Below, in pieces: positions 1 to 64,000 of a stretch of 64,000 nt of DNA. The stretch is from Ancylobacter amanitiformis (GTDB lineage Bacteria > Pseudomonadota > Alphaproteobacteria > Rhizobiales > Xanthobacteraceae), in assembly GCF_030814815.1 (NCBI RefSeq), contig NZ_JAUSVR010000007.1, forward strand, positions 124,001 through 188,000, read 5' to 3'. A program made the position numbers and the translations under genes. The notes beneath the pieces were generated by a model. The model did not search any database, was not told the DNA's origin, and saw only the letters and a program-made list of their open reading frames with translations. How positions within the stretch are numbered: position 1 is the stretch's first letter; the number at the start of each line of letters is the position of its first letter.

Positions 1-2015
<2,015 letters not shown>

Positions 2016-2034
2016 GTTCTCGGGCCTCTGCTTC

Positions 2035-2152
2035 ACCTCTCCCGGTGGGGAGAGGACGGCGCGTAGCGCCGGGGGAGGGGGAAGGCGGCTCCAGGATGTC
2101 GAGGCGGCCTCGCCCCTCACCCCAGCCCTCTCCCACCGGGAGAGGGAGCAGG
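2035..2152. repeat. Intergenic repeat family A, copy 1 (between pccB and pccA)
   Basis: A GC-rich element with an imperfect palindrome: CCTCTCCCGGTGGGGAGAGG near the left end, and CCCCTCACCCCAGCCCTCTC followed by a matching GGGAGAGGGAG on the right. Related copies lie near 3815, 9013 and 17528. This copy is the most degenerate in its middle part. Confidence 0.7.
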
Positions 2153-2155
2153 TCG

Positions 2156-3688
2156 CTAAAGCGGCATGTTGTCGTGCTTCCTTGAAGGCGTCTCGACCTT
2201 CTTGGAGGCGAGCATGGAGAGCGCGCGGGCGATGCGCTTCCTTGTCGAGCGCGGCGTGATCACCTCGTCGATATAGCCGCGCTCGGCCGCGACAAACGGC
2301 GAGAGGAAGCGCTGCTCATATTCGCGCGTGCGTTCCGCGATCTTCTCGGGATCGTCGATATCGGCGCGGAAGATGATCTCCACCGCGCCTTTTGCGCCCA
2401 TCACGGCGATCTGCGCGGTCGGCCAGGCATAGTTGACGTCGCCGCCGACATGCTTGGAGGCCATCACGTCATAGGCGCCGCCGAATGCCTTGCGGGTGAT
2501 GACGGTGACGAGGGGCACGGTGGCCTGGCTATAGGCGAAGAGCAGCTTGGCGCCGTGCTTGATCAGCCCGCCATATTCCTGCGCCGTGCCGGGCAGGAAG
2601 CCGGGCACGTCGACCAGCGTGACGATGGGGATCTCGAAGGCGTCGCAGAAGCGCACGAAGCGCGCGGCCTTGCGCGAGGCGTCGCTATCCAGCACGCCGG
2701 CCAGCACCATGGGCTGGTTGGCGACAAAGCCCACCGTGCGCCCCGCGATGCGACTGAGCCCGGTGAGGATGTTGGCGGCGAAGCCCGATTGGATCTCGAA
2801 GAAATCGCCCTCGTCGGCGAGCTTCCCGATCAGCTCCTTCATGTCATAGGGCTTGTTCGGATTGTCCGGCACCAGCGTGTCGAGCGAGGCGTCCAGCCGC
2901 TCGGTCTCGTCGAAGCTCGGCCAGTGCGGCACGCCGGACTGGTTGTTCGAGGGGAGAAAATCGATCAGCCGGCGCATCTGCAAGAGGCATTCGACATCGT
3001 TCTCGTAGGCGCCGTCCGCCACGGAGGACTTGGTGGTGTGCACCGTGGCGCCGCCCAGTTCCTCGGAAGTGACGGTCTCGTTGGTGACGGTCTTCACCAC
3101 CTCCGGGCCGGTGACGAACATGTAGGACGTGTCGCGCACCATGAAGATGAAGTCGGTCATGGCCGGCGAATAGACGTCGCCGCCCGCGCAGGGGCCCATG
3201 ATGACCGAGATCTGCGGAATGACGCCGGAGGCGATGACGTTGCGCTTGAACACCTCGCCATAGCCGCCCAGCGCCGCCACGCCCTCCTGGATGCGCGCGC
3301 CGCCGGCATCGAACAGGCCGATGATGGGCGCGCGGGTGCGCAGCGCCATGTCCTGGATCTTGGTGATCTTCGCCGCATGCGCTTCCGAGAGCGAACCGCC
3401 GAACACGGTGAAGTCCTTGGCGAAGACGAATACCGTGCGCCCGTTCACCGTGCCCCAGCCGGTGACGACGCCGTCTCCCGGCGTCTTCACCTTGGCCATG
3501 CCGAAATCCGCGCAGCGATGCTCGACGAACGTGTCGAATTCCTCGAACGAGCCGGTGTCGAGCAGCAGCTCGATGCGTTCGCGGGCGGTGAGCTTGCCGC
3601 GCGTGTGCTGGGCGTGGATGCGCCGTTCGCCGCCCCCGAGGCGGGCGCCGGCGCGGCGTTGTTCGAGCTCGTCGAGAATGTGCTTCAT
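2156..3688 (-). CDS. pccB: Acyl-CoA carboxylase carboxyltransferase (beta) subunit
   Basis: The carboxyltransferase subunit transfers carboxyl from biotin to propionyl-CoA, giving methylmalonyl-CoA. The 510-residue length is typical of PccB. The start [12 protein letters not shown] at 3688 is preferred over an in-frame upstream start at 3757. The protein holds the two crotonase-like halves of the family. The N half has [15 protein letters not shown] and [16 protein letters not shown]. The C half has [16 protein letters not shown] and the [13 protein letters not shown] segment. It is the first gene of pccB-pccA and divergent from the ScfR-type regulator at 4044, so one intergenic region controls both. 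Acetyl-CoA or another short acyl-CoA could also be a substrate. Confidence 0.94.
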
Positions 3689-3782
3689 GGGGCGTTCCCT
3701 CGGACGTGCGGTCGCCGTCGCGACCACGTGCTTCGCTTCTAGGCCCTTGCGGGGCAAAACATAAGCTGTGAAAATGCGGATC

Positions 3783-3803
3783 GTGAAATTGTAAAAATTT
3801 CAC
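3783..3803. promoter_or_regulatory. Candidate operator: perfect 8-bp inverted repeat in the pccB/regulator intergenic region
   Basis: GTGAAATT-N5-AATTTCAC is a perfect inverted repeat in an AT-rich patch 95 bp upstream of the pccB start. A partial half-site (CTGTGAAAAT) lies about 15 bp to its left. Its position between pccB and the ScfR-type regulator makes it the obvious binding site for that regulator. This is inferred from symmetry and position only. Confidence 0.5.
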
Positions 3804-3814
3804 AAAATCGACAG

Positions 3815-3932
3815 AGTGGTTCTCCCTCTCCCCCGACGGGGTGCGGGCCGGGGTGCGGGGTGTTCGACGCTTCGCAATGGCGTCGCCCCTCACCGACCCG
3901 CTTCGCGGCCACCTCTCCGCCGAAGCCGGATC
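3815..3932. repeat. Intergenic repeat family A, copy 2
   Basis: Starts with CCCTCTCCCCCGACGGGGTG and continues with a block (CCCCTCACCGACCCGCTTCG, then GGCCACCTCTCC) that is nearly identical to copies at about 9082 and 17602. It sits in the leader region of the regulator gene at 4044. Confidence 0.75.
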
Positions 3933-4043
3933 TATCCGGCTTCGGCCTCGCCAGAACCGAACTCGGCAGCAGTCGAATTCGGGCGGCGAGAGGGAAAGGT
4001 CGGCGGAGGGACGCGGCCATTATTCGTTCCCATCGGAGAGACC

Positions 4044-5492
4044 ATGTCGAAGAAGGTGTTCGCCGGCCACGCGGTGCGCAACGTGCGGGAGCGGCTCGGC
4101 CTGACCCAGATGGATTTCGCCCGGCGCCTGTCGCTGTCGCCGAGCTACATCAACCAGATCGAGAGCAACCAGCGCCCGGTGACGGCGGCGGTGCTGCTCG
4201 CGATCAGCCGCACCTTCGATCTCGATATTACACGCTTCGGCGCCGACGATCTCGATCGTATCGTGGCGGACCTGCGCGAGGCGCTGGCCGATCCGGTGTT
4301 CCGTGGCCTGGAGCCGAGCCTGCAGGATCTGAAGAACGCCACCACCCATGCGCCGGCCTTCGCCCGCGCCTTCCTGCGCCTGCACGGCGCCATGCGCCGG
4401 CTGGAGGAGCGCCGCGCCGCGCTGGACGACGCGGTCGTCTCGGTCGCCCGCGAGGTGGATGGCGCTGCCGCACCCGAGGAGGCGCGCAACCTCGCCCCCT
4501 ATGAGGAGGTGCGCGACCATTTTCACTACATCGACAATTATGTCGACGGCCTCGACCGCGCGGCGGAGGAGCGCAGCGCCGCGCTCGACCTGTTCGCGCG
4601 CGAGGATGCGGTGGCGCTGCTCTCCCGGCATCTGCGCCAGCAGCACGACATCCTGGTGGACGTGGCGCCGGCCGAGGATCTGGATGCGCCGCTGGTCCTC
4701 TATGACCGGCATCGCCGCGCCGCCACGCTCTCGCGCACGCAGGGCCGCGCCAGCCAGGCCTTCCGCCTCGCCACGTTGATCGCCCGCTTCGAGCAGAGCG
4801 CGCTGATCGACCAGCATGTGAGCACTGCCGGCTTTCGCAGCGCCACCGCGCGCGAGGTCTGCCGCCTGTCGCTGCAGAACTATTATGCCGGCGCGCTGAT
4901 CCTGCCCTATCGCCGCTTCGCCCGCCTCGCCCGCGAGAAGCGCCACGATCTCGATCTTCTCGCCGCCGTCACCGGGGCGAGCCTTGAGCAGGTGTGCCAT
5001 CGCCTGTCCACGCTGCAGCGGCCGGGCGAGAAGGGCGTGCCGTTCTACTTCCTCAAGGTCGACCGCGCCGGCAACGTCATCAAGCGCCATAGCGCCACCC
5101 GCTTCCAGTTCGCCCGCTATGGCGGCGCCTGCCCGGTGTGGAACGTGCACGAGGCGTTCGAGCAACCGGCCCGCATGCTGGTGCAGGTGGGCGAGATGCC
5201 CGACAGCCTGCGCTATCTGTGCCTCGCGCGCGGCGCCTCCCGCCCCCCGCTCCGCCACGGCCAGCGCGAGCGGCGCTATGCGCTGGGGCTGGGCTGCGAA
5301 ATCTCCTATGCCGGCGAGATCGTCTATGCCGACGGGCTGGACCTCAAGGCCGCGCCGGCGGCGCCGCTGGGCGTCAATTGCCGCATCTGTCCGCGCGCCG
5401 CCTGTCCCGAGCGGGCCTTCCCGCCGCTGGATCGCGAGATCGTGCTCGATCCTGACCGGCGCGGCGTGGTGCCGTTCTCCGTGCGGGAATAG
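4044..5492 (+). CDS. Short-chain fatty acyl-CoA regulator (ScfR/PccR family), XRE HTH plus DUF2083
   Basis: A 482-residue regulator. An XRE-type helix-turn-helix covers about residues 8-65 (LGLTQMDFARRLSLSPSYI). A long IrrE/DUF2083-type region follows, with a C-terminal cysteine cluster (NCRICPRAACPERAF). The ATG at 4044 follows a GGAGAGACC ribosome site; the open frame extends upstream into repeat DNA without a good start. Known family members sense short-chain acyl-CoA and control propionyl-CoA assimilation; PccR of Rhodobacter sphaeroides is the model. Divergent placement from pccB-pccA supports the same role here. A perfect palindrome at 3783-3803 is a likely target. Confidence 0.88.
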   Translation: MSKKVFAGHAVRNVRERLGLTQMDFARRLSLSPSYINQIESNQRPVTAAVLLAISRTFDLDITRFGADDLDRIVADLREALADPVFRGLEPSLQDLKNATTHAPAFARAFLRLHGAMRRLEERRAALDDAVVSVAREVDGAAAPEEARNLAPYEEVRDHFHYIDNYVDGLDRAAEERSAALDLFAREDAVALLSRHLRQQHDILVDVAPAEDLDAPLVLYDRHRRAATLSRTQGRASQAFRLATLIARFEQSALIDQHVSTAGFRSATAREVCRLSLQNYYAGALILPYRRFARLAREKRHDLDLLAAVTGASLEQVCHRLSTLQRPGEKGVPFYFLKVDRAGNVIKRHSATRFQFARYGGACPVWNVHEAFEQPARMLVQVGEMPDSLRYLCLARGASRPPLRHGQRERRYALGLGCEISYAGEIVYADGLDLKAAPAAPLGVNCRICPRAACPERAFPPLDREIVLDPDRRGVVPFSVRE

Positions 5493-5526
5493 CGCGCAGC
5501 GCGCGGCCGCGCCTATCAGGCGCGAC

Positions 5527-5572
5527 GGCGGAGGGGCGAGGGGCGGAGGGGCGAGGGGGCGGAGGGCCGAAA
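5527..5572. repeat. Imperfect purine-rich tandem repeat
   Basis: GGAGGGGCGAGGGGC-like units repeat about three times between the ScfR-type gene and the DUF1194 gene. No function can be read from the sequence. Confidence 0.6.
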
Positions 5573-5748
5573 GCGGGCGGGAACATGAATTCCGCCGATC
5601 CGGCGTGATCCGGCGCCCCCTGCGAGGCTCGCTTGCTTGTTATTCATCTGACATTACGTAAGGGATATTGGCCGAATATTTAAAAATTCCCGCAACAATT
5701 TCGCCAGAAGACAGTGATATCCGCCTGGTTCTCTCCGGGGGGCCGGAC

Positions 5749-6549
5749 ATGTTCTGGGGGGTGAAGGTGAGAGAACTGTGGCTGGGCGGGCTGCTCGTGC
5801 TGTCACTCGCGGCGGGGGGCAGCCTTCCCGCCGATGCCGACGGGAAGGGCGGCCTGCCGGTGGATCTTGAACTGGTCATCGCGGCCGACGTGTCGACTTC
5901 GATGGACCGCGCGGAGAAGGATCTGCAGCAGGGCGGCTTCATTGCCGCCTTTCGCGATGGGCAGGTGCATCGGGCCATCGCGCTCGGCCCGCTCGGGCGC
6001 ATCGCCGTGACCTATGTCGAATGGGGCGGCTCCGACCGGCAGAGGGTTGTGGTTCCCTGGACACTGATCGACAGCCCGGAGGCGGCACGGGCCTTCGCCG
6101 ACCGTCTCGCCGAAGTCTCGCCGGGCCGGCTGACCTACGGTACCAACATGGGCGACGCGATCGTCTTCGGCCTGGGGCAGTTCGCGCAATCGGGCTTCGT
6201 CGGCCTGCGCGCGGCCATTGATATCTCGGGCGACGGCAAGAGCAATCGCGGCCGACCGCTGCACCTCGCGCGCGCGGCCGCGCTTGCCCGCGGCGTGGTC
6301 ATTAACGGCCTGCCGATCGTCTATGACGACGAGGCGCCCGAGACCGTGTCCTTCGTGGAGAACCCCGACGGCAAGGTTCCGCCCGCGGAACTGATCGACT
6401 ATTTCCTGCAGGAGGTCATCGGTGGCCCTGGCGCCTTCGTCATACCGGTGATGAACCGGCAGCTCTATGGCGAGGCGATCCGCGCCAAGCTGGTGCGCGA
6501 GATCGCCGGCGGGCCGCCGGAGCCGCGCTTCTCGGCCGTGCCGCCCTGA
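5749..6549 (+). CDS. DUF1194 family secreted protein (von Willebrand A-like)
   Basis: A 266-residue protein of the DUF1194 type. ATG 5749 follows a G-rich ribosome site. Start codons at GTG 5761 and TTG 5668 are in frame; the latter adds a non-signal-like extension. An N-terminal signal sequence (LWLGGLLVLSLAAGGSLPADA) predicts export. The mature part opens with LELVIAADVSTSMD, a MIDAS-like DxSxS motif of vWA folds, and later has IDISGDGKSNRG. DUF1194 proteins are widespread in alphaproteobacteria and have no established function. It stands alone between two regulators, with an AT-rich promoter-like region upstream (5640-5700). Confidence 0.8.
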   Translation: MFWGVKVRELWLGGLLVLSLAAGGSLPADADGKGGLPVDLELVIAADVSTSMDRAEKDLQQGGFIAAFRDGQVHRAIALGPLGRIAVTYVEWGGSDRQRVVVPWTLIDSPEAARAFADRLAEVSPGRLTYGTNMGDAIVFGLGQFAQSGFVGLRAAIDISGDGKSNRGRPLHLARAAALARGVVINGLPIVYDDEAPETVSFVENPDGKVPPAELIDYFLQEVIGGPGAFVIPVMNRQLYGEAIRAKLVREIAGGPPEPRFSAVPP

Positions 6550-6570
6550 AGCCCCTTCGCGTTCGCGGCC

Positions 6571-7206
6571 TCAGCGTGGCTCGCGCGGATAGACGATGAT
6601 CGACAGATAGGTCATCGGCCGCACCAGCAACTGCTCCGGCCCGTGCGTGGCGGCGGAATCGAACAGCAGCGAATCGCCCGGGCGCAGGTGATAGGAGCGG
6701 TCGCCGTGGCGGTAGATCACCTCGCCCGACAGCATGTGGATGAACTCCACGCCGGCATGGGCGAAGCCGGTATAGGGAACGGCTTCCTCGCTGAGCGTGA
6801 TGAGATAGGGCTCCACCGCCACCTCGCCGCCCAGCGCGTGGCCGAGCAACTCATACTGGTGCCCCACCTTGGTGCCGCGCCGCTCGATATGCACGCCCTG
6901 TCCGGCCGGCACGAAGGAGCAGTCCCGCTTCTCCTCGAAGCTGGAGAACAGGGTGGATATCGGCACGTTCAGCACGTTGGAAATCGCCTGCAACGTGGAA
7001 AGCGAGGGTGAGATCAGCCCGTTCTCGATCTTGGACAGCATGCCGACCGAGATGCCGGCGGCGCTGGCGAGATCGGAGACGGTGAGGTCGAGGTCACGGC
7101 GGATCGCCCGCACCTGAAGGCCCAGCGCCTGTTCCAGCGTGCGCTCATTGGCGCCCGGCGCGCCCGAGCCCGTGCGCAGATCATCGCCGGCCGGCTCGAT
7201 TCCCAT
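6571..7206 (-). CDS. XRE-family transcriptional regulator with C-terminal cupin domain
   Basis: A compact regulator of about 211 residues. The helix-turn-helix covers about residues 20-80 (LDLTVSDLASAAGISVGMLS, then KIENGLISPSLSTL). A cupin sensor domain follows at about 110-205 (AHAGVEFIHMLSGEVIYRHG, HLRPGDSLLFDSAATHG). Start choice is uncertain. ATG 7206 has a plausible GGCGGAG ribosome site. In-frame starts at 7230 and 7368 would add a low-complexity Gly/Ala/Met/Lys stretch that does not look like folded protein. It is divergent from sthA, but nothing in the sequence proves regulation of that gene. Related proteins control amino-acid, polyamine or sulfur metabolism. Confidence 0.85.
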   Translation of the reverse strand: MGIEPAGDDLRTGSGAPGANERTLEQALGLQVRAIRRDLDLTVSDLASAAGISVGMLSKIENGLISPSLSTLQAISNVLNVPISTLFSSFEEKRDCSFVPAGQGVHIERRGTKVGHQYELLGHALGGEVAVEPYLITLSEEAVPYTGFAHAGVEFIHMLSGEVIYRHGDRSYHLRPGDSLLFDSAATHGPEQLLVRPMTYLSIIVYPREPR

Positions 7207-7489
7207 GGTCTCCGCCGATGCCGCACTCATGGCCGCACCCGCGCCCATGGCCGCACCCTTACCCTTGCCTGCACCTTTGGCCGTATCCTTGCCCCGCTTC
7301 TGCTGCGCCTCGCCCAATGTCCGATTCCCTCCCCAGTCCTCCCCCGATGGGACCGCGATCGCCGGCAAAAGCCAAGCCCCGAATCCGGCGCGCCATCGTG
7401 GCCGAGCGCCGAATTGTCATGTCTCCTTGGCATTCATCGTGCATCGACGAAAGCCCTGTTCCCCTTTTGCCAGCGAGCACCCGGTCTCC

Positions 7490-8884
7490 ATGTACGACTT
7501 CGATATGATCGTGATCGGCAGCGGCCCCTCCGGCCGGCGTGCCGCGGTGCAGGCCGCCAAGATCGGCAAGTCGGTTCTCGTCGTGGAAAAGGGACGCCGC
7601 GTCGGTGGCGTTTCGGTGCATACCGGCACCATTCCCTCCAAGACCCTGCGCGAGACCGTGCTCAACCTCTCCGGCTGGCGCGAGCGTGGTTTCTATGGCC
7701 GGTCCTACCGGGTGAAGCAGGATATCGGCGCGGCTGACCTGCTGGCGCGGCTGCACAAGACACTCGACCATGAGGTCGAGGTTCTCGAACACCAGTTCAG
7801 CCGCAACGGCGTGAAGACCGCGCGCGGCGAGGCGCGGTTCCTCGATCCGCACACGGTCGAGATCACCGAAGAGAACGGCGATGTCGACGTTGTCACCGGC
7901 GCGCATGTGCTGATTGCGGTCGGCACCCGCCCGTTCCGCCCGGATTATGTGCCGTTCAACGCGATGAGCGTGTTCGACAGCGACGAGATCGTCGATCTGC
8001 CGCGCCTGCCGCGCAGCCTGGCGGTGATCGGCGCGGGGGTGATCGGCGTCGAATATGCCTCCATCTTCAGCGCGCTCGACGTGTCGGTGACGCTGATCGA
8101 GCCGCGCAACAGCTTTCTCGACTTCATCGACAAGGAACTGATCGAGGAATTCACCCACGAATTGCGCGACCGCAATGTCGGCCTGAGATTCGGCGCCGCC
8201 GTCAGCAAGATCGAACTGGGTGCCGACGAGCGCCCCATCTGCCGGCTCGCCGACGGGCGCACGGTGCACACCGACATGCTGCTCTTCGCCGCCGGCCGCG
8301 TGGGCGCCACCGACCGGCTCGATCTGGAAAATGCCGGCCTGGCCGTGGATCATCGCGGCCGCATCGCGGTGGAGCCGCGCACCTTGCAGACGGCGGTGCC
8401 GCATATCTATGCCGCCGGCGACGTGATCGGTTTTCCCAGCCTCGCCTCGACCTCGATGGAACAGGGCCGCGTCGCCGCCTGCCATGCCTTCGGGCTGGAG
8501 CCGCCGCCGCCGCCGGAATTCTTCCCCTACGGCATCTATTCGGTGCCCGAAATCTCCACCGTGGGCATGACCGAGGAAGAGGTGCGCCGCCGGCAGATCC
8601 CCTACGAATGCGGCATCGCCCGCTTCCGCGAGACCTCGCGCGGCCACATCATGGGGCTGAATAACGGGATGATGAAGATGATCTTCTCGGTGAAGTCGCG
8701 CCGCCTGCTCGGCGTGCATATCGTCGGCGAGGGCGCCACCGAACTGATCCATATCGGCCAGGCGGTGCTCAACCTGAAGGGCACGATCGACTATTTCATC
8801 GAGAACACCTTCAACTACCCCACCCTCGCCGAGGCCTACAAGATCGCAGGGCTGGATGCGTGGAACCGCATGCCGCGGGCGTGA
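7490..8884 (+). CDS. sthA: Soluble pyridine nucleotide transhydrogenase (Si-specific)
   Basis: An FAD-dependent enzyme that exchanges reducing equivalents between NADPH and NAD. It is 464 residues long, starting MYDFDMIVIGSGPSGRRAAV with the FAD-binding GxGxxG. The region that carries the redox disulfide in dihydrolipoamide dehydrogenase relatives reads GGVSVHTGTIPSK with no cysteine, as expected for SthA and against a disulfide reductase. A second nucleotide-binding loop (AVIGAGVIGVEYASIF) and the C-terminal dimerisation domain are complete. ATG 7490 fits the family start; the open frame further upstream runs antisense to the XRE-cupin regulator. Role: NADPH balance in the cytosol. Confidence 0.93.
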   Translation: MYDFDMIVIGSGPSGRRAAVQAAKIGKSVLVVEKGRRVGGVSVHTGTIPSKTLRETVLNLSGWRERGFYGRSYRVKQDIGAADLLARLHKTLDHEVEVLEHQFSRNGVKTARGEARFLDPHTVEITEENGDVDVVTGAHVLIAVGTRPFRPDYVPFNAMSVFDSDEIVDLPRLPRSLAVIGAGVIGVEYASIFSALDVSVTLIEPRNSFLDFIDKELIEEFTHELRDRNVGLRFGAAVSKIELGADERPICRLADGRTVHTDMLLFAAGRVGATDRLDLENAGLAVDHRGRIAVEPRTLQTAVPHIYAAGDVIGFPSLASTSMEQGRVAACHAFGLEPPPPPEFFPYGIYSVPEISTVGMTEEEVRRRQIPYECGIARFRETSRGHIMGLNNGMMKMIFSVKSRRLLGVHIVGEGATELIHIGQAVLNLKGTIDYFIENTFNYPTLAEAYKIAGLDAWNRMPRA

Positions 8885-8897
8885 GGGAGGCGCGGCT

Positions 8898-8950
8898 TCA
8901 GCATCCTTCGAGGCTCGCCGCGCTCGCACCTCAGGATGAGGTCCATCTCA
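8898..8950. repeat. Intergenic repeat family C (Rhizobiales-type palindromic element)
   Basis: ATCCTTCGAGGCTCGCCGCG followed by CTCGCACCTCAGGATGAGG makes a long imperfect stem just after sthA. I recognise this class as common in Rhizobiales intergenic DNA; it may act as a transcript 3' end structure. Confidence 0.65.
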
Positions 8951-9012
8951 AACCAAAGAAGACCGCTATCCTGAAGGCCTGCTTTTAGTCGCAAACTCAG
9001 CAGCGACAGCGG

Positions 9013-9138
9013 TTTCCTCCTCTCCCCGCCGGGGAGAGGGTTGGGGTGAGGGGTCTTCTTTCACTCCGCAATCGCGAGCGCCCCTCACCGACCCGCTTCG
9101 CGGGCCACCTCTCCCCAACGGGGAGAGGGAGGTAAAGT
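9013..9138. repeat. Intergenic repeat family A, copy 3
   Basis: The best-preserved copy. CCTCTCCCCGCCGGGGAGAGG opens it, a central TTGGGGTGAGGGGTCTTC and CGCAATCGCGA follow, then CTCACCGACCCGCTTCGCGG, and it ends in CTCTCCCCAACGGGGAGAGG. Both ends are self-complementary, so it can form a double hairpin. With repeat C it fills most of the 275 bp between sthA and the gene at 9160. Confidence 0.8.
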
Positions 9139-9159
9139 CGTTCGCGGCATGTCTCGGAA

Positions 9160-9444
9160 TTATCGGTCAGGCCCCGACTTGCCGGCGTCGCTGAGCTTTG
9201 AAGGATGTTCAGAGCAGCCGGCGTGCTCTAGTTCGCCCAGCCTTGCCATCATCTTCGGCCAGCGTTTCATGGCAGCGTGGACGAAGCTCGGGATGTCCAG
9301 CCCGGTTTCGTCCACCTTGGCCGATGACAATCCACTCGCGTCAAGGGTGGCTCGGACACGTGTCACCTCCTCCGGCGACATGGCGCGGCTGGAGTTTGTA
9401 GTGTTGTCGCGCGCTTCCTGTTTTTCGGGCGTCGTGCTCATCAT
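9160..9444 (-). CDS. Small hypothetical protein (94 aa)
   Basis: Not recognised. The preferred start is MMSTTPEKQEARDN at 9444 (or the next ATG at 9441), because AGGTAGGTGGA immediately precedes it. The protein is hydrophilic, with a plausible helical middle (MSPEEVTRVRATLDASGL) and no membrane segment or known motif. Its codon mix is less GC-rich than its neighbours, hinting at a different origin. The ribosome site lies in the 3' arm of a perfect hairpin (9449-9467). It ends near repeat A and begins 45 bp from the folD stop on the same strand, so it may be expressed as the tail of the sox-folD transcript. It may also be a chance ORF. Confidence 0.45.
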   Translation of the reverse strand: MMSTTPEKQEARDNTTNSSRAMSPEEVTRVRATLDASGLSSAKVDETGLDIPSFVHAAMKRWPKMMARLGELEHAGCSEHPSKLSDAGKSGPDR

Positions 9445-9488
9445 TCCACCTACCTGCGAAAGGTAGGCCAGACGTCGCTTTTCCTCAA

Positions 9489-10358
9489 TCACCCCACCAG
9501 CCGCCTCGCCGCCGTCAGCGTGTTGGCGAGCAGGCAGGCGATGGTCATCGGGCCGACGCCGCCGGGCACGGGCGTGATGGCGCCGGCAATGCCCTGCGCC
9601 TCCTCGAACGCGACATCGCCGACCAGCCGGTTCTTGCCGTCAGCGCCCGTGATCCGGTTGATGCCGACATCGATCACGGTGGCGCCCGGCTTGATCCAGT
9701 CGCCGCGGATCATCTCCGGCCGGCCGACCGCGCCGATGAGGATATCGGCCCGCCGGCACACGCCGGGCAGGTCGCGGGTGCGCGAATGAGCGATGGTGAC
9801 GGTGCAGTCCTCGCGCAGCAGCAATTGCGCCAGCGGCTTGCCGACAATGTTGGAACGGCCGACCACCACCGCCTCCAGCCCGGCGAGGCTGCCGAGCGTG
9901 TCCTTGAGCAGCATGACGCAGCCAAGCGGCGTGCAGGGCACCAGTGCTTCCAACCCGACCGCGAGCCGGCCGGCATTCACCACGTGGAACCCGTCCACAT
10001 CCTTGGCCGGGTCGATGGTGGCGAGCACCGCCTGCGCGTCGATATGGCCCGGCAGCGGCAGCTGCACGAGGATGCCGTGCACGGAACTGTCGGCGTTGAG
10101 CGTGGCGATCAGCGCCAGCACCTCGTCCTGCGACGTTTCCGCCGGCAGCTTGTGCTCGAACGAGGCCATGCCGGCCTCCAGCGTCTGCCGGCCCTTGTTG
10201 CGCACATAGACCGAACTCGCCGGATCCTCGCCGACCAGCACCACGGCAAGGCCGGGCTTCACCCCGGTCGCGGCATGGAACGCGGTGACGTCGCTGGCGA
10301 TGCGGGCGCGCAGTGTCTCGGCGAAGGCTTTTCCGTCGATGAGGCGGGTCTCGATCAT
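9489..10358 (-). CDS. folD: Bifunctional methylenetetrahydrofolate dehydrogenase / methenyltetrahydrofolate cyclohydrolase
   Basis: FolD interconverts methylene-, methenyl- and formyl-tetrahydrofolate with NADP. It is 289 residues, the standard length. Family signatures are visible: [13 protein letters not shown] with the catalytic lysine, [38 protein letters not shown] for nucleotide binding, and the C-terminal [16 protein letters not shown]. It starts 10 bp after purU and is the last obvious gene of the sarcosine operon. There it would process the methylene-folate produced by sarcosine oxidase. Confidence 0.96.
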
Positions 10359-10368
10359 CAGAGTGTCC

Positions 10369-11238
10369 TCAGTCGCGGAACACGACGGTCTTGTGGCCGT
10401 TGGTCAGCACCCGGTCGTCGAGGTGCCAGGCGAGCGCGCGCGCCAATACGCGGCGCTCGATGTCGCGGCCCTTGCGCACGAGATCCTCGGCGGAATCCTG
10501 GTGCGTGATGCGCTCCACATCCTGTTCGATGATCGGACCCTCGTCGAGATCGGAGGTCACGTAATGCGCCGTGGCGCCGATCAGCTTCACGCCCCGCGCA
10601 TGCGCCTGATGATAGGGCTTGGCGCCCTTGAAGCCGGGCAGGAAGGAATGGTGGATGTTGATGCAGCGGCCCGACAGCTTGGCCGAGAGCCCGTCGGACA
10701 GCACCTGCATGTAGCGCGCCAGCACCGCCAGTTCCGCGCCCGATTTCTGGAACAGATCCCACAGCTGGGCTTCCTGCTCCATCTTGGTCTGCTTGGTGAT
10801 GGGCAGGTAGTGGAAGGGAATGCCGTCGAAATCGAGATGGGCGTAGGTCTCGCGCGGGTAATTGGCGATGATGCCGACAATCTCCATGGGAATTTCGCCG
10901 ATGCGCCAGCGATAGAGCAGGTCGGCGAGGCAATGGTCGAACTTGGAGACCAGCAGCATGACCTTGCGCTTGGTGCCGCGCGGGCGCAGGCGCCAGTTGA
11001 AGGCGAAGGGCTGCGCCACCGCCTCGAAATCCGATTTCAGCGCCTCCAGCGAGCCCGCATCGCCCGGCCGGTCGAACATGACGCGCATGAAGAAGCGGCC
11101 GCTCTCGGTATCGTCGAACTGCTGCGCTTCAAGGATGTTGCCGCCATGCTCGAACAGGAAGGTGGCCACCGCCGCGACGATGCCGGGCCGATCGGGGCAG
11201 GAAAGGGTGAGGACGTGGGGCGTGGTCATATCGCTCAT
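10369..11238 (-). CDS. purU: Formyltetrahydrofolate deformylase
   Basis: PurU hydrolyses 10-formyl-tetrahydrofolate to formate and tetrahydrofolate. Start [19 protein letters not shown] at 11238, with MTTP at 11229 as alternative; 289 residues. An N-terminal ACT domain (about residues 8-80) precedes the formyltransferase-fold domain. The catalytic region reads [20 protein letters not shown] and [16 protein letters not shown], keeping the Asn-His-Asp triad of the family. It is placed between soxG and folD. This fits oxidation of the sarcosine methyl group to formate while regenerating tetrahydrofolate. Confidence 0.95.
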
Positions 11239-11332
11239 CGGAATACTCGTCGGTCTGCCGGCGGCGCGATGTCGCGCTCGGCCGGCTTTTACGGGAGAAG
11301 CGGGGGTCCGTGAAGCGCGCACCGCGCCGCAC

Positions 11333-11941
11333 TCAACCTCGGGCGTCCAGTTCGAAGCCGTATTCGGCGGCGCTGGAGACCAGGAAACGCAGCAGGGCCG
11401 CCTCGAAGCTGCGCGCGACCAAGAGGCGCCATGTCGCCTCCTCGCGCCGCCACAGGGTGATGCCGATATGGGCCAGCACCGTCGTCGCCGCCATTCCCGG
11501 CAGGAACACGCGCGGGTCGAGGTCGATCAGCGCGCCCTTGGCGAGCGTGTCGGCCACTTTCGGGCCGGCGAGGTCGAGGGCGATGAAGGCATCGCTCTGG
11601 TCGGTAATGGCGGCGAGCGGGCCGAGCGCGGCCCTCAAGGTGCCGGCGATGTCGCGATCGAGACTCGACAGTGCCAGCCAGCGCCCCGGCGCGGTGCCAA
11701 TCAGCGTGCGCGCCCCGGCGAAGACCGCGCGCGACGCGCCCGGCAGTTCCATGGCGAGCGCCTGCCGCATGGTTTCGGTGATGGCCGCCTCCGCGCCCCT
11801 GGCGGGGGCGAGTGTGGCGATGGAGAGGCCTTCGATGCGGCGGGCGGCGACGCCCGTCATGTCCGCCACGCCGTAATGGCCGGCGGGGGGCACCGTGTCG
11901 AAGGGCAGGGTGTCGAGCGGATGAGACCAATGTTCAGCCAC
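11333..11941 (-). CDS. soxG: Sarcosine oxidase gamma subunit
   Basis: The smallest fully conserved subunit of heterotetrameric sarcosine oxidase; it helps assemble the folate-binding site with SoxA. GTG at 11941 gives 202 residues and overlaps the end of soxA by 8 bp, so translation is probably coupled. Upstream in-frame starts would lie wholly inside soxA. Family-like segments include [20 protein letters not shown] and [20 protein letters not shown]. It is the fourth gene of soxBDAG. Confidence 0.92.
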
Positions 11942-14897
11942 GGAGCCGCTCCCCTTCCGGATCGATGAAGCCCGGCGCGCAGATTTCCACCTCGATGTCG
12001 CCCCCGCGCACCGGGTCATAGGCGCGCACGCGCTCGCCGATGCGCTCGGGACCACGCTGGAGAAGGCCGAGGCCGATCCAGTGCCCCAGATGGGGCGAAT
12101 GGGCCACCGAGGTCATGTAGCCCTCGTCATTCTCCAGGCTTGCCGCCGCCCCGATCTTGAGGAAATGCGCGCCGGCACGCAGGCGCTGGCTGGGGTCCAC
12201 CGGCTTGAAGCCGACAAAGGCCGGCCGCTGCGGATCCACCAATCCGGGACGGCCGGCCATGACACGGCCGATATAGTCCTTCTTGGTGGAGGCCATGCGC
12301 CCGAAGCCGAGGTCGCGCGCCGTGGTCTGGCCACTCAGTTCGTTGCCGGACACATGCCCCTTCTCGATGCGCATGACGCCCAGCGCTTCAATGCCATAGG
12401 GCGTGATGCCGAAAGTCTCGCCCGCGTTCATCAGCGCCTGCGCCAATTCGGCGCCATGGCGGGCGGGAACGGCGATTTCAAAGCCCAGTTCGCCGGAGAA
12501 AGAGAGGCGGAACAGCCGCGCCTTCACCCCGCCCAGCACGGAGCCCTCCATGGCGCCCATGAAGGGCAGCCCTTCATGGGACACGTCCACTCCGGCATCG
12601 ACCACGCGGGCCAGCACGTCGCGGGCACGCGGCCCGGCGAGCGCGATCTGAGCCCATTGCTCGGACACCGAGGCGATGGCGACATCGAGGTCCGGCCACA
12701 GCACCTGCAGGCAGAATTCGAGATGCTGGTAGACCTTGGCGGCGTTGGCCGTGGTGGTCGTCATCACGTAATGCTCGGGCGCCAGCCGTGCCGTGGTGCC
12801 GTCATCCATCACCAGCCCGTCCTCGCGCAGCATCACGCCGTAGCGGGCCTTGCCGATGGCCAGTGTCGAGAAGGTGTTGATGTAGACCCGGTCGAGCAGG
12901 GTGCCGACATCGGGCCCCTGCAGGTCGATCTTGCCGAAGGTCGAGACGTCGATCAGCCCGACCGAGGCGCGCACCGCTTTCACTTCGCGGTTCACGCTCT
13001 CCAGCCAGTCGGTTTCGCCCGGGCGGGGGAAATACTGCGCCCGCAGCCAGGCCCCGGTCTCAATGAACACCGCGCCCCGCGCCTTCGCCCATTCATGGGT
13101 CGGGGTCAGGCGGACGGCGCGGAAATCCTTGCCCCGATGGTGCCCGCCCAGCGCGCCGAGCGAGACCGGCGTGTAGGGCGGCCGGAAGATGGTGGTGCCG
13201 GTCTCGGGGATCGAGGCGCCGGTGAGGCTCGCCATGATGGCGAGGCCGGTGACGTTGGAGGTGCGGCCCTGGTCGGTCGCCATGCCGAGCGTGGTGTAGC
13301 GCTTGAGATGCTCGACCGAGCGGAAGCCTTCCTTGTGGGCGATGGAGATATCCTTCGCCGTCACGTCGTTCTGCAGATCGACGAAGGCGGGCCCCCTAGA
13401 ATCCGCCACATGCCAGAACGGGGCGATGGCGACGCTCTCCTCCGCCACGGCCGGCACGTCGGGCAGCGGCACGGGGAAGCCGAGCGCCTCGGCGGCTTCC
13501 GCGCCCTGCGCCGCGCCGTCGGTCAGCGCGGAGCCGAGCGTGAAGGCGCCGCTGGCCGCGCCCGCCACCGCGAGCAAGGGCGGCACGGTGCCGGGCACGA
13601 AGGCGGCGATGGCCCCGTTCCAGGCCGGCTTGCCGCCGTGATGGCAGGTGAGATGGACATTGGGCGACCAGCCGCCGGAAACGGCCAGCGTGTCGACCGC
13701 GATCCGCTCCGGGCGCCCATCCGCCACGATATCGATCGCGGTGAGCAGCTTGCCATGGGTGGCGGTGACGCGCCCGTCCAGCAGGGTGCGGATGCCCTCC
13801 GCCTTCGCCTGCTGCACCAGGCTGGCCGCAACCGCCCTGCGCACGTCGATGATCGCCGCCACCTCGATGCCGGCCGCCTTGATGTCGAGGGCGCCGCGCC
13901 AGGCGTCGTCATTAGTGGCGAATACCGCGACGCGGCGTCCCGGAGCCACGGCGAAGCGGTTGACATAGGTGCGCACCGCGCCCGCCAGCATCACGCCCGG
14001 CCGGTCATTGCCGCCGAACACGACAGGCCGCTCGGTCGCGCCCGCGGCCAGCACGGCGCGGCGGGCATGGATGCGCCACAGCCGCTGGCGGGGCTGGAAG
14101 GGCGGGGGCACCGGCAGGTGGTCGGCCACCCGCTCCAGCGCGCCATAGGTGCCGGAATCATAGACCCCGAACACGGTGGTGCGGGTCATGAGGCGGACAT
14201 TGGGCAGGCTGGCCAGTTCGGCCGTGACCCGCGCGGCCCATTCGGCCGCCGGTTTGCCGTCGATCTCGCGCGTCTCGGCATTGAGCCGGCCGCCGGTGAG
14301 GAAATCCTCATCCGCGAGGATCACCCGCGCGCCGGCGCGTCCCGCCGCGAGCGCCGCCATCAGCCCGGCCGGGCCGGCGCCGATCACCAGCACGTCGCAG
14401 AAGGTGCTGGCCTTCTCGTAATGGTCGGGGTCCGCCGCCTCGGCCATGCGCCCCAGCCCGGCGGCGCGGCGGATGATGGGCTCGTAGACCTTCTCCCAGA
14501 AGGCGGCGGGCCACATGAAGGTCTTGTAGTAGAAGCCCGCCCCGAGGAAGGGCGAGAGCAGCTGGTTGACGCTCAGAAGGTCGAGATCGAGCGAGGGCCA
14601 GCGGTTCTGGCTCTGCGCGTCCAGCCCGTCGAACAGTTCCGCCACGGTGGCGCGGGTGTTGGGCTCGCGCCGCGCGCCGGCGCGCAGCTCGACCAGCGCG
14701 TTCGGCTCCTCCGCCCCGGCCGAGACGATGCCGCGCGGGCGGTGATACTTGAACGAGCGGCCGACCAGGCGCACGTCATTGGCCAGCAGCGCCGAGGCCA
14801 GCGTGTCGCCGGCATGGCCGCCATAGCTCCGGCCGTCGAAAGTGAAGGCGAGGGAACGCGCGCGGTCGATGAGACCGCCCTTGGCGAGGCGGCTCAT
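11934..14897 (-). CDS. soxA: Sarcosine oxidase alpha subunit
   Basis: The 987-residue large subunit. The N terminus has the 2Fe-2S-ferredoxin-like fold of the family (FTFDGRSYGGHAGDTLASAL). An NAD-binding amine dehydrogenase domain follows (VLVIGAGPAGLMAALAAG near residue 170). The C-terminal 380 residues form a GcvT-like aminomethyltransferase domain that binds tetrahydrofolate. The complex oxidises sarcosine to glycine and loads the methyl carbon on folate as 5,10-methylene-tetrahydrofolate, releasing hydrogen peroxide. Its ATG overlaps the soxD stop as ATGA. A second amine such as dimethylglycine cannot be excluded. Confidence 0.97.
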   Translation of the reverse strand: MSRLAKGGLIDRARSLAFTFDGRSYGGHAGDTLASALLANDVRLVGRSFKYHRPRGIVSAGAEEPNALVELRAGARREPNTRATVAELFDGLDAQSQNRWPSLDLDLLSVNQLLSPFLGAGFYYKTFMWPAAFWEKVYEPIIRRAAGLGRMAEAADPDHYEKASTFCDVLVIGAGPAGLMAALAAGRAGARVILADEDFLTGGRLNAETREIDGKPAAEWAARVTAELASLPNVRLMTRTTVFGVYDSGTYGALERVADHLPVPPPFQPRQRLWRIHARRAVLAAGATERPVVFGGNDRPGVMLAGAVRTYVNRFAVAPGRRVAVFATNDDAWRGALDIKAAGIEVAAIIDVRRAVAASLVQQAKAEGIRTLLDGRVTATHGKLLTAIDIVADGRPERIAVDTLAVSGGWSPNVHLTCHHGGKPAWNGAIAAFVPGTVPPLLAVAGAASGAFTLGSALTDGAAQGAEAAEALGFPVPLPDVPAVAEESVAIAPFWHVADSRGPAFVDLQNDVTAKDISIAHKEGFRSVEHLKRYTTLGMATDQGRTSNVTGLAIMASLTGASIPETGTTIFRPPYTPVSLGALGGHHRGKDFRAVRLTPTHEWAKARGAVFIETGAWLRAQYFPRPGETDWLESVNREVKAVRASVGLIDVSTFGKIDLQGPDVGTLLDRVYINTFSTLAIGKARYGVMLREDGLVMDDGTTARLAPEHYVMTTTTANAAKVYQHLEFCLQVLWPDLDVAIASVSEQWAQIALAGPRARDVLARVVDAGVDVSHEGLPFMGAMEGSVLGGVKARLFRLSFSGELGFEIAVPARHGAELAQALMNAGETFGITPYGIEALGVMRIEKGHVSGNELSGQTTARDLGFGRMASTKKDYIGRVMAGRPGLVDPQRPAFVGFKPVDPSQRLRAGAHFLKIGAAASLENDEGYMTSVAHSPHLGHWIGLGLLQRGPERIGERVRAYDPVRGGDIEVEICAPGFIDPEGERLRG

Positions 14898-15202
14898 GAG
14901 GCGTCTCCCGGCACGTTTCCTGCCGCGTCTCCTGCCGCGTCTCGCGCATCACGGGCGAGGCGGGCGCCGGCAACGGCGTGGGTGAGCGTGTTGCGCTCCA
15001 CCTGCACCCACTGGCGGCAGCCATAGGCGTGGTACCACCATTCCTGATGCGCCCCGGCGGGATTGTCGCGCAGGTAGACGTAATCGAAGAAACGGTCCTG
15101 CGCGTCCGGCGCGGCGGGATCGGGGCGGGCCGGCGTCGCGTCGCCGAGATAGCTGAATTCGTGGGCGTCGCGCTCGCCGCAATAGGGGCAGGGGATGCGC
15201 AT
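14894..15202 (-). CDS. soxD: Sarcosine oxidase delta subunit
   Basis: A 102-residue zinc-binding subunit. ATG 15202 overlaps the soxB stop by one base (TGATG). The start MRIPCPYCGERDAHEF carries the CxxC pair, with a later HAYGCRQW supplying further zinc ligands. The C-terminal 20 residues are a low-complexity Ala/Asp/Gly tail. Longer in-frame versions extend into soxB and are not supported. Order soxB-soxD-soxA-soxG is the classical one. Confidence 0.95.
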   Translation of the reverse strand: MRIPCPYCGERDAHEFSYLGDATPARPDPAAPDAQDRFFDYVYLRDNPAGAHQEWWYHAYGCRQWVQVERNTLTHAVAGARLARDARDAAGDAAGNVPGDAS

Positions 15203-16452
15203 CAGTGCAGGTTCGGCTGGGCGCCGACTCCCTTTTCGTCGATGAGATGGCCGGTACGGAAACGGTCGAGGCGCATCAGCCGCGCCACCTCGTGCGGCTC
15301 GTTGCGGGCAATGAGATGGGCGAAGCACCAGCCGGAGGCCGGGGTCGCCTTGAAGCCGCCATAGCACCAGCCGGCATTGAGATAGAGGCCGGGCCGGGGC
15401 GTCCGATCGATGATCGGCGAGCCGTCCATCGACATGTCCATGATGCCGCCCCACATGCGCAACAGCCGCACCCGGCCGATGCGGGGCATCAAGGCCATGC
15501 CGCCCTCGGCCACATCCTCGACCACGGGCAGGTTGCCGCGCTGGGCGTAGGAATTGTAGCCGTCAATATCGCCGCCGAAGACCAGCCCGCCCTTGTCGGA
15601 CTGGCTGATGTAGAAATGCCCGGCGCCGAAGGTGATGACGCCGTCGATCGCCGGCTTCAGCCCCTCCGAGACGAAGGCCTGCAGCACATGGCTCTCGATC
15701 GGCAGACGCAGCCCGGCCTTTGACGCGACCCGCGTCGTCGAGCCCGCCACCGCGAGCCCCACCTTGCCGGCGCGGATGGGCCCGCGCGTGGTCTCCACCC
15801 CGATTATGCGCTCGCCTTCGCTGAGGAAGCCCGTGACCTCGCAGTTCTGGAGGATGTCCACTCCGAGGCGATCCGCGCCCCGCGCGTAGCCCCACACCAC
15901 GGCGTCATGGCGCGCGGTGCCGGCGCGCGCCTGGAGCAGGCCCCCCTGAATGGGGAACCGCGCATTGTCGTAATCGAGGAACGGGTACATGGCCCGCACC
16001 GCGTCGCGGTCGAGAAGCTGCGAATCCACCCCGCTCAGCCGCATGGCATTGCCGCGCCGGGCATAGGCGTCGCGCTGCGCATCCGAGTGATAGAGGTTGA
16101 GGATGCCGCGCTGGCTGACCATCGCGTTGTAGTTCAGTTCCTGCTCCAGCCCTTCCCAGAGCTTCATCGACCATTCGTAGAACGGCTCGTTGCCCGGCAG
16201 CAGGTAGTTGGAGCGGATGATGGTGGTGTTCCGCCCGGCATTGCCCGAGCCGATATACCCCTTTTCGATCACCGCGACATTGCGGATGCCGTGCTGGCTG
16301 GCGAGGTAATAGGCCGTGGCGAGGCCATGGCCGCCGCCGCCGACGATGATCACGTCATAGGCCGGCTTCGGCGTCGCCGCGCGCCAGGCCGGCTTCCAAC
16401 CGGACTGGCCGGAGAGGCCATTCGTGAGAATGCTGAGCCAGGAATAGCGCAT
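15202..16452 (-). CDS. soxB: Sarcosine oxidase beta subunit
   Basis: The 416-residue catalytic flavoprotein, binding FAD and (in the family) covalent FMN. The FAD loop is YDVIIVGGGGHGLATAYYLA at about residues 32-51, followed by VIEKGYIGSGNAGRNTTIIR. It is the first gene of the operon. The 107-bp gap to the divergent LysR gene is AT-richer than its surroundings and must hold both promoters. The substrate sarcosine would be oxidised to glycine plus a one-carbon unit; purU and folD downstream handle that unit. Confidence 0.96.
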   Translation of the reverse strand: MRYSWLSILTNGLSGQSGWKPAWRAATPKPAYDVIIVGGGGHGLATAYYLASQHGIRNVAVIEKGYIGSGNAGRNTTIIRSNYLLPGNEPFYEWSMKLWEGLEQELNYNAMVSQRGILNLYHSDAQRDAYARRGNAMRLSGVDSQLLDRDAVRAMYPFLDYDNARFPIQGGLLQARAGTARHDAVVWGYARGADRLGVDILQNCEVTGFLSEGERIIGVETTRGPIRAGKVGLAVAGSTTRVASKAGLRLPIESHVLQAFVSEGLKPAIDGVITFGAGHFYISQSDKGGLVFGGDIDGYNSYAQRGNLPVVEDVAEGGMALMPRIGRVRLLRMWGGIMDMSMDGSPIIDRTPRPGLYLNAGWCYGGFKATPASGWCFAHLIARNEPHEVARLMRLDRFRTGHLIDEKGVGAQPNLH

Positions 16453-16559
16453 GCGGGGGCCTTACCTATGTTCCAAACAGCTATAATCCGGCTGGAGGAT
16501 GCTGATAATATAAGTTTCAGTTATACATCGCCGATCCCTTCGCGAGTGACGCCGTCGCC

Positions 16560-17525
16560 ATGGCCGACAACCTCCCCTTCGATCTCCGGGCGCTGGAAAT
16601 CTTCCTCGCGGTCTGCGACGCCGGCACCATGGCGCAGGCCGCGCGGCGGCTCGGGCTCACCCAGCCCGCCGTCTCGCAGGCGGTTGCCGAGATGGAGCGG
16701 CGCATCGGCATCGCGCTGTTCGACCGCGCCGCCCGCCCGCTCGCGCTCACCGTGGCGGGCGGCGCGCTGCGCCAGCGGGGAAGCGCGCTCTTGTCCGAGG
16801 CGCGGCAGATCGCGCCGCTGGTGCGCGAGGCCGAGCATGCCCGCCTGCCGCTGCTGCGCGCGGGCCTCGTCGATTCGCTCTCGCGCGTGCTGATCACCCC
16901 GCTGGCGCGGGCGCTGGACGAGAAGGCCGAGCAGGTGTCGCTGCTCTCCGGGCTCACCGCCTCCCATGGCGGGGCGCTGCTGACGCGCCAGCTCGACCTT
17001 CTGGTCGGGGCGGGCGATCTCGACGATATCGAGGGGCTGGAGCGCTGGCCGCTGCTCACCGAGCCCTATGTGCTGCTGATGCCCGCGCATCTGCCGCGCC
17101 CCGGCCGGACGGGGGATCTGGAGGAACTGGTCCGCCAGCTCCCGCTGGTGCGCTTTTCCGCCCGCTCGCAGACCGGCATGGAGGTCGAGCGGCATCTGCG
17201 CCGCCTGCGGCTCGACCTGCCGCGCCGCATGGAATTCGACACGCCTTATGGTGTCACCGCCAGCGTCACCGACGGGATGGGCTTTGCCATCACCACGCCG
17301 CTCTGCCTGTTCGAGGCCGGGCTGCCGCTGGAGGGGTTCGCCTGCTGGCCGCTTCCCGGCCCCGGGCTGACCCGCCACCTGACGTTGATCGCCCGCCGGC
17401 AGGAACTCGGCCGCCTGCCGCGCGAGATCGCCGATTTCTGCCGCGCGCAGCTGCGCGCGGTGGCCCCTTCCGTCGACGTGCTGGTGGGCGAGAAGCTGGC
17501 GGAGGCGTTCCGGGTGGAGGGGTAA
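16560..17525 (+). CDS. LysR-family regulator, divergent from the sarcosine oxidase operon
   Basis: A 321-residue LysR protein. The winged helix-turn-helix is at about residues 5-65 (LRALEIFLAVCDAGTMAQAA, RRLGLTQPAVSQAVAEMERR). The rest is a substrate-binding-protein-like effector domain. ATG 16560 lies 107 bp from the soxB start on the opposite strand, the usual arrangement for a LysR activator and its target. Control of soxBDAG-purU-folD is inferred from position. The ligand is unknown; sarcosine or a betaine breakdown product would be logical. Confidence 0.9.
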   Translation: MADNLPFDLRALEIFLAVCDAGTMAQAARRLGLTQPAVSQAVAEMERRIGIALFDRAARPLALTVAGGALRQRGSALLSEARQIAPLVREAEHARLPLLRAGLVDSLSRVLITPLARALDEKAEQVSLLSGLTASHGGALLTRQLDLLVGAGDLDDIEGLERWPLLTEPYVLLMPAHLPRPGRTGDLEELVRQLPLVRFSARSQTGMEVERHLRRLRLDLPRRMEFDTPYGVTASVTDGMGFAITTPLCLFEAGLPLEGFACWPLPGPGLTRHLTLIARRQELGRLPREIADFCRAQLRAVAPSVDVLVGEKLAEAFRVEG

Positions 17526-17527
17526 GC

Positions 17528-17655
17528 GAGCTTCTCCCTCTCCCCATTGGGGAGAGGGATGGGGTGAGGGGTCTTCAACGCTTCGCAATCGCAAAAGCCA
17601 CTCACCGACCCGCTTCGCGGGCCACCTCTCCCCAACAGGGAGAGGGAAAGCAAGG
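17528..17655. repeat. Intergenic repeat family A, copy 4
   Basis: CCCTCTCCCCATTGGGGAGA, a central block with CGCTTCGCAATCGCAAAAG, then CTCACCGACCCGCTTCGCGG and CTCTCCCCAACAGGGAGAGG. Same layout and length as the copy at 9013. It lies between convergent genes. Confidence 0.8.
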
Positions 17656-17659
17656 TCCG

Positions 17660-17702
17660 CCAGATCGTTACCCGATCCGCGCAGCTTGTCCGGGAAACGG
17701 GA
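17660..17702. repeat. Intergenic repeat family B, partial copy 1
   Basis: Contains CCGATCCGCGCAG and CTTGTCCGGGAAACGGGATC, the core words of a second repeat family seen again near 26770, 34470, 34955 and 36855. Confidence 0.55.
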
Positions 17703-18917
17703 TCACCCGTTATACCGCCGCAGCGCCAGCACCGCGTTGAGCCCGCCAAAGGCGAAGCTCGACGAGATGGCGGTCTCGATCGGCGCGGTGCGGGCGGCGT
17801 TGGGCACGCAGTCGATATCGCATTCGGGGTCGAATTCGCGATAGCCCATGGTCGGCGGCAGGAAGCCTTCGCGCAGGGCCAGCACCGTGGTCACGCAGTC
17901 CAGCGCGCCGGATGCATTCATGGTGTGGCCATATTGCGATTTCGACGAGGAGACCGGCAGTTTCGCGAGGTGATCGCCGAACACCTGCCGCAGCGCCGCG
18001 GTCTCGGTCTTGTCGTTGAGCATTGTCGCGGTGCCGTGGGCACTGACATAATCGACCGCGTCGGGTTTGACGCCGGCATCTTCCAGCGCGAAGCGCATGG
18101 AGGCCGCCGCGCTCGCCAGGTCGGGGGCGGTGATGTCCATGCCGTCGGCGCTCATGCCGAAGCCGATCATCTCGGCATGGATGGTGGCGCCGCGGGCAAT
18201 GGCGCGGTCCATGTTCTCCAGCACCACGGCGCCGCCGCCCTCGCCGATGACGAGACCGCCGCGGTCCTTGGAGAAGGGGCGGCAGCCATCGGCGGCGAGC
18301 ACGCGCAGCGCTTCCCAGCTTTTCAGCATGCCGAAGGTAATCTGCGATTCGGCGCCGCCGGCCACCGCGACATCCAGCATGCCGGAGCGGATCATGTGGA
18401 AGGCGGTGCCGATGGAGTGCGAGGCCGAGGAACAGGCCGAGGCGATGGAGAAGGAGGGCCCGTGAATGCCGAGATCCATGGTGACATGGCTCACCTGGCC
18501 GCTCGGCATGGCGCGCGGCACGGTGAAGGGGTGCGGGCGCGGCGCCTTCTCCGCATAGAGCTTGTGGTAGCTGTCATCGACCGCGTGGAAGCCGACCGAG
18601 GCCGCGAAGATGGCCCCGGCGCGATGCCGCGCCACGCCTTCCAGCGCCGGGCCGGCGTCGGCCAGCGCCTGCCGGGCGACGACCACGGCGAATTGCGAGG
18701 TGCGGTCGATCAGCCCGAGCTGGCGCGGCTCGAAATGCGCTTCCGGCGCGAAGCCGCGGACCTCGGCGGAGATCTTCGTCTTCATCGAGGTGACGTCGAC
18801 GCCCTGTGTCGGGCCGATGCCCACCGTGCCGGCGCGCAGGCCCGCCAGATGAGCGGCAATGTCGGGCCCGAGCGCGGAGAGCGAGCCGAGGCCGGTGATC
18901 GCGACGCGGGCCGTCAT
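17703..18917 (-). CDS. NodE-like beta-ketoacyl-ACP synthase
   Basis: A 404-residue condensing enzyme that would elongate an acyl chain on its partner carrier protein. The active-site Cys-His-His triad is intact: C162 in ACSSASH, H294 in AHGTATMLND and H331 in YGHTMNASG. From memory of the NodE family, blocks such as RAMPSG, the SACSSA region, CRPFS and PPTxxYREFDPECDID look closer to NodE than to housekeeping FabF. Its ATG overlaps the stop of the upstream acyl carrier protein gene as ATGA, so the two are co-translated. No nodulation genes are nearby. The product could be a special acyl chain for a lipid or secondary metabolite. Confidence 0.85.
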   Translation of the reverse strand: MTARVAITGLGSLSALGPDIAAHLAGLRAGTVGIGPTQGVDVTSMKTKISAEVRGFAPEAHFEPRQLGLIDRTSQFAVVVARQALADAGPALEGVARHRAGAIFAASVGFHAVDDSYHKLYAEKAPRPHPFTVPRAMPSGQVSHVTMDLGIHGPSFSIASACSSASHSIGTAFHMIRSGMLDVAVAGGAESQITFGMLKSWEALRVLAADGCRPFSKDRGGLVIGEGGGAVVLENMDRAIARGATIHAEMIGFGMSADGMDITAPDLASAAASMRFALEDAGVKPDAVDYVSAHGTATMLNDKTETAALRQVFGDHLAKLPVSSSKSQYGHTMNASGALDCVTTVLALREGFLPPTMGYREFDPECDIDCVPNAARTAPIETAISSSFAFGGLNAVLALRRYNG

Positions 18918-19201
18918 CCGGCGGACGCGGCCCCGGCCGTGCGGCCATGGCTGGCGGCAACCAGCTCGGCCACATGGTCGACCAGCGCGCCGACGGTGAC
19001 ATTGTTGCCGTTCAGCGGTCCGTCATTGGGAATCTCGATGTCGAAGCGGCTCTCCAGCTTGAAGATCGTCTCGATGAGATCGAGCGAGGAAATGCCGAGT
19101 TCCGCCACCGGCGTCTCCCGTGTCAGGAGGGTCGCATCGACACCCACTTCGTCCGCGATGAAGGCGACGATTTCGGTGACGGTGGGATCGTCTGTCTGCA
19201 T
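18914..19201 (-). CDS. Acyl carrier protein, partner of the adjacent ketoacyl synthase
   Basis: A 95-residue carrier protein starting MQTDDPTVTEIVAFIADEVG. The phosphopantetheine serine is S39 in ELGISSLDLIE, where the usual DSL motif reads SSL. The segment LESRFDIEIPNDGPLNGNNV continues the four-helix fold. It has the size and paired order of NodF (carrier) followed by NodE (synthase), and the genes overlap by 4 bp. An upstream in-frame start at 19276 would add a basic, non-conserved tail. It is a dedicated carrier, not the housekeeping AcpP. Confidence 0.88.
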   Translation of the reverse strand: MQTDDPTVTEIVAFIADEVGVDATLLTRETPVAELGISSLDLIETIFKLESRFDIEIPNDGPLNGNNVTVGALVDHVAELVAASHGRTAGAASAG

Positions 19202-19413
19202 GGTCTGCCCAAAGTCCGCTCTTCTGCGCCGCCGGCCGCTCGGGCCGGCAGCATGGGATCGCTCTTGGTAGCACAATGTCCGGCGCGCCGGACATGGGCG
19301 TCAATTGACTGACATATGTGTCGGCCGCATGTCACCCCCGCCACGTTTGCGCCCCCCAGGATCCGCGCACCGCCGCGCACCGCCGCGCTCCACCCAGCCC
19401 TCGGGCGGAGCCG

Positions 19414-22335
19414 TCAGAAGCGCCAGCTGAGCCGGGCCTGGATCGCGTTCACCGTCACGCTGTCGGCATACTGGCCGACATAGGCGACGCCGATGCTGGT
19501 CCGCTCATTCACCGCCAGTTCGGTGCCGAGTTCCAGCAGCGCGGTGTTCTGCGCCAGCGGCACGCCGGCCACCGAGAAGGTCGCGCCCGGCAGGTTCTGC
19601 AATTCGAGCCGCGCCTCGGGCGTGGTGTCGCCGAAGGCATATTGCCAGGCGAGCGAGGCATGCGGCCGAAGCACCATGCCGCCGGGCAGTTCCAGCGTCG
19701 TGGCGATGCGCAGGCCGAGCGAGGAATAGCCGACATCGAGCGAGCCGGACGCCCCGTTCACACCGTTCAGCGCGCCGCTCTCGCGGAAGCCGTCCGTGTC
19801 GAGATGCACATAGGCGAGGCCGGCGAAAGGTTCGATCGCCAGTCCCTGCACCGCGAAGCCGTAGCCGACCTCGCCGAAGACCTGCGCGGTAGAGCCGTCA
19901 TAGGCGGCGCTCGCCTGCTGCGCATAGCCGGGAAAGGCGATGGTGCGCGAGGCATCGATGCTGTTGAAGGCATAGGTCGCGCCGAGCCGCAGGTTCCAGG
20001 CGCCGGCACGGGTGCCGGCATAGAGCGCCAGCAGCCCGCTATCGACATCCGATGAGGCGAGCAGCGCCGAACTGTTGGAACTGGACCGGCTATAGCCGGC
20101 GGCGAGGCCGACCAGCCAGTCGGAGACCGGCACGTCGGCGCCGACCATGAACCCGCCGATCGTGGCGTCGACATCGGCGGTGGTCGATCCGCCCTCATAG
20201 TCGCTCCATCCGCCGAAGCCCTGCGCCCAGACCGTGCCAGCGAAGGGGGCGGGTTCCGCGACCGGGGCCTTGGTGGGGAAGGGCGACTTGGTGGGGAAGG
20301 GCGGGGTGGCCGCGCTTTTGAACGCCGCGCCATAGGCGAGGGCCGGGCCGCCATAGCCGAGCGCGCCGGTCGGGTCGGGCTGGCCCTGATAGGCGCCCTG
20401 TCGCAGGCGGCCGAGGATCGCCTGCCGGCTGTACAGGCCATCGCCGATCATCACCGAGCGCGCGCTGGCATAGGATTCGCCCGACAGCGCGCCCAGCGCG
20501 ACCGGCAGTTGCGCGGCGTCGAGCGCGTAGAGCGGGCTCAGCCCTGCCGGCAGCGCCAGCAGCAGCGGGCCGCTGCTGTTGTTGACGACGCGATCGATGG
20601 CGCGGCCGACCGCCTGCTGGTTCGGCGTGCTGTTCGCCTGCCCGCCCAGATTGGAGGCGACGCCCAGCGTTACCGCGTTGGCGCCATAGTTCAGGCGGGT
20701 CGCGAACATTGCCGGCAGGCCGGATGTGGCGAAGGTGTCGAAGCTGCCGGTCACGTCCTGCGTCGCGGTGAGCAGCGTGTAGGACTTGGCGATGCTGGTA
20801 CTCTGGAAGCTGGTCGCCAGCGTTCCCGCGAGGCGGGCGGTGTCGGTCTGCACCCTGTCGTTGCTCGCGCCGTCGAGCCGCAGCGCCAGCGTGCCGCCAG
20901 CCGTCTGCGCGAAGGTGCCGCTGATGGCGTGCACCGTGCCCGCACCCGCGCCGCTGACCCCGAGCCAGCCGCTGTTCTCGAACCGGCCCTGCATGCCGGA
21001 GGCGATGTCTACCTGACCGTCGATGATGCCGGTATTGACGACCGCGGTGCCGAGCGCGTCCGGGCCGCTCGACAGGGTGGTGGCGCCGGCGCTCGCGGTG
21101 AGGCTGCCGCTGTTCAGCAGCGTGCCGTAGCGCCCGTTCATCCGCACGCCGGTGCTGTCGGTGCCGGTGACGGTGATCGTGCCCTTGTTGCTGATCACGC
21201 CATAGGTCTCGGCGGCGATGCCGGTGGCACCGCTGCCGGTGATGGCGATGCTGGACGTGTTGATCACGTCATCGCCGCCGGGATTGGTGGCGATGCCAAT
21301 GGCGCCATTGCCGGCGACGTTGAGCGGCGCGTCGTTGCGGATCGGGTTGTAGATGCCCGGAAGCGTGGCGACATAGCCGTTGACGGTACCGTTGGCGATA
21401 TAGACGCCGATGACGTTGTCGCCATAGGCGGAGTTCGCCGAGACCACGTCGCCGGGAATGTCGATCTCGTACCAGGTGGTGGTGCCATCGGCCGCGACAT
21501 GCAGCACCGCCGGGTGGACGGCGCCGTCGGCGCTGATCCAGTTGGTGACGAGATTGTACTCGCCTGCCCGCCCGCCGCCGGTAATGCCCTCGAAATGGGT
21601 CGCGACCGCATCGGGATGGTCATGGGTGACATAGGTCCCGGTGGTCTGGTCGTAGATATAGCCGTGCTCCGGGCCGAGCCCGCCGCCTTCCAGCACCTGC
21701 GCGTAGCCGCCGGCGATCTTGTCGCCATAGACGCCATAGGCGGTGGTGCTGGCATTGGAAATGACGAGCGGCGTGTAGGTGCCGGTGCTGATCGTGTAGA
21801 TGAACGCCTTGCCCTGCGCGAGATCGGTGTCGTAATCGCCGACCACCTGATCGCCGAAATTGCTATGGGCGATGGTATAGAGCGTGCTGGAGCCGGGAAA
21901 GGCCAGCGGGGTGATCGACTGCCCCGGTGCCGCCGCGCCGTCATAGAGGTAGCTCAGGTCATAGGGCGCCGAGGCCGTGGTCTGGTAGCTGCCGACCGTG
22001 CGCAGGATGCCGCCGGGATTGCCGAAGCTCGGTCCATAGGGCGAGGAACTGATCGCGCCGGGATAGTTCACGCCGTCGGCGGTGGAGACCGGCATGGGCG
22101 ACCAAGCCTGCGTCGCCATGTTGTAATAGAGCCCGCCGGTCTCGGTGCCGATCGTGTAGTTGCCGACGATGTTGTCGCCGCGAATGCCGGTGAGGAACGT
22201 GCCGGTGGTGCCGAAATTCAGCGTCTGGTAGGCGGTCTGCGCTGCGGCTGCATTCGCCAAGCCGTCGACGCCGATGCCTGCCACGGCCATCAGCAACAGC
22301 CGGGGCGCACCGGCCCCCCTCAACAATGCTCTCAT
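19414..22335 (-). CDS. Autotransporter with hybrid passenger and C-terminal beta-barrel
   Basis: A 973-residue type V secreted protein. ATG 22335 opens a signal peptide (LLLMAVAGIGVDGLANAAAA). Residues 30-330 contain spaced GDxIxGxY-like words (GDNIVGNYTIG, GDQVVGDYDTD, GDKIAGGYAQ), resembling HAF-type extracellular repeats. Residues 330-480 switch to beta-helix strands with NKGTITVTG and NSGSLTAS words. A linker carries a duplicated PFPTK. The last 260 residues form the autotransporter barrel, starting at GTVWAQGFGGWSDYEG and ending in the expected aromatic residue (SWRF). Function unknown; adhesion or surface binding is typical for the family. Confidence 0.9.
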   Translation of the reverse strand: MRALLRGAGAPRLLLMAVAGIGVDGLANAAAAQTAYQTLNFGTTGTFLTGIRGDNIVGNYTIGTETGGLYYNMATQAWSPMPVSTADGVNYPGAISSSPYGPSFGNPGGILRTVGSYQTTASAPYDLSYLYDGAAAPGQSITPLAFPGSSTLYTIAHSNFGDQVVGDYDTDLAQGKAFIYTISTGTYTPLVISNASTTAYGVYGDKIAGGYAQVLEGGGLGPEHGYIYDQTTGTYVTHDHPDAVATHFEGITGGGRAGEYNLVTNWISADGAVHPAVLHVAADGTTTWYEIDIPGDVVSANSAYGDNVIGVYIANGTVNGYVATLPGIYNPIRNDAPLNVAGNGAIGIATNPGGDDVINTSSIAITGSGATGIAAETYGVISNKGTITVTGTDSTGVRMNGRYGTLLNSGSLTASAGATTLSSGPDALGTAVVNTGIIDGQVDIASGMQGRFENSGWLGVSGAGAGTVHAISGTFAQTAGGTLALRLDGASNDRVQTDTARLAGTLATSFQSTSIAKSYTLLTATQDVTGSFDTFATSGLPAMFATRLNYGANAVTLGVASNLGGQANSTPNQQAVGRAIDRVVNNSSGPLLLALPAGLSPLYALDAAQLPVALGALSGESYASARSVMIGDGLYSRQAILGRLRQGAYQGQPDPTGALGYGGPALAYGAAFKSAATPPFPTKSPFPTKAPVAEPAPFAGTVWAQGFGGWSDYEGGSTTADVDATIGGFMVGADVPVSDWLVGLAAGYSRSSSNSSALLASSDVDSGLLALYAGTRAGAWNLRLGATYAFNSIDASRTIAFPGYAQQASAAYDGSTAQVFGEVGYGFAVQGLAIEPFAGLAYVHLDTDGFRESGALNGVNGASGSLDVGYSSLGLRIATTLELPGGMVLRPHASLAWQYAFGDTTPEARLELQNLPGATFSVAGVPLAQNTALLELGTELAVNERTSIGVAYVGQYADSVTVNAIQARLSWRF

Positions 22336-22464
22336 GGTCACGCCCCCCGAATCGCCGGCTGACAGCGCCGGAATTGCGGGCCAGCCTATCGCGCGCGAAG
22401 GGGTGGGCGATAGGCTACAAGACCTTCAAATTGCCAGCGAATTCTGGTCGCATTTCGGTAAACT

Positions 22465-23919
22465 TCAGGGAGTGGTGCCGCCGGCGCGGGCCTTGATGAG
22501 CTGCGCGAGATAGAGCAGCGAGGCTTTCGGCGTGCGCGCCTGCGTGGCGAAATCCACATGCGTCACGCCGAAACGGCGGCGTTCGCCCTCCGCCCATTCG
22601 AAATTGTCGAGCAGCGACCAGACGAAATAGCCGTTCAGCGCGCAGCCCTGCGCGATCGCCTCCGCGCAGGCGTCCAGATGGGCGCGGATATAGGCGGTGC
22701 GCTGCGGGTCCTCGACCACCCCGCCGGCCGGCGCGGGGTCGTCATAGCAGGCGCCGTTCTCGGTGATGAAGGTGGCGGGGTTGCCATAATCATCGCGCAG
22801 CCGCGTCATCACCTGCACCAGCCCCTGCGGGCTGATCGGCCAGCCCAGCGCGGTGAGCGCAGTGCCGGGCGGCACCGCGCCGTAGCCCGCCTGCGCGAGG
22901 AAGGCGTTCGCGTCGTGCCTGATATAGGAGGGGCCGTAATAATTGACGCCGAGGAAGTCGATCCGCTGCCGGATCGTCGCCATGTCGCCCGCCCGCACCA
23001 GCGGGGCGAAGACCGGCTCGAACCCGGCGGGGTAGCGGCCATGGAACAGCGGGTCGAGATTGATGGTGTTCCAGCACGCGTCGAAGCGGCCCGCCGCGGC
23101 CACGTCCTCGGCGGCCTGCGAGGCCGGGAAGATCGGCTGCAGCGAGAACACCGTGCCGAGCTTCAGGTCCGAGCGCAGCGCCCTGAGCGCGGCGATGCCG
23201 GTGCCCTGCGCCAGATTCTGGTGATGCTGGGCGCTGACATAGCTCTCCCAGCCGGTGAGGCCCGGCGCGTGATTGCCGAAGCCATGGCCGAATATGGCGT
23301 GCACCGAGGGTTCGTTGAGCATCGCCCAGGGCTTCACCCGGTCGCCCAGCCGGGCCACGGTGGCGCCGGCATAATCGGCGAACCAACTGGCAATATCCCG
23401 ATTATGCCAGCCGCCGCGGTCCTGCAGCGCCTGCGGCAGGTCCCAGTGATAGAGGCAGGCCATGGGCAGGATGCCGCGCGCCAGCAGCCTGTCGACCAGC
23501 CGGTCGTAGAAATCGAGCCCGGCCGGGTTCACCGGGCCGGTGCCCTGCGGCATCACGCGCGGCCAGGCGATGGAGAAGCGATAGGCCTGAAGGCCCATCT
23601 GCGCCATCAGATCCACGTCGCCGGCATAGCGGTTGTAATGGTCGCAGGCGATGTCGCCATTGGTGCCGTCGGCGATGCGGCCGGGCGTGTGCGAGAAGGT
23701 GTCCCAGATCGAGGGCCGGCGCCCGCCCTCCTTCACCGCCCCTTCGATCTGGTAGGCCGAGGTCGAGGCGCCGATCAGGAAGCCGGGCGGCAGGCGCGGC
23801 GCCCCGGCGGGGGACGCACCGGCGGGGGACGCACCGGCCTGCGCCGCGAGCTTCGAGGACAGCGCCGGCAGGGCGGCCGTGGCGGCGGCGGCGGCGAGGA
23901 AATCACGGCGGCGGAGCAT
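22465..23919 (-). CDS. Glycoside hydrolase family 1 beta-glucosidase, Tat-exported
   Basis: A 484-residue GH1 enzyme that releases glucose from beta-glucosides. The acid/base glutamate is E203 in MLNEPSVH and the nucleophile is E387 in FITENGACYDD. The N terminus (MLRRRDFLAAAAATAALPAL) is a twin-arginine signal, unusual because many GH1 glucosidases are cytosolic. A duplicated AGASP word follows the signal. It is 48 bp downstream of the permease gene on the same strand and near a divergent secreted GH5 enzyme, so together they may use a beta-glucan or its oligosaccharides in the periplasm. Confidence 0.92.
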   Translation of the reverse strand: MLRRRDFLAAAAATAALPALSSKLAAQAGASPAGASPAGAPRLPPGFLIGASTSAYQIEGAVKEGGRRPSIWDTFSHTPGRIADGTNGDIACDHYNRYAGDVDLMAQMGLQAYRFSIAWPRVMPQGTGPVNPAGLDFYDRLVDRLLARGILPMACLYHWDLPQALQDRGGWHNRDIASWFADYAGATVARLGDRVKPWAMLNEPSVHAIFGHGFGNHAPGLTGWESYVSAQHHQNLAQGTGIAALRALRSDLKLGTVFSLQPIFPASQAAEDVAAAGRFDACWNTINLDPLFHGRYPAGFEPVFAPLVRAGDMATIRQRIDFLGVNYYGPSYIRHDANAFLAQAGYGAVPPGTALTALGWPISPQGLVQVMTRLRDDYGNPATFITENGACYDDPAPAGGVVEDPQRTAYIRAHLDACAEAIAQGCALNGYFVWSLLDNFEWAEGERRRFGVTHVDFATQARTPKASLLYLAQLIKARAGGTTP

Positions 23920-23967
23920 GGGCTTGGTCCTTGGCGCTGGCGGGGCGGTCCAGGGGTGTCGGGTGTG

Positions 23968-25296
23968 TCAGTGGCAGAGGAGGCGGAACGCCATCAGCAC
24001 GAGGAGCGCGACCGCCCCCTGCACGCCGGTCGCCAGCGAGAAGCGGGCGAGCGTGGTGCCGGCCGGCAGCCGCGCGGCCTGTCCCACCAGCCAGAACAGC
24101 CCGTCATTGACATGGCTGACGCTCATTGCCCCGGCGCCGATGGCCAGCGCCGCCAGCGCCCGCCCGGCGGGGTCGCCAAGGCCGAGCGGGGCGACGAGTT
24201 CCATCATCATGCCGGCGGCGGTGATCGCCGCCACCAGCGAGGAGCCCTGCAGCGTCTTGACGATGGCGGCCAGCGCGAAGGGCAGGAGGAGCGCCAGCGC
24301 GCCGGACGGAGCGAACCCGAGGAGCCGCTCGGCATTCATTTCCGCCATGCCGGTTTCCTGCGCGATCTTCGACAGGCCGCCGGCGGCGCCGATGAGCAGC
24401 ACCAATGGCGCGGCCTTCGCCAGCGCCCGGCCGGCCCAGCCCTGTTCGCTCAGGCCACCCTTCTCCCAGTGTCCACTGAGCAGCAGCAGCAGGCCGACGC
24501 CGACCAGGAGCAGGACGACCGGCCGGCCGAGCGCGATGAGGAATTCGCGGTTGGAGCCGCCGCCCAGCGGCTCGGAGGCGATGTCGCCGAGCGACTGGGT
24601 GACGAGCAGGGCGATCAGCACCACGCAGGTCAATCCCAGCGCCCACGCGCCGCGCCGCGGGGCGTGCAGGCTCTCGCCGTCCATCGCCCCGGCCGTGTCG
24701 ACCCGGTTGGGCGCGGCGCTGCCGCCTTGCGCGAGCAGCAGCCCGGTTGCCACCACAACGAGCGCGGCCGGCAGGCCGAAGGCCAGCGCGGTGGCCCAGT
24801 CGGCGGCGAGGATGGTGGCGCTTGCCAGCATGACGGGCGAGAGGATCAACAGTCCATGGCTGCCCGAGAGCGACAGGCCGAGCACCAGGGCGGAGCGCGG
24901 GCTGTCCTCGCCGAGACCGCGCCGCAGCGGACCCAGCACCGCGAAGGCCGCCGCCGGGGTGGAGGCAAGGCCGGCGATGAGCCCGATCAGCGCCAGCGGC
25001 AGCGACAGGCGCGACCGGCCGGCCGCCGCGCGCTGCAGCCAGGCGGTCGCGCCGCTGGCATCGGCGATCTCCGCCATGAAGGCGGCGGCGACGACGATGA
25101 GGCCGAGCGTGTTCACGCCCTGCGCGAAGCCGAGGCCGAATGCCTTGCCGACGCCGCTGGTCGACATGCCGGCGGCATAGCCGAAGCCGATGGCGGCGAG
25201 GGTGAGGGCGAGGAAGGGCTGGACGCGCGCCCGCTGGATCGCCAGCGCGAGGAGGGCCAGCACGGCGGCGAAAGAGGCGGCTTGGGTGAGCGACAT
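23968..25296 (-). CDS. GntP-family (gluconate-type) permease
   Basis: An integral membrane transporter of about 442 residues. MSLTQAASFAAVLALLALAI at 25296 is the likely start; an upstream ATG at 25359 adds a basic stretch. Hydrophobic segments run throughout. GntP-type patterns include GLSLSGSHGLLILSP and AGAMSVSHVNDGLFW. The family carries gluconate and other sugar acids. Next to glucanase and glucosidase genes, uptake of an oxidised sugar is plausible, but the substrate cannot be read from the sequence. Confidence 0.85.
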   Translation of the reverse strand: MSLTQAASFAAVLALLALAIQRARVQPFLALTLAAIGFGYAAGMSTSGVGKAFGLGFAQGVNTLGLIVVAAAFMAEIADASGATAWLQRAAAGRSRLSLPLALIGLIAGLASTPAAAFAVLGPLRRGLGEDSPRSALVLGLSLSGSHGLLILSPVMLASATILAADWATALAFGLPAALVVVATGLLLAQGGSAAPNRVDTAGAMDGESLHAPRRGAWALGLTCVVLIALLVTQSLGDIASEPLGGGSNREFLIALGRPVVLLLVGVGLLLLLSGHWEKGGLSEQGWAGRALAKAAPLVLLIGAAGGLSKIAQETGMAEMNAERLLGFAPSGALALLLPFALAAIVKTLQGSSLVAAITAAGMMMELVAPLGLGDPAGRALAALAIGAGAMSVSHVNDGLFWLVGQAARLPAGTTLARFSLATGVQGAVALLVLMAFRLLCH

Positions 25297-25421
25297 GTGC
25301 GGGGGAAAGCCGGGCGGGGACAGGTACCTTCGCTTAACCCGTGGCGCGGGCGCTGTCACCGGGGCATGAGGGCACGTTCCGCCATTGCCCGCGGGCGGCG
25401 GCTTGACTAGTTTGCCCGCCC

Positions 25422-26741
25422 ATGATCGCCCGCGCTCTCTTCATCGCTGCCGTGATGGCTCTGGCCGCCGGCTCATCCTCGGCCGGCCAATCCTCGGCGG
25501 GCACGGTCTCCGCCGGCGTCGGCACCGCGCCGGTCGCCGTGCCCGCAACGACGTCGCCGCCGGCGGCTGCCGCACCGTCGTCCGTGCCCGGCTTCGTGCG
25601 GGCGGAGGGCACGCGCTTCGTGCGGCCGGATGGCTCCACCTTCCCGATTCGCGGCATGAGCTTCGGCAACTGGCTGCTGCCGGAAGGCTACATGTTCAAG
25701 TTCAAGGTCCAGCGCTCGCCGCGCGAGATCGAGGACGTGATCGAGTATCTCGCCGGCCCGCAGGAGGCCGCCCGCTTCTGGAAGGATTTCCGCGACGTCT
25801 ATATCCAGGAGGCGGACCTCGCCTTCATGGCTGCCGCCGGCTTCACCACCGTGCGCGTGCCGCTGCACTGGAAATTCTTCCTCGACCCGGCGGACCCCTC
25901 CAAGGTCGATCCCCATGGCGAGGGCTGGGAGCGGCTCGACCGGGTGGTCGGCTGGGCACGGGCGCACGACATCAAGCTCATCCTCGACATCCATGCCGCC
26001 CCCGGCGGGCAGACCGGGGTGAACCATGATGACGGCGTCGGCTACCCGCTGACCTTCTACGTGCCGGAGTTCCGGCGCCGCACCATCACGCTCTGGCGCG
26101 CCATCGCCACGCGCTATCGCGACGAGACGACCGTGCTGGCCTATGACCTGCTCAACGAGCCGATCTCGCCCTATAGCGACACGGATTATCTCAACCCGCG
26201 CCTGGAGCCCTTCTACAAGGACATTGTCGCGGCGATCCGCGCGGTCGATCCCAACCACCCGATCATCCTCGCGGCGGCGCAGTGGAGCACCAATTTCGGT
26301 GTGTTCGGCCCACCCTTCGCGAAGAATCTCGGCTACACCTATCACAAGTTCTGGGCGAGCCCGGAGCGGCGCGAGGTGCAGGATTACGTGAACTTCGCCA
26401 ATCGCTGGGGCGTGCCGATCTTTCTCGGCGAGACGGGCGAACTCACCGACGAGTGGAACGCCAAGTATCGCGCGATGAACGAGACATTCGGCATCGGCTG
26501 GAGCTTCTGGACCTACAAGAACCTCGATTCGCGCTCCACCGTCGTCTCCATCGCCAAGCCCGACGGCTGGGACGCCATCGCCGCCTTCGGCTCGGCCCCG
26601 CGCGCGCAATGGGACGCCATGCCCAAGCCCTCGCGCGAGGCCGTGGCGGCGACGCTGCGCGCCTATATCGAGAACGCGAAATTCGCCAATGCCACCGTCA
26701 ATCGCGGCTATGTCGCCTCGCTCGGGCTGAAGGCGCCGTGA
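25422..26741 (+). CDS. Secreted glycoside hydrolase family 5 glucanase
   Basis: A 439-residue GH5 enzyme with signal peptide (MIARALFIAAVMALAAGSSS) and a Ser/Ala/Pro-rich linker up to about residue 55. The catalytic barrel has RGMSFGNWLLPEGYMFKFK, acid/base E246 in DLLNEPISPY and nucleophile E337 in FLGETGELTDEW. FWTYKNLDS is typical of the beta-1,3- and beta-1,4-glucanase subfamilies. It is divergent from the permease-GH1 pair across a 125-bp gap. The likely job is extracellular glucan cleavage, feeding the Tat-exported GH1 enzyme. Confidence 0.9.
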   Translation: MIARALFIAAVMALAAGSSSAGQSSAGTVSAGVGTAPVAVPATTSPPAAAAPSSVPGFVRAEGTRFVRPDGSTFPIRGMSFGNWLLPEGYMFKFKVQRSPREIEDVIEYLAGPQEAARFWKDFRDVYIQEADLAFMAAAGFTTVRVPLHWKFFLDPADPSKVDPHGEGWERLDRVVGWARAHDIKLILDIHAAPGGQTGVNHDDGVGYPLTFYVPEFRRRTITLWRAIATRYRDETTVLAYDLLNEPISPYSDTDYLNPRLEPFYKDIVAAIRAVDPNHPIILAAAQWSTNFGVFGPPFAKNLGYTYHKFWASPERREVQDYVNFANRWGVPIFLGETGELTDEWNAKYRAMNETFGIGWSFWTYKNLDSRSTVVSIAKPDGWDAIAAFGSAPRAQWDAMPKPSREAVAATLRAYIENAKFANATVNRGYVASLGLKAP

Positions 26742-26764
26742 GCCCTCCCTCCTGCGCCTCCCTC

Positions 26765-26812
26765 CTGCCCGCGATCCCGGATCGGCCTCTGGCCGACCCG
26801 ATGACGCATGAA
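26765..26812. repeat. Intergenic repeat family B, fragment 2
   Basis: GCGATCCCGGATCGGCCTCTGGCCGACC, a short piece of the family B element, lies in the 82-bp gap before matB. Described by core words only (GATCCCGGATCGGC). Confidence 0.5.
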
Positions 26813-26823
26813 GCTCTGGTACC

Positions 26824-28338
26824 ATGACCAATCGTCTGTTCGACCTTGTCCGCTCCCGCCAGCCGGACCTCTCGCGCCCTTTCGCCGAGGCGCCGGACGG
26901 TTCCGTCCACACCTATGCCGATCTCGAGCGGCGGTCGGCGCAATACGCCAATGCCCTCATCGCGCTGGGCCTCGCGCCCGGCGACCGGGTGGCGCTGCAG
27001 GTGGAAAAGAGCCTGGAGGCGATCTTCGCCTATCTCGGCACGGTGCGGGCGGGTGGTGTGTTCCTGCCGCTGAACCCCGCCTATACCCCGCCCGAAGTGG
27101 CGTATTTCCTCGGCGATGCGGAGCCTGCGGTCTTCGTGTGCGATCCCGCGAGCGAGGAGGCGCTGGCGCCTGTGGCGGCGGCAGCCGGCGTTGGTCGGGT
27201 GCTCACGCTTGACGCGCAGGGCCGGGGCAGCCTGGCCGATGCCGCCGATGCCGCCGCCCCGCATTTCGACGATGTCGCGCGCGGGCCGGACGAGCTCGCG
27301 GCGCTGCTCTACACCTCCGGCACCACCGGCCGCTCCAAGGGAGCGATGCTCACCCATGACAACCTCGCGTCCAACGCGCTGGCGCTGACGGAGGCGTGGC
27401 GCTTCACCCCGGACGACGTGCTGATCCACGCCCTGCCGATCTTCCACACCCACGGCCTGTTCGTCGCCACCAACGTGACGCTGATGGCCGGCGCCTCGAT
27501 GATCTTCCTGCCGCGGTTCGACCCCGATCTGATCCTGGCACTGATGGACCGGGCCAGCGTGATGATGGGCGTGCCGACCTTCTATGTCCGGCTGCTGAGA
27601 TCGCCGGGCCTCACGCCCGCGGCGGCGGTGAACATGCGGCTGTTCATTTCCGGCTCGGCGCCGCTGCTGGCCGAGACGCACCGGCAATGGCAGGCGCGGA
27701 CCGGCCATGCCATACTCGAACGCTACGGCATGACCGAGACCGGCATGAACACCTCCAACCCCTATGAGGGCGCGCGCCTTGCCGGCACGGTGGGCCTGCC
27801 CCTGTCGGGGGTGAGCGTGCGGGTGGTGGACGCGGTGAACGGGCGCGAACTGATCATCGGCGCCATCGGCATGATCGAGGTGAAGGGCCCGAACGTGTTC
27901 AAGGGCTATTGGCGGATGCCGGAAAAGACGGCGGCCGAGTTTCACGAGGGCTGGTTCGTCACCGGCGACCTCGGGCGGATCGACGCGGCGGGCTATGTGC
28001 AGATCGTCGGGCGCGGCAAGGACCTTGTCATCACCGGCGGCTACAACGTCTACCCCAAGGAAGTGGAGAGCGAGATCGATGCACTGGACGGGGTGATCGA
28101 GAGCGCGGTGATCGGCGTGCCGCATGCCGATTTCGGCGAGGGGGTGACGGCGGTCGTGGTGGCGCGCCCCGATGCGGCGCTGGACGAAAAGGCGGTGCTG
28201 GCCGCGCTGGAGGGCCGGCTCGCCCGCTTCAAATGCCCCAAGCGGGTGTTCTTCGTCGACGACCTGCCGCGCAACACCATGGGCAAGGTGCAGAAGAACC
28301 TGCTGCGCGAGCAGTACAGGGAGATCTATGCGCGTTGA
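26824..28338 (+). CDS. matB: Malonyl-CoA synthetase
   Basis: An ANL-superfamily enzyme activating malonate (or methylmalonate) with ATP and CoA. It has 504 residues, like MatB of Rhodopseudomonas. Motifs: the P-loop YTSGTTGRSKGAMLTHDN, ALPIFHTHGLF, the YGMTETGMNTSNPYEGARLA acyl-binding region, TGDLGRIDAAGYVQIVGRGK, and the catalytic lysine in PRNTMGKVQKN. ATG 26824 is well placed. The decarboxylase matA that often accompanies it is not in the window. A role in malonate use or supply of extender units is possible. Confidence 0.93.
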   Translation: MTNRLFDLVRSRQPDLSRPFAEAPDGSVHTYADLERRSAQYANALIALGLAPGDRVALQVEKSLEAIFAYLGTVRAGGVFLPLNPAYTPPEVAYFLGDAEPAVFVCDPASEEALAPVAAAAGVGRVLTLDAQGRGSLADAADAAAPHFDDVARGPDELAALLYTSGTTGRSKGAMLTHDNLASNALALTEAWRFTPDDVLIHALPIFHTHGLFVATNVTLMAGASMIFLPRFDPDLILALMDRASVMMGVPTFYVRLLRSPGLTPAAAVNMRLFISGSAPLLAETHRQWQARTGHAILERYGMTETGMNTSNPYEGARLAGTVGLPLSGVSVRVVDAVNGRELIIGAIGMIEVKGPNVFKGYWRMPEKTAAEFHEGWFVTGDLGRIDAAGYVQIVGRGKDLVITGGYNVYPKEVESEIDALDGVIESAVIGVPHADFGEGVTAVVVARPDAALDEKAVLAALEGRLARFKCPKRVFFVDDLPRNTMGKVQKNLLREQYREIYAR

Positions 28339-28422
28339 GGGGGGCCCCGCGCCCCAGCTTGAAACGCCCCCGTTCGCCCGCCGCCGTGGCCACGGGCGCG
28401 ACCCCTGCAGCCGGAAGACAGG

Positions 28423-30042
28423 ATGAGTGGTATCAGCCGAGACGGGATTCTGGCCCGCCTGACGAACACCCCCATCCGCCGGGAGGTCTGGGTGGTCGCG
28501 CTCATCGCGGTGGTGGTGTGCGTGGTCCATGGGCTGCGACTGGGGCAGGATACCAACTGGGACCAGCGCAATTATCACTATTACGGCGTCTATGCGCTGC
28601 TCCACGGGCGTCTGGCGCTGGATGTCGCCGCCGCGCAGATGCAAAGCTGGTTCAACCCGGCCGGCTCGCTGCTGCCGTATTTCCTGATCACGCAGACCAG
28701 CCCGCGCCTTGCCACGGCAGCGCTGTCGGCGCTCTCGGCGCTGCCGCTGGTGACGGTGTTCGGGCTCGCGGTCGTCTCGCTCGGCCGCGAGGCGCGCCGC
28801 CGGCGGAGCCTGCGCTTGGCCGTCGGTCTGCTGGCCTGCGTCGGGGCCTTCAAGGCGCCGATGTTCCTGTCGGAGATCGGCACGACGTTCAATGACAATG
28901 CCAGCGCGGGCCTGGTGCTGGCGGCGCTGCTGGTGCTGCTCGCGGATCGCTTCAGCCGGCGGGCCTATGTGCTGGCGGGCGTGTTGCTCGGCGTGGTGGT
29001 GGGCCTCAAGCTGACCAATGCCTTCTATGTCATCGGCTGGGTGGCGGCGATCATGGCGGTGGAGCGGCGGCGTTTCCTCGTGCCGCTTGTCCTCGCCGGG
29101 GGCGCGGCGGTGCTGACGTATCTTCCCGTGGGCGGCCTGTGGAACGCCTATCTCTGGAAGCAGTTCGGCAACCCGCTTTTCCCAATCTACAACAACATTT
29201 TCCAGTCCCCGCTCTACCCGCCCTCGGCGATGCAGGACGAGCGCTTCAAGCCGAAGGGGCTGGGCGAGGCGCTGAGCTATTTCTGGCAGTGGCCCGCCGG
29301 CATGCACCCGACCAGCGAGCTGTATTTCGTCGACCTGCGCTTCACTCTCGTGCCGATCGTGCTGCTGCTGGCGCTGGCCGTCGTCGCCTTTCGGCGGGAG
29401 GCGAGCCAGGCGCGGGGTGCCGGGTCGGCGGAGGCGCTGTTCGACCCGCGCGCCGTGATCCTGCTGCCGACCTTCTTCGTCGTGTCCTTCACGCTCTGGC
29501 TGTTCATGTTCGGAATCCAGCGCTACGTGGTGGCGCTGGAGCAACTGGCGCCGCTGGTGCTGATGCTGCTGCTCTCCGTTATCATGCGGCGGCATGTGCT
29601 GCTTCTGCTGTGTTCGGCGTTGATGGTCGTGGCCATCGCGCGGGTCAATGTGAGCCCCGATTGGGGGCGGGTGCCGTTCGGCGACGACTGGTACGAGGTT
29701 CGCCTGCCGGACGAGATCGGGCAGGAAAACACGCTGTTCGTCATGCTCTCGGGCGGGCCGATCGCCTATGTCATTCCCTTCTTTCCCGCTTCCGACACGT
29801 TCGTGCGGATCGAGGGCAACCTGCCGGTGGAACCCGGGAGCGGGCTGGGCGGGATCGTCCGCGCGAAGCTCGATGCCCATGCCGGCCCGCTGCGCACGCT
29901 CGCGCCGGATGATCACCCCGCGGAGCGTTCGGCGGACACGCTTGCGTCCTACGGATTGCGGGCGGACCCGCAGGATTGCGTGCCGATCCTCACCCGGATG
30001 GGCCGGCTGCTGTCCTGCACGCTTGTGCGAACGGGGGGCTGA
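28423..30042 (+). CDS. Multi-pass membrane protein, probable GT-C glycosyltransferase
   Basis: A 539-residue integral membrane protein with about ten hydrophobic helices and a soluble C-terminal domain of about 120 residues. Early in the first outside loop is GQDTNWDQRNYHYYGVY, an acidic/aromatic motif position like that of GT-C enzymes using polyprenyl-phosphate sugars. It is followed by a GT2 gene and a gtrA gene on the same strand, so the three likely form a Gtr-type module: GT2 loads a sugar on lipid, GtrA flips it, and this enzyme transfers it outside. Acceptor and sugar are unknown. Family assignment is by topology and context. Confidence 0.7.
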   Translation: MSGISRDGILARLTNTPIRREVWVVALIAVVVCVVHGLRLGQDTNWDQRNYHYYGVYALLHGRLALDVAAAQMQSWFNPAGSLLPYFLITQTSPRLATAALSALSALPLVTVFGLAVVSLGREARRRRSLRLAVGLLACVGAFKAPMFLSEIGTTFNDNASAGLVLAALLVLLADRFSRRAYVLAGVLLGVVVGLKLTNAFYVIGWVAAIMAVERRRFLVPLVLAGGAAVLTYLPVGGLWNAYLWKQFGNPLFPIYNNIFQSPLYPPSAMQDERFKPKGLGEALSYFWQWPAGMHPTSELYFVDLRFTLVPIVLLLALAVVAFRREASQARGAGSAEALFDPRAVILLPTFFVVSFTLWLFMFGIQRYVVALEQLAPLVLMLLLSVIMRRHVLLLLCSALMVVAIARVNVSPDWGRVPFGDDWYEVRLPDEIGQENTLFVMLSGGPIAYVIPFFPASDTFVRIEGNLPVEPGSGLGGIVRAKLDAHAGPLRTLAPDDHPAERSADTLASYGLRADPQDCVPILTRMGRLLSCTLVRTGG

Positions 30043-30090
30043 TGGCTAAGCATTGAAACGCCTGCCGTCGAAAGATTGGGGAAGCCCACC

Positions 30091-31077
30091 GTGCCTGATG
30101 CTGTGAGCCCGTCGCGCGGTATCTCGCCGCGCATCGCCGTGATCATTCCTTGCTACAACGAGGAACTGACCGTCGGCACCACCGTGTCCGGCTTTCGCCG
30201 GGCGCTGCCCGACGCCACGGTCTATGTCTGCGACAACAATTCCAGCGACCGCACCGCGGATTTCGCGCGGGAGGCCGGGGCGGAGGTGATGAGCGAGCTG
30301 CGGCAGGGCAAGGGCCATGCGATGCGGCGCATGTTCGCCGATGTCGATGCCGATCTCTACGTGCTGGTGGATGGCGACGCCACCTATGATCCCGATGCCG
30401 CGCCGGCCATGCTGGAGCGGGTGATCGCGGAAAATCTCGACTTTCTCAACGGCGCGCGCATCGCCGAGGCGCAGGCCGCCTACCGTGCCGGCCACCGCTT
30501 CGGCAACTGGGCGCTGACCTCGCTGGTGCAGTTCATCTTCGGGCGCCAGTTCTCCGACATGCTGTCAGGCTACAAGATCTTCTCGCGGCGCTTCGTGAAG
30601 TCCTTCCCGGCCATGTCGCACGGTTTCGAGATCGAGACCGAGCTGACCGTGCATGCGCTGGGGCTGCGGATGCCGTGCGCGGAGGTGCCAACCGTCTATA
30701 TCGAGCGGCCGGCCGGCTCCTTCAGCAAGCTGAAGACCTATCGCGACGGCGCGCGCATCCTGCGCCTCATCGCCAATCTGGTGCGCAATGAACGTCCCAT
30801 GCTGTTCTTCGGCGTGGCGGCGGCGGTGCTGGGAGCCGCGGCTTTCCTGTTCAGCATTCCGCTGTTCTATACCTATGTCGAGACCGGCCTGGTGCCGCGC
30901 CTGCCGACCGCCATCGCCGTGGTGGGGCTGGCGATCGTCGCCGTGCTGAGCCTGTTCTGCGGCCTCATCCTCGACATGAGCACGACCAGCCGGCACGAGA
31001 TGAAGCGGCTCGCCTATCTCGCCATTCCGCCCGTGCGCCCGCTCGCGCCGGGCCGGCGCAAGCGCGAGGACGCCTGA
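30091..31077 (+). CDS. Family 2 glycosyltransferase, polyprenyl-phosphate sugar synthase (GtrB-like)
   Basis: A 328-residue enzyme. GTG 30091 follows a GGGGAAG ribosome site and is preferred to TTG 30076. The GT-A domain starts IAVIIPCYNEELTVGTTVSG and has YVLVDGDATYDPDAAP with the DxD metal site. Two C-terminal transmembrane helices (about residues 235-300) anchor it. It resembles dolichyl-phosphate-glucose/mannose synthases and GtrB. Its stop overlaps the gtrA start (TGATG). Likely reaction: UDP-sugar plus undecaprenyl phosphate gives lipid-linked sugar on the inner face. Confidence 0.88.
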   Translation: MPDAVSPSRGISPRIAVIIPCYNEELTVGTTVSGFRRALPDATVYVCDNNSSDRTADFAREAGAEVMSELRQGKGHAMRRMFADVDADLYVLVDGDATYDPDAAPAMLERVIAENLDFLNGARIAEAQAAYRAGHRFGNWALTSLVQFIFGRQFSDMLSGYKIFSRRFVKSFPAMSHGFEIETELTVHALGLRMPCAEVPTVYIERPAGSFSKLKTYRDGARILRLIANLVRNERPMLFFGVAAAVLGAAAFLFSIPLFYTYVETGLVPRLPTAIAVVGLAIVAVLSLFCGLILDMSTTSRHEMKRLAYLAIPPVRPLAPGRRKREDA

Positions 31078-31487
31078 TGGCGGTCTCCCGGCTCGCGCTC
31101 AAGGAATTCTTCCGCTTCGGCTGCGTCGGCGGGCTGGGCTTCGTCGTCAATGCCGGCGTGACCCATGCCGCGAGCCAGCTGGCGAACCTCTATGCCGCCG
31201 GCCTGATCGGGTGGTTCGCGGCGGCGAGCTGCACCTGGTTCTTCAACCGCATCTGGACCTTCGCCCACCGGGCGAAGCGGCCGCTGCTGCGCCAGTTTCT
31301 CGATTTTCTCGGCGCCAATTTCATGGGGTTCCTCGTCTATTACGGAACCTACTCGGCGCTGATCGCCGGCTGGCCGCTCGCCCGCGAGCACCCCGTTCTG
31401 GCGGTTGCCGCCGGCTCCATTGCCGGGCTGGCGATCAATTTCACGCTCTCGCGCCGCTTCGTCTTTCGCGGCCCGGTCGAGAAATAG
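31077..31487 (+). CDS. GtrA-family membrane protein (lipid-linked sugar flippase candidate)
   Basis: A 136-residue protein with four hydrophobic helices, typical of GtrA. LKEFFRFGCVGGLGFVVNAG and the SCTWFFNRIWTF motif match the family, as does the basic end SRRFVFRGPVEK. It is translationally coupled to the GT2 gene. GtrA proteins are thought to move polyprenyl-phosphate sugars across the membrane. Confidence 0.9.
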   Translation: MAVSRLALKEFFRFGCVGGLGFVVNAGVTHAASQLANLYAAGLIGWFAAASCTWFFNRIWTFAHRAKRPLLRQFLDFLGANFMGFLVYYGTYSALIAGWPLAREHPVLAVAAGSIAGLAINFTLSRRFVFRGPVEK

Positions 31488-31523
31488 CGCAGGCGGGCCG
31501 CCGGGATCGTCGGCGTCCGGCGT

Positions 31524-31799
31524 TCAGCCCTTCAGCTTGCCCAGAACCTCGATCAGCTCGGAGACCTTCTGGCGCTGCTGGTCGGCGTCGCCCGAGCGTA
31601 TGGCGTGCTCGACGCAATGGGCGACATGGTCGCGCAGCACCTCTTCCTCCACCTTCTTCAGCGCCGCCCGCACCGCCGCCACCTGGGTGACGATGTCGAT
31701 GCAATAGCGGTTGTCCTCAAGCATGCGCGAGAGGCCGCGCACCTGCCCCTCGATCCGGCTGAGGCGCTTCAGGCAAGCCTTGCGTGTGTGATCCTGCAT
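31524..31799 (-). CDS. csoR: Copper-sensing repressor, CsoR family
   Basis: A 91-residue all-helical repressor (start [20 protein letters not shown] at 31799; an alternative ATG at 31808 lies inside an operator). C33, H58 and C62 have the same spacing as the Cys-His-Cys copper(I) ligands of CsoR, and unlike the formaldehyde sensor FrmR or nickel sensor RcnR. It is divergent from a copper ATPase with two palindromes in between, so copper binding would release DNA and induce copA and csoR itself. Confidence 0.92.
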
Positions 31800-31806
31800 G
31801 CTTGCC

Positions 31807-31827
31807 ATATACCCATGCGGGGTATAT
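31807..31827. promoter_or_regulatory. Candidate CsoR operator 1
   Basis: Perfect inverted repeat ATATACCC-ATGCG-GGGTATAT lying immediately upstream of the csoR start codon. Binding here would block csoR translation start region and promoter. Confidence 0.8.
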
Positions 31828-31840
31828 ATCGCAAGGGTCA

Positions 31841-31859
31841 TATACCCATGTGGGGTATA
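31841..31859. promoter_or_regulatory. Candidate CsoR operator 2
   Basis: Inverted repeat TATACCC-ATGTG-GGGTATA, 33 bp centre to centre from operator 1 and running straight into the copA ribosome site AAGGAGGG. Shares all but one base of its core with operator 1. Confidence 0.8.
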
Positions 31860-31870
31860 AGGAGGGTGCC

Positions 31871-34435
<2,565 letters not shown>

Positions 34436-34467
34436 GCGCCGTCGCCCGCTCGCGTCGGGGAGGGTTG

Positions 34468-34600
34468 TGAGACCGGGCGCCCCGATCGACGCGGGGGCGT
34501 CCGGCAAGGTGTTCCCCGGACAAGCGGCGCGGAGCGCCGCGTCGATCCGGGGTCCAGCGCAAGAGGCCTGCCGAAGGCAGTCACCACCCTCCTCCGTCGC
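34468..34600. repeat. Intergenic repeat family B, copy 3
   Basis: Contains GTGTTCCCCGGACAAGCGGC, GCGTCGATCCGGGGTCCAGC and a closing GCCTGCCGAAGGCAG hairpin. It fills the gap between copA and the GIY-YIG gene. Confidence 0.65.
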
Positions 34601-34604
34601 GATC

Positions 34605-34895
34605 TCAATCCAGCAGTCGCTCCGCCAGATTGTCCCATCCAGGATTGCCCGCCTCGATCAGGTGAAGCTTCCACTCCCGGCGCCAGCGCTTGAGGAGCGC
34701 CTCGCGTGAGCGCGCCTCGTCGATCGAACCGTAAAACTCGACGTGAACCAACAACCGCACCCGGTAGCGTGCGGTGAAACCGGGCACTTCTCCGGAGCGA
34801 TGCTGCATCATGCGCCGGGTAAGGTCGCTGGTGACGCCGACATAGAGCGTCCCGTTGCGCGCGCTGGCGAGGATATAGACGGCATAGCGCTCCAT
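34605..34895 (-). CDS. GIY-YIG nuclease family protein
   Basis: A 96-residue single-domain GIY-YIG protein. The motif appears as YAVYILASARNGTLYVGVTS, with R27/R28 and H32 after it (LTRRMMQH) and a metal-site glutamate further on (SREALLKRW). Small proteins of this kind are common in Rhizobiales; their role is unclear (DNA repair or selfish element). It is an orphan lying between two family B repeats, one on each side. Confidence 0.85.
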   Translation of the reverse strand: MERYAVYILASARNGTLYVGVTSDLTRRMMQHRSGEVPGFTARYRVRLLVHVEFYGSIDEARSREALLKRWRREWKLHLIEAGNPGWDNLAERLLD

Positions 34896-34954
34896 GCGAG
34901 GCCTCCGCGACGGAAGGTATCATGAGGCGCTCGCCGGGCGAGCGGAACTGTGCA

Positions 34955-35135
34955 CTGGATCCCGGATCGGCACTCCGGCTTCGCCGTCGCTTGTCCGGGA
35001 AACAGCTGTCGACCGGACGAACGCCGCGCCGCTCACGTTAGCGGCGACAAGGGCCACCTGTTCCCCCGGACAAGCTGTGCGGGGCACATGACTGATCGGG
35101 AGCCGCGCCATAAGTCTGCCGAAGGCAGGTTTATG
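34955..35135. repeat. Intergenic repeat family B, copy 4
   Basis: Begins CTGGATCCCGGATCGGC, continues CGCTTGTCCGGGAAACAG and CCCCGGACAAGCTGTGCGGG, and ends with CTGCCGAAGGCAG next to the dadA stop. The two TGTCCGGG/CCGGACA words are mutually complementary, giving a long stem. Confidence 0.65.
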
Positions 35136-35141
35136 GCCGTA

Positions 35142-36437
35142 TCACTCCGCCGCCATGCGCAGCAGCGGTGCCGGGGCCTCGATCGGCAGGGCGGCTTCCA
35201 CCTTGGCGGCGATGATTTCGGCGGTCGCGCAGGAGAGCGTCCAGCCGAGATGCCCGTGGCCGGTATTGTAGAACACGCCCGGCCGGGCGCCGGCGGCGAC
35301 GCGCGGCATCAGGTCCGGCATCATCGGGCGCAGGCCCGCCCACGGCACCGCGCGCTCGGTCGACACGCCGGGGAACAGCTTGCGCACCCAGTCGGTCAGC
35401 GGGCGGATGCGGTCGGCGCGGATATCGCGATTCTCGCCGTTGAATTCGGCCGTGCCGGCGACGCGGAAGCGGTCCTTGCCGAGGCGCGAGGTGACGATCT
35501 TGGTCTTGTCGTCCAGGAGGCTCACCCAGGGGGCCGCGTTCTGGCTCTGCTCGTCGTCGAGCATCACGGTGATCGAGTAGCCCTTGACGGGATAGACGTT
35601 CACCCGGTCGCCGAACTGGGCGGCAAGGGCGCGCGAGCCGACGCCGGCGCAGACCACGACCGCGTCATAGGCCAGCGTCTCATGGGTCGCGGCACCGTCC
35701 TCCGCCTCGGGGGCGACGGTGAGGGTGATCTCGACACCGGTGCCGTCGGCGCCGGCGCCGGTATGCCGCACCCGCTCGACGCTCGCCTCGTTGATGAAGC
35801 GCACGCCCTTTCGACGGCAGACCTCGGCGAGGCCGAAGGTGAATTTGTGGATGTCGCCGGTGGAATCGGAGGGGGTGTAGAAGCCGCCATAGAAGTTGCC
35901 ATGCACGGTCGGCTCGATGGCGCGGATCTCGGCGGGCGTCACCTCGCGGCGCTCCAGCCCGCCCTGCGCATAAAGCGCGGAAACGGCGCGGGCGCTGTCC
36001 TGGGCCGCCTTGTCGCGATAGATGTGGAGGATGCCGCGCGTCTCGTGGTTGAAGTCGATGCCCTCGCGCGCGGCGATGTCGAACATGTGGCGGCGCGCCT
36101 GGATGGCGAGGCGCGTGGTCTCGACCGTGTTCGCCGTGTAGTTCGGAATATTGGCGAGGAACTCGGCCATCCAGCTATATTTGTGCCAGGAGGGCTTGGG
36201 GTTCATCAGCAGCGGCGCGTCGGGAACGAGCATCCACTTGATGCCCTTGAGCACGGTCGACCAGGAATTCCACACCTCGGCATTGGAGGCCGAAAGCTGA
36301 CCGCCATTGGCGAAGGAGGTCTCCATCGCCGCATAGCGCTGGCGATCGATGACGGTGACGTCGTAGCCCTTCTCGTTGAGGGCATAGGCGGTGGTGATGC
36401 CGGTGATGCCGGCGCCGATAACGGCGATCTGGCGCAT
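35142..36437 (-). CDS. dadA: D-amino acid dehydrogenase
   Basis: A 431-residue FAD enzyme that oxidises D-amino acids to oxo acids and ammonia, passing electrons to the respiratory chain. ATG 36437 gives the standard start MRQIAVIGAGITGITTAYAL with the dinucleotide-binding loop. Other family words are SFANGGQLSASNAEVWNSW, VYPVKGYSITV and the C-terminal NTGHGHLGWTLSCATAE. A tandem glycine riboswitch occupies its leader, so glycine probably switches on expression. Oxidation of glycine itself or of D-alanine are both possible. The annotated longer frame upstream is the riboswitch read as protein and is rejected. Confidence 0.94.
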   Translation of the reverse strand: MRQIAVIGAGITGITTAYALNEKGYDVTVIDRQRYAAMETSFANGGQLSASNAEVWNSWSTVLKGIKWMLVPDAPLLMNPKPSWHKYSWMAEFLANIPNYTANTVETTRLAIQARRHMFDIAAREGIDFNHETRGILHIYRDKAAQDSARAVSALYAQGGLERREVTPAEIRAIEPTVHGNFYGGFYTPSDSTGDIHKFTFGLAEVCRRKGVRFINEASVERVRHTGAGADGTGVEITLTVAPEAEDGAATHETLAYDAVVVCAGVGSRALAAQFGDRVNVYPVKGYSITVMLDDEQSQNAAPWVSLLDDKTKIVTSRLGKDRFRVAGTAEFNGENRDIRADRIRPLTDWVRKLFPGVSTERAVPWAGLRPMMPDLMPRVAAGARPGVFYNTGHGHLGWTLSCATAEIIAAKVEAALPIEAPAPLLRMAAE

Positions 36438-36507
36438 GGGGAACTCCCGCGCTGGAGGACGACTAGGCTCGAACCCCGGTGTTTCCACCTCGGCGTTCCA
36501 GCCGGCT

Positions 36508-36732
36508 GTCCCCATCTGTCGCGGTACCTGAGAGCTCGCCCCGAGATGGACGGCGACGCCGTCCGGAAATCCCGGGCTTCCCCTTCGGTGGACGTCCAGC
36601 GCCGTTATCCCGGCGCCGACGCCTCTCTCCAGATTGTCCTGATCATGCGGTCCGTGGTGCCTGAGAGTTTCCTGGGGGGTTGCTCCGTCGGCGCCGACAC
36701 GTGTCCTGGGAGGACTGTCGGTCTCTCCCGCA
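36508..36732 (-). promoter_or_regulatory. Tandem glycine riboswitch (gcvT type) in the dadA leader
   Basis: Both aptamers are recognisable on the minus strand. Aptamer 1 (about 36732-36645) has GGGAGAGACC, CGCCGACGGAGCAA and AAACTCTCAGGCACCACGGA. Aptamer 2 (about 36631-36508) has CTGGAGAGAGGCG, CCACCGAAGGGGAAGC and GCTCTCAGGTACCGCGACAG. A short linker separates them. The element ends about 70 nt before the dadA ATG. ATGGGGA at its 3' edge (36515-36509) is complementary to TCCCCAT covering the first two bases of the dadA start codon (36442-36436). That could form the off state when glycine is absent. Confidence 0.95.
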
Positions 36733-36849
36733 TGAACATTAGCAGACGGATATATGCATCGCACAAAAGCATGCTTGTTTCAAGGGCAGAAGGGTGCGCT
36801 TGCGGGTGAATTGGCATCCGACCTTGGTCGGGGCGGTGGATTCGGCCAA

Positions 36850-36988
36850 GGCGTTTCGCGCGGGATCCCGGATCGGCACCGCCCTGCGTGCAGTTTGTCC
36901 GGGAAACGGAAGATCCGGTGTCCCGGGCACGTGTCGCCGCAGGCGGAGCGCCGATCCGGGACCCAGCGCAAGGGTCGTCGGCCAAATC
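36850..36988. repeat. Intergenic repeat family B, copy 5
   Basis: GGGATCCCGGATCGGCACCG, then GCAGTTTGTCCGGGAAACGG and GCGCCGATCCGGGACCCAGC. Outer arms (GATCCCGGATCGGC / GCCGATCCGGGA) are inverted copies. It lies just beyond the nadC stop. Confidence 0.7.
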
Positions 36989-36990
36989 CC

Positions 36991-37884
36991 TCACGCGCGC
37001 GCCGCGTCCAGACCCAGATCGAGGATCGGCGCGGAATGGGTGATCCATCCGACCGAGATGAGGTCCACCCCGCTCGCCGCGATGGCGCCCACCGTCTCGG
37101 CCGAGACGCGGCCGGACGCCTCGGTGAGCGCTCGCCCGCCGACGATGGCGACGGCCTGCGCCAGCATGGCGGGGGTCATGTTGTCGAGCAGCACCGCGTC
37201 GACACCCTCCGCCATCGCCTCGTCAAGCTGGGCGAGCGTGTCGACCTCCACCTCGATCTTCACGAGATGCCCGGCATGGGCCTTGGCGCGCTGGATGGCG
37301 ATGGCGACGCCGCCCGCCACCGCGATGTGGTTGTCCTTGATCAGCACCGCATCATCCAGCCCGAAGCGGTGATTGGAGCCGCCGCCCGCCTTCACCGCGT
37401 GCTTCTCCAGCGCGCGCAGGCCGGGCGTGGTCTTGCGGGTGCAGACGATCTGCGCCGTGCCGTGCCGGCGGGCGATCTCGACCAGGCCGGCGGTGGCGGT
37501 GGCGATGCCGGACATGCGGCAGGCAATGTTCAGCGCCACCCGCTCGGCGGTGAGGATGGAGCGCGCCGCGCCCGACAGCCGCAGCACCCCATCGCCGGGC
37601 GCCACCACGCTGCCGTCGCCGCGCTCGATCGCGACCCTGAGCGCGGGATCGATCAGTTCGAAGGCGATCACCGCCGCATCGATGCCGGCGATCACGCCGG
37701 GCTGGCGCGAGGCGATCACCGCCTCGAAGCGGGCATCGGCCGGCACCACCGAATCGGTGGTGACATCGCCGGCCCGGCCGAGATCCTCCAGCAGCGCGGC
37801 GCGCACCAGCGGCTCGACCAGCAGGCGGGGCAGGGGAGAAAGCGTGCTGATGGGAGAAAGCGAGGTATTGGAGGGCGAGATCAT
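36991..37884 (-). CDS. nadC: Nicotinate-nucleotide pyrophosphorylase (carboxylating)
   Basis: NadC converts quinolinate and PRPP to nicotinate mononucleotide. It has 297 residues. Signatures are [35 protein letters not shown] with the PRPP/quinolinate-binding Arg and Lys residues, [20 protein letters not shown] and VEVEVDT-like [13 protein letters not shown] 37884 is the first in frame; a shorter start is possible. It is the third gene of nadA-nadB-nadC, separated from nadB by about 100 bp that holds a 10-bp tandem repeat. Confidence 0.95.
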
Positions 37885-37953
37885 GGGCCTACTCGTCTCG
37901 GGATGATTGGGGCACCGGCCGGCGGGTGGGCGCTCCCGGCAAGGAGCGCAAGG

Positions 37954-37993
37954 GGCTCCGGCCGGCTCCGGCCGGCTCAGGCCGGCTCAGGCC
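37954..37993. repeat. Four 10-bp tandem repeats overlapping the nadB stop
   Basis: GCCGGCTC(C/A)G units repeat about four times between nadC and nadB, and the last one includes the nadB stop codon. Probably a slippage product. Confidence 0.75.
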
Positions 37994-39522
37994 ACCTGCC
38001 GCACATGGGGGGCGCGGGTCTCGGCCAGCGCGGTCTCCGAATGGCGGGCGAGGGCGGCGGGGGCGGGATGATCGGCGCGGAAATGCCCGCCCCGGCTCTC
38101 GGTGCGGCGCAGCGCCGCCTGTGTGACCATGATCGCGACCAGCGAGAGGTCGTCGCCGTCCCGCGCGTTGAGTTCGCCGAGCCGCTGCGCGGCGGCCTCC
38201 AGCGTCGACGCCTCGCGCACCACGCCGACATGACTATCCATCAGCGCGCGAATTTCCGCACGGGCGAGCGAGGCTGCCCGCGCCGGGGAAGGCGCGCGCG
38301 CCGTCCCCGCGCCGGCCTCGCGTCCGGCAATGTCGGCGGCGATCCATCCGGCATAGGCGAGCGCCTCCAGCAGCGAGTTGCTGGCGAGGCGATTGGCGCC
38401 ATGCAGCCCTGTCGAGGCGACCTCGCCACAGGCCCACAGCCCCGGGACGCTGGAACGCCCGGCATCATCCACATTGATACCGCCCATATGGTAATGCGCC
38501 GCCGGCCGCACCGGAATGGGCTGCCGCGCCGGATCGAGCCCGTGCGCGCGGCAGAGCGCGACGACGCCGGGAAAACGCCGCTCCACATCCGCCAGCCGCG
38601 CGTCGAGCACCACGTGGCGGCCTGCCGCGTTCTGCGCGAAGATGGCGCGGGCGACCACGTCGCGCGGGGCGAGTTCCTGCCCCGGCACCTCCAGCATGAA
38701 GCGCTCGCCACAATCGTTGAACAGTTTGGCACCCTCGCCGCGCAGCGCCTCGGTCGCCAGCGGCATGGGTGCGGGGCCGCCCAGAAGGTCCGCCCCGGCC
38801 GGATCGGCGGCGGTGACGATCGCCGTCGGGTGAAACTGCACGAACTCCATGTCGCGCAGCATGGCGCCTGCCCGCGCCGCGAGCGCGAGGCCGGAACCGA
38901 CGGCGCCGAGCGGGTTGGTGGTGGAGGCGTAGAGCCCGCCCATGCCGCCGGTCGCCAGCACCACGGCGTGGGCGGGCAGGCCGGTCACGCGCCCGGCACG
39001 GTCGCGCAGCGCGATGCCGCGCACGGCGCCGGCCTCATCGGGGAGCAATTCGCAGGCGCGCACGCCCTCGATCACCTCGATCGTCGGGCAGGCGCGAGCG
39101 GCCATGGTCAGCGTTTCCAGCACGAGGCGGCCGGTGCCGTCGCCCCCGGCATGGACGATGCGCCGGCGCGAATGCGCGGCTTCAAGCCCCAGCGCGAGGC
39201 GCCCGTCCGGCGCGCGGTCGAACGGCGCGCCGAGTTGCAGCAGCCAGTCGATGGCGCCGGGCGCGGCCGACGCGACGCGACGCGCCACGACGGGCTCGGA
39301 AAGGCCGGCGCCGGCCTTGAGCGTGTCGATGGCGTGATAATCGGGCCGGTCGTCATCGCCGATGGCGGCGGCGATGCCGCCCTGGGCCCAGCCGGTGGCG
39401 GCCTCCGCGCCGAGCGGGGCGGCAACCACCAGCGTCACGGGAAGCGGGGCGAGGCGCAACGCGGTGGCGAGGCCGGCGACCCCGCCGCCGACCACGACGA
39501 TATTCTCGGGCGAATGGCGCAA
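37987..39522 (-). CDS. nadB: L-aspartate oxidase
   Basis: The FAD enzyme that oxidises L-aspartate to iminoaspartate for NAD synthesis. TTG 39522 (reading MRHSPENIVVVGGGVAGLAT), 13 bp after the nadA stop and with GAAAGG upstream, gives 511 residues. An ATG at 39585 would overlap nadA by 50 bp. Key regions: the FAD loop VVVGGGVAGLATAL, GWAQGGIAAAIGDDD, VLATGGMGGLYASTTNP, FVQFHPTAI, and AHYHMGGINVDDAGRSSVPG with GLHGANRLASNSLLEALAY. Product iminoaspartate is unstable and goes to NadA. Confidence 0.93.
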   Translation of the reverse strand: MRHSPENIVVVGGGVAGLATALRLAPLPVTLVVAAPLGAEAATGWAQGGIAAAIGDDDRPDYHAIDTLKAGAGLSEPVVARRVASAAPGAIDWLLQLGAPFDRAPDGRLALGLEAAHSRRRIVHAGGDGTGRLVLETLTMAARACPTIEVIEGVRACELLPDEAGAVRGIALRDRAGRVTGLPAHAVVLATGGMGGLYASTTNPLGAVGSGLALAARAGAMLRDMEFVQFHPTAIVTAADPAGADLLGGPAPMPLATEALRGEGAKLFNDCGERFMLEVPGQELAPRDVVARAIFAQNAAGRHVVLDARLADVERRFPGVVALCRAHGLDPARQPIPVRPAAHYHMGGINVDDAGRSSVPGLWACGEVASTGLHGANRLASNSLLEALAYAGWIAADIAGREAGAGTARAPSPARAASLARAEIRALMDSHVGVVREASTLEAAAQRLGELNARDGDDLSLVAIMVTQAALRRTESRGGHFRADHPAPAALARHSETALAETRAPHVRQVA

Positions 39523-39535
39523 CGCAGGAAGCCTT

Positions 39536-40624
39536 TCAGGAAATGGCGAGCATGCGCTCGACCGCGCGGCGGGCCCGGTCGGCAATGGCCGGGTCGATCT
39601 CGACCGCGTGGGTCATCGTCTCCAGCGCCCGGCGGATATTGGGCAGCGTGATCCGCCGCATGTGCGGGCACAGGTTGCACGGGCGCACGAAGTCGATTTC
39701 GGGATGGCCGACCGCGACATTGTCGGCCATCGAGCATTCCGTGATGAGCACGACGCGGGCCGGCTTCTCGTCGCGCACGTAATCGGCCATGCCGGCGGTG
39801 GAGCCGGCATAATCGGCCTCTGCCACCACCTCCGGCGGGCATTCGGGATGGGCGAGCACGACGATGCCGGGATGGGCCTCGCGCAGGTCGCGGATGTCCT
39901 GCGGGGTGAAGCGCTCATGCACCTCGCAATGGCCCTTCCAGGCGATCAGCTCGATCTCCGGCACCAGTTTCTGCACATTCTGCGCGAGATACTCGTCCGG
40001 CAGCATGAGGATGCGGTTCACGCCCCATTCCCTCGCCACGGCGCGCACCACCTTCACGGCATTGCCCGAGGTGCAGCAATAATCGCTCTCGGCCTTCACT
40101 TCGGCGGAGGTGTTGACATAGGTGACGACGGGCACGCCGGGATAATGCTGGCGCAGCAGGCGGATATCCGCCGCGGTGATGCTATCGGCCAGCGAGCAGC
40201 CCGCGCGCATGTCCGGCATCAGCACGGTCTTGGAGGGGTTCAGCAGCTTGGCGGTCTCGGCCATGAAGTGCACGCCGGCCATGACGATCACGTCGGCATC
40301 CACATTCACCGCCTCGCGGGCTAGCGCGAGACTGTCGCCGACAATGTCCGCCACCGTGTTGAAGATCTCGGGGGCCTGATAATTATGCCCGAGCACGACG
40401 GCGTTGCGCGCGCGCTTCAACTGCTCGATGGCCTCGACGTCGCGGGCGATCAGCGGCCACTCCGCCGGGGTGATGTGCCGGGATACCCGCGCATAGAGAT
40501 GCGGCAACGGCAGCGGGGAAGCGGTGTCAAGCGTGGTTTCGCGCGCCATGGCGGGCGCGGCGGTGGAAACCGGAGCGAAGCCCTCGGCCGGATCGACACG
40601 GGCGGCGGTGTTCACGTCCAGCAT
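39536..40624 (-). CDS. nadA: Quinolinate synthase A
   Basis: NadA condenses iminoaspartate with dihydroxyacetone phosphate using a 4Fe-4S cluster. ATG 40624 has an excellent GGGAGGG ribosome site and gives 362 residues; the upstream start at 40666 lies inside the operator. Three cluster cysteine regions are visible: [10 protein letters not shown] (C143), [12 protein letters not shown] (C183/C184) and RPCNLCPHM (C316/C319). [13 protein letters not shown] and [16 protein letters not shown] are family hallmarks. First gene of nadABC. Two operator-like palindromes precede it, so the operon is probably repressed when NAD or niacin is available. Confidence 0.96.
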
Positions 40625-40635
40625 TGCACCCTCCC

Positions 40636-40656
40636 TTATGCTCTTTTTGAGTATAA
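40636..40656. promoter_or_regulatory. Candidate NAD-biosynthesis operator 1
   Basis: TTATGCTC-N5-GAGTATAA, 7 of 8 positions symmetrical, ending 11 bp before the nadA start on the minus strand. On that strand it contains TATACT, which could be a -10 box. Regulator not in the window. Confidence 0.65.
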
Positions 40657-40699
40657 TTTGGTCCAAAGAAGACCGGGCGACGTGCCCGGCATTTCGAGC

Positions 40700-40720
40700 T
40701 TATGCTAGATCTGAGTATAA
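40700..40720. promoter_or_regulatory. Candidate NAD-biosynthesis operator 2
   Basis: TTATGCTA-N5-GAGTATAA, matching operator 1 at 15 of 16 arm positions with the same 5-bp spacer. Centres are 64 bp apart, about six helical turns, so proteins at both sites face the same side of DNA and could loop it. Confidence 0.65.
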
Positions 40721-40738
40721 GGGGTTGTCAACAGTTCG

Positions 40739-41299
40739 TCACAAAGCCGACGATGGCGGCGCGGATGGCGGCGCGGGCGGCTCGCGCGTTCCGTCGCTGC
40801 CGCTGGCGGGCGGCGTGGCGCCATGCCGGCGCACCGGCACGCCGGCGCGGGATTCGATGAAGCGCTCGATCGGCAGCGCCAGCACCAGCAGCATCAGGGC
40901 GACGGCGATGCCCATGACGATGAGGTGCCAGGAGGCGAGGGCGCAGGCGATGCCGAGCGCCGCCGTCACCCATACGCTCGCCGCCGTGGTGAGGCCATGC
41001 ACGCGGCTGGAATGGCGCTTGCGCAGCACCACGCCGGCTCCGAGAAAGCCGATCCCGGTCATGATGCCCTGGATAATGCCCTGCACCACGCGGCTGGTGG
41101 CATCGGGATGGCCGGCAATGCCGTCGACCCGCATCGCGGTGAGGGCGACCAGCGCCGCGCCCATCGAGACCAGGCCGAGCGTGCGCATGCCGGTGGGCTT
41201 GCCGCGCAGGTCCCGATTGATGCCGATGAGCATGCCGCAGGCCGCCGCCACCAGCAGGCGGAACAGGGCCTCGATATCGTGCGCCGACAGGATGTCCAT
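40739..41299 (-). CDS. MgtC/SapB family membrane protein
   Basis: A 186-residue protein with about five hydrophobic helices. MDILSAHDIEALFRLLVAAA at 41299 is the natural start; upstream in-frame codons lie in tandem repeats. The MgtC signature is clear: GMLIGINRDLRGKPTGMRTL, SMGAALVALT, GIGFLGAGVVLRKRHSSRVH, GLTTAASVWVTAALGIA. The C terminus is a low-complexity Pro/Ala/Ser tail. MgtC relatives help in magnesium starvation and survival in hosts. Its start is oriented with the nad genes but it ends before their operators, so it is not the same unit. Confidence 0.88.
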   Translation of the reverse strand: MDILSAHDIEALFRLLVAAACGMLIGINRDLRGKPTGMRTLGLVSMGAALVALTAMRVDGIAGHPDATSRVVQGIIQGIMTGIGFLGAGVVLRKRHSSRVHGLTTAASVWVTAALGIACALASWHLIVMGIAVALMLLVLALPIERFIESRAGVPVRRHGATPPASGSDGTREPPAPPSAPPSSAL

Positions 41300-41345
41300 G
41301 GCGATCTCGTGAGGCGATCTCGTGGGGCGACTCGTGGGGCGATGG
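41300..41345. repeat. Tandem repeat in the leader of the MgtC-family gene
   Basis: GCGATCTCGTGAG, GCGATCTCGTGGG, GCGACTCGTGGG and GCGATGG follow each other directly upstream of the start codon. It separates this gene from the end of the AroQ-like gene. Confidence 0.7.
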
Positions 41346-41441
41346 TCGCGGCAGGCGATGTTCGTCCACGTGACGTGCGCCGATGCCGCCACCCGGTCAA
41401 GCATCCGCCCGCGCGTGCCGGCGGGCATGCCCCGCTCCCGA

Positions 41442-41900
41442 TCAGTCCGCCCGGCGGATCGCGGCGATCAGCGCCGCGACGGCCTGCGCGTAGCCGTCCG
41501 GGCCGAGGCCGAAGATGCAGCCCGTCACCACCGAGGAGAGCGGCGAATGGTGACGGAAGGGCTCGCGCGTGAACACGTTGCTCACATGAACCTGGATCGC
41601 CGGCGCCGCGATCGCCGCGAGCGCGTCGCGCAGGGCGATGGATGTGTAGGACAGGCTGCCCGCATTGATGACGATGCCGTCCGCCGTGCCGCGCGCCTGC
41701 TGCACCCAGTCCACCAGTTCGCCCTCGCTGTTGGACTGGCGGAAATCGACGGTGCCGCCCTGCGCCTGCGCGCCCGCGCGGCAGGCCTGCGCGATGTCGT
41801 CCAGCGTCAGCGCGCCATAGGGCCCGTGCGGGTCCAGCCCGTAGAGATTGGTGTTGGGCCCGCTGAGGACCAGGATATGGACCGGCCGGGGGGCGCTCAC
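41442..41900 (-). CDS. AroQ-like protein (type II dehydroquinase fold) with altered active site
   Basis: A 152-residue protein with the type II 3-dehydroquinate dehydratase fold: LSGPNTNLYG, RQSNSEGELVDW, NAGSLSYTS, VHVSNVFTREPFRHHS. Tyr28, Asn79, His105, Arg112 and Arg116 match catalytic or binding residues. Three others do not. The lid arginine of the usual GRREP motif is gone (GLDPHGPYG). The His of the HTS motif is Tyr85. The Glu of the EVH dyad is Gln103. It overlaps the upstream gene by ATGA as last gene of a catabolic-looking operon. A housekeeping shikimate role is therefore unlikely; a hydratase or dehydratase acting on another ring acid is my inference. Confidence 0.82.
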   Translation of the reverse strand: MSAPRPVHILVLSGPNTNLYGLDPHGPYGALTLDDIAQACRAGAQAQGGTVDFRQSNSEGELVDWVQQARGTADGIVINAGSLSYTSIALRDALAAIAAPAIQVHVSNVFTREPFRHHSPLSSVVTGCIFGLGPDGYAQAVAALIAAIRRAD

Positions 41901-42322
41901 AGAAGCGGATCCCGCGCGCCGATGGCGGCCAGCCCCGCGCGGGCGACATCCACATCCTGCGCGCCCGTGCCCGAGCCGACGCCGATGCCGCCGACACAGA
42001 CGCCGTCGAGGAGGATGGGCAGCCCGCCCTCCAGATTGGTCAGGCGCTGCCCGGCGGCCAGCGACAGCTTGATCTCGTCCGCCGGGTTGAGCCGCGCGGA
42101 GGGCTGGCGGTGCGAGGCGGCGGTGATCGCCTTGGACAGCGAGGTCTCGCGCGAGAGCAGCTTCGCGCCGTCCATGCGCACGAAGGCGAGGAGGTTTCCG
42201 CCCTCGTCGACGATGGCGATGTTCTGCGGCACGCCCAGTTCGTTCGCCCGGGCGATGGCGGCGGCCAGCATGGCCAGCGCACCCTCATGGGTGAGTTTCA
42301 GTGCGGGACGGGTGAACGGCAT
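41897..42322 (-). CDS. GlcG/HbpS-type heme-binding family protein
   Basis: A 141-residue GlcG/HbpS domain. MPFTRPALKLTHEGALAMLA at 42322 is the start; longer versions run into non-conserved sequence. VPQNIAIVDEGGNLLAFVRM, DGAKLLSRETSLSKAITAA and the glycine-rich end GGLPILLDGVCVGGIGVGSG, then TGAQDVDVARAGLAA, are the family pattern. Relatives occur with glycolate oxidase genes and many oxidative catabolic operons, with unclear biochemistry. It is 26 bp downstream of the DUF1028 gene and overlaps the AroQ-like gene. Confidence 0.87.
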   Translation of the reverse strand: MPFTRPALKLTHEGALAMLAAAIARANELGVPQNIAIVDEGGNLLAFVRMDGAKLLSRETSLSKAITAASHRQPSARLNPADEIKLSLAAGQRLTNLEGGLPILLDGVCVGGIGVGSGTGAQDVDVARAGLAAIGARDPLL

Positions 42323-42348
42323 CGGGTCTGCGCCTCTCTCATCCGGGG

Positions 42349-43026
42349 CTATCGATCGCCCGGCACGCCATAGGACGGCGCCGTGGTGGGGTCGAGCGCG
42401 CGGGTGACATAGGCGTCCATCTGCGGCTTCCACAGCGCCCATAGCGCGGCAAGCTCGGCCATCACGTCGCCCTCCGACCAGTCGATGCGCAAATCCGCGA
42501 CCGGCCAGGCCACCGTGTCGACGATCATGAGGCCGGCCGAGTGCACCGGCCCCGCTTCGCCGCCGGCCGCCACGCCCGCCTGCATCGCCGCCACCAGCCG
42601 GTCGCCGAGATCGGCCTCGTGAAGCGCCTCGAAGGCCGCGACCATCGCCGCCGGCACGCCGGTCGAGGCGAGCAGGTTGCCCGCCGCCGCGACATCCCGG
42701 CCAGAGGCGATGGCATGGATGCCGAGCGTCTTCGCGCCGGAATGGCTGGCGGCCGGCCCCGCCCGGCCCAGCACCACGACCTGCCGGTAGTCGAAGAATG
42801 GCGCCTCCGCCGCGAAACGCGCCAGCACCTCGTCCGGCGAGAGACCCTGCGCCAGCAGGTCGAGCCCCTTGGGGCCGAGAGTGGGATCGGTGATGTTCTG
42901 CGTGGAGACCACGCCGACGCCGGCGCGGGCATGGGCGCAGCGCGCCGCCACCGCCGGCGAGGAGGAGGAAACGGCGATGCCGAACCGGCCCGTGGCGGCG
43001 CAGCGGGCGGAAATGGAGAAGGTCAC
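42349..43026 (-). CDS. DUF1028 family protein
   Basis: A 225-residue protein of the DUF1028 family, which I recall as having an Ntn-hydrolase-like fold and no firmly known reaction. The start is MTFSISARCAATGRFGIAVS, followed by the strongly conserved SSSPAVAARCAHARAGVGVV, STQNITDPTLGPKGLDLL and an AGNLLAS segment. The C-terminal 35 residues (WSEGDVMAELAALWALWKPQ, then MDAYVTRALDP) fit the family end. It lies 13 bp after the RidA-like gene. The context suggests amide or C-N bond chemistry. Confidence 0.88.
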   Translation of the reverse strand: MTFSISARCAATGRFGIAVSSSSPAVAARCAHARAGVGVVSTQNITDPTLGPKGLDLLAQGLSPDEVLARFAAEAPFFDYRQVVVLGRAGPAASHSGAKTLGIHAIASGRDVAAAGNLLASTGVPAAMVAAFEALHEADLGDRLVAAMQAGVAAGGEAGPVHSAGLMIVDTVAWPVADLRIDWSEGDVMAELAALWALWKPQMDAYVTRALDPTTAPSYGVPGDR

Positions 43027-43039
43027 GCGGGCCTCCCGT

Positions 43040-43459
43040 TCAGGCGACGTCGGGGATGACGGCCGTCACCTCGATCTCGACCAGCCATTCCGGCCGGGCC
43101 AGCGCCGAGACCACGAGGCCGGTGGAGACCGGGAACACGCCCTTCAGCCATTTGCCCATCTCCTGATACACCGCCTCGCGGTGGCGGATATCGGTGAGGT
43201 AGATCACCACGCGGCAGATATGGCTGAGGTCGCTGCCCGCTTCCTCCAGCAGCATCTTGATATTGGCCATCGCCTTGGCGGCCTGCTGGCCGGCATCGCC
43301 GATATGCACGCTCTCGCGCGTGTCGAGGTCCTGCGCGATCTGGCCGCGCAGGAACACCATGGTGCCGCGCGCCACCACCGCCTGACACAGATCATTGTCG
43401 AGCTTCTGCTCGGGATAGGTGGCCCGGGTGTTGAAAGGGCGGATGCGCGTATGGACCAT
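43040..43459 (-). CDS. RidA-family protein lacking the canonical arginine
   Basis: A 139-residue RidA/YjgF-fold protein (VFLRGQIAQDLDTRESVHIG, AKAMANIKMLLEEAGSDLSH, CRVVIYLTDIRHREAVYQ). RidA deaminases need an arginine in a PARS motif near the C terminus. Here the matching stretch is FPVSTGLVVSAL, with Ser in its place. It probably belongs to an Rid subgroup without classic enamine deaminase activity. Such proteins often sit in aromatic and heterocycle catabolic operons. The 84-bp gap before it carries four 15-bp tandem repeats. Confidence 0.88.
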   Translation of the reverse strand: MVHTRIRPFNTRATYPEQKLDNDLCQAVVARGTMVFLRGQIAQDLDTRESVHIGDAGQQAAKAMANIKMLLEEAGSDLSHICRVVIYLTDIRHREAVYQEMGKWLKGVFPVSTGLVVSALARPEWLVEIEVTAVIPDVA

Positions 43460-43474
43460 GGCGGGGGCTCTTTC

Positions 43475-43533
43475 GGGCGGGAGTCTTGCGGGCGGAGTTT
43501 CGCGGGCGGGAGTTTCGCGGGCGGGAGTTTCGC
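43475..43533. repeat. Four 14-15 bp tandem repeats between the M20 and RidA-like genes
   Basis: GGGCGGGAGTTTCGC occurs twice perfectly (43504-43533) plus two slightly altered copies before it. It fills the only sizeable gap in the seven-gene operon, in the RidA leader. Confidence 0.85.
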
Positions 43534-43543
43534 GGGCGAAGGG

Positions 43544-44773
43544 TCAGGCGATCGGGTTGGAGGCGAGGTCGAGCGGTGCGCTCAGGCGGGCGGTAAGGCG
43601 GCCCATCATCGCGCCCGCCGCGGCGAGTTCGTCGAGGCCGATCCACTCGTCGGCCTTGTGCGCGCGGGCGATATCGCCCGGCCCGCAGACGAGCGTGGCA
43701 ATGCCGGCCGCGTGGTACAGCCCCGCTTCCGTGCCGAAGGCGAGGGTCACGGGCGGTTCGCGGAAATCGGCCAGCGCGGAAACAAAGCCCAGCGCGGCGC
43801 TGTCCGCTTGCGTGTCGAGCCCGGGATAATCGCTGAGCGTTTCCACGGTGATCTCCGCCTCCGGGGCCTGCACGTGCAGCCGCGCGCGGGCCTTGTCGAG
43901 GATGGCCTTGATGGCGGCATCGAGGGCGGCGCTGTCGGTGCCGGGCAGGGTGCGCGCCTCGAATTCCAGCGTCGCGCGATCCGGCACCAAATTGAGCGCC
44001 CCCCCGCCATGAAGGGAGCCGACATGCAGGCTCGCATAGGGCGGCTCGAAAGCGGCATCGGTGGTGGCGCGCAGCGTGCGGCCGAGCGCGAACAACCCGC
44101 TCGCGACCTCGGTGGCGGCTTCCACCGCACTGGCTGCGCGGTGCAGCAGGGCCGAGTGCCCGCCGCGCCCGGTAATGATGACGCGGCGGGCGAACTTGCC
44201 CTTGTGCGCGCGGGCGACCTTCATCGCGGTCGGCTCGCCGACGATGCACAAAGCGGGCGGCACGGGCAGGCTCGCCACCTCCCGCACCAGATCGGGCGCG
44301 CCGAGGCAGCCCAGTTCCTCGTCATAGGAGAAGCACAGATGCACCGGCGTCGCGGTGGCCGCCCGCTTGAAGGCGCCCACCTGCGCCAGCACGACGGCGA
44401 GGAAGCCCTTCATGTCGGAGGCGCCGCGCCCATGGAGGCGGCCATTGCGGATGTCGGCGCGGAACGGGTCGCTCGCCCAGTCCTGTCCCGCCACCGGCAC
44501 CACGTCGGTATGGGCGGAGAGCGCGATGCCGGGCCGCTCGGTTGGGCCGATCGTGGCGATCAGCGAGGCCTTGTCGCCGGCTTCATTCGGGATGAGCCGG
44601 CTGGCGATGCCGTGGCGTTCGAGATGATCGGCGATGAAATGGATGATCGGCAGGTTCGTGCCGGCGCTGACCGAGGCAAAGGCGATGAGCCGGCCCAGCA
44701 GGTCGATGACGTCACCGTCCGCCGCGCCGGACGCGCGCCCTGCCAGACCCTGCGCCCGCGCCCCGCTCGGCAT
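43544..44773 (-). CDS. M20-family deacylase, acetylornithine deacetylase-like
   Basis: A 409-residue zinc peptidase/deacylase. ALSAHTDVVPVAGQDW gives the first metal His and catalytic Asp, GRGASDMKGFLAVVLA the bridging Asp, and CFSYDEELGCLG the catalytic Glu pair. The dimerisation domain (about 185-295) and a late His ligand region (FGTEAGLYHAAGIATLVCGP) complete it. Overall it is closest to ArgE. Its place 3 bp after a flavin reductase gene and before RidA-like and DUF1028 genes suggests an N-acyl or amide intermediate of a degradation pathway. Arginine synthesis is less likely, so no argE symbol is given. Confidence 0.88.
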   Translation of the reverse strand: MPSGARAQGLAGRASGAADGDVIDLLGRLIAFASVSAGTNLPIIHFIADHLERHGIASRLIPNEAGDKASLIATIGPTERPGIALSAHTDVVPVAGQDWASDPFRADIRNGRLHGRGASDMKGFLAVVLAQVGAFKRAATATPVHLCFSYDEELGCLGAPDLVREVASLPVPPALCIVGEPTAMKVARAHKGKFARRVIITGRGGHSALLHRAASAVEAATEVASGLFALGRTLRATTDAAFEPPYASLHVGSLHGGGALNLVPDRATLEFEARTLPGTDSAALDAAIKAILDKARARLHVQAPEAEITVETLSDYPGLDTQADSAALGFVSALADFREPPVTLAFGTEAGLYHAAGIATLVCGPGDIARAHKADEWIGLDELAAAGAMMGRLTARLSAPLDLASNPIA

Positions 44774-44776
44774 GCG

Positions 44777-45268
44777 TCAGGCGACCTCCAGCTTGTGATA
44801 GGCGCGGTTGGAATAGACCAGCGGCTTGGCCGCATCGCTCGCCAGCGCGAGCACCTCGCCGGCTATGATGTGATGCGTGCCGAACTCGAACATGCCGGCG
44901 ATGCGGCAGTCGAAGCGGCACAGCGCGCCCATCAGCACCGGTGCGCCGGTGTGCAGCCGCTCCCATTCGGCTACCGCGAAGCGGTCATCGGCCAGTTCCG
45001 GGATCAGGCCGGCGAAGCTGTCGGCCACCCGGTGCTGGCCATGCGCGAGGATGTTGGCGGCGAACACGCCGTTGGCGATCAGCGTCGGCAGGGTACGGCT
45101 GCCCTTGTTGAGGCAGAACAGCACCGAGGGCGGTTCCATCGACAGCGAGCAGAGCGAGGAGACGGTGACGCCCGCCCGTCCCGCCTCGCCGTCCGTGGTG
45201 ACCACGGTCACGCCGGAGGCCGTGCGGCCCATGGCTTCGCGAAACAGGGCGATGTCGATCACGCTCAT
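44777..45268 (-). CDS. Flavin reductase component (HpaC-like)
   Basis: A 163-residue NAD(P)H:flavin oxidoreductase. MSVIDIALFREAMGRTASGV at 45268 overlaps the hpaB-type stop as ATGA. Family words are TASGVTVVTTDGEAGRAGVT, SSLCSLSMEPPSVLFCLNKG, GVFAANILAHGQ and GTHHIIAGEVLAL. The long open frame that continues upstream only reads the monooxygenase gene in another phase. It would supply reduced FAD to the partner monooxygenase. Confidence 0.93.
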   Translation of the reverse strand: MSVIDIALFREAMGRTASGVTVVTTDGEAGRAGVTVSSLCSLSMEPPSVLFCLNKGSRTLPTLIANGVFAANILAHGQHRVADSFAGLIPELADDRFAVAEWERLHTGAPVLMGALCRFDCRIAGMFEFGTHHIIAGEVLALASDAAKPLVYSNRAYHKLEVA

Positions 45269-46719
45269 TTTCCCGTTCCCATCACCTGGTCCGACAGGCC
45301 GGCCGCCTTGCGCACGAAGTCGAGCGGGCCGGAAAAGTCGAAGGCGTTGTACACCGCATTGAGATGGTTGAAATGCGGTGCCTGCGCAAACTGCACGAAG
45401 GTCAGGCGATGGCCGGCATAATCGGAATTGAGCAGGTCGCGGGCGAAGGCGAGCAACTTGCGCCGGTCCTCGGATTCCCACTGCTTGTTCAGCGAGTAGA
45501 ACTTCTTCAGCCACTCGCCCGAGCCTTCCGCCGCGAAGGCGGCGGCGTTCGGTGTGACGCAGATCTGCCCGCCGCACAATTCGCGGGCGATGTGCATCAT
45601 CGCCGGCAGGTTGGCGCAGGCATGGATGCGCCCGGCATAGAGCATCGACTGGTTGGGCATCAGCAGCCCGCCCGGGCTCTTCTCCGCCAGCGTGATCGCG
45701 GCGGTGAGGTGGGCATTGATGCCCTCGCGGTAGCACACGAGATCGGCGAGCTTCTCGCGCACCGACTGCAGCTTTTCGAGGCCGGTCTGCCGGGCGTTGA
45801 ACATCGCCGCGCCGATCATCATGTCGGCGACGTAGAGCAGGCGGTGCACATAGGGGAAGGCCGAGTAGCGGTGCAGCGTCGCGCGCACGAACTGCGCCGC
45901 CTTGGTGTGGCGATAGAAGAACACATTCTCCCAGGGGATGAGCACATTGTCGAAGATGACCAGCGATTCCACCTCGTCGAACTTGTTGGCGAGCGGGTAA
46001 TCCCTGGGGTTGGTGCGCCCGGCGAAGGAGGAGCGGCAGATCTGCCGCACGCCCGGCGCGCCCATCTCGATGATGCCGCCCACCGCGTAGTCGGACAGCG
46101 TCTCGTTGGTCCACGCGCCGACGGTGGGCTTGAGGAAGGCCTGGTCGGCATAGGCCGCGGCGGTCTCGTATTTGGCGCCGCGGATGATGATGCCCGCGTC
46201 GGTCTCCTTCACGACATGCACCATCATGTCGGGATCCTGATCCTGCGGGGCGAGGGAACGGTCGCCCTTGGGATCGGTATTGGCCGAGACGTGGAAAATG
46301 TCGTTGTCGAAGATGTTCTGCACATGCCGGTCGACATTGTCGGCGAAGCGGGGATCGAACTCCGCCAGCACGTCGCGCCCGTCCATGAGTGACCAGACTT
46401 CGCCGATCGTCTCGTCGCCGACGCGGGTCACGACGCCGCCAATGTCCTGCATCACGGCGTCGACGGCGGCGATCTTGTCGCTCCAGTCCTTCGTCTCGCG
46501 CGGCGGCTTGTAGAAGATCGTGTTGCGCTTGTTGTCCTCGACATAGGTGAGGCGGTCCTGGTAGCGCGCCTCATGGGCCATGTCGTACATGCGCGCCCGC
46601 ACGTCGACGATCGGCTTGAAGGCGGGGTGCTGGGTGACGTCCTTTACCCGCTCGCCGTCCATCCAGATCTCGCGGCCGTCCTGGAGACCCTGCCGGTACG
46701 CGTCGCCTGTGCGGATCAT
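45265..46719 (-). CDS. HpaB-family FADH2-dependent aromatic monooxygenase, oxygenase component
   Basis: A 484-residue group D flavin monooxygenase of the 4-hydroxyphenylacetate 3-hydroxylase family (MIRTGDAYRQGLQDGREIWM start at 46719). Typical regions are WMDGERVKDVTQHPAFKPIV, DPKGDRSLAPQDQDPDMMVH, VKETDAGIIIRGAKYETAAA, and the flavin-site stretch VIFDNVLIPWENVFFYRHTK. It is similar in length to the shorter HpaB enzymes. Relatives hydroxylate phenols, chlorophenols and pyrrole-2-carboxylate, so the substrate cannot be fixed. No homoprotocatechuate genes are nearby, which argues against 4-hydroxyphenylacetate. First gene of the seven-gene operon. Confidence 0.9.
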   Translation of the reverse strand: MIRTGDAYRQGLQDGREIWMDGERVKDVTQHPAFKPIVDVRARMYDMAHEARYQDRLTYVEDNKRNTIFYKPPRETKDWSDKIAAVDAVMQDIGGVVTRVGDETIGEVWSLMDGRDVLAEFDPRFADNVDRHVQNIFDNDIFHVSANTDPKGDRSLAPQDQDPDMMVHVVKETDAGIIIRGAKYETAAAYADQAFLKPTVGAWTNETLSDYAVGGIIEMGAPGVRQICRSSFAGRTNPRDYPLANKFDEVESLVIFDNVLIPWENVFFYRHTKAAQFVRATLHRYSAFPYVHRLLYVADMMIGAAMFNARQTGLEKLQSVREKLADLVCYREGINAHLTAAITLAEKSPGGLLMPNQSMLYAGRIHACANLPAMMHIARELCGGQICVTPNAAAFAAEGSGEWLKKFYSLNKQWESEDRRKLLAFARDLLNSDYAGHRLTFVQFAQAPHFNHLNAVYNAFDFSGPLDFVRKAAGLSDQVMGTGK

Positions 46720-46767
46720 GCGGTGCTCCCTTTTCCTCTCAGGAAATATTGCGCTTTCCCCATGGAT

Positions 46768-46783
46768 CGATAAAATATTATCG
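46768..46783. promoter_or_regulatory. Candidate LysR operator in the hpaB-type/lysR divergent region
   Basis: CGATAA-AATA-TTATCG, a perfect 6-bp inverted repeat in a notably AT-rich 110-bp gap, 49 bp from the hpaB-type start and 46 bp from lysR. Confidence 0.5.
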
Positions 46784-46829
46784 TTCGTTCCTCGAAATAG
46801 AAAATTCTGATGCGAGATAGAGAATTCGG

Positions 46830-47774
46830 ATGAATGTCTCCCTCCGCGCGCTGCGCTACGTGGTGACAACCGCCGATTTCGGCAATCTGACCGAGGCCGC
46901 GCGGCACCTCAACGTCTCGCAGCCCTCGATCTCGGCCGCGATCGCGCAGTTCGAGGCGGAGTGCGGCGTGCAGCTCTTCGTGCGCCACCATGCCAGGGGC
47001 GTCACCACCACCATGGCCGGCACCCGCATCATCAACGAGGCGCGGCTGCTGCTGAACCATGCGCGGGATTTCGGCCAGAACGCGCGGGCGATGGCCGACG
47101 AGGTGCGCGGCGAGATCGCGGTGGGCTGCTTCTGGACCGCCGCCACCCATTTCATGCCGGGCCTGCTCACGCGCTTCGCGCAGAGCCATCCCGGCATCAC
47201 GGTGCGCCTCGACGAGGGCGACCAGCAGCAGATCCTCGACGCGCTGGTGTCGGGGCGCACCGAACTCGCCCTGTCCTACGAGTTCGCGCGGCCGGAGGAA
47301 GTGGTGGCCGAGCCGCTCGCCGAACTGCCGCCCTATGCCGTGCTCCCCGCCGACCATCGGCTCGCGCGGCGCGAGCGCATCAGCCTCGCGGAGCTGGCCG
47401 GCGAGCCCTTCATCCTGCTCGATCTGCCGCATTCGCGGGACTATTTCATGAGCCTGTTCCGTGCGGCCGGGGTGGAGCCGCAGATCGCCTTCCGCTCGCG
47501 GGTTTATGAGCTGACGCGCGGGCTGGTCGGCCAGGGTCGGGGCTACACCATCCAGAACGTGCTGCCGCGCACGCAGATCACCCATGATGGCGGGCGCGTT
47601 GCCGCCGTGCCGCTGACCGACCGGCTGGAGCCGGTGCGCCTTGTCAGCCTCAAGCTGCGGCGGCAGGCGCCGCGCCCGGCGGTGGAAGTGTTCGCCCGCC
47701 ATCTCGCGGCAGCCTTCGCGCCGGGCGGGCTGTTCGAGCCGGGCACGCTCTCGCCGCGCACCACGGTGCGCTGA
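46830..47774 (+). CDS. LysR-family regulator of the adjacent catabolic operon
   Basis: A 314-residue LysR protein. The helix-turn-helix covers about residues 3-62 (LRALRYVVTTADFGNLTEAA, RHLNVSQPSISAAIAQFEAE). The effector domain contains GEIAVGCFWTAATHFMPGLL and ELALSYEFARPEEVVAEPLA. It is divergent from the monooxygenase operon with a palindrome between them, and is followed at 111 bp by a reductase gene on its own strand. Aromatic acid or heterocycle ligands are usual for this group. Confidence 0.9.
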   Translation: MNVSLRALRYVVTTADFGNLTEAARHLNVSQPSISAAIAQFEAECGVQLFVRHHARGVTTTMAGTRIINEARLLLNHARDFGQNARAMADEVRGEIAVGCFWTAATHFMPGLLTRFAQSHPGITVRLDEGDQQQILDALVSGRTELALSYEFARPEEVVAEPLAELPPYAVLPADHRLARRERISLAELAGEPFILLDLPHSRDYFMSLFRAAGVEPQIAFRSRVYELTRGLVGQGRGYTIQNVLPRTQITHDGGRVAAVPLTDRLEPVRLVSLKLRRQAPRPAVEVFARHLAAAFAPGGLFEPGTLSPRTTVR

Positions 47775-47885
47775 ATCGGCCGGCGTTTTACTGGCAGGAA
47801 ACAGCCGCCACCGGTACAAGGTGGCGACACCGGGCCTTTCAGGCTATCAGGCCGGTCCCGGTGGGGAGCGAGAGGGAGGCGCGCG

Positions 47886-48821
47886 ATGAGCCGCGAGGCG
47901 CTGGTTTTCTACAGCCCGGTCGATGATGCGACGGCGTGGCGCGAGGCGCTGACCGCCGAGCTTCCCGATCTCGATTTCCGCGTCGACCCCGAGGTGGGAG
48001 ACCCCAGCGATATCCGCTATGCCCTGGTCTGGGTGCCGCCGCGCGGCTTCTTCGCGCGCTTTCCCAATCTTCAGCTCGTCACCAATCTGGGCGCCGGCGT
48101 CGACGCGCTGCTCGGGCGGGACGATCTGGTGCCGGTGAAGTTTTCCCGCCTCAACGACCCCGGCATGACCGCGATGATGACGAGCTATGTCGTCTTCGCC
48201 GTCACCCGCTACGCCCGCGATATCCCGGTATTCGAGCGGGCCAAGCGGCGCGGGGAATGGGAATATGTCCATCCGCGCCCGCTGGCCGACATCAAGGTCG
48301 CGGTGCTGGGACTGGGAGAACTCGGCGCGCCGGCGGCGCGGGCGCTGGCCGGCATGGGCTACACCGTCACCGGCTGGTCGCGCTCGCCCAAGGAAATTGC
48401 CGGCGTGGCGTCGGAGACCGGCCGCGCGGGGCTGGAGCGTGTGCTCGCGGATAACGAGATCATCGTCAGCCTGCTGCCGCTGACGCCGGATCTGCGCGGC
48501 ATTCTGGGCGCGCGGGAATTCGCGCTGATGCCGAAGGGCGCGAAATTCATCAATGCCTCGCGCGGCGCGGTGGTCGACGAGGCAGCGCTGATCGCCGCCC
48601 TGCGCACGGGCCATGTCGCCGAGGCGACGCTGGATGTGTTCGAGACCGAGCCGCTGCCGCCCGATCATCCCTTCTGGACGCTCGACAATGTGCTGATCAC
48701 CCCGCATCTCGCCAGTATCACCGTGCCGAAGCTGGCCGCGCGCGACGTGGCGCAGAGCATCCGCCGGATGCGGCAGGGGCTGGCGCCGCTGCACCAGGTC
48801 GATCCCGCCCGCGGCTACTGA
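47886..48821 (+). CDS. D-2-hydroxyacid dehydrogenase, glyoxylate/hydroxypyruvate reductase A type
   Basis: A 311-residue NAD(P)H-dependent reductase. The nucleotide-binding motif is VAVLGLGELGAPAARALAGM. Catalytic Arg, Glu and His lie in FINASRGAVVDEAAL, VFETEPLPPDHPFW and LITPHLASITVPKLAARDVA, as in GhrA. It may reduce glyoxylate, hydroxypyruvate or the 2-oxo acid released by the neighbouring operon. Its end overlaps the convergent GGDEF-EAL gene by 7 bp. Confidence 0.88.
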   Translation: MSREALVFYSPVDDATAWREALTAELPDLDFRVDPEVGDPSDIRYALVWVPPRGFFARFPNLQLVTNLGAGVDALLGRDDLVPVKFSRLNDPGMTAMMTSYVVFAVTRYARDIPVFERAKRRGEWEYVHPRPLADIKVAVLGLGELGAPAARALAGMGYTVTGWSRSPKEIAGVASETGRAGLERVLADNEIIVSLLPLTPDLRGILGAREFALMPKGAKFINASRGAVVDEAALIAALRTGHVAEATLDVFETEPLPPDHPFWTLDNVLITPHLASITVPKLAARDVAQSIRRMRQGLAPLHQVDPARGY

Positions 48822-51058
48822 TCCGCCGGCCGACCCGAAGGGGCCGCGTCGCCCGCATTCGGGGCGTCGGCATTCGGGACGTCGACTTGCGGGACGTCGA
48901 CTTGCGGGGCCACCGCCAGCAGGTCCGTAGCCAGCAGGTCTCGCGCATCGGTCGGGCGGTGGAACAGGAAGCCCTGGTACATCATCGCGCCGAGTTCGCG
49001 CAGCTTGGTGAGCTGGATCTCCTCCTCCACCCCTTCGGCGACCAGTTCGAGGCCGAGCGTGCGGGCGATGGAGATGGCCGCCATCATGAGCGCCTTGTCG
49101 ATCGGGTCGCTCAGCAGGTCGCGGGTCACGCTCCAGTCGATCTTGATGCCATCGACCGGCAGGCGCTTCAGCGCCTCGAACGAATTGTAGCCATTGCCGA
49201 AATCGTCGAGATAGACATAGATCCCGCGCGCGCGCAGATCGGTGAGAAAGCGCGCGATCTCGGCAATGTCGTCAATTCCCTCGCTTTCCGTCACCTCGAT
49301 GCGGAAGGCGCTTTCCACGCCCGGATGCAGGTCCAGCAGGTCCATCAGGCTGCGCTGGAAGGCCGGGTCGGTCAGCGAGCGGGCACCGATATTGGCGGAG
49401 ACATAGTGGCCGGCGCCGCGCTCGATGAGATGGATCGCCAGATCCACCACATGCCGGCAGACCCAGCTATCGATCCGGCCCATCAGCCCGAGCCGCTGGG
49501 CTGCCGGCAGGAATTCCGCCGGCTGGCAATAGGTGCCGTTCTCGTCCACCAGCCGGATCAGCGCCTCATAGCCGAGCGGCCGGAGGTCGGCATCGACGAT
49601 GGCCTGCAAATGCAGGTGGAAGCGGCCCAGCTCGAAACCGAGCCGGATTCGCTCCGCCCAGCTGAGCCGCTGGCGGGTGTTGCTCACCTTGGGGTCGCCG
49701 AGATCGTAGAGCTGCACGCGGTCACGGCCGGATTCCTTGGCGACATAGCAGGCAGTGTCGGCGGCCGCGATCAGGCTGGAGACGGTCTTCGCATTGCCGT
49801 TGCCCCGCACAAGGCCGATGCTGAGCCCGAGCGTGAAGGCCCGGCCGCTCACGTGGAACGGACTTTCGCGCACGGTCGTGTTGAGCCGGCGGGCAATGCG
49901 CAGCGCATCGCTCTCCTCGATATTGCTGAGCACCAGGGCGAACTCGTCGCCGCCGACCCGCGCCAGCATGTCGTCGCTGCGCAGCTGGGCGCGCAGGACA
50001 TGGGAGAGCTCGCGCAGCACCTCGTCGGCGGCCGCGTGACCCACGGCATCGTTGACGCCCTTGAAGTGATCGATGTCGATCATGCCGACCCAGAGACTGC
50101 GCGGCTCGCCGTCGCGCAGATACTGGTTGAGCCGCTCCTCCAGCGCGAAGCGGTTGGGCAGACCGGTGAGCAGGTCGCTGCGCGCCTGCATGGCGACGAG
50201 GCGGGCGAATTCCGCCAGCGCCTCGCTCTGCTGGCGCAGCTGCTCGCGCATGGTGATCAGTTCGCTCTCGCGCCGCTTCTGCGCGGTGAGGTCGGCCCAG
50301 ATGCCGACCGCGCGGCCCGTGCCCATCCGCCGCAGGCTGGCCAGCATCCAGCGCCCGTCGCGCAGGGGCACCTCCGCGTGATGTTCGCGGGCGTCGAGCA
50401 ATTGCACGAGAACGTTGTCGGCGATGGCCTCGTCGACCTCGTCCGCGAACATGCCCCGGCGGCGCGCCTCGACGATGCGTTCGGAAAGTGCGCTGCCCAC
50501 CGCGAGGTCGACGCCCACCTCGGCGAAGCGGCGGCGCATGCCGTCATTGGCGAGCAGGATGCGGTTCTCGGCATCGAGCAGCACGAAGCCCTCGCCGACA
50601 CCGTCGATCGCCTCCAGCAGCTGGGCCTCGGCGGCCTTCAGCCGGGTTATGTCGCTCCACACGCAGATCGTGCCGCCATCGGGGGTGCGACTTTCGCGCA
50701 CCTGCACCCAGCCGCCGTTCTGCAGTGGAATGTCGAAGGGTTTGCCATCGGCCGCCGCATGGTGGCGCATGCGTTCGGCGATCGCGTCATCGCCTCGCGG
50801 CTCACGGGAGGCGCCGTCCGGCACCGAGGCGAGGGCGAAGAAGCTGAGGCCGTGCAGGTCGCCAAGCGGCTCAAGAAGAGGGAACAGTTCCAGAAAGCGG
50901 CGATTATGGGCAACCAGCCGGTCCTGGGCATCGAACAGTGCGAAGCCATCGGCCATGGCGTCGATCGCCGCCATCCACCGGCTCCGCTCGCGGCCGTCCG
51001 CCGTGTCGTCCGCACGCGGCGATCCAGCATATGACCGGTTCGGATGTCCAGTATTCAT
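48815..51058 (-). CDS. PAS-GGDEF-EAL cyclic-di-GMP enzyme
   Basis: A 747-residue signalling protein with no transmembrane helix. Two PAS domains come first (about 25-140 and 145-260). The GGDEF domain keeps ARVGGDEFALVLSN and an RSDD inhibitory site exactly five residues before it. The EAL domain keeps YEALIRL, NIGARS, TESEGIDD, YLDDFGNGYNSF, KIDW and EGVEEE. Both synthesis and breakdown of c-di-GMP are therefore possible. ATG 51058 follows AAGGCGGG; ATG at 51112 is an alternative. The C terminus has short QVDVP/NADAP tandem units. The PAS domains probably sense a cytosolic signal. Confidence 0.93.
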   Translation of the reverse strand: MNTGHPNRSYAGSPRADDTADGRERSRWMAAIDAMADGFALFDAQDRLVAHNRRFLELFPLLEPLGDLHGLSFFALASVPDGASREPRGDDAIAERMRHHAAADGKPFDIPLQNGGWVQVRESRTPDGGTICVWSDITRLKAAEAQLLEAIDGVGEGFVLLDAENRILLANDGMRRRFAEVGVDLAVGSALSERIVEARRRGMFADEVDEAIADNVLVQLLDAREHHAEVPLRDGRWMLASLRRMGTGRAVGIWADLTAQKRRESELITMREQLRQQSEALAEFARLVAMQARSDLLTGLPNRFALEERLNQYLRDGEPRSLWVGMIDIDHFKGVNDAVGHAAADEVLRELSHVLRAQLRSDDMLARVGGDEFALVLSNIEESDALRIARRLNTTVRESPFHVSGRAFTLGLSIGLVRGNGNAKTVSSLIAAADTACYVAKESGRDRVQLYDLGDPKVSNTRQRLSWAERIRLGFELGRFHLHLQAIVDADLRPLGYEALIRLVDENGTYCQPAEFLPAAQRLGLMGRIDSWVCRHVVDLAIHLIERGAGHYVSANIGARSLTDPAFQRSLMDLLDLHPGVESAFRIEVTESEGIDDIAEIARFLTDLRARGIYVYLDDFGNGYNSFEALKRLPVDGIKIDWSVTRDLLSDPIDKALMMAAISIARTLGLELVAEGVEEEIQLTKLRELGAMMYQGFLFHRPTDARDLLATDLLAVAPQVDVPQVDVPNADAPNAGDAAPSGRPADQ

Positions 51059-51275
51059 TATACCCGCCTTGGTCCGCCCACCCTCTACCTCGCATGTCGT
51101 ATTCAGCAACATGGCGAGACATTATCCGTTCACCCAGGGATACAAGCACCCAGCGTTCACGCGGCCGTGCATTTCAGTATTATTCTGCGGCAGGAGCAAG
51201 CCATCAACCATAAATGATTTGAAAATAAGTCAATAACGTTTCCAGTTTCAAAGTATCAGGCAGGAGGATGTGCGG

Positions 51276-51431
51276 ATGAGGGCGGAGGACGGCCTTCGGC
51301 GCGGGTGGGCGCGCTGGGCGATGATCGGCGCTGGCGCCGTGGCGGTCGCCGCGACGATCGGCCTGTGGGCGCGTCACGGTGCCGCCGTTTTCTTCGACAT
51401 GGTGACGGCCGGCTTCGCCTATTGCTTCTGA
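51276..51431 (+). CDS. Small membrane peptide upstream of the SCO gene (51 aa)
   Basis: A 51-residue ORF with a perfect AGGAGG ribosome site 8 nt before ATG 51276. The protein has a charged start (MRAEDGLRRGWARW), one hydrophobic helix (MIGAGAVAVAATIGLW) and the ending FFDMVTAGFAYCF. I have a memory of similar tiny proteins with a terminal CF next to SCO or copper genes, but cannot check it. It ends 40 bp before the SCO gene on the same strand, so it is probably co-transcribed. Too short for most gene callers. Confidence 0.65.
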   Translation: MRAEDGLRRGWARWAMIGAGAVAVAATIGLWARHGAAVFFDMVTAGFAYCF

Positions 51432-51470
51432 GGTGCCGCCGTCCCGCGCTCCCGTGAGGTCTCGCCCGTC

Positions 51471-52061
51471 ATGATGCAACGCCGTGTTCTCGTGCTTCTC
51501 GCTGTCTTCGTCATCGGTGCCGTGGCGATGGTGGCGGGCGCTCTGGCTCTGCTGCCGCGCGGTGCCGCGCCGGTGGCGAGCGCCAGTGGCGTTGGCGGGC
51601 CGTTCCAGCTGGTCGACCAGGACGGTCGCGCCGTGACGCAGGCCGATTTCGCGGGCGAGCCATTTCTCGTGTTCTTCGGCTTCACCCATTGCCCCGATGT
51701 GTGCCCGACGGCGCTCTACGACCTGTCGCAGTTGTTCGAGGCGTTGGGGCCGGATGCCGACAAGGTTCGCGGCCTGTTTGTGACCGTCGATCCCGAGCGC
51801 GACACGCCTGACGTGATGAAGTCCTATCTCGGCAGCTTCGATGCCCGCATCCGCGGCCTTTCGGGATCGCCCGAGCAGGTTGCGGCGATCATCCGCGCCT
51901 ACCGCGTCTATGCCAAGAAAGTGCCGACCAGCGACGGCGACTACACGATGGACCACACCGCCATCGTCTATCTCATGGGCAAGGACGGCAGCTTCATCGC
52001 GCCGTTCAACCTCAAGCGCCCCCCCGAGGAGGCGGCCGCCGACCTGCGGCGCTATCTCTAG
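51471..52061 (+). CDS. SCO1/SenC-family copper chaperone
   Basis: A 196-residue thioredoxin-fold protein that delivers copper to the CuA site of cytochrome oxidase. An N-terminal anchor helix (VLVLLAVFVIGAVAMVAGAL) faces the domain to the periplasm. Metal ligands are C74 and C78 in FTHCPDVCP and H162 in TMDHTAIVYL. The start is ATG 51471 or 51474. Its 3' end overlaps the antisense end of a truncated glycosyltransferase. No cytochrome oxidase genes are in the window. Confidence 0.92.
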   Translation: MMQRRVLVLLAVFVIGAVAMVAGALALLPRGAAPVASASGVGGPFQLVDQDGRAVTQADFAGEPFLVFFGFTHCPDVCPTALYDLSQLFEALGPDADKVRGLFVTVDPERDTPDVMKSYLGSFDARIRGLSGSPEQVAAIIRAYRVYAKKVPTSDGDYTMDHTAIVYLMGKDGSFIAPFNLKRPPEEAAADLRRYL

Positions 52062-52521
52062 GGCGCTTTCGAGCGAGGTGCAGGCGCCGGCGCGGCAGCC
52101 GCGCCAGCCCGTGATCGGTCTTCTCCCAGAGCTGCGGATCGGTAACGAGCTGGATCGCCGCGCGCCAGGCCGCCAGCGACATCATCAGCCAATAGGCCGG
52201 CACCAGCGGCAGCACGCGCCAGAGGCCGCTCAGCCGCCGCCGCCGCATGCCGATGGCGGTGCAGAGCAGGGCGCTCGAATAGCCGATTCCGAACACCCCG
52301 ATGCCCAGCCCCTCGACCGCGACCCGCGAAAGCTCGTCGGGATGCGGGCGGCCGAAGGCGAGGTCGCCGATGAGCACGGCGAGGAAGAAGGGGTGCACCA
52401 GCGCCGCCGCCAGCCCGCCGCCCATGAGGCAGACGAAGGCCGCGCCGCCGCCGGGCCCCGCCTCGCGCAGCAGGGCGAACGGGCGGCGCCCATGCACCAG
52501 CAGGGTCTGCATCCACCTCTT
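52012..52521 (-). pseudogene. C-terminal remnant of a family 2 membrane glycosyltransferase, cut by the phage-like element
   Basis: The frame reads WMQTLLVHGRRPFALLREAG, membrane helices GLAAALVHPFFLAVLIG and LVPAYWLMMSLAAWRAAIQL, then WEKTDHGLARLP. This is the end of a cellulose-synthase-like GT2 enzyme. WMQT normally lies in the middle of such proteins after the catalytic domain, so roughly 350-400 N-terminal residues are missing. Homology stops near 52521, where integrated DNA begins. The missing part should lie beyond the right edge. The last 50 bp overlap the SCO gene on the opposite strand. Confidence 0.8.
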
Positions 52522-52551
52522 GCAGCAAGGGAATATTCTCAAGCAGCATCA

Positions 52552-52565
52552 AAACGCTAGCGTTT
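52552..52565. promoter_or_regulatory. 14-bp perfect palindrome at the element's left end
   Basis: AAACGCTAGCGTTT lies 69 bp before the integrase ATG and about 30 bp inside the junction. A nearby GAATATTC (52531-52538) is also palindromic. Candidate recombinase or repressor binding sites. Confidence 0.5.
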
Positions 52566-52633
52566 CCCGTGGCTTCCGTCAAGCTCGACTGCTATGGGAA
52601 TGTGCTCAGGGAATGGCTGGTCGACGGTGGCTG

Positions 52634-54370
52634 ATGAAGGGCCTATCCAAGCGCAAAGGCTCCGATAACTGGCAGGGGTGGTTCCGCATCCCAGAGGCGC
52701 TTTGGAAGCGGCGAGGGGACCTTGTTGCCCTGGGCGTGGCCGATCTCGGGAAAAGTCAGGAGTTCAGAAAGTCCCTTGAGTCCGGTGACCGTGAAGAAGC
52801 GGCGCGGCGCTACCGGCTGGCACTTGATGCCTGGGACCGGAAGATGGACGCGTGGACAACGCTCCTCGCCAACGGCCCCACGAAGCTCACCCATAGGCAA
52901 CGGGTGGCGCTTGCGGCGGACTATGCGAGGGCATTCCTCGCCCGGCACGAAGACGAGCCCTTTGACGCACCAGCTTCGCCTCGCATCCCCCACGTGCCCC
53001 ACGATGGCGACAGGCGGGCGTCTGCCGTCTCCCGGTTGCCGGCCGATGAGCGACGCACGTTTCTGGCGGACCTGAAGGCCTATCGGGAGGCCAGAGAGGA
53101 GGCGGAGCGCGGGCACCGGGCGGTTGCCTTGGTTGACGCCTATCCCGTCCTACGCGCCAACCTTGGGCCGGACTTCGCGTCGGCGCTGGAGTCTATGCAC
53201 GGGGCGGACACCACGACAGTCCTCGGGGCTCAAGGGCTCCATGTCGACGCGGAGACGCGGCGGCTGATGAACCTTGAGATGACCAGCCTCATGGGAGAGG
53301 TCCAGCGCGGCCTTGAGGCGAGGCGTGACGGCGACTATCGGCCGGTGGAGCGGCTCGGGGCGGCGCCCACCTTCAGCCCGCCAGTGCCAGCCCCAAGCCC
53401 GGCGCCCATCCTCACGTTGGAGGCCTTGCTAGACCACAAAGCCACCACTCGAACCATCAAAGCCAAGACGGTGGGGCGCACTCGGTCTCACCTCAGGAAG
53501 TTCGCCGCGTTCATCGGACATGACGACGCCCGCAAAGTCACCAAGGATGATGTCCGGCGGTGGCGTGATGCTCTCATTAGCGGTGGCGAGTTGGCGACAC
53601 ACACCATCTCCGAAAGATATCTCTCCTCGCTCAGTTCGGTGCTTGAGCATGGCGTGAGGGAGTTCGACCTGCCTGCCAACGTGGCGACAGGCATTAAGGA
53701 CAATCGCAAGGTCGCCACGAAGGGGGCGAGGGAATATTCACCAGAGCAAGCCACCGAGATACTCACGGCAACCTTCCAAGGCTCCACCAAGGACATCTCG
53801 GCGCCGCACCGCAGGGCCATCTTCTGGGTTCCGTGGATCATGGCCTATACGGGTCTCAGGGTCCGCGAGGTAACGCAGTTCCGGGCGAGGCACCTCAAGG
53901 AAGACAACGGGACCCCCTATCTCCTCATCACGCCAGAGGACGGCAGCACAAAGAGCGGGAAGGCGTGGATGGTCGGAATTCACCAGCACCTTATCGACCT
54001 GGGCTTGCTGGAGTTCTTGAAGTCGCTCCGTGGCGGACCAGCGTTCTATGAGCCCTATCCTAGCGGGACCAACCTCAAGGCTCTGGAGGGACGGCACCGG
54101 GCTGAAGACGCGGCCGTGAGGGTCGGCAACTGGGTCACTGATGAGGTCGGCATCGTGGCGCCGCTAGGTCGCCCTAACCATGCGTGGCGCCATCTGTTCA
54201 CAACCAGAAGCCGCCAGTTCGACATGAGCAAAGAGGCGAGGGATTTTATGATGGGCAGCGGGGCGGGTGATGCGCGGGAAGGCTATGGCGATTGGCCACC
54301 GGAGAGGTTGGCGAAGGAGATTAACAAGCTGCCCCGCTTTCCGGTGAAGGACACGGGGTGGCGGCCTTGA
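52634..54370 (+). CDS. int: Tyrosine recombinase / phage integrase
   Basis: A 578-residue integrase. MKGLSKRKGSDNWQGWFRIP at 52634 is preferred (ATG 52613 is possible). The N-terminal 70 residues resemble the DUF6538 domain of long alphaproteobacterial integrases. A SAM-like core-binding domain starts near 270 (LTLEALLDHKATTRTIKAKT). Catalytic residues are R409 in TGLRVREVTQF, H516 and R519 in HAWRHLF, and nucleophile Y551 in REGYGDWPP. It directly follows the junction with the broken glycosyltransferase, as expected for the enzyme that made the insertion. Confidence 0.92.
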   Translation: MKGLSKRKGSDNWQGWFRIPEALWKRRGDLVALGVADLGKSQEFRKSLESGDREEAARRYRLALDAWDRKMDAWTTLLANGPTKLTHRQRVALAADYARAFLARHEDEPFDAPASPRIPHVPHDGDRRASAVSRLPADERRTFLADLKAYREAREEAERGHRAVALVDAYPVLRANLGPDFASALESMHGADTTTVLGAQGLHVDAETRRLMNLEMTSLMGEVQRGLEARRDGDYRPVERLGAAPTFSPPVPAPSPAPILTLEALLDHKATTRTIKAKTVGRTRSHLRKFAAFIGHDDARKVTKDDVRRWRDALISGGELATHTISERYLSSLSSVLEHGVREFDLPANVATGIKDNRKVATKGAREYSPEQATEILTATFQGSTKDISAPHRRAIFWVPWIMAYTGLRVREVTQFRARHLKEDNGTPYLLITPEDGSTKSGKAWMVGIHQHLIDLGLLEFLKSLRGGPAFYEPYPSGTNLKALEGRHRAEDAAVRVGNWVTDEVGIVAPLGRPNHAWRHLFTTRSRQFDMSKEARDFMMGSGAGDAREGYGDWPPERLAKEINKLPRFPVKDTGWRP

Positions 54371-54528
54371 GCCGCATAGAGTCCGCGCCGGCATGCGCAG
54401 GGTTGAATGTGGGCGAGGAAAGGTCTATGATAGAAACATCGAGTAATTTTATATAGCGCATATTCGTATTGTTTAGCTTGTGTCTATATTGAATTTTTTA
54501 GTTCTTAACAATAGGGAACGTAACTCTT

Positions 54529-54738
54529 ATGTCAAACTTTAAAATAATGGCTATAAACAATCTTCTGAGTGTTATGTCTGAAATCCGATTTCAGCGAAGC
54601 CTTCTGGCTAGTGGAAAACTGCGGACTGGTGAATACGCACCAAAATTTCGAGATACAACTATTGATGACATTATCGAATTGGACAGCCGGTTAAGAGAGT
54701 ATCACGCGGAAGTCATAAAGTTGGGCGCCAATCGCTAA
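54529..54738 (+). CDS. Small hypothetical protein (69 aa) in AT-rich DNA
   Basis: Not recognised. It encodes MSNFKIMAINNLLSVMSEIR and ends in IIELDSRLREYHAEVIKLGA, probably helical and soluble. The DNA from 54420 to 54740 is far more AT-rich than anything else in the window, so it has a separate origin. The ribosome site is weak. It lies between integrase and the serine recombinase and could be a cargo or regulatory gene of the element. Confidence 0.5.
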   Translation: MSNFKIMAINNLLSVMSEIRFQRSLLASGKLRTGEYAPKFRDTTIDDIIELDSRLREYHAEVIKLGANR

Positions 54739-54908
54739 GCTGCGTGTCCTGGCGGGCTTTCGCTAACATCATAGTCGGGCGCGTCCTACCTTATGTCGGA
54801 TGCCCTAACTCCCCCTGCGGCGGGCGCTCGATCTCTCGTGGCGCTGCGGCGTTTTGCGGTGGGGCAATGCGATCCATTGGCCCCGGATCGGATTGGCGTC
54901 CCTATGTT

Positions 54909-55526
54909 TCACGCCTCGCCCTCCCGCTTGGCCAACCTCGACAGGGTGCTCCGGGACGCTCCCGTGGCGGCGATGATGCTGGACCAGCTCTGACCCGCCT
55001 TGAGCATCTTCTGGATGGCGGCATTGCGCTGCGTATCCTCAGGGCGCCCCTTGTACCGGCCTTCGGTCTTGGCCTTCACGATGCCCTGCGCCTGTCTCCT
55101 GCGCCGGTCCTCATAGTCCTTGCGCGCAATTGCCGCGAGCATATCCAGCATCATCCCGTTGAGTGCGTCCAGCATGCGGGCCGTGAAGTCGTCCCCTTGG
55201 TTCGTCATCATCATGTGCGACGTGGGGAGGTCCAGCGCTACCACCCTCACGCGGCGCTGGCGGATTTCGTCCTTGAGCCGCTCCCAGTCGGTGGCGTTGA
55301 GCCGAGACAAGCGGTCCACCTGCTCAATGAGGAGGATGTCGCCCGGCTGGCAGTCCCCCAGCAAGCGGAACAGCTCGGGGCGGGCGAGGCTGGCACCGCT
55401 CTCGTTCTCCACGTAGGTGGCGGCGATCTTCAAGCGCCGCTCCTTGGCGAAGGCTTCAAGGTCTGCCTTGGCGCGGCTGGCGTCTTGCTCTCGGGTGCTG
55501 GCGCGAAGATAGGCTCTTACGAACAT
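54909..55526 (-). CDS. Serine recombinase (resolvase/invertase type)
   Basis: A 205-residue recombinase starting MFVRAYLRASTREQDASRAK at 55526; the nucleophile is the Ser of RAST. DILLIEQVDRLSRLNATDWE, FTARMLDALNGMMLDMLAAI and the long linker helix (EDRRRRQAQGIVKAKTEGRY) follow. The C-terminal helix-turn-helix ends SWSSIIAATGASRSTLSRLA. Size suits DNA inversion or resolution more than large-serine integration. A starting frame 72 bp longer is not preferred. Its partner sites may lie in the neighbouring repeat-rich DNA. Confidence 0.92.
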   Translation of the reverse strand: MFVRAYLRASTREQDASRAKADLEAFAKERRLKIAATYVENESGASLARPELFRLLGDCQPGDILLIEQVDRLSRLNATDWERLKDEIRQRRVRVVALDLPTSHMMMTNQGDDFTARMLDALNGMMLDMLAAIARKDYEDRRRRQAQGIVKAKTEGRYKGRPEDTQRNAAIQKMLKAGQSWSSIIAATGASRSTLSRLAKREGEA

Positions 55527-56551
55527 GGCGATAGAGACCTTGGGTTGATCGAGCCTCAGGCACAGGCCCTCAGTTCGTTTTGCATGGTCTGATATCATTC
55601 GGTTCGCTATGGGTTGTCAAGGGGCATTTATCGAACCGTCCGCAGACCAGTTCGTAAAGGGCATACCCAAATGGTCATAGCTTGGTGAGGCGGAGGCACC
55701 GTCTCCTCCCCGCCATGGACCTGATGCCCAGACCAGAGCCCCGAGACACTGACCCAAGGCCCGACCCCGAGGCACTGACCCCGAAGATGACCGCGCGGGA
55801 GGGGTGCCCCGGTGTCTGCTGCGGGGCCGGGCACTGTGATCGAGGACGGAGCCAGATGCCCCTGGGGGTGGAGGGGGGGAAGCCCTGCGTCGCCACGTTC
55901 TCTCGATGTGTCGCGTGATCGACCCCTAGGGTATCCGGGAGGATGGGCTTCAAGCGGACTGGGAGGCGGAGGGAGAGGCCACGCCTTCATCCCCAGCGAC
56001 CTCAAGTCCCCCACGATAAGCCGGACATGGAGCCCCGCGCGGGGCCGGACGTGGTGCCAAACTCAAGGCATGCGGCCTCATGGCATGGACCCCTTGGACA
56101 TCTGGGAGGAGCATCAGGCCGTGCTTGGAGGCGAGGCATCAGGGCTGCGTGAGGCGAGGCATCTGGGGTGGGACAGGGGGCGCGAGGCATGACAGGAGGG
56201 CGGGCAGGAGGCGCGAGGCGGGCGTCTGTCGTCAAGGTAACTGGGAGGGGAGGGCTTGGAGTGTCTGGGGAGGGTTAGGCTCCGCCTCATCACCCATGGC
56301 TTGATGGCCTGCCTTGAGCCCCATCTGTTCGGTGAAGGCTTCATGGTCACCTTGAGCATTAATGCCTCCTCCCGCCCCGCCTCTCCTCCAGTCTACCGAA
56401 GGTATGGCATCAAGGCGCCACTGAGGATGATGGGTCTGAGGCTAATCGCTCTAAGTCTCGGGGCATATTGCCGGGCTTAGAGCCACCTTCTTGAGAGGGC
56501 AGGGAGGGACACATGGAGACCAATAGTGGCCACTTCCCCCGAGAGGCGGAC
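55527..56551. other. About 1 kb without convincing genes; G-rich direct repeats
   Basis: Six-frame reading shows only Pro/Arg/Ser-rich frames of low quality. The plus strand is strongly purine (G) biased, most of all at 56100-56290. Short direct repeats occur: CCCGAGACACTGACCC and CCCGAGGCACTGACCC near 55740-55782, and GCGAGGCAT at 56131, 56154 and 56182. Possible roles are a replication origin, a packaging or recombination site, or a noncoding RNA. None is shown by the sequence. Confidence 0.6.
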
Positions 56552-57184
56552 TTATCGCCCGCCCCGATGCACGTCCGTTTCGATGGTGATGATGTCGTGG
56601 TGCTCGGGAACTTCACCCGCCTTTAGGTCGACTCCATGGTTCGGGTGATAGTCCCCGGCTGCTCTCTGCATCCCTGTTCGCACCAGTTCGGCCTGCCAGA
56701 ACTCCTTGAAGGGGCCACGCTCCAAGCGTTCACCCATGCTGCGGACACGCGCCCACCACCTGCCGCTTCGGTCCTGATGCACGCCCGTGCGGCCCGACTT
56801 GTTGCGGACATTGCGCCGCTGGTTCCGTGCGTTCTCCTCTGGCGTCGCCTCTCGAAGATTCTCCCAGCGGTTGTTGCTGGTATCGTGGTCTATATGGTCG
56901 ATGTGGTGAGCGGGCCAAGCACCCGTTTGCATCAGCCAGATGAGGCGGTGCACCCAGATGAATTTGCCGGCGATGTTAACCTTTCGGTATCCGGCAGGGT
57001 GGTCGCTCCCGGCAGGCTTACCTGCCCACAAGGCGTTTCTGCTAGCCCAAGCCCCATCCGTCTTGAACCACTTTCGGTCTCGCCATCGCCACGTCAGTAC
57101 GCCCGTGTCGGGATCGTATTCCAGAAGCTCCCGCGCGATGTCGGCCGTAAGCTCGGGGGTGGCGAGGCGCGTTGCCTCACTCAT
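56552..57184 (-). CDS. HNH homing endonuclease with AP2-like C-terminal domain
   Basis: A 210-residue phage-type HNH protein. An N-terminal region (LLEYDPDTGVLTWRWRDR) is typical of intron- or phage-borne HNH enzymes. The motif is WVHRLIWLMQTG, HHIDHIDHDTSNNRWENLRE, ATPEENARNQ, with the His, Asn and metal-site residues. KSGRTGVHQDRSGRWWARVR resembles an AP2 DNA-binding piece. Such genes spread as free-standing homing elements in phages. Its C-terminal coding overlaps a small plus-strand ORF at 56513. Confidence 0.9.
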   Translation of the reverse strand: MSEATRLATPELTADIARELLEYDPDTGVLTWRWRDRKWFKTDGAWASRNALWAGKPAGSDHPAGYRKVNIAGKFIWVHRLIWLMQTGAWPAHHIDHIDHDTSNNRWENLREATPEENARNQRRNVRNKSGRTGVHQDRSGRWWARVRSMGERLERGPFKEFWQAELVRTGMQRAAGDYHPNHGVDLKAGEVPEHHDIITIETDVHRGGR

Positions 57185-57220
57185 TGCATTCTCCTTCTCG
57201 ATTGACTTGGGGTGTCGGCC

Positions 57221-58528
57221 CTACGTCGCGGGACGGACGATGGGCTTTTCGACGACAGGGAGGGCCGTCCCGAGCACCTGCTTCGAGACTGCTTGCATCG
57301 CCCTCATGGCCACGGACTTGTCGAACTGGCGGACCTGAAGTCCGTCATGGAGAGGCATAGCGGGGATACCCTGCCGTTCCAGCTCCAGAAGCGCGGATAT
57401 GAGGATGCGGCTTTCAGCTGCCATCAGTTCCACGCCAACGTCGGACCCAAAGCATGACGCAATGGCGGGGTGGCGGTGGGCCATCGCAGCAACAAGCCGC
57501 CTCGCATCCCATCCCTCAGGTAGTGCGTCCCTCAGTTCTGGCGACAACCTCTGCATCGGGCTGGATCTGGAGAGCATTGACAACATGGCCAGCTTTGCGC
57601 CCGCCCGGTGACGCTCAAGACCCGAAATGTCGTATGGGTCGCCATCAGGCAGTCGTCCGGTCACTCGAAGGTACGCGAGCGTCGCGAACATGGCCTGAAA
57701 GTCGAGGTCGGCTATATCCTCTCCTTCAATCTTGATGAGGTGGCGTTCAGCCCTCGGGGTGTTCATCCACCAAGCGCCTTGAAGCCGGCCATTCAGTTCC
57801 CAGACGTGGGGGGCCTGTGGTGTGCGAAGCAGGAACCGGCGGTGGAGCGCGAGGGGAGCTTGCTGTTCCCCGGCCTTGGTCATCCTCACCCCGCTGAGGA
57901 AGGCGTTGATCCGCTCCACCTCGCCCCTGAGACGACGGGTCTCCTCGGTGTCGTCATAGTGGATGAGGACCTTGGGCGGAGGCTCGTTACCGAAGGGCTT
58001 CTCGCCAGTGCGAGCCACCAACCAAAGCCGTTCCCCGCCGTCTTCCCGTCCGATGTCACGGAGCCTGACCCCGTGTGCCGCCAGTCGAGAGATGAAGTCA
58101 GGCGATGGCTCAATCGTCGTCACCAGCCTCTTGAAGACATGCGGATGCCGGACAAGGAGGCCAAGTTCAGCCAGTTCCTCCACAATCGCTCCAAGGTGCC
58201 GCTGTGGGTAGTCTTGCCGCTCGTACCGTGTGGGCCTGGTTTTGCCGGTGCTAACCGCAAGTCGACCATCAGTCGCCGCATGGGGCGACAGGGCTAGCAA
58301 GGCGAGATTTGCCACCACATTGCCGACAACCTGCTCCCTCCGCTCCGCAGCATCCCGGCGAGATGGCGTGATGTCAGACGTGATGCCATCCACAAGGGCA
58401 CGGAGGGCGTCGCCGCTTGAGGTCAACCACGGGTCGAGGAAGACGGCCTCGGGTGGCTTGGTGATGGTGGGCTTGTGGTCATGCCATGGGTCGGACGTGT
58501 GGCCGGGCTCGTGGTGAGGCGCGGTCAT
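57221..58528 (-). CDS. Uncharacterised protein with DNA polymerase A-like palm motifs
   Basis: A 435-residue protein. The C-terminal half carries a pattern I recall from uncharacterised plasmid and phage proteins. It has an aromatic GRLQGAWWMNTP block (247-258), an acidic block DIADLDFQAMFATLAY (D274, D276), GDPYDISGL (296-304), AMAHRHPAIASCFGSDVGVE, and MPLHDGLQV (391-399, H394-D395). DxD-like and HD motifs at this spacing resemble motifs A and C of family A DNA polymerases. The N-terminal 200 residues look like a winged-helix DNA-binding region. It starts by ATGA overlap with the upstream zinc-finger gene. Replication or priming for the element is an inference. Confidence 0.6.
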   Translation of the reverse strand: MTAPHHEPGHTSDPWHDHKPTITKPPEAVFLDPWLTSSGDALRALVDGITSDITPSRRDAAERREQVVGNVVANLALLALSPHAATDGRLAVSTGKTRPTRYERQDYPQRHLGAIVEELAELGLLVRHPHVFKRLVTTIEPSPDFISRLAAHGVRLRDIGREDGGERLWLVARTGEKPFGNEPPPKVLIHYDDTEETRRLRGEVERINAFLSGVRMTKAGEQQAPLALHRRFLLRTPQAPHVWELNGRLQGAWWMNTPRAERHLIKIEGEDIADLDFQAMFATLAYLRVTGRLPDGDPYDISGLERHRAGAKLAMLSMLSRSSPMQRLSPELRDALPEGWDARRLVAAMAHRHPAIASCFGSDVGVELMAAESRILISALLELERQGIPAMPLHDGLQVRQFDKSVAMRAMQAVSKQVLGTALPVVEKPIVRPAT

Positions 58529-59331
58529 GGCGCCCTACCCGCGCGCACTGCCGCCAGTGTCTCCTCTATTGCCGTGTGGTCGATGGCGTGGGTGACACAC
58601 TCCAGCACCTTCTCACCAAGGATGACCATGGCCCGGCCCTGCGATCTGACGTAGCGCGTCTTGAGGTCGATCCCTCGCACTTGCCAGTTGGTGCCCGAGA
58701 CTCCGTGAAGCCGCTTCAAGACGCGTGAGACTTGCATCGGCACCCAATTAGGCCAGCCATATGGTCCCACTTCGCGATGCAGGGAGCGGACGGCGAGGAC
58801 GATTTCCATAATGGTCTCCGGTGGCGTGCCGACCTCATGGAGTTTCGCGAGCACCGAACGGGCCTTCTCCTGAGGCGACGCGGCTGCATGGTAATCGGCA
58901 GTGAGCGACCGCCCCTGAGACGACATCAGACCCACCAACCTCCCCACGACCATCACCACGCTGAGGTCCTGCCGATGTCGTGCGATCCACCGGCGGGCGG
59001 CTTTTCGGAACGGCGCTAGTTCGCTCGCCAGATAGCTAGGCCGTGTGGTGTTCCCGTGCCTACGGAGATGGTTGAGGTGTGGGCGGCAATACTCGGCTGA
59101 AAGCCCCTTGCTCTGAGACCGCGCTGTTAGTCGCTCACAGCCGGGCACGATGCACTCCTCAGGCCCATCGGGGTGCGGGGCTCTGGCTCTCTGCTTCACG
59201 TCCTGTGCCGCCGCCCGCCTCGCATTGCGGGAGGTCAAGGGGATGCCTCCTCGGGGACCGGTGTGGGCGAGTTGAGGAAGGGACGGGTCGTCGTCCTGCT
59301 GGGCTTCGTCAGCATGGCGTATCCTTTTCAT
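58525..59331 (-). CDS. Phage zinc-finger protein, translationally coupled to the polymerase-like gene
   Basis: A 268-residue protein. Residues about 60-95 contain a zinc-binding pattern CIVPGCERL...YCRPHLNHLRRHG (C-x4-C ... C-x2-H), like the small zinc modules of phage HNH and DNA-binding proteins. The remaining 170 residues are helical and not recognised (WIARHRQDLSVVMVVGRLVG, YGWPNWVPMQVSRVLKRLHG). Its stop overlaps the next gene's ATG. The pair probably acts together in DNA replication. Confidence 0.65.
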   Translation of the reverse strand: MKRIRHADEAQQDDDPSLPQLAHTGPRGGIPLTSRNARRAAAQDVKQRARAPHPDGPEECIVPGCERLTARSQSKGLSAEYCRPHLNHLRRHGNTTRPSYLASELAPFRKAARRWIARHRQDLSVVMVVGRLVGLMSSQGRSLTADYHAAASPQEKARSVLAKLHEVGTPPETIMEIVLAVRSLHREVGPYGWPNWVPMQVSRVLKRLHGVSGTNWQVRGIDLKTRYVRSQGRAMVILGEKVLECVTHAIDHTAIEETLAAVRAGRAP

Positions 59332-59404
59332 GATGCCGGATTGAAGGGGGGGCAGGTCATCCCCACCCCTCTATGTGTCGACCAATGGTTCAGCCGGCGA
59401 ACGA

Positions 59405-62400
59405 CTATCGCGGGGTCAGTGCTTGAAGCAGCGTCCTCGCGCCCGGCTCCCCGTTATTCCGCTCGCGGCGGTTCTTGATGATGGCTCCAGCCGCCTCCCT
59501 CTGTCGTGCCATGACGAGAGGCCCGAGGTCTTCCCGGTACTTGGAGATGAGCACTTTGCGGGCGGACGTGCGATATTCACTGACGAGGCGGGCGATGGCG
59601 TTGAGCCGAGTCCCCTTCACTCCCGGATCACCGTCAGGTAGGTCCTGAAAGGCGGTGGACTTGATGAGCTTCGCCACGACCTGCTTGAGGGGTTTCTGAC
59701 CGGGGAGATGCCCGGACAGCTCCTGGAACCTCTCGTAGGCATTGCGCCCGTCCTTGAGCGTGATGTCGCGCAGGTCGACACCCTCGAAGTTGGGCGCGGG
59801 CTTGCCGAGAGACTGACCTGTCTGGAGGGCAATGCGGTTCATCTCGGCGTCAACCACATCGTGGTCCTGATGCCCGGACAGTCCGATGTTCACCAGCATG
59901 GGGTCGCCCCACACGTCCAGCTTCATGGGCAGGGTATCGGAGAGGCCGGGCACCCCCTTGATCATCCCATCGACGAAGCCCCGAGCCTCCCTTAGGTAGG
60001 GGTCCGGGTTGACGCCACGAAGGAGGGACGAGAATGGCAACATCGCGCCCGCCGTCTGACCCATTGTGTTGGGAAGTTTGTTCTCCGGGTCTGAGAACGC
60101 GTCGAAGGCACGCTTGGCGTTGATGAGGGCGGACTTCTCCCAGAGGTTCTTGGCGAGGGACACCACGACAGCCTGAGCCGCCTGCGAATAGTCCTTGTCG
60201 GGGTTGGCGACCATCAGTTCCACGATGTCGGCAACAAGGCCAATTGCAGTGCCATAGGGGTCGAGGCGCCCATACTGGACATAGGCCGTGTTACCGTCCT
60301 CATCCGTGACGGGCATGGAGTAGGGACGCCAGCCGGTCTCCAGCATCGCCTTCTTGGCCTCGGGGTTGGAGGGGCCTCCTCCTGTCACCTGACCCGAGAG
60401 GGCGAGATGCGCCGCCACGCCAGCGAACAGGGAGCCGAGGGCCATCTGCCCCATGGCCTGTGCCTGGGCCTGCACCCCGTTGGCGCCCATGATGTCCAGC
60501 TTGAACTCGTGCTGAAGCATGTTGATGCCGGGGGTCAGCTTGATGCCATAGCGCAGGGCATTGGTGGGCGTCTTGATGAAGGGCATGAGGATGCCCAGCG
60601 GCTTGACGGTCGCGCGGTAGTCCGACAGACCCTTTCCGAGGCTACCCATGTCCCACAGCGTGGGGTGGTCGAGGTCCTGCTGGAAGGTGGTGATGCGCGA
60701 CTCTCGAAGCGCGGCGGAGTCAAGGGCCTGACCCGTGTCGGCATCGATAGCCTTGTTGAGAGCCGCCTGCACGTAGTCCTTGAAGGCTTGACCTGTGAGG
60801 CCCGCGTCGCCCGCCTCCACCGCCGCACGTGATTGCACCACGGATCGATACCTGAGCTGCTGGAACAGTTCGTCCGTGGCTCCAGTCGCCCGAGTAGGCA
60901 TACCAACGAGGTTGCGGTAGGTTGCGGCCTGCCATGCGTTCTGCACCACGCCCCAAACGCTGGTGGTGGGCTTCCAGACGATGGGCTGGATGCGGGTACC
61001 GGCAGACTCAGAGGTCATAGCCTCGATACCGTGAGGCGACAGGATGGAGTCGCCGCGAAGGAACGCCTCCACGGCATGCGAGAAGCCGTCATAGAGCGAA
61101 GACACCGTATAGGCGTACTCACGCTTGGCCTGCTTGGCGAGGGCGCTAAGCTCCGCCCTCTTGCCGGGGTCACGGGTGACAAGTCGCAGAGCGGCAGACC
61201 CGAACAGCTTCTCGGTGGGCCGTGCGAGGGTCATCAGGGCATTGGACGTGGCGTTGATGGTGTGGGTGGGCCACAGCCACAGGAGGCCGTTCACCGTGTG
61301 GAACTGCATCTCGGCCAGCACCCGTTTCCCCCAGGTCGGGCTCGCCAGCTTTATCAGCTTGGAGGGGTCGCCGTCCGCCTTCGCCATAATAGCGGCTAGT
61401 GACTCCGGCGAGAAATCCTTGAGTGCGGCGATGTTGGCGGCGCTGTCTTTGAAGTCCGACCGAAGCCGACGCAAGCCCCGCCCCATGTTGCTGGCGATGG
61501 AGAGGCCATGAGCCGCCACGTCTGCCGCCGCAGCTACTCGACGGGTCATCTCCGCCATAGCCATACTCGCATCACCCCCGAACTCATCAAGGTTGCCGAG
61601 CTGGATTTGCTTGAACAGGTGGTCAGCATCCGCGAACATCTTGGAGCTGATGCGCATGGCCGCCTCCATGTGCGGGACGGACTGCACGGCTGCCGCGCCC
61701 GCCTCCCGGATGGAGCCCAGTACGAAGTCCGGGTCCATGTTGTAGGCTCGGGCGAACTCCTCGCCCAACTTGGTGGCCTTGGCGTCGGTCAGGACGGCCC
61801 CGCCCTTGGCCGTATCGTATTGTTCCTTCAGGACCTCCGCCGTGCGGTTCATGAGGGCCTGCGAGTCGTCCGTCGTCCATATGCGCTGCCACGGAATGTG
61901 CAGGTTGGCGTCGAACTCGTGGCCCGCATCCTCGGCAGCATCACGAGACCCGTATTTGATGACAGCCTCTTGGTCCGCCTCCGTCCTCGCCATGATCTCC
62001 TTGAGCTTGTCATCGGGCATGTCTGACCACGGACGGCTCTTGGCCCCGGCCCCACCGCCTTCCCCGGCCTTGGAGTAGACAGCATCGGGGGCGGGCTCGG
62101 GGGGTATAGCGGCGCTTTCTTCGGCCGATGCCTTGGCGCCCGGCTTGACGTTGTCATTCACCGGCCCATTGCTGGGGAGCTTTGAGGCGTCAATCTGGGC
62201 GTTCTGATTGTCGGCCTTGGGCGGGAGTGCGCCCGGCTCATCCTCGGTGCGAACCCCGAGGTCTGCCTGATGCACAGAGCCCTTCGGTCCCGCGATGGTG
62301 TCGTTGGCCGGCTCCTTCACGCCCATGAGCGGGGTGTTGTCGTTGACGCTCGGGGCCGTGGGCTGGTCGTTGATCTTGGTGGTAACCAGTGGCTCGGGCT

Positions 62401-63193
62401 CGGGATAAGGTCCCCAAGGGCCGGACCTGCGAGGCGGCACGGGGACGGATGGCTCCTCGCGCAGCTTCTCGATGACGGTGGCGGCCTCATCCGTCTTCCC
62501 CGTCCGAAGGAACTTCACGGCCTGCACAGCGCCGACGAACGCGAGGTCGACCCCAAGGCTCTCCAAGGCGTTCTTGAAGCGCCCCAGAGCGGCACTGTCC
62601 TCGGGGTCCGACGCAAGGAAGCGTGTCACAGGGTTGGTCAGCGCCGGGAACTGCTCCAAGGCATCGGAGAGCCGGGCCTCATGCGGATCGAGAGCGACAT
62701 AGCCGGCGAACGCCCCCTTGGCCATCTCGAAGCCAGCCTTGGACTTCTGGAGGAGCTTGACGGGACCAAGCACCTTGTCTGCGCCGATGAGCCCGGTGAC
62801 GATCTGCGCGACGCTGGTGCCCACGGCATTGAGTGGGCTCTTGGCCCCCAGTTCGGCGGTGCGCTGCTCGATGCCGGTACGCAAGGCCGACTTGTCCTCC
62901 GGGGCCGGCTCGCCCAAGAGGAAGTCCTTGGTCTCGATGCCGGCCTTTGCGACGCCGCCGCCTATGGACTTCCACAGGTCAGCGGCGCCGGACAGGGAGC
63001 GTTCCAGAAGGGACGGGTCTTCCGTGGGCTGCGCAGGGGCGGACGCAGGGGTGGGGCTTGATGCCGGCTGCGCTACCTGTGCCGAGTCTGGGGCGGGCTG
63101 AGAGGTGGGGTCTTCGGCCTGCTGCTGCTGAATGTCGGCGTGCCCCGCGTCGACCTCTGCGAGGGCCTTGAAGAATGGGTCTTCTTGTTCCAT
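59405..63193 (-). CDS. Large phage virion-like protein (1262 aa)
   Basis: ATG 63193 (MEQEDPFFKALAEVDAGHAD) gives 1262 residues; a start at 63376 would overlap the lysozyme gene. The first 130 residues are Gln/Ala/Pro-rich, followed by a conserved-looking amphipathic region, a Pro/Asp linker (310-420), and a helical remainder with one or two hydrophobic segments (QMALGSLFAGVAAHLALSG). Size, position next to a lysozyme-domain gene and composition resemble internal virion or DNA-ejection proteins of podovirus-like phages. No enzymatic motif was identified. The family is not known to me. Confidence 0.7.
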   Translation of the reverse strand: MEQEDPFFKALAEVDAGHADIQQQQAEDPTSQPAPDSAQVAQPASSPTPASAPAQPTEDPSLLERSLSGAADLWKSIGGGVAKAGIETKDFLLGEPAPEDKSALRTGIEQRTAELGAKSPLNAVGTSVAQIVTGLIGADKVLGPVKLLQKSKAGFEMAKGAFAGYVALDPHEARLSDALEQFPALTNPVTRFLASDPEDSAALGRFKNALESLGVDLAFVGAVQAVKFLRTGKTDEAATVIEKLREEPSVPVPPRRSGPWGPYPEPEPLVTTKINDQPTAPSVNDNTPLMGVKEPANDTIAGPKGSVHQADLGVRTEDEPGALPPKADNQNAQIDASKLPSNGPVNDNVKPGAKASAEESAAIPPEPAPDAVYSKAGEGGGAGAKSRPWSDMPDDKLKEIMARTEADQEAVIKYGSRDAAEDAGHEFDANLHIPWQRIWTTDDSQALMNRTAEVLKEQYDTAKGGAVLTDAKATKLGEEFARAYNMDPDFVLGSIREAGAAAVQSVPHMEAAMRISSKMFADADHLFKQIQLGNLDEFGGDASMAMAEMTRRVAAAADVAAHGLSIASNMGRGLRRLRSDFKDSAANIAALKDFSPESLAAIMAKADGDPSKLIKLASPTWGKRVLAEMQFHTVNGLLWLWPTHTINATSNALMTLARPTEKLFGSAALRLVTRDPGKRAELSALAKQAKREYAYTVSSLYDGFSHAVEAFLRGDSILSPHGIEAMTSESAGTRIQPIVWKPTTSVWGVVQNAWQAATYRNLVGMPTRATGATDELFQQLRYRSVVQSRAAVEAGDAGLTGQAFKDYVQAALNKAIDADTGQALDSAALRESRITTFQQDLDHPTLWDMGSLGKGLSDYRATVKPLGILMPFIKTPTNALRYGIKLTPGINMLQHEFKLDIMGANGVQAQAQAMGQMALGSLFAGVAAHLALSGQVTGGGPSNPEAKKAMLETGWRPYSMPVTDEDGNTAYVQYGRLDPYGTAIGLVADIVELMVANPDKDYSQAAQAVVVSLAKNLWEKSALINAKRAFDAFSDPENKLPNTMGQTAGAMLPFSSLLRGVNPDPYLREARGFVDGMIKGVPGLSDTLPMKLDVWGDPMLVNIGLSGHQDHDVVDAEMNRIALQTGQSLGKPAPNFEGVDLRDITLKDGRNAYERFQELSGHLPGQKPLKQVVAKLIKSTAFQDLPDGDPGVKGTRLNAIARLVSEYRTSARKVLISKYREDLGPLVMARQREAAGAIIKNRRERNNGEPGARTLLQALTPR

Positions 63194-63207
63194 CGGTGAT
63201 CCTTGGG

Positions 63208-64000
63208 TTAGTCGGACGAGGCGACCTTGGTGGCGCTCAGGGCGTCCTTGACCTTCTTGGTCTTTGCACCGAGACGCTGATTGTAGGTTGCGGTGCCATC
63301 TGCACGCGGCAGGGAGGCCCATTCGGCGGACAGTCCAGCCATGAACTGCTCGTCGGACATCGTGCCAGCCTGCCACTGGTCGAGACCCCGGCCCTTCAGG
63401 AGCTGGAGGGCAAGCTGGTCTTGAAGCTCTGGCGTGAACTTGGTGTCGTCACTCAGGCCCATCCGCTGCTTCAGACTGCGCAAGGTGGTGCGGATGATCT
63501 GGTAGCGACCGACTGCCGAGCTGTTCATGGAGTTGCCGGGATGCGCCAGCATCTTGCCTTGAAGCTGGTCGATCTCCCCGAGGGTCATCCCCGTGAGGTT
63601 GACGGGTCCCCCGGTGAAGGCGCCATAGCTCAGGGTCTCGTTATATCCGGCCCCCTTGTCGGTGCCTTCCGCCCCGCCAATGAGGCTAAGCAGTGGCGCC
63701 ACGGGTACGTTTGAGGCGGCGAGCTGCGTGGCCTTGGGTTGGTCCTTGAACAGCCCGACCAGCTTGGTGCGGACCTCGGGTGTGATATCGCTGCGCTTCT
63801 CCAGTGGCGGCGTTGCGGTGCCCTGCCCGGCCGGCGGCGTGGTGTTCTCCACCGGGATGTTGGCCTTCTGCTGCTGCTGCCAGATGAGCTGATGGGCGTA
63901 CTCGGGGGTCCACCCCTTGCGCTTCGCCAGCGTCTCCACGGCCTGGCGCTGGTCCGGGCTCAGGGAGTCGAGTCCGGGAGCCTTAGCCTGCGGCTGTGTT
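63208..64000 (-). CDS. Phage lysozyme/muramidase-domain protein (N terminus outside window)
   Basis: At least 264 codons are open to the right edge. A lambda-lysozyme-like domain starts at LLSLIGGAEGTDKGAGYNET with the catalytic Glu in GGAEGTDKG, and continues with SSAVGRYQIIRTTLRSLKQR and DQLALQLLKGRG. A Gln-rich N-terminal stretch (LIWQQQQKANIPVEN) precedes it. The part seen before GTG 63939 (LDSLSPDQRQAVETLAKRKG) shows the protein is longer. It lies 14 bp upstream of the large virion-like gene, so it may be a virion-associated lysozyme that opens the cell wall during ejection. Confidence 0.85.
   Translation of the reverse strand, partial: TQPQAKAPGLDSLSPDQRQAVETLAKRKGWTPEYAHQLIWQQQQKANIPVENTTPPAGQGTATPPLEKRSDITPEVRTKLVGLFKDQPKATQLAASNVPVAPLLSLIGGAEGTDKGAGYNETLSYGAFTGGPVNLTGMTLGEIDQLQGKMLAHPGNSMNSSAVGRYQIIRTTLRSLKQRMGLSDDTKFTPELQDQLALQLLKGRGLDQWQAGTMSDEQFMAGLSAEWASLPRADGTATYNQRLGAKTKKVKDALSATKVASSD

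Follow-up and report, generated by a model that had tools for sequence, protein, structure and literature searches.

An HpaB-type monooxygenase operon of Ancylobacter amanitiformis, probably for breakdown of an imidazole-ring carboxylic acid by the logic of the hin pathway

Histamine catabolism through imidazole-4-acetate (ImAA) is described for Pseudomonas putida U and P. aeruginosa as the work of hinFLHG and hinK, with ImAA converted to aspartate (PMC8231116; PMC6467879). According to PMC8231116, HinK responds to ImAA and controls hinFLHG, and Table 3 of PMC6467879 lists HinF, HinL, HinH and HinG as an FAD-monooxygenase, an enamine deaminase, an amidase and an amidase of EC 3.5.1.8, respectively. 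The locus treated here also shares components with the two-component HpaB/HpaC family (4-hydroxyphenylacetate 3-monooxygenase) and with Rut pyrimidine degradation.

In a 64,000-nucleotide stretch of A. amanitiformis DNA (the window), seven genes on the minus strand are arranged in the order HpaB-reductase-M20-Rid-DUF1028-GlcG-AroQ. The first encodes a 484-residue HpaB-type flavin-dependent monooxygenase (45265-46719; Pfam HpaB_N and HpaB), and its stop codon shares an ATGA overlap with the start of the gene for a flavin reductase, the predicted supplier of reduced flavin (44777-45268; Pfam Flavin_Reduct). These genes are followed by those for an ArgE-like M20 metallo-deacylase (43544-44773) and, after an 84-bp gap, a Rid-like protein (43040-43459) and a DUF1028 protein (42349-43026), all three recognized by Pfam, and then by GlcG/HbpS-like (41897-42322; Pfam HbpS-like) and AroQ-like (41442-41900; Pfam DHquinase_II) genes that overlap by 4 bp. 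Genes for a LysR regulator, divergent from the operon (46830-47774), and a GhrA-like 2-hydroxyacid dehydrogenase (47886-48821; Pfam 2-Hacid_dh_C) lie on the plus strand. A previous reading made from the sequence only had named these nine genes, their families, the overlaps and the 84-bp gap, all of which were borne out by Pfam, the open reading frames and the junctions. The AT-rich block between the LysR and HpaB genes contains the palindrome CGATAATATTTTATCG (46768-46783, no strand assigned), a candidate LysR operator. The motif AATATTTTA(C/T)CGATC was found 5' of HpaB in the window and in 14 of the 14 loci L038-L051; among these the palindrome is perfect only in the window and L038. Promoter and terminator scans performed no better than shuffled sequences.

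Conservation of the gene set was assessed in 80 named loci, the best of 492 HpaB relatives, with an identity threshold set for each family and a minimum of 60 bits. A Rid-like gene was found in 63 and a DUF1028 gene in 55 of these 80 loci, whereas at 20 loci that hold a remoter HpaB paralogue (25-32% identity) of the window genome or of a relative, DUF1028 was found at none and Rid, weakly, at one. Thus, the association of these genes is more than chance, and the conservation that the sequence-only reading had claimed for the operon was confirmed, among these 80, at the level of gene content. The check which that reading had proposed, a search for the seven-gene order in other genomes, returned the exact order (for the genes looked for) in three of the 80 loci (L038, L050 and L051) and the same order with an inserted GST gene in five more (L039-L043). 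All eight are from Ancylobacter, and outside them the same genes are rearranged or interrupted. The nearest named HpaB locus among the 80 is that of A. tetraedralis (99%), and HutD occurs in 16 of the 80.

The regulator provides one link to the hin pathway. The best solved matches of the window LysR were PDB 3fzv and 6m5f (HinK), with 243 bits each against 94 for the next regulator, and HinK 6m5f was also ranked first by Foldseek (38-40% identity, depending on the chain). By fold and sequence match the protein is HinK-like, its best solved match being the ImAA-responsive regulator of P. aeruginosa. A second link is gene order. FMO-RidA-DUF1028-argE, which is the published hinFLHG order, was found in Burkholderia multivorans, Klebsiella and other loci, and from this order we infer that HinF is an FMO-like flavoprotein; in Leisingera, FMO-RidA-DUF1028 lies near hut genes and a histamine dehydrogenase gene. 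Among FMO loci of one phylum sample, Rid was present in 27 of 30 and DUF1028 in 25 of 30 within 1.5 kb. The Rid, DUF1028 and M20 genes of the window belong to the families that trail the FMO in these hin-order loci, a match by class and order. The F-L-H-G order itself is not kept in the window, because M20 precedes Rid and DUF1028, but HpaB-RidA-DUF1028-argE is found on two Paracoccus plasmids, and an FLHG-like order also in L086. Judged from regulator, gene families and neighbours, the core of the operon matches the hin pathway, so the operon, contrary to what had been proposed, is not wholly uncharacterised. Its Rid-like, DUF1028 and M20 genes agree in class with those of hinFLHG/hinK, and it has in common with that system a HinK-like regulator and the lack of a ring-cleavage dioxygenase. 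It differs in its first enzyme, an HpaB with a separate reductase instead of an FMO-like flavoprotein, and in having no histamine oxidation genes: neither HinC/HinD nor histamine dehydrogenase plus ALDH, the enzymes leading from histamine to ImAA, was found within the operon. It also adds AroQ-like, GhrA-like and GlcG-like genes, which do not feature in the accounts of the hin pathway given by PMC8231116 and PMC6467879.

Neighbouring genes point in the same direction. HpaB orthologues have a histamine dehydrogenase gene no more than 7 kb away in Dongia, four Rhodococcus, two SAR324 MAGs and two Rhodobacterales plasmids. The enzyme of the Dongia locus scored 1052 bits to 6de6 and 532 bits to TMADH, a solved-structure comparison that covered only L106 among the ten loci with histamine dehydrogenase. 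Relatives of this enzyme (at least 60%) were detected in 10 of 106 fetched loci, a number that includes two non-HpaB loci (L118 and L119) and one repeat (L037, of L051). In addition, the Rhodococcus jostii locus carries an aspartase relative (59%).

In the window the place of the HinF-type oxygenase is occupied by HpaB; no FMO is present in the operon, and the nearest one in the genome shows 43% identity. Likewise, no FMO above 43% was found in four Rhodococcus genomes and G046. The converse is seen in L214, where an FMO replaces HpaB beside Rid-DUF1028-LysR-AroQ-GhrA and the genome has no HpaB match at 1e-30. HpaB of the window's family was absent from all 12 FMO genomes tested (best match, 29%), and seven rechecked f215 genomes contain the FMO and have no HpaB match at 1e-30. 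The two oxygenases occur together in six loci, so HpaB need not perform the FMO's step. HinF itself was first assumed to be HpaB-type, an assumption that the survey of one phylum sample argued against. Of its 398 genomes, 31 encode the FMO at no less than 55% identity (55 do so at E 1e-60, a count that takes in distant paralogues), and 9 have HpaB at E 1e-100.

We consider it probable, at roughly 0.7, that the operon serves to break down, by hin logic, a carboxylic acid with an imidazole ring, ImAA or a close relative being the most likely substrate. The sequence-only reading had suggested a pathway for an N-containing aromatic or heterocyclic acid, which is supported for the heterocyclic case; its small 2-oxo acid product gives way to an expected amino dicarboxylate, formate and ammonia. 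In the scheme that we infer, down to each reaction, the substrate and which of the two hydrolyses comes first, the HinK-like LysR would sense the imidazole acid and switch on the divergent promoter. HpaB with its reductase would hydroxylate the ring to an imidazolone, replacing the FMO-like flavoprotein of the usual hin operon. We know of no HpaB member that attacks an imidazole ring. The DUF1028 protein, as a putative HinH, would be the ring-opening amidase that hydrolyses the imidazolone to an N-formimino amino acid. Its predicted model (pLDDT 91.6) matched 2imh in Foldseek (1e-16), followed at 1.4e-3 and above by subunits of the proteasome and of HslV, suggesting an Ntn-type hydrolase with Thr2 as the likely nucleophile; this residue is present in 63 of 64 rows that cover the position. 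A literature search on DUF1028 found no paper. The Rid-like protein, as a putative HinL, may strip ammonia from the formimino group or assist the tautomer being hydrolysed. The arginine described in PMC4433059 as essential for imine hydrolysis by RidA is found in none of 71 rows with a residue at that position (112), which holds Ser in 66, Cys in 4 and Phe in 1. Rid-like proteins next to an FMO-type oxygenase have Ser in 30 and Cys in 1 of 31 loci, a set chosen for Rid adjacency and leaving out L160, L163 and L166 of the 30 FMO loci. Finally, the M20 deacylase, a putative HinG-type N-formyl amino acid deformylase, would free formate to yield the amino dicarboxylate, aspartate in the case of ImAA. 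It passes the NCBIfam AcOrn-deacetyl cut-off, and H88, D90, D120, E152, E153, E180 and H372, presumably its metal-binding and catalytic residues, are conserved at 95% or more (34 rows).

Other substrates have been considered. The HpaB_N and HpaB domains, and Thermus HpaB as closest solved relative, would suit an ordinary operon for hydroxylation of 4-hydroxyphenylacetate or phenol whose ring-cleavage genes lie at another site. This is hardly credible, as both NCBIfam equivalog cut-offs are missed by far (222 bits against 480, and 160 against 885), Glu and Ser stand at the positions of Thermus Tyr104 and His142, which we take to be phenol-binding residues, in 112 of 112 HpaB rows, and no catechol-type gene was found in 20 representative neighbours scanned. 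R99, E103, S145, N147, D149 and R154 are likewise present in all 112 rows, and E103, S145 and N147 all differ in five of five outgroup paralogues. The window thus shares the protein family and a separate flavin reductase with HpaB/HpaC systems, but differs in its equivalog scores, active-site changes, identity to other HpaB paralogues of relatives (25-32%) and lack of a catechol pathway in the operon; the sequence-only reading is supported in not expecting a standard 4-hydroxyphenylacetate hydroxylase and in seeing no aromatic ring-cleavage genes in the operon. Rut, pyrrole-2-carboxylate and homarine were considered first, and none accounts as well for the regulator's likeness to HinK and the histamine dehydrogenase genes beside HpaB relatives. 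The analogy with Rut, drawn in the sequence-only reading, is loose: a flavin oxygenase, a reductase and a Rid member are common to both, but the oxygenase family and hydrolases differ, no RutA-type (luciferase-like) oxygenase is present in the operon, the reductase (148 bits against 255 for RutF) and Rid (35 against 169 for RutC) stay under the respective cut-offs, and Rid lacks the catalytic arginine. A pyrrole-2-carboxylate monooxygenase route, with ring hydroxylation, lactam hydrolysis by DUF1028 or M20 and ammonia loss to 2-oxoglutarate, would end in a 2-oxo acid, as that reading had expected. Histamine dehydrogenase in the Rhodococcus loci and the HinK-like regulator make it unlikely. An operon for a pyridine carboxylate, homarine (N-methylpicolinate) or picolinate, would fit the Rieske oxygenases between Rid and DUF1028 in L102, L108 and L109, possible N-demethylases or ring activators, and the presence of the cluster in marine bacteria; it is quite improbable, since Rieske genes are absent from the window operon and its HinK-like regulator and the histamine dehydrogenase links point to imidazole.

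Within the preferred reading of imidazole-acid breakdown, the window may belong to a specialised branch. In a tree of HpaB from 110 loci (L059, L077 and L126 yielded no row), the window protein falls in clade A (42 rows, support 1.0). Among loci of at least 12 kb (32 of 41 clade-A relatives and 53 of 70 others), scored with the kind of thresholds given above, AroQ, GhrA and GlcG occur in 26, 26 and 24 of 32 in clade A, against 4, 3 and 2 of 53 elsewhere. Histamine dehydrogenase is seen at none of the 32 clade-A loci and at 9 of the 53 others. With the nearest homologues in the window genome at 46% (histamine dehydrogenase) and 42% (aspartase), histamine is not indicated as the source, and the ties of the clade suggest that the substrate may be another imidazole acid. 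It is close to an even bet that clade-A HpaB hydroxylates another imidazole compound, such as imidazole-lactate, imidazolepropionate or an N-methylated acid, with the AroQ-like, GhrA-like, GlcG-like and GST proteins processing the differing side chain before or after the common Rid-DUF1028-M20 steps. Bradyrhizobium YR681 (L056) and Halotalea (L063), each holding one HpaB copy of each branch, agree with this. However, the gene set also occurs outside clade A: Aminobacter MSH1 has all of it with a non-A HpaB, and in L214 AroQ-GhrA accompanies an FMO. In addition, 16 of the 41 clade-A relatives belong to the window's genus, which means that these counts are not independent. Some clade-A loci, two from Methylobacterium among them, have no Rid, DUF1028 or M20 within 9 kb, which speaks against the preferred reading of imidazole-acid breakdown itself. 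The AroQ-like protein has the family and overall sequence of type II 3-dehydroquinase (132 bits to 1v1j), but at the positions of Arg and His, which we assume to be the catalytic residues of that enzyme, cluster-bound copies mostly have Asp (24 of 29 rows; Arg in 1) and Tyr (28 of 29; His in 0), and a second AroQ in the window genome scores better (194 against 157 bits). The GhrA-like protein scores 203 bits to GhrA, missing the cut-off of 403, and NahX is the best solved match of the GlcG/HbpS-like protein. More tentatively, the window's clade could represent a separate pathway, in which HpaB attacks the imidazole ring and the dehydroquinase-fold protein lacking Arg and His, with the GhrA-like reductase, catalyses a new side-chain reaction on an imidazole compound distinct from ImAA.

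Overall, genes that carry annotations as 4-hydroxyphenylacetate hydroxylase, acetylornithine deacetylase and dehydroquinase, a widely dispersed set, would be tied to imidazole breakdown, with a link that spans Alphaproteobacteria, Rhodococcus and SAR324. HpaB may be a non-orthologous replacement of the ImAA monooxygenase, a possibility open to testing. The AroQ-like protein, conserved but altered at its catalytic positions, is singled out for study of its reaction, and DUF1028 and the arginine-less Rid protein would gain a definite place in a pathway.

The arrangement claimed in the sequence-only reading, in which seven minus-strand genes (encoding an HpaB-type oxygenase, flavin reductase, M20 protein, Rid-like protein, DUF1028 protein, GlcG/HbpS-like protein and AroQ-like protein) diverge from plus-strand LysR and GhrA-like genes, was borne out by ORF junctions and Pfam matches, as was the described spacing, in which neighbours share an ATGA overlap or lie close together, with a single gap of 84 bp. 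In NCBIfam comparisons, HpaB scored under both HpaB equivalog cut-offs, and Rid, the reductase and the GhrA-like protein each scored under the cut-off of its top-scoring named relative; the M20 protein cleared the acetylornithine deacetylase cut-off. Below the operon lies an MgtC-family gene (40739-41428). Farther downstream on the same strand, beyond this gene, Pfam detected an FAD_binding_2 protein, which we take to be NadB-like, together with NadA, the quinolinate synthase (37987-40666); quinolinate synthesis begins from aspartate. A PAS-GGDEF-EAL protein (48815-51112) and a SCO1/SenC gene (51471-52061) are found beyond GhrA.

HpaB of this family was detected at an identity of at least 58% in 25 of 30 genomes of the window's genus, Ancylobacter, its own included, and at 87% or more in 22 of those 25. 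Matches passed E 1e-150 in 29 of 385 genomes of the class sample and E 1e-100 in 9 of 398 of the phylum sample. Neighbouring genes were counted over the named loci, the best 80 of 492 HpaB relatives, the closest being that of A. tetraedralis (99% identity). In these 80, Rid (63), DUF1028 (55), LysR (54) and the reductase (41) were the most frequent neighbours, followed by GhrA (27), AroQ (26), M20 (26), GlcG (25), an SBP8 transporter (22), GST (17), HutD (16), PhyH (10), histamine dehydrogenase (7), zinc ADH (5) and Rieske proteins (4). The window's seven-gene order recurred exactly in 3 of these 80 loci, and 5 further loci have it interrupted by a GST. For comparison, the neighbourhoods of 20 more distant HpaB paralogues contain no DUF1028, and a weak Rid match was seen at one. 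Two HpaB copies of the family occur within a few kb at L078, L080, G174, G277, G367 and G443.

HpaB positions 99, 103, 145, 147, 149 and 154 are invariant in all 112 family rows. In a phmmer alignment, Tyr104 and His142 of Thermus HpaB, which presumably hold the phenol, are replaced by Glu103 and Ser145. The confident model of the DUF1028 protein (pLDDT 91.6) resembles 2imh and, weakly, proteasome and HslV subunits (E from 1.4e-3), pointing to an Ntn-hydrolase fold. Among aligned relatives, its Thr2 is nearly invariant, and the M20 residues that we take to be metal-binding and catalytic are retained. In the AroQ-like protein, the Arg and His of dehydroquinase are replaced by Asp and Tyr, and a second AroQ in the genome scores better.

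The top solved match of LysR by sequence was HinK of P. aeruginosa (with 3fzv; 243 bits, the next being 94), which also ranked first by fold in Foldseek. Passages of PMC8231116 report HinK as an imidazole-4-acetate (ImAA) responder controlling hinFLHG, and Table 3 of PMC6467879 lists this cluster, hin2, as an FAD-monooxygenase, an enamine deaminase, an amidase and an EC 3.5.1.8 amidase. In B. multivorans, Klebsiella and further genomes, Rid, DUF1028 and M20 come after an FMO-like flavoprotein (FMO), taken from gene order to be HinF; at 30 FMO loci, Rid was found within 1.5 kb in 27 and DUF1028 in 25. In Leisingera, the surroundings of FMO, Rid and DUF1028 include hut genes, a histamine dehydrogenase relative (65%) and aldehyde dehydrogenases. 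Two Paracoccus plasmids show the FMO-locus order with HpaB in place of FMO (HpaB-Rid-DUF1028-argE), whereas M20 precedes Rid in the window. Near HpaB-Rid-DUF1028 in Dongia, one gene product scored 1052 bits against histamine dehydrogenase 6de6 and 532 against trimethylamine dehydrogenase; relatives of it (at least 60%) occur at 10 of 106 fetched loci, Dongia counted. The Rid arginine is lost in HpaB and FMO cluster types alike, nearly every row having Ser or Cys instead. The LysR match, the gene families, the histamine dehydrogenase neighbours and this arginine loss tie the operon to imidazole.

Does HpaB stand in for FMO? At one locus (L214), Rid, DUF1028, LysR, AroQ and GhrA accompany FMO, and its genome has no HpaB match at 1e-30. 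HpaB of the window's family was found in none of 12 FMO genomes tested, the best matches being 29% paralogues in two. Conversely, no FMO above 43% was found in four Rhodococcus genomes or in G046, all of which carry HpaB and histamine dehydrogenase. However, FMO and HpaB occur together in six loci, and Dongia also has both, which counts against replacement. Given this exchange on one side and co-occurrence on the other, replacement of FMO by HpaB as the ring hydroxylase is only likely. In Dongia (G800), an FMO homologue beside a second histamine dehydrogenase relative (C2:236179-239527) matched as two separate pieces; either the gene is broken or the assembly is at fault here, perhaps.

Other oxygenases lie between or near Rid and DUF1028, namely Rieske proteins (L064, L102, L108, L109) and PhyH proteins (L076, L079, L085, L087, L090, L098, L103-L105, L107), and perhaps act on other imidazole compounds. 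Some HpaB clusters are accompanied by FAD-synthetase-domain genes (Pfam FAD_syn; L122 13487-14059, L120 5529-6503), with similar matches at L121, L123 and L127; these may supply FAD.

In the HpaB tree, the window falls within a 42-member clade (support 1.0), and 16 of its 41 relatives there belong to its own genus. Among loci of at least 12 kb (32 in this clade, 53 others), AroQ was present in 26 versus 4, GhrA in 26 versus 3, GlcG in 24 versus 2, and histamine dehydrogenase in 0 versus 9. An ABC transporter, HutD and GST are present at most other loci of the genus, and were not seen at the window locus or at its nearest relative (L038). From these differences in gene content, the specific acid of this operon may differ from ImAA. 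Overall, we infer that this conserved operon breaks down an imidazole acid by hin logic, through reaction steps that are proposed. The hin logic is already known; the variant feature is the HpaB-type first enzyme.
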